A stretch of 26,231 bases of DNA from a virus. Below the pieces are notes generated by a model. That model did no database searches. It was given only the letters and a program-made list of their open reading frames with translations, and had not been told where the DNA came from. Location of the stretch: IMG/VR virus record IMGVR_UViG_3300008258_000019, positions 1-26,231 of that record; one strand, 5' to 3'. Of the stretch, positions 1 through 26,231 are shown piece after piece (within the stretch, counting starts at the first letter, position 1; every line of letters begins with the position of its first letter). Both the position numbers and the translations under genes were made by a program.

Positions 1-453
1 ATAGAACGTAAACCAAGTATGTTTGGATTTGTAATTGGTGATTTTGGGGGAGTAGATGACTTTAGATTAGATGAATATTTAGAGCAGGAACTAAACACAA
101 GACAACAAACATTAACTGACAATGGAGAAATATTTCCGTTCTTCATGGAAAAGAAATGGTATATGGCTGTGGGTGGATTTGATATCTGGTATCCATCTCC
201 ATTCATATGTGATTGGGATTTCTTCTTGAAATTAGAAATGATTGGTTTAAACTTTGTAAGATCAAATAAATTAGCATTCTACCATTTCGGTAGTATGGCT
301 ACTAAAAACAGTAATGAAAAAGATAAATTTACACAAGGCGAAGGACTAGCATCTCAGATGTTTGAATATAAGTGGGGATTCGGGCCTATTAGATATGAAA
401 ACAATTCTCACAAACCACAAAATACAGAAATAAAAGGAGTTAAGTATGAATAA
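1..453 (+). CDS. Glycosyltransferase family 2-like protein, C-terminal part
   Basis: The reading frame is open from base 1, so the gene starts upstream of the window and only its C-terminal ~150 residues are seen. The stretch with VGGFDIWYP, then CDWDFFLKLE and YHFGSMATK, matches the C-terminal half of GT-A fold family 2 glycosyltransferases, where a GGFDE/DWDF pattern forms the acceptor side of the active site. The nucleotide-sugar DxD motif would lie upstream and cannot be checked. It probably adds a sugar to a phage or host glycan. It overlaps the epimerase gene by 8 nt, which suggests coupled translation and a shared pathway. The family call is from pattern recall; the substrate is unknown. 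Confidence 0.75.
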   Translation: MERKPSMFGFVIGDFGGVDDFRLDEYLEQELNTRQQTLTDNGEIFPFFMEKKWYMAVGGFDIWYPSPFICDWDFFLKLEMIGLNFVRSNKLAFYHFGSMATKNSNEKDKFTQGEGLASQMFEYKWGFGPIRYENNSHKPQNTEIKGVKYE

Positions 454-1441
454 AGTATTAATTACAGGAGTAGCAGGATTACTAGGAAGTAGATTAGCAG
501 ACTGGATTATTGAAACACAACCAGGAGTTGAAGTAGTAGGTATAGATGATCTATCTGGTGGATATGAAGAAAATATTAATCCAAAGGTTGAATTCTGGAG
601 ACAGAATTTAGTAGAACATCCTATTGAAAACTGCTTCGAAGTACATAACTTTGATTATGTATTTCACTTTGCTGCTTACGCTGCTGAAGGACTATCTCCA
701 TTTATCAGACAATACAACTATGAAAATAATCTAGTAGCAACAGCTAGGGTTATAAATAACTGTATCAAGTATAACGTTAAACGTTTAGTATTCACATCAA
801 CATTAGCTGTCTATGGACATGGTAATTATGGAGTATTTGACGAAACTCAAGTACCAAAACCAATTGATCCATATGGTATAGCAAAGTATGGCTGTGAAAT
901 GGATATTCAAATAGCTAATGAACAACATGGTTTAGACTATTGCATTATCAGACCTCATAATGTGTATGGTATTAAGCAAAATGTCTGGGATAAGTATCGC
1001 AATGTATTAGGTATCTGGATGTACCAACATATGAATGGTGAACCAATGACAATATTTGGAGATGGAACCCAAACACGAGCATTCAGCTATATAGATGATT
1101 CACTTAAATCATTATGGAACGCGGCTGTATTACCTCAAGCATCTAAACAAATAATTAATTTAGGTGGTATTGAAGAATACTCAATCAACCACGCCTGTGA
1201 AGTATTAAGAGATGTAATTGGTGGTGGAGAAGTAACTTATAAAGAAGCAAGACATGAAGTAAAACATTCTATCCCAACATACCAGAAATCAATTGACATT
1301 TTAGGATTTGAACATAAAACATCATTAAAAGACGGACTAAACGAAATGTGGAAGTGGGTTCAGCAACAACCAACCCGTGATCGCTTCGTTTGGCCTAGTT
1401 ATGAACTAGATAAAGGAATATATAGCTTTTGGAAAAGATAA
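446..1441 (+). CDS. NAD-dependent sugar-nucleotide epimerase/dehydratase
   Basis: This is a 331-residue short-chain dehydrogenase of the extended type, close to the usual 310-340 residues for UDP-glucose 4-epimerase and its relatives. The N-terminus carries the Rossmann glycine motif GVAGLLG at residues 8-14, followed by an acidic DD near 34-35 that fits NAD binding. The catalytic pair is Tyr143 and Lys147 in PYGIAKYG, with Ser118/Thr119 as the likely third residue. It would interconvert or dehydrate a nucleotide-linked sugar in the cytoplasm. It overlaps the preceding glycosyltransferase by 8 nt, so the two probably work together to make and transfer a modified sugar. The exact sugar cannot be read from the sequence. 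Confidence 0.88.
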   Translation: MNKVLITGVAGLLGSRLADWIIETQPGVEVVGIDDLSGGYEENINPKVEFWRQNLVEHPIENCFEVHNFDYVFHFAAYAAEGLSPFIRQYNYENNLVATARVINNCIKYNVKRLVFTSTLAVYGHGNYGVFDETQVPKPIDPYGIAKYGCEMDIQIANEQHGLDYCIIRPHNVYGIKQNVWDKYRNVLGIWMYQHMNGEPMTIFGDGTQTRAFSYIDDSLKSLWNAAVLPQASKQIINLGGIEEYSINHACEVLRDVIGGGEVTYKEARHEVKHSIPTYQKSIDILGFEHKTSLKDGLNEMWKWVQQQPTRDRFVWPSYELDKGIYSFWKR

Positions 1442-1451
1442 AAATATAACT

Positions 1452-1461
1452 TATATTTATC
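1452..1461 (+). promoter_or_regulatory. Promoter-like TANATTTA box before the ClpP-like gene
   Basis: The box TATATTTATC ends 15 nt (from the core's last A) before the ATG at 1475, in the short gap after the epimerase. The same core recurs at about a dozen other gene starts in the window. It resembles the Bacteroidetes -7 element TAnnTTTG with the last G changed to A. No clear -33 TTG element is present. Confidence 0.55.
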
Positions 1462-1474
1462 AAAAAATACGTTT

Positions 1475-2011
1475 ATGAGAGAGCGTCGTTCCAAATTAGA
1501 CCCGTTAAGTCGAATCATAACATTAGGGGATATAGAGTGTGAAACAATTAATGAAATAATACAGGATATCTATGAGATTAATGATGAGGACGCTAAAAAG
1601 CAAACAGTAGAACCAATAAAACTCATTATCAATTCATTTGGTGGGGAAGTGTTCAGTGGGTTGGCCTTAATTGATGTAATTGATAATTCGCAGACTCCAA
1701 TCCATACAATATGTCATGGCGCTGCAATGTCAATGGCTCTAATAGTGTACGCAGCAGGACATGTCAGATATGCGAGCAAATATGCTACATTCATGTACCA
1801 TGAAGCGGCATATGAAATAGAAGGTAAAGTAGCATTTCATAAGCAAGAATTAAAAGAAACAGAGCGTATTGATAAAATATGTGATGCCTATTTAATATCT
1901 AAAACCAAATTCACAGACAAAATATTGAAACCCCATAGAGATCGACAAGCAGAGTGGTACTTCGATGTGAAAGTAGCGCAGAAATATGGATTAGTAGATG
2001 AAATTCTATAA
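1475..2011 (+). CDS. clpP: ClpP-like serine peptidase
   Basis: The 178-residue protein has the ClpP/crotonase-like fold signature: a strand with INSFGGEVFSGLALID (about 52-67), then the nucleophile Ser86 in GAAMSMA and the base His109 in TFMYHEA. The spacing of 23 residues is close to the 25 in E. coli ClpP. The end, YGLVDEIL, matches the family C-terminus. At the position of the third catalytic residue (Asp171 in E. coli) my alignment gives Glu. Phage ClpP-like proteins can act as head-maturation proteases or as cytoplasmic peptidases; no portal or capsid gene is nearby, so the first role is not supported here. It could be a stand-alone peptidase that uses a host Clp ATPase. Confidence 0.82.
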   Translation: MRERRSKLDPLSRIITLGDIECETINEIIQDIYEINDEDAKKQTVEPIKLIINSFGGEVFSGLALIDVIDNSQTPIHTICHGAAMSMALIVYAAGHVRYASKYATFMYHEAAYEIEGKVAFHKQELKETERIDKICDAYLISKTKFTDKILKPHRDRQAEWYFDVKVAQKYGLVDEIL

Positions 2012-2020
2012 TATTTATAC
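2010..2020 (+). promoter_or_regulatory. Promoter-like box (AATATTTA variant)
   Basis: The sequence AATATTTATAC overlaps the end of the ClpP-like gene and lies 16 nt before the ATG at 2034. It shares the ATTTA core with the other boxes; the first base of the TANATTTA pattern is A here. Confidence 0.45.
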
Positions 2021-2033
2021 GTAAACATAAACA

Positions 2034-2333
2034 ATGGCAATCAGTCCTAAATTAAGAGTAGATGTAAATCATAACCCAACTAAAAAGGGTGTTAAAGTAC
2101 AATTCGTATTACCTCAAGAACTTGAAGGTGATGCTAAAGCAACAGCCACTCAAAAATTACAAGCTAAACTAAATCAAGGATTATCTCAGTACAATTTAAC
2201 AGTAAGCCAAGATACAGACGTTCCTTATTCAAATGTAATTGGATTTTTAATTCCAATCGCTGATATCAAATTGTTTATTAAAAATGCTATTAGTGGAGAT
2301 GCAGAAGCAGCTCCCGAAGAGCCAAAAGCATAA
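2034..2333 (+). CDS. Small protein of unknown function (99 aa)
   Basis: I do not recognise this 99-residue protein. It begins with a basic, beta-strand-like stretch (KLRVDVNHNP, then VKVQFVLPQELEGD), has a predicted helix rich in Ala/Lys/Gln in the middle, and ends in an acidic tail (EEPKA). There is no signal peptide, membrane segment or cysteine. The ATG is the first in frame and follows a promoter-like box, so the start is well supported. The next gene begins only 5 nt after its stop, so they are probably co-transcribed. The composition suggests a soluble cytoplasmic protein. Confidence 0.7.
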   Translation: MAISPKLRVDVNHNPTKKGVKVQFVLPQELEGDAKATATQKLQAKLNQGLSQYNLTVSQDTDVPYSNVIGFLIPIADIKLFIKNAISGDAEAAPEEPKA

Positions 2334-2338
2334 TCTAA

Positions 2339-2641
2339 ATGAAGCGAAAAATACCAGTATTCAGAGTGAGTGTTCAATCTGGTGCTGATTATAGTCAGCT
2401 AGAAGAACATCCAGAAGTTAAAGAAGTAGTAATAGAAGAGGTTATCGTCGCAATTAAAGAAGCTATTAAAACAAAAAAAACAAGTATATCTTTATTTGAA
2501 GTAGCAAATTCAGGTTATTATATTGAATTAAAAAAAGAGCAGTTTAAACCGTCCCTAGAAAGTGCTTTAGAATATTTTCTTGAAAGAGAAGAATATAATA
2601 GATGCGCTGAATGTAGAGACTTGATTAACAAAATAGACTAA
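2339..2641 (+). CDS. Small protein with UVR-like C-terminal helix pair
   Basis: This 100-residue protein has a beta-rich middle (KTSISLFEVANSGYYIELK) and a helical C-terminus, ALEYFLEREEYNRCAECRD, that resembles the UVR motif of UvrB/UvrC, a helical hairpin for protein-protein contact. It is clearly paralogous to the protein at 7412-7744: both have KKT, a short strand segment, then an L..EEY..CAE..  helix. The short protein at 25063 has a related EEYETC end. No catalytic residues are visible. It lies between two unknown genes with gaps of 3-5 nt. An adaptor role is possible but is only inferred from the UVR-like end. Confidence 0.72.
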   Translation: MKRKIPVFRVSVQSGADYSQLEEHPEVKEVVIEEVIVAIKEAIKTKKTSISLFEVANSGYYIELKKEQFKPSLESALEYFLEREEYNRCAECRDLINKID

Positions 2642-2644
2642 GTT

Positions 2645-3064
2645 ATGGAAAATAAAGGTGAGCAACACGCTCAGGGGGTTAAAGCATCCCTTGAGGGTAT
2701 AACAGGTGCAGATTTATCTCTTAAGCGCAAGCGCAAAACAGAAAAAGATGTCAATCGGGAAGTATTTGAAAAAATTATCCTAGCTTTGGAAAAAGCAAGT
2801 GTTAGATCATCTATTATAGGTGGTGACTTTCAATTAGACTTTACTGAATATGATGAAACGTTCTACGAAATAATAGATAACTTAATACTAATGCATTTTG
2901 GAAAGGAAGCATCTGAATTAATATTTTTCTATGTCTATGAAAGAATAAATCCAGATGGTAGTATTAACACATTAGCAGATGTAGAAGGCAATGTAGTACC
3001 AATGAATGGACCTTCAGACCTGTGGGAATTAATTCAGTTCATGAAAAATAAGAAAAGCAAATAA
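2645..3064 (+). CDS. Protein of unknown function (139 aa)
   Basis: The 139-residue protein starts at an ATG preceded by GTT, a context shared by several genes here. It has a basic patch (KRKRKTEKD near residue 28), an amphipathic helical region, and a beta-containing acidic part from about residue 60 with aromatic residues. No signal peptide or membrane segment is visible. Its TAA stop overlaps the next ATG by one base, so it is translationally coupled to the HNH-fold protein. I cannot assign a family. Confidence 0.7.
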   Translation: MENKGEQHAQGVKASLEGITGADLSLKRKRKTEKDVNREVFEKIILALEKASVRSSIIGGDFQLDFTEYDETFYEIIDNLILMHFGKEASELIFFYVYERINPDGSINTLADVEGNVVPMNGPSDLWELIQFMKNKKSK

Positions 3065-3666
3065 TGCCATTACGTAAAGTATATAGTAGGGATGATATTC
3101 TCAGAGCAATGCGCTACACGAAATCAAATCGTGCAGCCGCTAAATACTTGGGATGTTCATACCAACACTATAAACCGTATGCTAAGTTATATAGAGTTGA
3201 TGAAAACGACCATACTTCATCTACATTATTTGATGCTCATAAAAACCAATGTGGTAAAGGTATTCCTAAATTCTTACCTAACAGACGTAAAGAGCCAAAT
3301 GTTAAAAACATAATTGAAACAGGCACTGGATGGGAATCATTTACACCTGAAAAAATTAAAGCACGATTAGTAGCTGAAGGTTATTTAAGGGAAGAATGTT
3401 ACGCTTGTGGATTCTGCGAGCGTCGAGTTACTGATTATAAGATGCCATTGCTGTTAAATTTTAAAGATGGTTATAAGAACAACTACCTACTAGATAATCT
3501 AGAATTGTTATGTTATAATCACTACTATCTGTTAGTAGCGGATCCATTAACACCAGATCAGATACGCCACATTGAAGACAATACAGGCGTTAGAGCCGTA
3601 GCGCACGACTGGGACCTAGATGAAGCTCAATTAGAGAATATGAAAGCGTTAGGATTGTTGGATTAG
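3064..3666 (+). CDS. HNH-fold zinc protein with N-terminal HTH; catalytic His replaced
   Basis: The 200-residue protein has an N-terminal helix-turn-helix-like segment (SNRAAAKYLGCSYQHYKPYA, about residues 21-40) and a central zinc fold. C112xxC115 and C150xxH153 are placed as in HNH/HNHc domains, with Asn145 in LLDNLELLC matching the family Asn. The usual catalytic Asp-His before the 'DG' turn (DHxDG) reads Asn132-Phe133 followed by KDG, so the general base appears lost. It may bind DNA or RNA without cutting it, or use another His. Its Cys, Asn and NH residues make the fold call firm; the lack of activity is an inference. Homing-endonuclease-like genes of this layout are common in phages. 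Confidence 0.75.
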   Translation: MPLRKVYSRDDILRAMRYTKSNRAAAKYLGCSYQHYKPYAKLYRVDENDHTSSTLFDAHKNQCGKGIPKFLPNRRKEPNVKNIIETGTGWESFTPEKIKARLVAEGYLREECYACGFCERRVTDYKMPLLLNFKDGYKNNYLLDNLELLCYNHYYLLVADPLTPDQIRHIEDNTGVRAVAHDWDLDEAQLENMKALGLLD

Positions 3667-3676
3667 GCAAAGTAAA

Positions 3677-3690
3677 GTCGTACATTTACG
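3677..3690 (+). promoter_or_regulatory. Promoter-like GTCGTACATTTACG element
   Basis: This 14-nt element is identical to the one at 23770-23783, and both are followed by an ATAAATAAATA-type stretch and an ATG 17-20 nt later. The core is TACATTTA, part of a small inverted repeat (CGTA/TACG). It lies in the gap between the HNH-fold gene and the gene at 3709. Confidence 0.6.
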
Positions 3691-3708
3691 GTATAAATAA
3701 ATAAAAAT

Positions 3709-4002
3709 ATGAGTTACGAATTAGCACAAAAATATGCTGACTTTCAAATTCCAAAGGAAATTAAACAAGCATACAAATCAGGAGTACAACTAGCTGGATC
3801 ATTAGGATTTACTAAGATGATGATGTTCGCAAATGAAAATCAAATCACAAATGATGATATTGATTATTACATGAACAGAAAACCTCAAAGACAAGAAGAT
3901 GAAACAACAGAACAAATGAAATTAAGAGGTAAATTCTCACAAGCATTATATAAGTACAGAGCATATTTGTACGATTATTCAGTATACGAAAACCAAAATT
4001 AA
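3709..4002 (+). CDS. Protein of unknown function (97 aa)
   Basis: The 97-residue protein is mostly helical, with a Met-rich segment (KMMMFANENQ) in the middle and a charged region (RQEDETTEQMKLRGK) before a Tyr-rich end. No signal peptide, membrane segment or metal-binding motif is visible. The promoter-like element at 3677 precedes it, so it may be the first gene of a unit that includes the DUF4494 gene 5 nt downstream. I do not recognise the family. Confidence 0.7.
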   Translation: MSYELAQKYADFQIPKEIKQAYKSGVQLAGSLGFTKMMMFANENQITNDDIDYYMNRKPQRQEDETTEQMKLRGKFSQALYKYRAYLYDYSVYENQN

Positions 4003-4007
4003 TAAAC

Positions 4008-4229
4008 ATGGGACAGTATTTTCAAGTAAAAGTACAATTTTCTGATATCGATGATAAAGGAAAGATAAAAAAGGAAAACATTGCATATTTAGTCGACGCG
4101 CAGTCAGTAACTGAAGCAGAAGCTAGAGTAGTAAAATTCCTAACAGATGAAGATGAAACTAACTTTGAAGTTAAAGCAGCATCTGAATCTAAAATTGCTC
4201 AAGTAATTGTTGCTGATTCAGCAGAATAA
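4008..4229 (+). CDS. DUF4494-family protein
   Basis: The 73-residue protein matches the pattern I know for DUF4494, a small Bacteroidetes and Bacteroidetes-phage family: an N-terminal strand (QYFQVKVQF), then YLVDAQSVTEAEARVVKFL, where YLVDA and TEAEAR are the hallmark, and a final strand segment. The function of the family is unknown. Its presence is one of the best host clues in the window. It follows the preceding gene by 5 nt and is the last gene before the tRNA block, whose first tRNA starts 6 nt after its stop. Confidence 0.82.
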   Translation: MGQYFQVKVQFSDIDDKGKIKKENIAYLVDAQSVTEAEARVVKFLTDEDETNFEVKAASESKIAQVIVADSAE

Positions 4230-4235
4230 CCAGCA

Positions 4236-4307
4236 GCTCAGTTCGACTAAGGGTTAGGTCACATCCCTTTCACGGATGTAATACGGGTTCGAATCCCGTA
4301 CTGAGTA
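4236..4307 (+). tRNA. tRNA-Glu (anticodon TTC)
   Basis: The acceptor stem GCTCAGT/ACTGAGT, D stem GAC/GTC, anticodon stem CATCC/GGATG with loop CTTTCAC, and T arm ACGGG-TTCGAAT-CCCGT all form. The anticodon TTC is at 4269-4271 and reads GAA/GAG. The 3' CCA is not encoded (ACAC follows), so the host would add it. Confidence 0.95.
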
Positions 4308-4312
4308 CACAT

Positions 4313-4385
4313 TCCAGAATAGCTCAGCAGGTAGAGCAACTGATTTGTAATCAGTAGGTCGCAAGTTCGATTCTTGTTTCTGGAT
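4313..4385 (+). tRNA. tRNA-Thr (anticodon TGT)
   Basis: All arms fold: acceptor TCCAGAA/TTCTGGA, D stem GCTC/GAGC, anticodon stem ACTGA/TCAGT with loop TTTGTAA, and T arm GCAAG-TTCGATT-CTTGT with one G-U pair. The anticodon TGT at 4346-4348 reads ACA and other ACN codons. CCA is not encoded. It begins 5 nt after tRNA-Glu, so the two are likely cut from one transcript. Confidence 0.95.
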
Positions 4386-4389
4386 CAAA

Positions 4390-4489
4390 GATGAGTGTTG
4401 ACGAAACCCTATTCACCCGTAACTGTCACGTGTAACTCGAGGTGAGAGCAAGTAGTAACTTTGTTTGGTTAGGCCAACCGAACCTCATC
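4390..4489 (+). ncRNA. Possible structured RNA between tRNAs, type unknown
   Basis: This 100-nt stretch between tRNA-Thr and the tRNA-like RNA has no gene. It can form a three-way junction: GATGAG (4390-4395) pairs with CTCATC (4484-4489), TCACC (4413-4417) with GGTGA (4441-4445), and an 8-bp hairpin GTTTGGTT/AACCGAAC spans 4463-4483 with loop AGGCC. The hairpin abuts the closing stem, as a T arm abuts an acceptor stem, but no TTCRA T-loop is present. It may be a decayed tRNA or a novel small RNA. Without covariation data the fold is only plausible. Confidence 0.4.
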
Positions 4490-4495
4490 CGTTAT

Positions 4496-4634
4496 AGTCA
4501 GGTGGCGAAAATTCAGTTGGCTCGGACCCAGCTGACGGCAGACGCTATGAGAAGAACACAGCCTATCCCGATTTGCGTGGAACACAGGTCAATACTAAAG
4601 TGCGTTCATACAGGTTCGAATCCTGTCCTGACTA
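4496..4634 (+). tRNA. Oversized tRNA-like RNA (A), isotype unassigned
   Basis: A perfect 7-bp acceptor stem AGTCAGG/CCTGACT (8 bp counting T4495-A4634) and a canonical T arm ACAGG-TTCGAAT-CCTGT (4610-4626) are present, but they are 107 nt apart instead of about 40-55. After TG comes a D stem GCG (4505-4507)/CGC (4543-4545) whose loop holds GGCAGA preceded by an inserted 7-bp hairpin CAGTTGG/CCAGCTG with 7-nt loop CTCGGAC (4514-4534). About 64 nt then separate the D arm from the T arm, and I could not place a normal anticodon arm. Options are a tRNA with insertions or an intron, a tRNA-like decoy, or a tRNA remnant. Confidence 0.6.
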
Positions 4635-4641
4635 CAAAATT

Positions 4642-4728
4642 GGAAGCTTGCCAGAGTGGTTGAATGGAACGGTCTTGAAAACCGTCATACTGGAAACGGT
4701 ATCTGGGGTTCGAATCCCTGAGCTTCCG
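4642..4728 (+). tRNA. tRNA-Ser (anticodon TGA)
   Basis: A class II tRNA with long variable arm. Acceptor GGAAGCT/AGCTTCC, D arm CCAG with AGTGGTTGAATGG, anticodon stem ACGGT/ACCGT with loop CTTGAAA, variable arm ATACTGGAAACGGTATC, and T arm TGGGG-TTCGAAT-CCCTG. The anticodon TGA at 4676-4678 reads TCA. The discriminator is G, typical of tRNA-Ser; only CA follows it. Confidence 0.95.
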
Positions 4729-4730
4729 CA

Positions 4731-4740
4731 AATATTTATA
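4731..4740 (+). promoter_or_regulatory. Promoter-like box (AATATTTATA)
   Basis: The box lies just after tRNA-Ser and 16 nt (from the core) before the ATG of the oxygenase gene. It shares the ATTTA core of the recurring element and would start a unit separate from the tRNA block. Confidence 0.5.
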
Positions 4741-4754
4741 TGTAAATACAGGTA

Positions 4755-5489
4755 ATGAATAAATTAACAAGTTTTAATTTTGATGATACTGATACTCTTA
4801 AAAAAAATTTCTCAATAGGTAAACCTGTACCTTCAGTAATTATTAAAGATTTCTTAAAAGAAGATGTTGCCATGGGTTTATATGAAGAATGTCAATATTC
4901 TGATCTAAGTAATTGGAAGACATTTACTAGGAACGGCAGCCACATGAAGGAATATAATAACATAGAAAATCTACCTAAAGCATATGAATTTTATTCTTAT
5001 CTTAGTAGTGGGCCTTTTTTAAAACAATTAGAGGCTATAACCAATATTCAAGGATTAATTCCTGATCCACACTTGATTGGTGCTGGTTATAGTAGAAGTT
5101 TCAATGGAGATATTTTAAAAGTTCATACTGACTTCAATTGGAATGATACTTTAAAGTTATATAGAGTATTATCACTTATAGTTTATTTAACACCAGGGTG
5201 GCAGGAAGAATGGGGTGGTGGTTTATCATTCTTTGATGATAATAGAGAAGAAGTAATTACAACTTTACCTTGTTTATTTAATAATTGTGTTATTTGGAAA
5301 TATGATGAACGAGCATTTCATGGTTATACAAGACCTATTACTTGCCCTGAAGATAAATCTAGAAACTCAATAAGAGTATTTTATTACACCAGCAATATTG
5401 ATCAGGCTTCTGATTTTAAACCCCATAGAAGTTTATATTGGTTTGATGAAAAAACTAAAGAAGCATTCGATAAAAGAGAAGAAATATGA
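4755..5489 (+). CDS. 2-oxoglutarate/Fe(II)-dependent oxygenase
   Basis: The 244-residue protein has the double-stranded beta-helix signature of the prolyl-4-hydroxylase-like superfamily. The iron facial triad is His124-x-Asp126 in KVHTDFNW and the distal His189 in AFHGYT; Arg203 in SRNSIRVFYY is the likely 2-oxoglutarate anchor, with Arg207 as an alternative. WGGGLSFFDD (about 153-162) fits the strand after the HxD turn. Such enzymes hydroxylate proteins, nucleic-acid bases or small molecules in the cytoplasm. Phages often carry them beside glycosyltransferases. Its stop overlaps the next start (ATGA), so it is coupled to the glycosyltransferase-like gene. The two could modify one target in sequence, but the substrate is unknown. 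Confidence 0.88.
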   Translation: MNKLTSFNFDDTDTLKKNFSIGKPVPSVIIKDFLKEDVAMGLYEECQYSDLSNWKTFTRNGSHMKEYNNIENLPKAYEFYSYLSSGPFLKQLEAITNIQGLIPDPHLIGAGYSRSFNGDILKVHTDFNWNDTLKLYRVLSLIVYLTPGWQEEWGGGLSFFDDNREEVITTLPCLFNNCVIWKYDERAFHGYTRPITCPEDKSRNSIRVFYYTSNIDQASDFKPHRSLYWFDEKTKEAFDKREEI

Positions 5490-6658
5490 TATACAGCAAA
5501 ACAACATATTTAGGTTATAACGGAAATAATCACTTAGATTTACCTGTACCTACAGAGCGTTTTAAAAACATTACAGAGTGCAAATTCCAAACAGATGATA
5601 TTTTTTATTATGACAGACATGATTTATCACTACGACTTGAAAAATTTGATACATTTGTAGATAAAATACATTGGGATCATATTAAATCCACTCCAACAGT
5701 TAAAATTTTAATCAATTTTTCTGATGATTATTTTAATATTTTAGATATTAAAAGGATAAGTAAAGTAATATTAGAAAAAAATATAAATCCAAATCAAGTT
5801 TATATGCTTGTTATGGATCAAAATTTTAAAATGTTCGCTCTTGATTTATTTAAAAATATGGGTGTTGAGGGAATTAATGTTTATCATTATAATGTTCTAT
5901 TAAAAAAATTAGATATAAATTATACAAATAATCAACCATCTAATTATAAATTTAGTGCATTAAGTAGAAACTATTACCCTTGGCGTTTATCTATTTATTT
6001 ATATTTTTTAGAAAATAATTTATTAGATAATTTTACTTATTCATTTCATAATTTCTTTCCATACGCCCCTGTTAATAACATTATCAGTTTGGATAAAGTT
6101 AAAGAAGATGCTACTAATGAAGGATATTTAACTACAACTAAAAGAGATACTTGGATAGATGGAATGCCATATGATCTAGGAAATCGCCAGTCTAAATGGA
6201 TAAATGGAATTAACGATGCTATAAGTAATTCTAATTTTCATTTACTTATAGAATCTCATTTTGATCCTTTCTTATTCACTAATTTTAGTTATATTGAAGA
6301 CAAATATGATATAGAAGAATTTTCACCTGCATTTCCAACTGAAAAAACATGGCGAGTAATATTATGTAAGAGACCCTTTATAGCCGCTACAACTCCATAC
6401 TTCTTAAAAGGATTAAAACAGCTTGGATTTAAAACATTCAGCCCCTATATTGATGAATCTTACGACACTATAGAGAATAATAGTGAACGATTAAACACAT
6501 TATTAGCTGAATCTAAAAGACTAATCAACCTACCAGAAGATGAATATAACGCAGTAGTTGAAGGATGTAAAGATATATGTGAATATAATTACCAATTATT
6601 AAAAACTCATCGTAGCGAAATAGTATTTGCTAATAATTTTGAATTTTTAAAAAGTTAA
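5486..6658 (+). CDS. Glycosyltransferase-like protein (phage type, GT-B/GT10-like end)
   Basis: The 390-residue protein has no signal peptide. The N-terminal half is AT-rich coding sequence with alternating strands and helices. The C-terminal part holds PTEKTWRVILCKRPFIAATT, then LGFKTFSPYIDESYD followed by an Arg-containing helix. This T-E-K-T-W/F ... P-F-I ... L-G-F-x-T-F ... D-E-x-Y-D pattern resembles C-terminal domains of GT10/exostosin-like transferases and conserved phage proteins I recall next to 2OG oxygenases. It starts inside the stop of the oxygenase gene, so both are made together. Function as a sugar transferase is a moderate inference; the N-terminus is unlike anything I can name. 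Confidence 0.6.
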   Translation: MIYSKTTYLGYNGNNHLDLPVPTERFKNITECKFQTDDIFYYDRHDLSLRLEKFDTFVDKIHWDHIKSTPTVKILINFSDDYFNILDIKRISKVILEKNINPNQVYMLVMDQNFKMFALDLFKNMGVEGINVYHYNVLLKKLDINYTNNQPSNYKFSALSRNYYPWRLSIYLYFLENNLLDNFTYSFHNFFPYAPVNNIISLDKVKEDATNEGYLTTTKRDTWIDGMPYDLGNRQSKWINGINDAISNSNFHLLIESHFDPFLFTNFSYIEDKYDIEEFSPAFPTEKTWRVILCKRPFIAATTPYFLKGLKQLGFKTFSPYIDESYDTIENNSERLNTLLAESKRLINLPEDEYNAVVEGCKDICEYNYQLLKTHRSEIVFANNFEFLKS

Positions 6659-6709
6659 ATTTGTTGGTCCAAATAAAAATATTATATTCATTATATTAAA
6701 ATTATAAAA

Positions 6710-6919
6710 ATGAAAAAAGAATTGTTTGACATGCTTATGACATCAGCGATGGCTGAAAAATCAAAAGCATTATTAACATTAAATCTATTATCTAACCACC
6801 CAGCTGGTATTGGCGATCATTCAACAAAAGACTTCTACAACAATGCTGAAGAAGCGCTTGCAATGTTAGTTGATGCTGATGATAAAATTGAAACTTTAGA
6901 AAAATATTTTAAAAAATAA
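6710..6919 (+). CDS. Small helical protein of unknown function (69 aa)
   Basis: The 69-residue protein is nearly all helical and acidic, with the pattern MLMTSAMAEKSKALLTLN early on and a DDKIETLEKYFKK end. No membrane segment or signal peptide is seen. The gap before it (6659-6709) is very AT-rich but has no clear TANATTTA box. The next gene follows after 4 nt. I do not recognise the family, though small proteins of this kind are common in phages. Confidence 0.65.
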   Translation: MKKELFDMLMTSAMAEKSKALLTLNLLSNHPAGIGDHSTKDFYNNAEEALAMLVDADDKIETLEKYFKK

Positions 6920-6923
6920 AATT

Positions 6924-7151
6924 ATGTTTTGGACAATATATGTAATAAGTGTTATTTATTGCTTTTATCAATTAGTAAAACGCTACATGGCAACTGACTT
7001 AAGAGGTGGTGGGTTAGATTCAGCCCCAGGATTAGATGCAGTTATGGTTCTTTTCATAGCACCATTTTTAGCTGTAGTTGACATTACTTTAACTTGGATA
7101 AAACTTTATAAAGAAGCTGAAGAGGCAAGACGAAGAAACAATACACTGTAG
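6924..7151 (+). CDS. Small membrane protein (75 aa)
   Basis: The 75-residue protein begins with a hydrophobic segment (FWTIYVISVIYCFYQLV, about 2-18) and has a second one in the middle (about 38-58, AVMVLFIAPFLAVVDI). Between them is a short glycine-containing loop, and the end is basic (EEARRRNNTL). It is probably a two-pass inner-membrane protein. Its TAG stop lies inside the 5' acceptor strand of the tRNA-like RNA at 7147, so RNA processing may affect the 3' end of its message. The function is unknown. Confidence 0.7.
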   Translation: MFWTIYVISVIYCFYQLVKRYMATDLRGGGLDSAPGLDAVMVLFIAPFLAVVDITLTWIKLYKEAEEARRRNNTL

Positions 7152-7305
7152 GGTGGCGGAATAGAGGTAGCTCCTCGTGGCAGACGTGCCCTCTCGTCTA
7201 GGGGGTGCTGATTAGAGACAGATGTAAGATATGGGTTGACCACAAAGCCGGTTTAGTTGTCTTACATTGAATCGCAGCGTGCTGGTTCAACCCCAGCCCC
7301 TACAG
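7147..7305 (+). tRNA. Oversized tRNA-like RNA (B), isotype unassigned
   Basis: The acceptor TGTAGGG/CCCTACA (7147-7153/7298-7304) and T arm GCTGG-TTCAACC-CCAGC (7281-7297) are perfect, but the RNA is 159 nt long. The D stem GCG (7156-7158)/CGT (7185-7187) encloses GGCAGA preceded by an extra hairpin GAGG-TAGCT-CCTC (7164-7176), at the same place as in RNA A. An anticodon-like stem CCCTC/GGGGG has loop TCGTCTA (7194-7200) but lacks U at position 33. A long arm follows, with ATGTAAG (7222-7228) pairing CTTACAT (7261-7267) and GCTG (7207) pairing CAGC (7275). It resembles a Leu/Ser-type tRNA with two insertions. Decoding ability is doubtful. Confidence 0.62.
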
Positions 7306-7310
7306 CAAAT

Positions 7311-7396
7311 GCCTTGGTGGTGAAATAGGTAGACACGCAGGACTTAAAATCCTGTTCGCAGCAATGCGAGTGCGAGTTCGATTCTCGCCTGAGGCA
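7311..7396 (+). tRNA. tRNA-Leu (anticodon TAA)
   Basis: A class II tRNA: acceptor GCCTTGG/CTGAGGC with G-U pairs, D stem GTG/CAC, anticodon stem CAGGA/TCCTG with loop CTTAAAA, variable arm TTCGCAGCAATGCGAGT, and T arm GCGAG-TTCGATT-CTCGC. The anticodon TAA reads TTA, a codon very frequent in this AT-rich DNA. The discriminator is A and CCA is not encoded. Confidence 0.95.
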
Positions 7397-7411
7397 CAAA
7401 TAATTATATAC

Positions 7412-7744
7412 ATGGCATGTCACTGCTTATACTTAAAAAATTCAGATGAATTCTACTCACTATTAAAGAGTAGAGATTCAGATATGATCATGAAGATGGT
7501 CAAATGTGTACTTAGTGCAGCTAAACGAAATAAAAAAACCATCGATATATTTGATATCACGTTCAAAAATACAGATGGCTTGATTTTTACTATTGATAAA
7601 TCGCAGTATACCGAATTATTGAGTAACTGCCTAAATGATTTAATCGCACTTGAAGAATACGAATTGTGCGCTGAGATTAAGAAATTTATCGATAAGAAAT
7701 CAAAAAGCAAAAAATCTGGGGATGTCCAGGTATTTGATCAGTAA
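7412..7744 (+). CDS. Small protein, paralog of the 2339-2641 product
   Basis: An ATG at 7364 in the same frame falls inside tRNA-Leu, so I use the ATG at 7412, giving 110 residues. Residues around KKTIDIFDITFKNTDGLIF, followed by a C-terminal ALEEYELCAEIKKFI helix, align with the protein at 2339-2641 (KKTSISLFEV, then EREEYNRCAECRD). The UVR-like end suggests a protein-protein contact role. The tail is basic and Ser/Lys-rich. A CHC near the N-terminus (residues 3-5) is not enough to call a zinc site. It sits alone between tRNA-Leu and the tmRNA, with only 3 nt between its stop and the tmRNA 5' end. Confidence 0.72.
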   Translation: MACHCLYLKNSDEFYSLLKSRDSDMIMKMVKCVLSAAKRNKKTIDIFDITFKNTDGLIFTIDKSQYTELLSNCLNDLIALEEYELCAEIKKFIDKKSKSKKSGDVQVFDQ

Positions 7745-7747
7745 TTC

Positions 7748-8084
7748 GGAGGTAATACCACACGCGGACAAAGTAAGATAAGTCCTTAAAACCTTGCGAA
7801 ACAATAACTGTAGAATTATCTACTATGACCTTCGACGACATGATGTCTTTCGTAGGTGCGAACGAGTACGCTTTAGCGGCTTAATTAGCGTCGGGTGTAA
7901 CATCCTAGGAACAGAAGTTACAAGCAGTTTACCCAAACGTTAAATGGGTTGGTGGAACGCTATACTAACCATATGGCCCCAATTCTTTTGGAACAGTAGT
8001 AAGATTAAACTGTTAAACTAAGCGTGTGAGACGTTGGTATTATTGTTCATTATTGAGACACGAGTTCGACTCTCGTCATCTCCA
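7748..8084 (+). ncRNA. ssrA: Transfer-messenger RNA (tmRNA)
   Basis: The tag frame GGT GCG AAC GAG TAC GCT TTA GCG GCT TAA (7855-7884) encodes GANEYALAA plus stop, close to Bacteroidetes tags of the GENNYALAA type. The tRNA-like domain is formed by GGAGGT at 7748 pairing with the ATCTCC before A8084, and by the T arm ACGAG-TTCGACT-CTCGT (8060-8076). Helix H2 is supported by AACAATAA (7800-7807) pairing with TTATTGTT (8040-8047). AACTAAGCGTGTGAGAC upstream of the 3' end resembles the conserved ACTAAGCATGTAG of bacterial tmRNA. Length is 337 nt, a normal size. It would free stalled ribosomes with SmpB and tag products for proteolysis. No smpB gene is visible, so host SmpB is presumably used. 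CCA is not encoded. Confidence 0.92.
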
Positions 8085-8090
8085 CAACTT

Positions 8091-8118
8091 AAAGCAACCG
8101 TAACTGGTTGCTTTTTTT
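8091..8118 (+). terminator. Rho-independent terminator after tmRNA
   Basis: The perfect 9-bp stem AAAGCAACC/GGTTGCTTT with loop GTAACT is followed by a T run. It starts 6 nt after the tmRNA 3' end and closes the tRNA/tmRNA unit. Confidence 0.93.
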
Positions 8119-8121
8119 CAT

Positions 8122-8131
8122 CATATTTATA
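8122..8131 (+). promoter_or_regulatory. Promoter-like box before the envelope cassette
   Basis: CATATTTATA follows the terminator directly and lies 25 nt (from the core) upstream of the ATG at 8155. A terminator followed by a box is what a new transcription unit would show. It would drive the genes from 8155 onward. Confidence 0.58.
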
Positions 8132-8154
8132 GGTAACCATTATAAATTAAAAAG

Positions 8155-8805
8155 ATGAAACAAAAAATTAGTGCTATCGCCATAGGCATGCGCGACAAAT
8201 TAGTACTGGGTTTTTTTATACTTGTTGGAGCTATTATTATGGCTGCCCTAGTAGCTCAGTTGTACTTCGTATATTGTGAGATTTTCAAATCGCACGAAGA
8301 AAACCTACAAATGGTTAATGAAATTAACTGGAAAATTGACGGTAGGTGGAAAAACGACCCAAATAACATTTGGTATAACGCAGATGAACATATCTGGGTT
8401 CAAAGCGTAACTAACAAAGTAGTTATAGGTAAATTAGCAGGTAACCGCAATTTAGAGTTCGGTGTTAAAAACGTACTAGAAGAGTACTTACAAGAAAAGG
8501 GACTGAATTTATCCCCAGATGCTGAACAAAAAATTAAAGTAGAAATTATTTATTTAGATGTTTTAACTACTAAGAAAAACGTATCTGTATTCCATAAAAA
8601 CGAACAAGAAGTTGTTATTCGCTTAAAAGGTATCTTATACAAAGAAGGTATTAAAGAGAAAGAGGTAATAGTTGAAGAATCATCATCTGAAATCTCTATG
8701 TCAACTTTAATAGTAGATGAAGGTGGTAAATTCAACCAAACAAGCTTAAGTAATGCACTTAAGAAGGGTTGTGATAAATTAATCACAAAACTATTAGAAA
8801 AATAA
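8155..8805 (+). CDS. Membrane-anchored extracytoplasmic protein
   Basis: The 216-residue protein has one strong membrane segment (about 16-42, KLVLGFFILVGAIIMAALVA) after a short basic N-terminus, then a soluble domain of about 170 residues that should face the periplasm. The soluble part alternates strands and helices. Its C-terminus, KFNQTSLSNALKKGCDK, resembles the end of the CsgG-like protein at 14672 (KFNQSTVSIATKKALD), so the two may share a fold or a partner. It is the first gene of the exported-protein run and is followed immediately by the secreted protein gene at 8806. No enzyme motif is visible. Confidence 0.72.
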   Translation: MKQKISAIAIGMRDKLVLGFFILVGAIIMAALVAQLYFVYCEIFKSHEENLQMVNEINWKIDGRWKNDPNNIWYNADEHIWVQSVTNKVVIGKLAGNRNLEFGVKNVLEEYLQEKGLNLSPDAEQKIKVEIIYLDVLTTKKNVSVFHKNEQEVVIRLKGILYKEGIKEKEVIVEESSSEISMSTLIVDEGGKFNQTSLSNALKKGCDKLITKLLEK

Positions 8806-10434
8806 ATGAAAAAACTATTACTAATTATTGGGATACTAATAATATCCATAACAACTAACGCTCAAATAGTTGTAAATCAATCTATTTCTGCTGGACCTTA
8901 TAAAGTAGGTGACACAGTTACTGTAACATATACAGTTGATAAGGGTATAACTAAACCACGTTATTTCTGGTTAAGATACCAATTTAATAATAAAGCGTTA
9001 ACGTATGTATCTACTACATTTACACAGGGTAGTCAAGCTCAAACATTTTATACTGGTTGGACTAACTATAGATTTACACCTAAGGCAAATATAAGCGATA
9101 CATCATTATATGGTCAATACCAAGCAACACCTTGGTCGTATGCTGTGAACGCAGATTGGAATGTTGGGCAGTTAGCAATCCAAAGAGCAGATAGAAGTAT
9201 AGATGGCGTAATAGCAACCCAAAGATATATTCTTAAAGACCAAAACACATACCAGAATTTTCACGATTTAGACTTATCATATGCATTAGATAGTGCAAGT
9301 GGTAATAATATCCCATTTGTAAGAACAACATCAGTTCCTTTATCAATATCTGGTGTATCTGGTAATACGTCTTTCTTTAAAGTAAGGGTATTATTCCCAT
9401 CTGGATATAACATTAGTGATCATTCAGTTCAGTTAATGAGATTAAAAACTGATGGTAGTGGAGATATTGATTGGTCACAACAACCACTTCAACAAAAAGC
9501 ATTGGATGGTAGTGGTGAGGCTATATTCACAACGGGTGTTAAAGTTGGTGATTCGTTAGGTGTATTCGTTGGAAACGCATCATCTAAAAGCTGGATGAAT
9601 AATGTAATAACTGTATCAGACGCATATAGAGCATTTTTAGGACATTCTCAAACTGATATAGCAGGCAATAGTACATTCTTTACAAGACCTACACTTGAAA
9701 GAAGAATTGGTAATGTAACTAGAAACGATATGACATTTACTGAAGCAGATGCTTATTATTCATTTGCACACGTAATGGGAATTGATGTATCTGCTAATGC
9801 TTTCATCCCAACATCAACATCTACATCTTGGAGATGGCATAGTGGTTTATTAAATCAAAGTTGGTTAGATGGTACTTCAAGATATAGAGTATATATTACT
9901 CAACCTGCACAAACAGTAGATGCTGTGTTCGCTTGGGGTGGTGACTTAGATTGGTCACATTCATCTCATCCTGATACAATTGCTGCAAGAATATCAAGTG
10001 GTGTCTTTACAAATAGCATAGGTGAAACTATAAAAATTGGTACTATGTCTTACAAAGCACCAGTACTAGAGAAAGCAACATTAAGTTTAACCTCAGCAAT
10101 TGAAAATAACAAAGTAACATTGTCAGCAAACTTAACTAAAGCGGATTTAGCTGGTTTAGAAGTGATTATGCAATATGATAGTACTAAATTAACATTAACA
10201 GATGTTGTATTTGATGCTGGTAGTACAATTACAAACTTCTCAACACATGATAATGGTAGATTAACATTTGGTTCAATTGATCAATTAAAAACAGCTAGAA
10301 TTAAAGTTGGAACTCCATATAAATTAATATTCACACCTAAAGTACCTTTAAGTAACACTGCAGGTTTATTCTATACAGTATTAGCAGATGCAGTTGATGC
10401 GACTGGTAAAAAGATAGAATTAATAGTTGAATAA
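8806..10434 (+). CDS. Secreted multidomain adhesin-like protein with cohesin-like C-terminus
   Basis: The 542-residue protein starts with a clear signal peptide (MKKLLLIIGILIISITTNAQ) right after the previous stop. Residues about 21-110 form a beta domain. Residues 266-325 (NVITVSDAYRAFLG, then FTEADAYYSFAHVMG) look like a degenerate dockerin-type repeat pair without clear calcium loops. Residues about 420-542, including LAGLEVIMQYDSTKLTLTDV, match the strand pattern of cohesin-like domains. It shares VTVSD, LDWSHSSHP/NLSHSAIP and the cohesin-like end with the next gene product, so they are paralogs in their C-terminal halves. It is probably exported to the cell surface or periplasm. Cohesin and dockerin calls are from pattern only. 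Confidence 0.7.
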   Translation: MKKLLLIIGILIISITTNAQIVVNQSISAGPYKVGDTVTVTYTVDKGITKPRYFWLRYQFNNKALTYVSTTFTQGSQAQTFYTGWTNYRFTPKANISDTSLYGQYQATPWSYAVNADWNVGQLAIQRADRSIDGVIATQRYILKDQNTYQNFHDLDLSYALDSASGNNIPFVRTTSVPLSISGVSGNTSFFKVRVLFPSGYNISDHSVQLMRLKTDGSGDIDWSQQPLQQKALDGSGEAIFTTGVKVGDSLGVFVGNASSKSWMNNVITVSDAYRAFLGHSQTDIAGNSTFFTRPTLERRIGNVTRNDMTFTEADAYYSFAHVMGIDVSANAFIPTSTSTSWRWHSGLLNQSWLDGTSRYRVYITQPAQTVDAVFAWGGDLDWSHSSHPDTIAARISSGVFTNSIGETIKIGTMSYKAPVLEKATLSLTSAIENNKVTLSANLTKADLAGLEVIMQYDSTKLTLTDVVFDAGSTITNFSTHDNGRLTFGSIDQLKTARIKVGTPYKLIFTPKVPLSNTAGLFYTVLADAVDATGKKIELIVE

Positions 10435-10435
10435 T

Positions 10436-12700
10436 ATGAAACAAATATTAGTTACATTATTCTTATTGATATCATTTTTAGGGTTCGGACAGAGTGTATC
10501 TGCTCCGGACTCTAAATCATTTTTACCTTCTACAGCAGGACAAGATGCTAGTGGATTCGTATTAAGTGGATTTAACTCAACTGCAACTTTATTAGCATCA
10601 ATTAGTTTAGTTAATCCTCCAACAGGTACAACATTTAACCTAACTACAACAACAGGTTTAATAGCAGCAAGTGGATTCACTTTAGCAGGTAATAAAACTC
10701 GTTTAGTGGTAACTGGAACAATGGCTAATATCAATACCGCATTAGCATCTCTAAAAGTAAATACAGGTTCAGTAAGAGGTAATATTGCCTTATCAGTAGC
10801 AGCAACTGTAAATCCAACAGGTTTCTTTTACAATGGAACAAACGGACACTTTTACAGACCAATATCAACAGGTGCTACTTATACAAACGCAAGGGCAGCA
10901 GCTGAATTAACAACATTTAAAGGACAAAAAGGATATTTAGTAACAATCACTTCACCAGATGAAGATGCTTTTATTTTTAACAATGTTCCTCAATCAAATA
11001 TATGGTTTGCATTAACGGATGAAGCAAGTGAAGCAAGATGGGTAATTGATGCTGGTCCTGAAAAAGGAACTTTAATTAAAATCAATAATGGTCAAACAAA
11101 CGGAAATATTCCCGGTCAATACAATAACTGGGCATTCGGTGAACCAAACAATAGTGGTAACGAAGATTATGCAGTAACAAAATGGAATGGTTCTCAATGG
11201 AACGATTTACCAAACCATTTTAATAATCCTTATGTAATTGAATATGGAACTTGGACTAATCCCGATGATGCTACCTTTACTGAGTTCTATACTAATAGTG
11301 TAACTTATTCAAATGGAGAAGTTCTAACGGCAAGATTTAATTTTGACTTTGGAGGTAATGTAGATGAAACTAGATTCTCAGCTAAAGCAAATACTTTTGT
11401 AAACAATACTTGGGGTGTAACTACTAACACATCAAGAGCAATAAGTGGATTGGGTAAAGCAGACATCACAAATGATTTAGATACTGCAAAAATAAATGGT
11501 GGTGGTGTTAGAGCAACAACAACAGGTGGACAAGTAGAATGGTGTGTAGTATATGATTATGAACCACAAAATCAAAGATACCAAATTTTAATTGATAAAA
11601 GAGAATTTACACAAGGCATTTCAGCAAGTAATGTTACAAGTTTACAATTATTTGATTTATGGAATGGGCCTGTAACTTATCAATGGGATGATGGGACATG
11701 GGCTGCTTATTGGATTTATACACCAACGGAACTTAATTTTGCAGGTTCATCGTTTACATCTAATATAAGACGAGCTGGGTTTTTTTGGGGGTTACGTGCA
11801 GAATTTACATTTACTCCAAATACAATATTTAAACAACATGGTATTGAATTAACAACTAATCAAACTGATTTAAATACATTATATAATAGCATAGTAACTG
11901 TATCAGATGTGTTTATAGCATTTAAGGAATTATCAAACGGTGGGATATTTGGAAATGAAAGCGGTAATGAATTTGGATATGGTATTCAATACATGAATGC
12001 TGATGTTGATGGTAATGGGGTCTTTAATGAAGCAGATACTTATAGACTACTACAACATTTAACAGGAGTAAAATCACTTACAGAATATTCAACATTAACG
12101 TACTTAATGAAATTATATGGTAAATCGGAGTATGATGCTATAACTAAATCAAATTGGAATACACAATTTAACTACACAAGAAGTTTATACCCATTCAACT
12201 TAAATACAGGTACACTTAATAATACTTACAATGTAGATGTAACTTGGGTTGGTGATGTAAACTTATCCCATTCAGCAATACCTACTTCAAATAACGTAAC
12301 AATTATGTCTGTAGGTACTATGTCTGCATCAAATGAAATTAATGCTTCAATTGTTACTGAGGTAAGTGATAAAATATATGCTTACATTACTTTAGACCCA
12401 TTACAACAACAATTAGTAGGAACTCAATTCCAATTAAACTATGATAATTCAGTATTGAAATTTGAAGGTGTAGAGTTTAAAACTAAAGGTAGTCCAATGA
12501 ACTATAATACTAATAGGGGTAACTTTATAAACTTAGGTTCATTAATTAGTGATGGTAGTACTACATTAGATAATACTACTGAATATAAAATCACATTCAC
12601 ATCAACAACTAAGCTTGATAATATATTAGGTTTAATATCAATAGGTGCTACTGATGCTGTAAATAAAGCAGGTGTACAATTAAAAGTTAAAGTAAAATAA
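10436..12700 (+). CDS. Secreted C-type lectin protein with dockerin- and cohesin-like regions
   Basis: I take the ATG at 10436, 1 nt after the previous stop, because it begins a proper signal peptide (MKQILVTLFLLISFLGFGQS); the TTG at 10427 is unneeded. The mature 735 residues contain a beta-repeat region (about 31-125) of bacterial surface-protein type, a C-type lectin domain (about 129-271) with GEPNN (Glu236-Pro-Asn238) and WND (255-257), the calcium and sugar site of EPN-type lectins, a long beta region, a dockerin-like segment with the EF-hand loop DVDGNGVFNEAD (523-534), and a cohesin-like C-terminus (about 636-754). It likely binds glycans outside the cytoplasm. No reverse transcriptase or template repeat is seen, so lectin diversification is not supported. 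Confidence 0.82.
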   Translation: MKQILVTLFLLISFLGFGQSVSAPDSKSFLPSTAGQDASGFVLSGFNSTATLLASISLVNPPTGTTFNLTTTTGLIAASGFTLAGNKTRLVVTGTMANINTALASLKVNTGSVRGNIALSVAATVNPTGFFYNGTNGHFYRPISTGATYTNARAAAELTTFKGQKGYLVTITSPDEDAFIFNNVPQSNIWFALTDEASEARWVIDAGPEKGTLIKINNGQTNGNIPGQYNNWAFGEPNNSGNEDYAVTKWNGSQWNDLPNHFNNPYVIEYGTWTNPDDATFTEFYTNSVTYSNGEVLTARFNFDFGGNVDETRFSAKANTFVNNTWGVTTNTSRAISGLGKADITNDLDTAKINGGGVRATTTGGQVEWCVVYDYEPQNQRYQILIDKREFTQGISASNVTSLQLFDLWNGPVTYQWDDGTWAAYWIYTPTELNFAGSSFTSNIRRAGFFWGLRAEFTFTPNTIFKQHGIELTTNQTDLNTLYNSIVTVSDVFIAFKELSNGGIFGNESGNEFGYGIQYMNADVDGNGVFNEADTYRLLQHLTGVKSLTEYSTLTYLMKLYGKSEYDAITKSNWNTQFNYTRSLYPFNLNTGTLNNTYNVDVTWVGDVNLSHSAIPTSNNVTIMSVGTMSASNEINASIVTEVSDKIYAYITLDPLQQQLVGTQFQLNYDNSVLKFEGVEFKTKGSPMNYNTNRGNFINLGSLISDGSTTLDNTTEYKITFTSTTKLDNILGLISIGATDAVNKAGVQLKVKVK

Positions 12701-13035
12701 TGAAAAAACTACTATTCATATTATTACTATTATCAGCTTGTAAAAAGGTAGACGTACCACCACAACCACCAACGGTACAGGATATATTCAGCGTTGCTGA
12801 ATCTACCGTGTCTAATGGTGGAGATATTTACTTTGATTTAAAATCATCAGGTACATACACACTAACAATGTTAGATCAAACCCAAAACGTAATCACAAGG
12901 GAGCGTATTAGTGGTAAAGTTGGCCAAAACAAATTAAAAATATACACTAGTTCGCTACCAGTTAAATATTTATATCTAGTATTGGAAGATCAATCCCGTA
13001 CTCAAATAGGTAAAACCACCATTAAAATTAATTAA
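12700..13035 (+). CDS. Lipoprotein with sorting-domain-like fold (1 of 2)
   Basis: The 111-residue protein has a type II signal peptide with lipobox LLSAC (Cys14) followed by KKVDVPPQPP. The mature part is a beta-sandwich-like domain ending VGQNKLKIYTSSLPVKYLYLVLEDQSRTQ. Its paralog is encoded next door at 13038; both share KVDVP, VGxNxLKxYTSxLP and a final strand pair. That pattern resembles type IX secretion C-terminal domains (N ... DVSSLPxGxYxVxL). Its start overlaps the previous stop by one base, so it is coupled to the lectin gene. Membrane-anchored, probably at the outer membrane. Confidence 0.78.
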   Translation: MKKLLFILLLLSACKKVDVPPQPPTVQDIFSVAESTVSNGGDIYFDLKSSGTYTLTMLDQTQNVITRERISGKVGQNKLKIYTSSLPVKYLYLVLEDQSRTQIGKTTIKIN

Positions 13036-13037
13036 AG

Positions 13038-13412
13038 ATGAACGCAATGAAAAAAATATTAGCAGTTGCAGCTATCCTATTTGTAGGATGTACTAAAGTG
13101 GATGTACCAACACCACTACCCCCAGTAACAAACGCTGAATTAAAAATAACTAGCGCCGTAGGTATTAAATTACAATCACCATTTGTAACAAACGAAGTTG
13201 CTATGAATGTTAAAAGTGATGTAGCACAGTCAGTTACAATTAGAATATTTGATATCTCAAACAGAGTAGTATCAAAAGAAACAGTAAACGTAATCGTTGG
13301 TGATAATATCTTAAAAGTATACACATCAGCATTACCACCATCAGCATACAGAATTGGATTATTTGATGCTAATGGCAATCAATTAGGAATCACAGATTTT
13401 AACAAACTATAA
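13038..13412 (+). CDS. Lipoprotein with sorting-domain-like fold (2 of 2)
   Basis: The 124-residue protein begins MNAMKK; the second Met at 13047 is an alternative start. The lipobox is LFVGC (Cys17), followed by TKVDVPTPLPP. The mature domain contains SVTIRIFDISNRVVSKETV and VGDNILKVYTSALPPSAYRIGLFDANG, the order of strands seen in type IX secretion sorting domains (IYNxxGxxV, N, LPxGxYxv). A true sorting domain sits at the end of a large cargo, not on a lipoprotein, so this may be a mimic or simply share the fold. It is paralogous to the product at 12700-13035. Confidence 0.78.
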   Translation: MNAMKKILAVAAILFVGCTKVDVPTPLPPVTNAELKITSAVGIKLQSPFVTNEVAMNVKSDVAQSVTIRIFDISNRVVSKETVNVIVGDNILKVYTSALPPSAYRIGLFDANGNQLGITDFNKL

Positions 13413-13424
13413 AAATTAAATAAC

Positions 13425-13736
13425 ATGTCAGAAGAAGTAGAACAAGAATCAACTGGTAAATCGTTTAAAAACATTATCATCGGTTTAGTTAGTACAGTTA
13501 CACTAGGTATTGGTGGATTTATTACTAACAAATTAACAGGTGGAGGTGATGATGATAAAGCAACACCAGCAGCAGCTGCTCCAGTAATTAACATTACTAA
13601 CAGCAACCAACAATCTCAAGCAGCAGGTGGTAAAACTGTAATCATTAAAGAAAAAGCAGCAGAACCAGCTAAACCAGCAGCTCCAGTTAAGAAAAAAGAC
13701 GGTGACGAATTTAAAGAAGAAGCACCAAAGTGGTAA
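13425..13736 (+). CDS. Small membrane protein with Ala/Pro/Lys-rich tail (103 aa)
   Basis: After a charged N-terminus there is one membrane segment (about 16-34, NIIIGLVSTVTLGIGGFI), a GGGDDD hinge, an Ala/Pro-rich linker, and a Lys/Ala/Pro/Glu-rich tail ending APKW. The tail is unlikely to fold alone and may reach across the periplasm or line the inner membrane. It is the first of three consecutive small membrane protein genes (13425, 13754, 14381). The family is not recognised. Confidence 0.7.
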   Translation: MSEEVEQESTGKSFKNIIIGLVSTVTLGIGGFITNKLTGGGDDDKATPAAAAPVINITNSNQQSQAAGGKTVIIKEKAAEPAKPAAPVKKKDGDEFKEEAPKW

Positions 13737-13753
13737 TAAATAAAAAATAAAGT

Positions 13754-14362
13754 ATGCAACAAGCAGATGGATTTAAGCAATTATTAAATAAGATGATGGC
13801 CCGTAGATGGTACATCACAGCAATGGTATTAGGTGGTTTTATTTTTATTATAGGAGGTATATTTGCCGCTATAGTAGTTAAAACTGAAATTGGGGGTGAA
13901 TGGAAAGAATTATTATTATTGTTATTAGGTGCTTTTATTGGTAGCTATGGTAAAATCATAGACTATTGGTTTAGCGATACTGATAAGGATAAAATGTTAG
14001 TTCAGAAAATGGATGAGGAAGATGGTGTTACTTTAGGTCATACTAATGATATGAAGGAAACTAACAGACCATTTACTCCATTGATCCCAGATGCCTTCGT
14101 TCAAGGTGCTCAAGCAGCTAGAGAATTAGCTGTAGTTGAAAACAAGCAAAAGTTTGAGTTGAAAAAAGACCAACAAGAACATGAACAAGCTTTAGAAGTA
14201 GACGAACAAGAGCATGAACAAGAAATGGAAAAATTAAAATTAGAACACGAACTTAAAGCACATAGATATTGTGAACACGTTTGGGGTGATGCAGATCACG
14301 ACGGCGAATTAGAATGTCAAAAGTGTGGTTTATTAAAAGACGCTTACGACGAATCTCACTAA
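13754..14362 (+). CDS. Two-pass membrane protein with coiled coil and zinc-ribbon-like end
   Basis: The 202-residue protein has two membrane segments (about 19-42 and 50-68), a polar region, a coiled coil rich in Glu/Gln/Lys/His (about 118-170, with repeated EHEQ), and a C-terminal knuckle C173xH175 ... C188xxC191 that could bind zinc. Both ends would lie in the cytoplasm, so the coiled coil probably tethers a cytoplasmic partner to the membrane. It sits between two other small membrane proteins. No known lysis or secretion family is matched. The DADHDGELEC stretch within the knuckle resembles a loop that could also bind a metal ion. Confidence 0.75.
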   Translation: MQQADGFKQLLNKMMARRWYITAMVLGGFIFIIGGIFAAIVVKTEIGGEWKELLLLLLGAFIGSYGKIIDYWFSDTDKDKMLVQKMDEEDGVTLGHTNDMKETNRPFTPLIPDAFVQGAQAARELAVVENKQKFELKKDQQEHEQALEVDEQEHEQEMEKLKLEHELKAHRYCEHVWGDADHDGELECQKCGLLKDAYDESH

Positions 14363-14380
14363 CCATTAAAAATTAAAAGT

Positions 14381-14620
14381 ATGAATTTCAAACAGTGGGT
14401 TATTGATCTATTCAAAGATGAAAGAGGATCAACTTCAGTAAAACCGGTTATCGCGTTTGTAGGTGCAATGTTCCTATGTGTAACAATGATGTTAAACTCA
14501 TTTTCACATTCTGACTTTGCTCCATCAGCAGAATTAGTAAATGCAGTAATGATTATTACTGGTATTGGAATGGGTGCTGATACATTCGACAAATTCTCTC
14601 ATAAAAAGAAAGAAGATTAA
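14381..14620 (+). CDS. Holin-like small membrane protein (79 aa)
   Basis: The 79-residue protein has an amphipathic N-terminus (MNFKQWVIDLFKDERG), two hydrophobic segments (about 22-40 and 50-64), and a short charged C-terminus (KFSHKKKED). This size, topology and basic tail fit small phage holins, but no endolysin gene is next to it. It lies before a strong terminator, the last gene in its unit. Alternatively, it could be a partner of the two membrane proteins before it. Holin is a guess from layout. Confidence 0.5.
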   Translation: MNFKQWVIDLFKDERGSTSVKPVIAFVGAMFLCVTMMLNSFSHSDFAPSAELVNAVMIITGIGMGADTFDKFSHKKKED

Positions 14621-14630
14621 AAACAAAACT

Positions 14631-14656
14631 AAAGGGAACTTCGGTTCCCTTTTTTT
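14631..14656 (+). terminator. Rho-independent terminator
   Basis: The 9-bp stem AAAGGGAAC/GTTCCCTTT with a very stable TTCG tetraloop is followed by a T run. It separates the membrane-protein genes from the CsgG-like gene. Confidence 0.94.
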
Positions 14657-14671
14657 AAATTAAATTTATGT

Positions 14672-15388
14672 ATGAAAAATTTATTAATATTATTAGGTCT
14701 ATTACTGACCATAAGTGCGGGTGCCCAAACTGTAGGGTCAACGAAGACAGAGCAGTACAAAGCATCATTCGAAACCAAAATAGACATTAGTCAATTTTTA
14801 AATTATGAAGGCAAAACAATACCGATTCAGATTCTCAAATGCGGTATTGGTGATGATCTTTATGAGCAATATCCTGAACTCAAAGAAAAGAAAGTGGGTT
14901 TGGGTGTGGCTAACATCACGCTTGAATATCTTGAAAATCTTAACCGCTTTACATTTACAGAAGATAAAACAGAAATTAAAAACAGAATGGTAAAACAATT
15001 CCAAGCGTCACAAGCTGGAATTAGTCAAGATAAATTAGATGGTAGAGGTAAAATTAGATTAGCTCATTACTTTGTTGAAATTGAAGTATACGATTGGTCA
15101 GTTTCAGATGACGAAGAAGTAAACTTAAAAGACGGAATCAAAAATACAATGGTTACACGTTTAGGCTTACAAGTACGCTTTACAGATGCTGAAACAGGAG
15201 AAATTATAGCAGCATCAGGCTTAGGTGAAGCCAAGACAACAAGAGAATTAACATTATTATCTGACGCAACAATAGACCCAGTTAAATTTAATCAGTCAAC
15301 AGTTAGTATTGCAACTAAAAAAGCATTAGATATTGCTTGTGCTCGTATATTACCTCGTATGATTAAAAAGGGTGTATTTCCAAACTAA
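14672..15388 (+). CDS. CsgG-like periplasmic protein
   Basis: The 238-residue protein has a type I signal peptide (MKNLLILLGLLLTISAGAQ) and no lipobox Cys, unlike real CsgG, which is a lipoprotein. The mature protein follows the CsgG/LpoB order: a nucleotide-like strand region (VGLGVANITLEYLENL, 75-90), a helix (EIKNRMVKQFQAS, 101-113), HYFVEIEVYDW (132-142), then RLGLQVRFTDAETGEIIAA (163-181) with GEA following, and a final amphipathic helix. CsgG forms the outer-membrane pore for curli export. Without the lipid anchor and with no curli subunits seen, this may be a periplasmic relative with another role. The gene stands right after a terminator; only a weak AT-rich leader (AAATTAAATTTATGT) precedes it. 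Confidence 0.68.
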   Translation: MKNLLILLGLLLTISAGAQTVGSTKTEQYKASFETKIDISQFLNYEGKTIPIQILKCGIGDDLYEQYPELKEKKVGLGVANITLEYLENLNRFTFTEDKTEIKNRMVKQFQASQAGISQDKLDGRGKIRLAHYFVEIEVYDWSVSDDEEVNLKDGIKNTMVTRLGLQVRFTDAETGEIIAASGLGEAKTTRELTLLSDATIDPVKFNQSTVSIATKKALDIACARILPRMIKKGVFPN

Positions 15389-15393
15389 TTAAA

Positions 15394-15501
15394 ATGGGAA
15401 CAAAAGCAAAAAAGAAAAGAGCAATGAGATCTAGAAAATCTGGACTTAAAACAGTAGCTCAAATAAACAAAAATTTAGCAATCCTTTCAAAACTAAAATA
15501 A
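15394..15501 (+). CDS. Tiny basic peptide (35 aa)
   Basis: A 35-codon frame fills the space between the CsgG-like gene and the next gene: ATG 5 nt after the previous stop, TAA 1 nt before the next ATG. The peptide is strongly basic (12 Lys/Arg, including AKKKRAMRSRK), with a hydrophobic helical C-terminus. The perfect fit in the gap and the AAAATG start context argue that it is real. It may bind nucleic acid or membrane; the function is unknown. Confidence 0.6.
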   Translation: MGTKAKKKRAMRSRKSGLKTVAQINKNLAILSKLK

Positions 15502-15502
15502 T

Positions 15503-16330
15503 ATGAAAAGTTTATTATTCTTATTAGTATTTATTCCAACAGTATTGTTATCACAAGTTAGCACTTGGAGAGGTGCTACATCAACACCTAGAGTATCAAC
15601 ACAATCATTTCAACAATCATCTCCACAACGAAATGTTAGTAGCTGGAGAAACGAATCACCAAGAGAATTTAATAGACCTGCAAGAACAAGATCAGGCTCA
15701 AATATTATTGTTAATGATCCTTGGTTAGGTAATAACTGGGGTTGGGGATGGAATAGATGGGATATGTGGGGAGCTCCAATGTTTGGTTGGAACTACTGGT
15801 CTCCAATGTGGTATATGAATGATTGGGGTTACAGACAACCTGCTAGAATCTATGTATATGATAATGGTAAAAGAGATACTATTAAAGGTAAAAAACCAAT
15901 TATCAGCTTTGGTATTCAGGGAACAACAGACGATCAAGTGGGTGGTTTCTTTACAATAGGAAATAAAGGATACTTTATAGTAGAATATACAGCAAGTAAT
16001 CTAAGAGATAACTCAACATTCTTTCCTTTTGGAAATATAGCTCAAGTTGATTTTCCAATGGTAAACGACTTAGTTCAAAGACAGAGCTTTTATGTTGGTG
16101 TAGGTAAGCGAATTAAAAGAACAGGTATTCATATGATGATTGGAACTGTAAGTGAAGACGCTAAATGGAGAGGTAAAGATGATTTAGGCTACATAACATT
16201 TCCTAAGTACTTAGATAGATTTACAACAGTAAAAATAGGTGCACTACACGACTATAAAAATTTTACAATAAAGTTTGATTATGACCCAATAATCAATAAT
16301 AGAACTTTTGGATTGGGTGTTAATTTCTAA
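15503..16330 (+). CDS. Exported Trp-rich, outer-membrane-like protein
   Basis: The 275-residue protein has a signal peptide (MKSLLFLLVFIPTVLLSQ), a Ser/Gln/Arg-rich linker (about 19-70), and a striking Trp/Gly/Asn-rich segment (NNWGWGWNRWDMWG and on to about 113). From about 130 the sequence alternates hydrophobic and polar residues and ends in GLGVNF, with a terminal Phe as in many outer-membrane beta-barrels. It probably sits in or on the outer membrane. The Trp-rich part could bind glycans or span the membrane interface. No family is recognised. The next gene starts 1 nt after its stop. Confidence 0.72.
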   Translation: MKSLLFLLVFIPTVLLSQVSTWRGATSTPRVSTQSFQQSSPQRNVSSWRNESPREFNRPARTRSGSNIIVNDPWLGNNWGWGWNRWDMWGAPMFGWNYWSPMWYMNDWGYRQPARIYVYDNGKRDTIKGKKPIISFGIQGTTDDQVGGFFTIGNKGYFIVEYTASNLRDNSTFFPFGNIAQVDFPMVNDLVQRQSFYVGVGKRIKRTGIHMMIGTVSEDAKWRGKDDLGYITFPKYLDRFTTVKIGALHDYKNFTIKFDYDPIINNRTFGLGVNF

Positions 16331-16331
16331 A

Positions 16332-17795
16332 ATGAAAAAATGGTTAGTAAGTATATTATTAATCGTTATATGTTTATTCGCTAAGATAGCGAACGGACAA
16401 GTTTACACTCAAACATTCATTGACAAATGCACTGGTCAAACCAAAGTAGCTACAACTACAATGGTCAACGGAAACGCTATCGTTTCATTCTATGGTCAAA
16501 TTAAGACATTTACTCCAGCGCAGGTAACAAATGGAGAATTACAAGCTTGGCTTCAAGCAACGTATGTATCCTACAACTCACTAGCATGTCCAGTATCAAC
16601 TCCCGTAGTAACACAGACAGTGACTCAGGCAGTGTCGCAGGCAGCATCACAAGCAGCATCATCAGCAGCAAGCTCAGCAGCGTCATCAGCCGCTTCATCA
16701 GCAGCCTCAAGTGCAGCAAGTGGTGCAGCTTCAGGAGCAGCAAGTGGAGCCGCTTCAGGAGCAGCAAGCGGAGCAGCATCAAGTGGAGCAGCAGCTTCAA
16801 GTGGATCTTCAGCCTCAAGCGGTACAGCAGCATCCTCGAGTGGATCTTCATCCCAATCATCATCGGGTTCGTCCTCGTCTTCATCTTCTGGTTCGTCATC
16901 CTCATCTGGGGAGTCATCATCATCAAGTTCATCTGGAAGCAAAAGCGAAAGCAAATCAGAAACAAAAACAGAATCAAAGAGTGAATCTAAATCTGAAAGC
17001 AAATCTGAAAGCAAATCTGAAGAGAAAAAAGAAGAAACTAAATCAGAAACTAAAGAGGAAAAGAAAGAGGAGAAGAAGGAAGAATCTAAAGAGGAAAAAA
17101 AGGAAGAGAAAAAAGAAGATAAGAAGGACGATAAGAAACAAGCTAAAATGAACCCCATAATGATAGGTTCAGATTTAACTGTAGCTCAAAATCCTGCAGG
17201 TGGATTTACACCAATCATATCATTAAGTATGTCTCAAGCATCAGCTACAGGCGAATCAAGTTGGGGTGTATCAAGTATGGTATGGGCTGATTTAAAATCA
17301 TTCGCTTTATCTGCAAATAAAAGCGATATGAACTTTAAGAACGGAGTACTCAAATCAATAGATGCTTACTCATATACCGTTGCTTACGTCGCAGGTACGC
17401 ATATGACTTTTGGTGGTTATACTCACATTATACCACATCCAAAACATGGTACGTTTGGCTATAACTTATCTGTTATTAATATTAAATTGAAAGAAGCTGT
17501 TGGTTATTCATATTCATTTATGTCGTCAACTACAGCATTCTGGACTAAACCATATCAAATAAGTAGAAAATCAACATTATCTCCAGGTGTATTCTTAATG
17601 GCGTCACCATATGCTTACAACAGCAAAGCAGGCAGCACATGGAACTATAATGTAATGGGTTTGGTGGGCACAGGATATAGTTTTAAATTGAGTAAACGAT
17701 TTGGATTTAACATTGATTATAAAGCAAGCTTATCAACAGTACCGGGTACACCCATACTTAGCTTCTTCCTTGTAGGTTCAAGATTACAACTATAA
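16332..17795 (+). CDS. Exported low-complexity protein with barrel-like C-terminus
   Basis: I choose the ATG at 16332, 1 nt after the previous stop, as it begins a signal peptide (MKKWLVSILLIVICLFAKIANG). The mature 465 residues comprise a small domain with Cys33 and Cys86 (about 23-90), an Ala/Ser-rich tract (about 100-170), a Gly/Ser tract (to about 203), a Lys/Ser/Glu tract (to about 270), and a C-terminal beta-rich domain (about 271-487) ending VGSRLQL that looks like a small outer-membrane barrel. The long disordered middle could reach from the membrane across the periplasm or outward as a stalk. The tracts vary readily in length by repeat slippage. Confidence 0.78.
   Translation: MKKWLVSILLIVICLFAKIANGQVYTQTFIDKCTGQTKVATTTMVNGNAIVSFYGQIKTFTPAQVTNGELQAWLQATYVSYNSLACPVSTPVVTQTVTQAVSQAASQAASSAASSAASSAASSAASSAASGAASGAASGAASGAASGAASSGAAASSGSSASSGTAASSSGSSSQSSSGSSSSSSSGSSSSSGESSSSSSSGSKSESKSETKTESKSESKSESKSESKSEEKKEETKSETKEEKKEEKKEESKEEKKEEKKEDKKDDKKQAKMNPIMIGSDLTVAQNPAGGFTPIISLSMSQASATGESSWGVSSMVWADLKSFALSANKSDMNFKNGVLKSIDAYSYTVAYVAGTHMTFGGYTHIIPHPKHGTFGYNLSVINIKLKEAVGYSYSFMSSTTAFWTKPYQISRKSTLSPGVFLMASPYAYNSKAGSTWNYNVMGLVGTGYSFKLSKRFGFNIDYKASLSTVPGTPILSFFLVGSRLQL
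16620..17145 (+). repeat. Low-complexity coding repeats (Ala/Ser, Gly/Ser, Lys/Glu)
   Basis: This coding tract is built from short, imperfect in-frame repeats: first SAAS/GAAS units, then GSSSS units, then KSES/KSET and KKEE units. The DNA units are degenerate (agcagcaagtgga and similar), so it is an old, drifting repeat rather than a perfect tandem array. Confidence 0.85.
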
Positions 17796-17820
17796 ATTTG
17801 GGTCGGTCAAAATTAGGTTG

Positions 17821-17830
17821 TATATTTAAG
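17821..17830 (+). promoter_or_regulatory. Promoter-like box before the small lipoprotein
   Basis: TATATTTAAG lies 25 nt (from the core) upstream of the ATG at 17854, in the gap after the low-complexity gene. A downstream terminator at 18024 makes this a likely single-gene unit. Confidence 0.58.
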
Positions 17831-17853
17831 TATAATAAAACAAAAATTACATT

Positions 17854-18015
17854 ATGAAAAAAGTAATTGCAATTTTCGCAATCGCTACATTGGTAGCATG
17901 TGGTAACGCTTCAACTGAAGTAACCTCAACTGATTCAACTGCAGTGGCAGTAGATTCAACAGTAGTAGCAACAGATTCAACTGCAGTAGCAGCTGATACA
18001 ACTGCAACTAAGTAA
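17854..18015 (+). CDS. Tiny Asp/Ser/Thr-rich lipoprotein (53 aa)
   Basis: The 53-residue peptide has a type II signal peptide (MKKVIAIFAIATLVAC) with lipobox LVAC at Cys16 and a mature part made of repeats of DSTAVAV-like units (TDSTAVAVDSTVVATDST). Similar tiny lipoproteins are common in Flavobacteria and are probably abundant envelope components. It is flanked by its own promoter-like box and terminator, so it is likely expressed as a short, strong transcript. The Asp-rich repeat could bind cations. The role is unknown. Confidence 0.82.
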   Translation: MKKVIAIFAIATLVACGNASTEVTSTDSTAVAVDSTVVATDSTAVAADTTATK

Positions 18016-18023
18016 GTTATTAT

Positions 18024-18050
18024 GGCCTGTCCTTTGGACGGGCCAACTTT
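18024..18050 (+). terminator. Hairpin terminator after small lipoprotein
   Basis: The stem GGCCTGTCC/GGACGGGCC (9 bp, one G-U) with loop TTT is followed by AACTTT, a weak T-rich end. It closes the lipoprotein unit. Confidence 0.8.
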
Positions 18051-18068
18051 CTACTTTAGATTAATACT

Positions 18069-18434
18069 ATGTATAAGATTAAGAACAAAATAAGACAAAT
18101 ACGTAAGATCCTACGTTGGATTCCTATCATATGGAAAGATCGTGATTGGGATTATTATTTCGTTTATGAAATACTTAAACAGAAATTGATTGATACTGAA
18201 GCTTATATTCGTAAAGATGGTTTACATGTATTTAATGAGCACGATGCTGATAGTATTAAAACAGCAATCGAAATGATAGAGAAAGTACAAACTGAATACC
18301 ATCTTGATAAATACTTATCAGAAGCAACTGAGTGGACTACTGAGGGAATGAATAAAGCTACAAAGGATCATAATAAAGCTAAACAAGAATTATTCAAATA
18401 TCTAAACAATAACATTGAAAAATGGTGGGATTAA
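18069..18434 (+). CDS. Phage protein of unknown function (121 aa)
   Basis: The 121-residue protein has a basic N-terminus (MYKIKNKIRQIRKILRWIPIIWKDRDWDYYF) and helical rest with conserved-looking aromatic residues (YYFVYEILKQKL). I recall related proteins with 'WKDRDWDYYY' in Bacteroidetes phages, with no function known. A weak TAGATTAA box precedes the ATG by a few bases. Its end overlaps the start of the small membrane protein at 18422 by 13 nt. Confidence 0.72.
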   Translation: MYKIKNKIRQIRKILRWIPIIWKDRDWDYYFVYEILKQKLIDTEAYIRKDGLHVFNEHDADSIKTAIEMIEKVQTEYHLDKYLSEATEWTTEGMNKATKDHNKAKQELFKYLNNNIEKWWD

Positions 18435-18568
18435 TTATATTCATAATAATAGTAGCTATTTCAATTACCCTGGTATGGGTTAGAGGAATTGATAACATGA
18501 AAACAAATTACCCAGATTATATGGGTGAAGATTTATTTGATGAAGAAGATAAAAACAATATAATATGA
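18422..18568 (+). CDS. Small membrane protein (48 aa)
   Basis: A 48-residue frame bridges the genes on each side: it begins 13 nt inside the preceding gene and its TGA overlaps the next ATG (ATGA). The N-terminus is a membrane segment (about 3-20, GLIIFIIIVAISITLVW), followed by an acidic tail with NYPDYMGEDLFDEED. The double overlap suggests coupled translation of a three-gene set. I recall NYPDYxGEDLF tails in small phage proteins, with no known function. Confidence 0.72.
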   Translation: MVGLIIFIIIVAISITLVWVRGIDNMKTNYPDYMGEDLFDEEDKNNII

Positions 18569-18825
18569 AACAATATATAAGCCCAATATTAACAGCATGC
18601 TCATTAATTGCCCTGTTAACAACAATTTACTTTCAGAATGAAAGAGTTAATCAATTTAAATTTGAAGTAAAAACATTAAAATCAACAGCAGATAGTTTAC
18701 ACGATGAATTATTTATTAGACATGTTATGAATGAAAGATACGAATTGTCTCTAGATCATTTACAGAAAGTAAATCCAAATGCTGCTCTTGAGTTTGTAAA
18801 TTTTATGAATCACGAGACTGAATAG
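18565..18825 (+). CDS. Membrane-anchored coiled-coil protein (86 aa)
   Basis: The 86-residue protein has an N-terminal membrane segment (about 5-23, ISPILTACSLIALLTTIYF) and a helical cytoplasmic or periplasmic part with a heptad-like stretch (VNQFKFEVKTLKSTADSLHDELF). The C-terminus, LDHLQKVNPNAALEFVNF, matches a pattern I recall in small Bacteroidetes phage proteins. It starts inside the stop of the 18422 gene, so it is made together with it. Confidence 0.72.
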   Translation: MKQYISPILTACSLIALLTTIYFQNERVNQFKFEVKTLKSTADSLHDELFIRHVMNERYELSLDHLQKVNPNAALEFVNFMNHETE

Positions 18826-18844
18826 TATCACTTCTCAACTAGCG

Positions 18845-18854
18845 TATATTTATA
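18845..18854 (+). promoter_or_regulatory. Promoter-like box very close to start codon
   Basis: TATATTTATA lies in the gap after the 18565 gene, with only 8 nt between the core and the ATG at 18861. If this is a -10-type element, the transcript would be almost leaderless. Confidence 0.55.
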
Positions 18855-18860
18855 TATGCT

Positions 18861-19088
18861 ATGATACGATACGCTAAACATAATAATAAAGAATATATCG
18901 TAATAGATAGCTCGTTTGAAATTAACGGATTAAAGTCTCCACTGCACGTTCAAATTAATGTTAATGGCTTTACTCAAGAGGAAAAAGACATACTTTACAA
19001 AACATCATCAGTAGCTTTTAATCGTCATATCAATTTCTCTAAAAAACCTACAGTAGCTCCTAAGAAACCTTGGTGGAAGGTTTGGTGA
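18861..19088 (+). CDS. Small protein with aromatic C-terminal tail (75 aa)
   Basis: The 75-residue protein has an alpha/beta-like body and a distinct tail, VAPKKPWWKVW. Proteins at 25543 (KPKRKWYQFWKAK) and 21864 (PPPPHWWWNK) also end in Pro/Lys followed by Trp clusters. Such tails may dock on a shared partner or the membrane. No catalytic motif is visible. The start is supported by the promoter-like box, but it leaves a very short leader. Confidence 0.7.
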   Translation: MIRYAKHNNKEYIVIDSSFEINGLKSPLHVQINVNGFTQEEKDILYKTSSVAFNRHINFSKKPTVAPKKPWWKVW

Positions 19089-19104
19089 AGGCCAAATAAT
19101 AGCT

Positions 19105-19114
19105 TAGATTTAAG
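19105..19114 (+). promoter_or_regulatory. Promoter-like box abutting start codon
   Basis: TAGATTTAAG ends next to the ATG at 19117, with 4 nt between the core and the ATG. AGCTTAGATTTAAGCT is also an imperfect inverted repeat (AGCTTA/TAAGCT), so it could be an operator. Confidence 0.5.
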
Positions 19115-19116
19115 CT

Positions 19117-19341
19117 ATGACAGTTAAAGAATTAATAGAACAACTACAACAACTAGATCCCGATTTACATGTGTTCGTTCGTGGCTACGAAGGTGGCTAT
19201 GATTATGCTGGACCCATTGTTGAGGATAAAGAATTTGCTTTGGATTTCCATAAGGAATGGTATTATGGCGACCATGAAGTTTCTGATTATCCAGGTGTTG
19301 AAGAAGGAAATTACACAATAGTTAAAGGTATAATATTATAG
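19117..19341 (+). CDS. Conserved small protein of unknown function (74 aa)
   Basis: The sequence MTVKELIEQLQQLDPDLHVFVRGYEGGYDY followed by WYYGDHE matches a small family I know from phages and bacteria (TVxELIxxLxxLPxDxxVxVxGYEGGY). The family has no known function. It lies 3 nt before the metallophosphoesterase gene and is likely co-transcribed with it. Confidence 0.78.
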   Translation: MTVKELIEQLQQLDPDLHVFVRGYEGGYDYAGPIVEDKEFALDFHKEWYYGDHEVSDYPGVEEGNYTIVKGIIL

Positions 19342-19344
19342 GTT

Positions 19345-20115
19345 ATGAAATTAGTAGTAATAGGCGATATTCATGGTCGTGATATATGGAAACAAATCGT
19401 AGCTAAAGAGCACGACGATACAGATGAATTTGTATTTGTAGGTGATTACTTTGATTCATTTACAGTTAAAGGATTAGATCAAATCAATAACTTTCTAGAC
19501 ATTATTGATTTCAGAAACACATCTATATACCATAAAGTAACATTGTTAATTGGTAATCACGATTACCATTACTACCCAGGTATTGAGGATAGTGGTACCT
19601 CAGGCTACCAAACATTAATGGCACCTTCAATTAAACACGTAGTAAGCGAAAATAAACAATATCTACAAGCAGCTTATCAAGTTGACGAATTTGTTTTTAC
19701 ACACGCTGGACTAAGTAGTGAATGGTTAAATGACAATATTGTAATGTGGGATGTACCTAATTTAGCAATGTATGTTAATGATTTATTCTATTATCAACCC
19801 CAAAAATTAGCTTATCGCTCATATAAACAAGTTGGAGATCAAGTATATGGTGTTGGTGGTTATGGTAGTGAAACATTTCAAGGCCCACTTTGGATCAGAC
19901 CTAAAGCATTAATGGCTGCTAATAGAGACACATTACGTAATCAAATCATTCAAGTAGTAGGACATACACCACAAGATACAATTGACATTAAAGGTAAATC
20001 TACTGGTGGTAGATATTACTTTATAGACACACTTGAATATGGACAAAATCAATATTTGGTGATCAAAGATGGAGTTGTATCTTTAGGAGAATTAAATAAT
20101 AAAGATGAAAAGTAA
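19345..20115 (+). CDS. Calcineurin-like metallophosphoesterase
   Basis: The 256-residue protein has all five motifs of the calcineurin-like phosphoesterase fold: Asp8-x-His10 (GDIHG), Gly33-Asp34 with Asp37 (GDYFD), Gly70-Asn71-His72-Asp73 (GNHD), His120 (FTHAG) and Gly206-His207 (VVGHTP). These bind two metal ions. Related phage enzymes hydrolyse phosphoesters of protein, nucleotide or RNA; the substrate cannot be read here. It is cytoplasmic with no signal peptide. Its end overlaps the next gene start by 11 nt. The ATG is preceded by GGTT, the common start context in this region. Confidence 0.93.
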   Translation: MKLVVIGDIHGRDIWKQIVAKEHDDTDEFVFVGDYFDSFTVKGLDQINNFLDIIDFRNTSIYHKVTLLIGNHDYHYYPGIEDSGTSGYQTLMAPSIKHVVSENKQYLQAAYQVDEFVFTHAGLSSEWLNDNIVMWDVPNLAMYVNDLFYYQPQKLAYRSYKQVGDQVYGVGGYGSETFQGPLWIRPKALMAANRDTLRNQIIQVVGHTPQDTIDIKGKSTGGRYYFIDTLEYGQNQYLVIKDGVVSLGELNNKDEK

Positions 20116-20725
20116 ATTTTATATCAAGGATAAACGAACACTAAAACAGAAACTAACTGACTTTGGTCATAGTATGTTGTTTTGGAGAGGTAGAAAGAAA
20201 GGTATGATTCATACTAGGAATATTACTTGGGATGATATTAGAGCTGTATTCTTTCCTAAAAACTTCTATGAAAAATATCATTACTTAGGATCAGTTCCAT
20301 ACAATAAGTTAGGTCCTATTTTTGAAGCAATGGAGCCGTTAGTAATCTTTATGGATTATAAAGCAAAGCCTTGGTGGTGTCCTAGATGGTTCCTTAGATT
20401 CTTACATTTGTTTGGTGATGATAATTCAATAGTGAGAGTTAGGAATAGGTTTCTAAGCAATCTAAAATGTAAAATCACAGGACACATTGCAATGATGGAC
20501 TACAAAACCAAATGGTCTGACTATGATTTAAGAATATCAGTTATAGGAAATAGGCAAGTACAAAACTTAGCTAATGCTATTGAAGCTAGATACTACGAAG
20601 TAGGTTATAGAACAGACCTTGCAGAGAAGATTAAAGAGTTAGATCCTGATACGGTATATAACAGTGGTTATACAATCAGTAGTATGAAAGCAGAATTAAT
20701 GAGATTAGGACACGAAGAATATTAA
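20105..20725 (+). CDS. Protein of unknown function (206 aa)
   Basis: The 206-residue protein starts 11 nt inside the phosphoesterase gene. It is basic and aromatic, with KPWWCPRWFLRFLHLFGDDNSIVRVRN in the middle (about 79-105) and a KWSDYDLRIS segment later. There is no signal peptide; the aromatic middle is too charged for a membrane helix. Small related segments occur in phages as I recall, without a known role. I cannot assign it further. Confidence 0.68.
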   Translation: MKSKFYIKDKRTLKQKLTDFGHSMLFWRGRKKGMIHTRNITWDDIRAVFFPKNFYEKYHYLGSVPYNKLGPIFEAMEPLVIFMDYKAKPWWCPRWFLRFLHLFGDDNSIVRVRNRFLSNLKCKITGHIAMMDYKTKWSDYDLRISVIGNRQVQNLANAIEARYYEVGYRTDLAEKIKELDPDTVYNSGYTISSMKAELMRLGHEEY

Positions 20726-20735
20726 ATAATAGTAT

Positions 20736-20978
20736 ATGAAAGGAATATTAGAATTCGATTTAGACGAACCGTTTGATAGGGTAGCACATATGAGAGCAGT
20801 TAAAGCAGTAGATATGGCTTCAGCTCTATGGGATATGGATCAATACTTAAGAAGCCAAACCAAATACGCTCCCGACTCTATGCCTTCAGAAGTGTATGGT
20901 GCGTTACAAGAAACAAGAGATAAGTTACACGAAATAATGAGCGATCATTCAATCGACTTAGACGAACTATTAAAATAA
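20736..20978 (+). CDS. Small phage protein of unknown function (80 aa)
   Basis: The 80-residue protein has the pattern MKGILEFDLDEP, then AVDMASALWDMDQYLRSQTKY and a charged helical end. This arrangement (an ExDL-type strand, then SALWDxDQWLR) matches a small family I know from many phages, with no function assigned. It is acidic and cytoplasmic. It is followed by the 20985 gene after 6 nt. Confidence 0.75.
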   Translation: MKGILEFDLDEPFDRVAHMRAVKAVDMASALWDMDQYLRSQTKYAPDSMPSEVYGALQETRDKLHEIMSDHSIDLDELLK

Positions 20979-20984
20979 TAACTT

Positions 20985-21188
20985 ATGACACCTAAACAAA
21001 AAGCATTAGAACTAGTAGAGGATATGCATGATGCCCCTGAAGTGGGTTATAATGAACACGCTAAACAATGTGCCTTAATAGCAGTAGATGAGATAATAAA
21101 AACAAATCCGTATGAATGGGATGGACAAGATTTAAACTCAACTATTGAATATTGGCAAGAAGTTAAAAAAGAAATAGAAGCACTATGA
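20985..21188 (+). CDS. Small phage protein of unknown function (67 aa)
   Basis: The 67-residue helical protein has KALELVEDM, then HAKQCALIAVDEIIKTNP and a YWQEVKKEIEAL end. This AKxCAxIAVDEII ... YWxEVKxEI pattern is one I recall in Bacteroidetes phages. No function is known. Its TGA overlaps the next ATG (ATGA). Confidence 0.75.
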   Translation: MTPKQKALELVEDMHDAPEVGYNEHAKQCALIAVDEIIKTNPYEWDGQDLNSTIEYWQEVKKEIEAL

Positions 21189-21388
21189 TAGGTAAAAAAC
21201 AACCTAAACGCGACTGGTTCATTGTAATGAACTCACAACTAGAATACTTCTGTGGATTAATGTATGGTGGTCAGCTAGTATGGAGTGATGATTACAACGA
21301 AGCAAAACCACTAGACGACGAACGTAAATTTAGAACGTTACAAATGCTTTGTATGGGCGAGGAACTAGTCTTAGATTATGTTAAATAA
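21185..21388 (+). CDS. Small protein of unknown function (67 aa)
   Basis: The 67-residue protein starts inside the previous stop. It has the segment RDWFIVMNSQLEYFCGLMYGGQLVW and an acidic C-terminal half. It looks like a small soluble beta-type protein, with one Trp near each end of the first half. I do not recognise the family. Confidence 0.65.
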   Translation: MIGKKQPKRDWFIVMNSQLEYFCGLMYGGQLVWSDDYNEAKPLDDERKFRTLQMLCMGEELVLDYVK

Positions 21389-21394
21389 GTAGTT

Positions 21395-21583
21395 ATGGAA
21401 GACGAATACATGAAACGCGTTCGAGAACGCTTCTATAAAATAGTAAGAGAAACAAATTGGGGAGCTGGTGATGAGAAAGTATGTAAGCCTAGAGGCCGCA
21501 AACCAAAACAATACACTAGACCAGAATCAGTCCCTTACAAATCATTAAACGATATAAAACAATCTAAATATAATTGGCTATGA
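21395..21583 (+). CDS. Small basic protein of unknown function (62 aa)
   Basis: The 62-residue protein starts at a GTTATG context and is basic, with RVRERFYKIVRE early on and KPRGRKPKQYTRPESVP in the middle. The basic Pro/Arg stretch, resembling an AT-hook (RGRKP), could contact DNA in the minor groove. It overlaps the next gene by 4 nt (ATGA). Confidence 0.65.
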   Translation: MEDEYMKRVRERFYKIVRETNWGAGDEKVCKPRGRKPKQYTRPESVPYKSLNDIKQSKYNWL

Positions 21584-21864
21584 GTAGTATCAGTATAGAC
21601 GTAGACATTGATAATATCATCTGGGGAATGGGCTCTTATGATAGAAGAGAATTCTTTAAAGCAATGCAACGCGAAGGTTATATTTCTAAATCATGTGTAG
21701 TAACAAATGATGGTGAAGTTAAAGCAGCAGGTCACATAGAACGAAATAAACTAGCTGAAAGTACAAATGAATTTAACCATGCATTACAAACACTGTTTGG
21801 TAAGAGTTGGTTGTTAACTAAGGAACAAGAACAATATGTAATTGAACTAGCAAAACGATTCTAA
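21580..21864 (+). CDS. Small protein of unknown function (94 aa)
   Basis: I use the ATG at 21580, overlapping the previous stop as ATGA, rather than the TTG at 21574. The 94-residue protein has an acidic N-terminal strand (SISIDVDIDNII), a helical middle and a C-terminal helix (LTKEQEQYVIELAKRF). No motif is recognised. Its last base is the first of the next ATG (TAATG). Confidence 0.68.
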   Translation: MSSISIDVDIDNIIWGMGSYDRREFFKAMQREGYISKSCVVTNDGEVKAAGHIERNKLAESTNEFNHALQTLFGKSWLLTKEQEQYVIELAKRF

Positions 21865-22403
21865 TGAATAAAGAAAAACTAACAGAACTTGTATACATTA
21901 ATTTAGGACGAGCATCAATGTGTTGGTCAGAAATACCAAAAGGAGTGTTTGATAGTACTAAAGCAGCAGAGCTCGGAAAAGAGATTATGGATGCTATTGA
22001 AAAGTATATAGAAGATCAAGAACCAGGATGGGAAGATCCCATGATAGAACACCTAGAAAATGAAGAAAAAGAGAGTGAATGGCAGAGGAGAAGAAGATTA
22101 GAGGTAATGAAAGAAGCTAAAATGAACCCAAACCCAGATCACTATGCTTCTAGAAATATTACAGTAGAAGAAATCCATCAGATACATAAAGAAATGATGG
22201 AAAGAGAAAAACAAAATGAAATTATACTCGATCAGGAAAATGCTATTAAAACAATCAGAAGTGATAGTGATTATGTAGGAGAAGATGATATGGGTAATTC
22301 AATGTACCGACATAAAGGATCAGTATACACATTAGATAAAAGCTTTAAACGAATATTATCAATCAACACACCACCCCCTCCTCATTGGTGGTGGAATAAA
22401 TAA
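21864..22403 (+). CDS. Acidic helical protein with Pro/Trp tail (179 aa)
   Basis: The 179-residue protein is strongly charged and helical from about 40 to 130 (many Glu, Lys and Met), and ends INTPPPPHWWWNK. The tail is another case of Pro followed by Trp at the C-terminus. A DxDxVGEDDMGNSMYRHKG segment (about 133-151) may be a small beta hairpin. There is no signal peptide. It is coupled to the 21580 gene. The family is unknown. Confidence 0.68.
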   Translation: MNKEKLTELVYINLGRASMCWSEIPKGVFDSTKAAELGKEIMDAIEKYIEDQEPGWEDPMIEHLENEEKESEWQRRRRLEVMKEAKMNPNPDHYASRNITVEEIHQIHKEMMEREKQNEIILDQENAIKTIRSDSDYVGEDDMGNSMYRHKGSVYTLDKSFKRILSINTPPPPHWWWNK

Positions 22404-22409
22404 ATTAAT

Positions 22410-22697
22410 ATGGATAAACTACCATTTCAAGATGCTGCTGATTTTGCAGATAAAATAATACTAGAAAAAATGATTGAAATAGCTAAAAATGAAAATATGG
22501 AAAACAAGTATAAGTCACTAGGAACTAATTTATTTGGATTTGAAATATTCGAAGAAGTATTTAAAGTAATTAATGAGCGTGGTTATGGAAACCATGAAAC
22601 AATGTTTAAAGCCGGTGTGGCGAGTGCTGAAGCCGCTGTTAGACGTTTACGTGAAGAGTACTACCAAGAAATAATGAAGGACTACGCACAAGGGTAG
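22410..22697 (+). CDS. Small protein of unknown function (95 aa)
   Basis: The 95-residue protein is helical and acidic, with DKLPFQDAADFADKIILEKM early and GVASAEAAVRRLREEYYQEIM at the end. It has no membrane segment. It follows the previous gene by 6 nt. No family is recognised. Confidence 0.65.
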   Translation: MDKLPFQDAADFADKIILEKMIEIAKNENMENKYKSLGTNLFGFEIFEEVFKVINERGYGNHETMFKAGVASAEAAVRRLREEYYQEIMKDYAQG

Positions 22698-22718
22698 TTA
22701 TGGTTATTTAGGGTCATA

Positions 22719-22728
22719 GATATTTATC
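22719..22728 (+). promoter_or_regulatory. Promoter-like box close to the nuclease start
   Basis: GATATTTATC lies only 5 nt (from the core) before the ATG at 22732. The first base of the TANATTTA pattern is G. As with 18845 and 19105, the leader would be extremely short. Confidence 0.5.
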
Positions 22729-22731
22729 GGC

Positions 22732-23364
22732 ATGAAAAAATGCCTAATATCCCTATTGTTAATATTAGTAGCTGTTATATCTTATAGTCAAGATGTAGTT
22801 ACATTAACACACAAGTCGTACACAACACATTATAGTAAATCTAAACACTACCCAGTTAAGGTAGAATGGTGGGTTACTAGAGCAAATTTAACATGCGCTG
22901 TTAAAGCAAAGCGTGGTGATAAATTTATAGCTGATCCTAAATTACCAGCCGAAACAAATTTACAAGCAGATTATACAGGTCAAGGATTCGATCGTGGACA
23001 CAACTTTCCAGCAGCAGACGCTGCTTGTGATCAAGTGGCAAACGACGAATCATTTTATTTTAGTAACATGACCGCTCAATACCCAGCCCTCAATCGTGGT
23101 GATTGGAAAGCACTAGAAATATTAGTACGCGACTACGCTATTAAAGAAGACTCAGTACACGTTTGGTGTGGATCAGTAGGTGTAGCTAAGAAAATTGGTA
23201 CAACATCAGTTCCAACTCAATGTTGGAAAGTAATATACTTCAAGAAATCAAACGAATGGATGGCTTTCTTATTTGATAACAATACAAGTAAAGCAGACGG
23301 ACTTAAGAATAATGAAGCAACATTAGCTGATATCGAAAAATTAACTGGCTTTAAATTCAAGTAA
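22732..23364 (+). CDS. Secreted DNA/RNA non-specific endonuclease (NUC1 type)
   Basis: The 210-residue protein has a signal peptide (MKKCLISLLLILVAVISYSQ) and the DRGH motif at 87-90 (GFDRGHNFPAA), with His90 as the general base. Asn121 in ALNRGDWKALE binds the catalytic metal, and Glu129 fits the family's Glu. Such nucleases cut double- and single-stranded DNA and RNA without sequence preference. Export suggests action in the periplasm or outside the cell, for example to degrade incoming DNA or released nucleic acid. It keeps the phage's own cytoplasmic DNA safe. It has its own promoter-like box. Confidence 0.93.
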   Translation: MKKCLISLLLILVAVISYSQDVVTLTHKSYTTHYSKSKHYPVKVEWWVTRANLTCAVKAKRGDKFIADPKLPAETNLQADYTGQGFDRGHNFPAADAACDQVANDESFYFSNMTAQYPALNRGDWKALEILVRDYAIKEDSVHVWCGSVGVAKKIGTTSVPTQCWKVIYFKKSNEWMAFLFDNNTSKADGLKNNEATLADIEKLTGFKFK

Positions 23365-23368
23365 AACA

Positions 23369-23767
23369 ATGTTCACCCCAAACCACTTACACCTATTAGT
23401 GAAAGGTTATATCACTAACCCCCCAAAATCAGAAGAAACTTTAAATGTTTGGTTTCGAGAATTAGTAAATAAAGTAGGAATGGTTGTTGTCGCAGGACCA
23501 ACTTCAGTTTATGTTAATGAACCTGGAAATGAGGGCATAACAGGAACCGTAACTTTAGCTACATCACATGCTTCAATCCATGTGTGGGACGCTTTAGAAT
23601 TACCTATGTTCCAATTTGATTTATACAGTTGTTCAGATTTTACCCCTGAACAAGTGTTGAATCACATCGATGAGAATTTCTCATTACAATCAGCAACGTG
23701 GCAATTCATAGATAGGAATAGCGATGATTTCAAGTTGATTGATAGTGGGAAGTGGAAGGCAGAGTAA
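23369..23767 (+). CDS. speD: S-adenosylmethionine decarboxylase proenzyme
   Basis: The 132-residue protein is the usual size for the bacterial class 1B enzyme. The motif ATSHASIHVWD holds Ser66, which becomes the pyruvoyl group after self-cleavage, and His71, needed for processing; Cys88 in YSCSDF is the catalytic proton donor. N-terminal HLHLLVKGYI and GITGT fit the family. The enzyme makes decarboxylated AdoMet for spermidine synthesis. The residue before the cleaved Ser is Thr65, where most family members have Glu. Phages use such genes to raise polyamines for DNA packing or infection. It lies 4 nt after the nuclease gene. Confidence 0.85.
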   Translation: MFTPNHLHLLVKGYITNPPKSEETLNVWFRELVNKVGMVVVAGPTSVYVNEPGNEGITGTVTLATSHASIHVWDALELPMFQFDLYSCSDFTPEQVLNHIDENFSLQSATWQFIDRNSDDFKLIDSGKWKAE

Positions 23768-23769
23768 TG

Positions 23770-23783
23770 GTCGTACATTTACG
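23770..23783 (+). promoter_or_regulatory. Promoter-like GTCGTACATTTACG element
   Basis: This 14-nt element is identical to that at 3677-3690. It lies 17 nt (from the core) before the ATG at 23799, just after the decarboxylase stop. The following AAATAAATAAATAA also matches the earlier copy in character. Confidence 0.62.
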
Positions 23784-23798
23784 TCAAATAAATAAATA

Positions 23799-24005
23799 AT
23801 GGCAATACAAACTAGAGACGAAGCACAAGACAAATTTAGTAGAAGAGTAGACAAAACATTATTTAAAAAGAAAAAACATGTGCCGTTGAGCCAAGAGTCA
23901 TGGGATGACTTGAGTCGTAGAGGTGCATCGTTGGCTGAGCAGGAAGAGTGGATTAAATTGAGACGTAGACAAAAAGAACGAGAAGACAACATTAAAAACA
24001 GCTAA
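23799..24005 (+). CDS. Small basic protein of unknown function (68 aa)
   Basis: The 68-residue protein is highly charged, with KTLFKKKKHVPLSQESWDDLSRRGASLAEQEEWIKLRRRQKERED. It is likely helical at both ends and could bind nucleic acid. It has its own promoter-like element. The next gene begins 1 nt after its stop. No family is recognised. Confidence 0.68.
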   Translation: MAIQTRDEAQDKFSRRVDKTLFKKKKHVPLSQESWDDLSRRGASLAEQEEWIKLRRRQKEREDNIKNS

Positions 24006-24006
24006 G

Positions 24007-24201
24007 ATGACAACTAATTCAGAGTTAGAACTTAAATGCCTTAAAATTGAGGCAATGGTTAGAGCAATGGTAATGAATGGCGTTACGGATAATCGAAAGT
24101 TAGTTGACGCTGTTAGTAATTATTATCCACCATCATCAGAATGGGAACAGGAAATGTTCAGTGAAGCAATTATATACGCAAAGCAGGGAGTCCTAAATTA
24201 G
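24007..24201 (+). CDS. Small protein of unknown function (64 aa)
   Basis: The 64-residue protein is helical, with KCLKIEAMVRAMVMNGVTDNRKLVDAVSNYYPPSSEWEQEMFSEA. The layout, two helices joined by a loop, may be a small winged or helix-turn-helix fold, but the match is weak. It directly follows the 23799 gene. Confidence 0.65.
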   Translation: MTTNSELELKCLKIEAMVRAMVMNGVTDNRKLVDAVSNYYPPSSEWEQEMFSEAIIYAKQGVLN

Positions 24202-24221
24202 GGCAGGCAGGGTAGATAGTG

Positions 24222-24231
24222 TAGATTTAAG
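24222..24231 (+). promoter_or_regulatory. Promoter-like box before the DUF932 gene
   Basis: TAGATTTAAG lies 29 nt (from the core) before the ATG at 24259. It matches the box at 19105 exactly over 10 bases. Confidence 0.58.
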
Positions 24232-24258
24232 TATTATAAAAAATTAAAATAAAAGGTT

Positions 24259-25005
24259 ATGAGTTACAGTATTGAAAGAATCAAGGAATTAGCACCGTCA
24301 GTATTTACAACTGAAAAAGCTAAACATTTAACGGATAAATACATCCAAACTCCTACAATTAGAGTAGTAGAAGATTTAATGAACTTAGGTTGGGAAGTAA
24401 CTAAAGTACAAGAAGTTAAAGCTCGTAAGAATAAGGGCTTTCAAAAACACTTGTTAGTGTTTCGTCATCCTGAAATCACAATTAAGGGTGCAAATGGAGA
24501 TGATTCATTCCCTCAAATCTTATTAACCAATTCACATGACGGTAAAGCCGCATTTAACTTTAGAGTGGGTATCTTCAGAATGGTATGTAGTAATGGATTA
24601 GTAATCAGTGATGCTGATTTCGGAGTAATGTCTATTAGACATATGAATTACACATTCGAATCATTGCAATCTAAAGTTGCTGAAATGATTAGTAAGTTAC
24701 CAGGATTAGTTCAGAAAATTAACTTATTCAAATCAACAGTATTAACTGAAAATCAAATGATTGAATTTGCTACTAAAGCATCAGAATTGAGAACTAAGCA
24801 ACGTGTTAATATTATGGATGTACTTACTCCAACACGTACTGAAGATCAAGGTAATGATCTATGGGTTGTATTTAATCGTGTTCAAGAGAAAATATTAGGT
24901 GGTTCATACACATATGGTGGTCGTAAGGCTAGATCAGTAAAGAACTTCCAACAGGATATTAAATTAAATGAACAATTGTTCGAATTAGCTGAAGCATATC
25001 TTTAA
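24259..25005 (+). CDS. DUF932 family protein
   Basis: The 248-residue protein matches DUF932, a phage- and plasmid-borne family. The hallmarks are LTNSHDGKAAFNFRVGIFRMVCSNGLV (about 90-115), preceded by a KxHLxxFRHP segment, and a later WVVFNRVQEKILGGSY. The family's biochemical role is not established. It is cytoplasmic and has no signal peptide. It is a single-gene unit between a promoter-like box and a terminator, which suggests separate and perhaps high expression. This family also occurs in large phages in my recall. Confidence 0.87.
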   Translation: MSYSIERIKELAPSVFTTEKAKHLTDKYIQTPTIRVVEDLMNLGWEVTKVQEVKARKNKGFQKHLLVFRHPEITIKGANGDDSFPQILLTNSHDGKAAFNFRVGIFRMVCSNGLVISDADFGVMSIRHMNYTFESLQSKVAEMISKLPGLVQKINLFKSTVLTENQMIEFATKASELRTKQRVNIMDVLTPTRTEDQGNDLWVVFNRVQEKILGGSYTYGGRKARSVKNFQQDIKLNEQLFELAEAYL

Positions 25006-25011
25006 TTTTGA

Positions 25012-25039
25012 AAGGTGGGGGTGTCAAAGCCCTCACCTT
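25012..25039 (+). terminator. Hairpin terminator after DUF932 gene
   Basis: AAGGTG/CACCTT with an inner GGG/CCC forms a stem with small mismatches around loop TGTCAAAG. No long T run follows; the next promoter-like box begins within its last bases. Confidence 0.7.
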
Positions 25040-25048
25040 ATATTTATC
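25039..25048 (+). promoter_or_regulatory. Promoter-like box next to terminator
   Basis: TATATTTATC starts at the last base of the terminator stem and lies 16 nt (from the core) before the ATG at 25063. It repeats the box at 1452 exactly. Confidence 0.6.
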
Positions 25049-25062
25049 TAAATAAATAAGTT

Positions 25063-25272
25063 ATGAACGAATCATATCAAGAAGAAATAGATAAACTAAT
25101 AGCTAAGTTTTCATTAGCAATACTAGCCGAATTAGGACATAAATTACCTATGGACCAAGTTAAATCACTAGCTAAAGCAATAACAGTGGTTGCTATGGAA
25201 GAATTAGATAAGGAAGAATACGAAACTTGTTTTTGGATGGAAGCAATAGAATATTATAAAAGTCAAAAATAA
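25063..25272 (+). CDS. Small helical protein with EEYxxC end (69 aa)
   Basis: The 69-residue protein is helical and acidic. Its C-terminus, ELDKEEYETCFWMEAIEYY, echoes the EEYxxC helix of the paralogs at 2339 and 7412, so it may carry a single UVR-like helix pair. No other motif is seen. The start has the GTTATG context. The next gene begins 5 nt after the stop. Confidence 0.68.
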   Translation: MNESYQEEIDKLIAKFSLAILAELGHKLPMDQVKSLAKAITVVAMEELDKEEYETCFWMEAIEYYKSQK

Positions 25273-25277
25273 AAGTT

Positions 25278-25556
25278 ATGAGAGTTATAGCAATTAGAGA
25301 CAGTTACTTTAATAATGGTAAAACAACAACTGATATAGCCATTCATAAAGGCTCAATATATCATGTAGTAAATATACATCATAAACCAGGGGAACAATAT
25401 TTCCAAGATACAGGAAGCTATTATCCAAACGGTGTTAATTTCTATGAATTAGTAGAACAAATTGGTTATCATGTTGAAGATATGTTTTTAGAATTACCTG
25501 ACGATCTATTTGAAACTGAAACTGAAACTGAAGAGATACAATATGAACGAAAATAA
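25278..25556 (+). CDS. Protein of unknown function (92 aa)
   Basis: The 92-residue protein has a beta-rich body (MRVIAIRDSYFNNGKTTTDIAIHKGSIYHVVNI) and an acidic end with ETETETEE. The N-terminal half looks like a small SH3-like or beta-barrel domain of about 60 residues. The Thr/Glu repeat near the end is coded by a short GAAACT direct repeat. It overlaps the next gene by 14 nt. The family is not recognised. Confidence 0.68.
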   Translation: MRVIAIRDSYFNNGKTTTDIAIHKGSIYHVVNIHHKPGEQYFQDTGSYYPNGVNFYELVEQIGYHVEDMFLELPDDLFETETETEEIQYERK

Positions 25557-25839
25557 AAGCGAAATACATTTAGGATTCGGCTCACACCTAAACGTTCAAA
25601 CGTCTAGACTAGTTTCAATTAATGAAACGTTGATATTAATTAATGGAGCCAAAGACCCACTTGAACTAAACGTTAAAATCGAAGCAGACTTTAACACTAT
25701 ACCTCCAGAATACCATGAAGTATTCTTAAACATGTTAACGTCTAAATATAGTAATAAAGCATCATTTGGTGATAACCCATTTTCAGTATGTCAACCCAAA
25801 CCGAAACGCAAATGGTATCAGTTTTGGAAGGCAAAGTAA
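25543..25839 (+). CDS. Small protein with aromatic C-terminal tail (98 aa)
   Basis: I choose the ATG at 25543 over the in-frame TTG at 25510, which only translates the upstream GAAACT repeat. The 98-residue protein has a body with strands (SEIHLGFGSHLNVQ, ETLILING) and a tail QPKPKRKWYQFWKAK like that of the 18861 gene (APKKPWWKVW). The tail could dock on a partner. The 14-nt overlap suggests coupled translation with the 25278 gene. Confidence 0.7.
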   Translation: MNENKSEIHLGFGSHLNVQTSRLVSINETLILINGAKDPLELNVKIEADFNTIPPEYHEVFLNMLTSKYSNKASFGDNPFSVCQPKPKRKWYQFWKAK

Positions 25840-25845
25840 CAAGCG

Positions 25846-25855
25846 TACATTGACG
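25846..25855 (+). promoter_or_regulatory. Promoter-like box (TACATTGACG)
   Basis: GCGTACATTGACG resembles the CGTACATTTACG copies at 3679 and 23772 with one T-to-G change, and lies 19 nt (from the core) before the ATG at 25873. Confidence 0.52.
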
Positions 25856-25872
25856 TTATAAAATTAAAGGTT

Positions 25873-26229
25873 ATGTCAGTAATAGTAGGAGGCGACAAGA
25901 TAATTGTCCATAGTTACATTCCACCAATTGTATTTACAGATCCAATTAAATCAGATAAACGTTTCGTTATTGCTGATGGTAAATGGACTGAAATTCCATT
26001 TCATTTAGGCCAAAAACACATCATACATTTCAAGAAAGAGTATAAAAACTCTAAAAACGAAGCGTTCAAAAACACATTTGAACAGGAAGTTGATGGTAGT
26101 AAAGGTAAGAAGTATACAGTTAAAAATGAAGATAATAGATGGAGTTGTACTTGCCCTGCATTTGGTTGGTCAGGTAATAGTGGATGTAAACACATTAAAC
26201 AAGTAAAAGCTGATAACGGATGGAACTAA
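25873..26229 (+). CDS. SWIM zinc-finger protein
   Basis: The 118-residue protein ends in a SWIM domain: YTVKNEDNRWSCTCPAFGWSGNSGCKHI, with ligands Cys92-x-Cys94 and Cys105-x-His107. SWIM fingers bind DNA or protein and occur in phage and recombination-related proteins. The N-terminal 70 residues have strands and a basic helix (HFKKEYKNSKNEAFKN) without a known fold. The frame closes 2 nt before the window ends, so the gene is complete. It has its own promoter-like box. Confidence 0.87.
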   Translation: MSVIVGGDKIIVHSYIPPIVFTDPIKSDKRFVIADGKWTEIPFHLGQKHIIHFKKEYKNSKNEAFKNTFEQEVDGSKGKKYTVKNEDNRWSCTCPAFGWSGNSGCKHIKQVKADNGWN

Positions 26230-26231
26230 AA

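Follow-up and report, generated by a model that had tools for sequence, protein, structure and literature searches.

A conserved family of tRNA-like phage RNAs with palindromic arm tips and predicted self-association

Results

The window analysed here is a 26,231-nt stretch of viral DNA (IMG/VR record IMGVR_UViG_3300008258_000019) that carries two tRNA-like RNAs on its plus strand, RNA A (4496–4634) and RNA B (7147–7305). RNA B is followed on the same strand by tRNA-Leu(UAA) (7311–7397), which starts 5 nt downstream and has a similar D arm, by the gene of a 110-aa protein (7412–7744) that lacks a Pfam or PHROG match and is conserved near RNA B in 54 loci, and by a phage tmRNA (7718–8085) detected with ARAGORN and Rfam. 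The end of the protein gene overlaps the start of the tmRNA by ~27 nt. The tmRNA has a long tag frame (window 7825–7884, MTFDDMMSFVGANEYALAA), and ARAGORN tags in relatives span 23–26 aa, for example DEMSTMTFDDLMAFVGADYALAA, with long tags in L084, L091, L111 and other loci. Elsewhere in the window, positions 16308–17795 hold a 495-aa frame that includes extended low-complexity segments of Ala/Ser and of Lys/Glu/Ser. ARAGORN calls neither a tRNA nor a tmRNA at RNA B, the tmRNA of the window being that at 7718–8085, and RNA B is also uncalled by the Rfam tRNA model RF00005; an ARAGORN or RF00005 tRNA call is likewise absent for the relatives of RNA B at L169, L084 and L161.

RNA B is laid out as an oversized class II tRNA, and each element that a sequence-only reading of the window had described was found in its place. 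The 7-bp acceptor stem (TGTAGGG/CCCTACA, 7147–7153/7298–7304) has the 5′ strand UGUAGGG, in which U1-A72 is invariant and G2-C71 nearly so across relatives, and C74, the first genomic base of the 3′ tail, lies at 7306. After TG (7154–7155), GCG (7156–7158) opens a D arm (7156–7187) with stem GCG/CGU and a tRNA-Leu-like loop in which GGCAGACG occupies 7179–7186 and G18-G19 occupy 7179–7180. A hairpin insert in this loop, GAGG-UAGCU-CCUC (7164–7176), holds a self-complementary AGCU and stands directly before G18-G19, the same point at which RNA A carries a D-loop hairpin, as the sequence-only reading had stated. The anticodon arm CCCUC-UCGUCUA-GGGGG (7189–7205) has the loop TCGTCTA (7194–7200) with GUC at 7196–7198, C33, U37 and A38. 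The variable arm of ~74 nt (7206–7279) runs from a ~5-bp outer helix (7206–7210/7275–7279) through a purine-rich bulge and a ~11-bp inner helix (GATGTAAGATA/TGTCTTACATT, 7221–7231/7258–7268), both helices showing compensatory changes, to an unpaired GGGUUGACCACA and a short tip. The conserved unpaired motif reads UGGGUUGACCACA in the window (7232–7244), is also written GGUUGACCACA or GGUUGACC for the family, and includes a GAC (7238–7240) complementary to the anticodon GUC; the tip AAGCCGGUUU (7245–7254) is self-complementary as a G-U form of the family palindrome AAGCCGGCUU. The T arm GCUGG-UUCAACC-CCAGC (7281–7297) completes the layout.

Relatives of RNA B were collected from IMG/VR with the neighbouring 110-aa protein, which gave 54 loci of which ~30 keep RNA B at identities down to 68%, and with pattern scans that added further members. 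The first pattern fixed CTCGTCTMG and GGTTGACCACA, and scans were repeated with either element left free; many members were found by patterns containing parts of the anticodon loop or variable-arm motif, and conservation of these two elements is unbiased only in the protein-anchored set and the element-free scan sets. The resulting family numbers 77 matches with 72 distinct sequences of 142–173 nt, on phage contigs from a few kb up to jumbo-phage size (321 kb). True members score 82–174 bits with the RNA B covariance model, and RNA B of the window matches covariance model R1 at 145.6 bits. When 50,697 named phage records were searched by blastn, neither the window region nor any of four family members retrieved an RNA B, and a set of matches from one search proved to be short pieces under tRNA-Leu or unannotated DNA. 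One exact-motif scan of GTDB genomes gave 7 matches, which we regard as chance because none fits the covariance model, and a 2OG oxygenase used as a protein anchor gave 77 loci with no RNA B by blastn. RNA B has no Rfam match, and no account of a comparable tRNA-like phage RNA turned up in a literature search; the family is so far undescribed.

Because RNA B alone folds unremarkably (MFE z = −1.23, with 25 of 200 shuffles equally good), lone-sequence folding was dropped as proof of structure and relatives were compared instead. Across an alignment of 41 diverse relatives, 90.9% of helix cells are paired, 31 of 43 base pairs show changes on both sides, and 245 compensatory cells compare with 75.9 in shuffled and 18–48 in slid controls, a signal far above chance by this comparative measure. 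The family has the three stem lengths of a cloverleaf, 7 bp in the acceptor and 5 bp each in the anticodon and T stems, and all three stems are paired in 100% of cells, with both-side changes in four of the five T-stem pairs. The D-loop hairpin was scored one sequence at a time, since its variable length led MAFFT to align it poorly. As judged from covariation, the comparison shows a full class II cloverleaf with acceptor, D, anticodon, long variable and T arms, and we have hardly any doubt that these sequences form a real tRNA-like RNA family. Covariation excludes a decaying tRNA pseudogene. A group I intron within a tRNA is also excluded: only ~80 nt are extra, none is inserted in the anticodon loop, and the additional nucleotides build the D-loop hairpin and variable arm.

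The sequence-only reading took the common insertion point of RNA A and RNA B as a sign of shared design and not of chance decay. Conservation and covariation support the part concerning decay, but RNA A and RNA B have different closest relatives. A search for relatives placed RNA A in another family, and it scores 36.7 bits with the RNA B covariance model, where ordinary tRNA-Leu genes score 30–39. The family of RNA A comprises 40 distinct sequences with the acceptor AGUCAGG/CCUGACU, mostly A73, a constant T arm CAGGUUCGAAUCCUG, usually a tRNA-Leu D arm, and a hypervariable core that lacks a regular anticodon arm. RNA B, with UGUAGGG/CCCUACA, G73 and a different T stem, falls outside this family; its own family is marked by UGUNNGG/ACA acceptors, G73, the GUC loop and the long structured variable arm. 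A-type RNAs occur in the window, in L316, L318, L097, L187, L181, L327 and in other loci, at up to 4 copies per phage, with total lengths of 69–181 nt and cores that differ in nearly every phage, and look like tRNA scaffolds with diversifying inserts.

The distribution of the D-loop insertion also speaks against a shared design. Most A-type D loops are normal, with an insertion at the RNA B point in the window copy and one copy from L316, and many RNA B relatives lack it as well. Most members of the main RNA B group carry the insert, usually as a palindrome of 8–14 nt, and it is missing in L169, L331 and most of subfamily II, a distant and well-supported group in the tree (L223, L233, L236, L252, L267, L272, L280, L286, L289 and L309). 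All subfamily II members have U33, and all except L223 have a plain tRNA-Leu D loop that reads AAAUUGGCAGA or close to it. Because subfamily II mostly lacks the insert, the tRNA-Leu-like scaffold is the common core on which inserts were gained or lost. Judged by comparison, the insertion defines neither family. The point that RNA A and RNA B have in common looks like a permissive position, used recurrently on the tRNA-Leu-like scaffold of both, and does not signal their common descent. A pairing between the anticodon loop and a D-loop AGAC was ruled out, as AGAC varies (AUAC, AAAC) and the anticodon loop is constant.

Conservation in the RNA B family is strongest at U1-A72, G73, the following genomic C, G18-G19 and the variable-arm GAC, all near-invariant. 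The anticodon triplet is GUC in 72 of 72 sequences, and G34-U35 persists in 47 of 47 when positions 32–35 are left free in the search, as does the variable-arm GAC in 41 of 41 when its three bases are left free. Position 33 is C in 59 sequences, U in 12 and A in one, and position 37 is U in 70 of 72; 64 sequences have C38 and the remaining eight, the window included, have A38. The C33 and U37 of the window depart from the U33 and purine 37 of canonical tRNAs. The earlier statement that the loop lacks U33, and so argues against normal decoding, is accurate for the window but does not extend to the 12 family members with U33. Both C33 and U37 are rare in decoding tRNAs, and their presence makes ordinary decoding by RNA B appear unlikely.

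The anticodon triplet and G73 of RNA B match those of tRNA-Asp. Identity elements for E. coli AspRS are G73, G34-U35-C36, C38, G10 and G2-C71, and RNA B carries most of this set, with the window deviating at A38. RNA B could be an unusual class II tRNA-Asp (GUC) that translates, its D hairpin and long variable arm being tolerated. Such a tRNA would account for the universal GUC, the frequent C38, the almost invariant G73 and the intact cloverleaf arms, and decoding-type features do appear in places, including U33 in the 12 sequences, a CUGUCUC loop in the distant subfamily and A37 in L264 (CAGUCAC). We nevertheless consider a translating tRNA improbable: C33 and U37 prevail in the family, and decoding needs neither the invariant GGUUGACCACA nor the covarying palindromic tips described below. 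Moreover, at least ten loci also carry a canonical tRNA-Asp in the same arrays, mostly with CUGUCAC-type loops, so RNA B is not simply the tRNA-Asp of these phages.

A different use of the loop is suggested by the variable-arm motif, as GUC and the GAC of GGUUGACCACA are complementary and both invariant. Pairing between them, in cis or with a dimer partner, would keep the anticodon permanently occupied and make RNA B a self-locked scaffold. The only two position-37 variants each gain a Watson–Crick partner, L081 with C37 alongside a GGACC motif and L264 with A37 opposite U. Three invariant pairs give no covariation test, however, and the extra position is U-U in 70 of 72 members; we treat this pairing as possible but rather unlikely.

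The arm tips of RNA B are palindromic to an extent absent from ordinary tRNAs of the same contigs. Perfect palindromes of 6–12 nt occur in 41 of the 43 distinct variable-arm tips. Palindromes reach 8 nt or more in 34 of these tips and in 31 of 50 D inserts, compared with 0 of 68 variable arms of Leu, Ser and Tyr tRNAs. Eight self-complementary tetramers appear in variable-arm tips (CCGG, UGCA, CGCG, AGCU, UCGA, CAUG, GUAC and GCGC), and seven central tetramers in D inserts. When the inserts are excluded from tree building, the tip changes state ~19 times and the D insert ~38 times, rough counts from a poorly resolved tree with 'none' among the states. Predicted energies of most variable-arm tips as single hairpins are 0 to −2.6 kcal/mol, and those of intermolecular duplexes of palindromes of at least 8 nt are −13 to −20 kcal/mol. 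Exceptions exist: the tip of L267 is not palindromic, several D inserts including AAUGACGGCAGUCAA, AAGCGUUACGCAU and AUGCCUUUGGUAU are not palindromic either, and the D hairpin is absent altogether from about a dozen members. The D insert can therefore not be the sole contact.

Switching palindromes of this kind have been used to recognize RNAs that self-associate. In OLE and GOLLD, palindromic tetranucleotides in kissing loops switch between homologues, for instance from GGCC to GAUC or AGCU, and covarying adjacent loop bases support intermolecular pairing since they cannot pair within the same chain (PMC12286853, 2025). RNA B shows the same covarying self-complementary loops as homo-oligomeric RNAs of the GOLLD/ROOL/OLE type. 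Because the tips covary as palindromes and form stable predicted duplexes while hardly forming hairpins alone, RNA B copies probably associate with each other.

Two alternatives would leave the palindromes without this function. RNA B could act as a monomer that serves as decoy or sponge for a tRNA-targeting defence nuclease, its palindromic tips merely capping hairpins; the exposed anticodon loop is constant where stems change, but no tRNA-Asp nuclease is known to be linked to the hosts of these phages. Caps also need no self-complementarity, unlike the long palindromes of 34 of 43 variable-arm tips against none in the control tRNAs, and most of these hairpins are predicted to be unstable alone. 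Even with the precedent of phage tRNAs that act against tRNA-cleaving defences (PMC11555353), we judge a monomeric decoy unlikely. Alternatively, the palindromes, which are perfect in DNA too, could work as protein-binding or restriction-like DNA sites. They sit exactly at conserved RNA hairpin tips, their sequence switches freely between many forms, and the window tip AAGCCGGUUU pairs with itself only as RNA, through G-U, all of which makes a DNA-level role highly improbable.

RNA B genes are embedded among tRNA genes. A tRNA or tmRNA lies within 300 nt of 44 of the 77 matches and within 12 nt of 25, with gaps between RNA B and tRNA of 3–8 nt that are typical of tRNA arrays, and RNA B often stands 4–6 nt after tRNA-Ser(UGA) or before tRNA-Leu(UAA). 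N73 is followed by C in RNA B members, as it is in the tRNAs of the window itself. An ordinary-looking tRNA-Asp at L093:3795–3869 has a CUGUCUA loop with U37, as in RNA B. GOLLD RNAs occur on some RNA B-bearing stretches (L169:6171–6574, L164:1621–2038 and L197:3720–4123), in tRNA arrays of large phage contigs.

Discussion

We favour, with moderate confidence in the whole, a reading of RNA B as a non-coding RNA on a tRNA scaffold that would undergo tRNA-type maturation, self-associate and perhaps act on a factor specific for tRNA-Asp. RNA B would be co-transcribed with tRNAs and matured by the host tRNA machinery through RNase P, 3′ trimming and CCA addition. The variable-arm tip and, for most members, also the D-loop insert would then link two or more copies into a homodimer or larger RNA assembly. 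The assembled RNA would display tRNA-Asp-like features, the GUC triplet and G73, and engage or titrate a host factor that reads tRNA-Asp during infection, with a defence-system anticodon nuclease or AspRS as candidate targets. Engagement of an Asp factor is the most likely role we can name, but we propose it tentatively and give it a low probability, as it leans on E. coli identity elements. A decoy or sink for such a factor fits the conserved GUC loop and G73, and has a precedent in phage tRNAs that counteract defences based on tRNA cleavage (PMC11555353). As phage tRNAs act in this way and RNA B apparently cannot decode yet is conserved, the decoy idea is directly testable. A self-assembled RNA particle, built through the two palindromic tips and presenting many tRNA-Asp-like loops against host translation or tRNA-based immunity, is a further version that we regard as doubtful.

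Features of RNA B recall several known RNAs and set it apart from each. GOLLD and ROOL are phage non-coding RNAs near tRNA islands that form homo-oligomers through symmetric kissing loops with covarying palindromic tetranucleotides (PMC12286853), but they are several hundred nucleotides long with other folds, whereas RNA B has 142–173 nt, a cloverleaf and an oligomer predicted from sequence. The GOLLD model RF02032 finds GOLLD elsewhere in L169 and L164 but gives no match at RNA B in these two stretches or in the window. Like the class II tRNAs tRNA-Leu and tRNA-Ser, RNA B lies in tRNA arrays and combines an acceptor of 7 bp, a D stem of 3 bp under a Leu-like loop, G18-G19 and a normal T arm with a long variable arm. 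Unlike them, it has a hairpin in the D loop and palindromic tips, U1-A72 together with G73, and GUC in a loop that has C33 and U37; its variable arm, at ~74 nt, is built from two helices and holds a conserved internal loop. The likeness to tRNA-Asp (GUC) lies in the GUC triplet, G73 and mostly C38, but tRNA-Asp is class I without a long variable arm, and most RNA B members have C33 and U37. tmRNA is also a tRNA-like, non-decoding phage RNA of the same neighbourhood, whereas RNA B has an anticodon arm, no message part or tag frame, and another fold. Small viral RNAs or elements that self-associate through loops include phi29 prohead RNA and the HIV-1 DIS (PMC7357161); phi29 uses two different complementary loops and no palindromes, and neither is tRNA-based, unlike RNA B.

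If the self-association holds, RNA B would be a small, tRNA-derived addition to the few natural RNAs thought to be homo-oligomeric, and at ~160 nt it would be a far more tractable object than GOLLD or ROOL. The RNA B family and the hypervariable A-type RNAs show that whole RNA families escape automatic tRNA annotation in phage tRNA arrays. A short class II tRNA-like RNA at L124:11872–11982 scores 43.5 bits with the RNA B model, has a D-loop hairpin with CGUACG and an odd anticodon loop, GAAACAA, and is perhaps a further relative.
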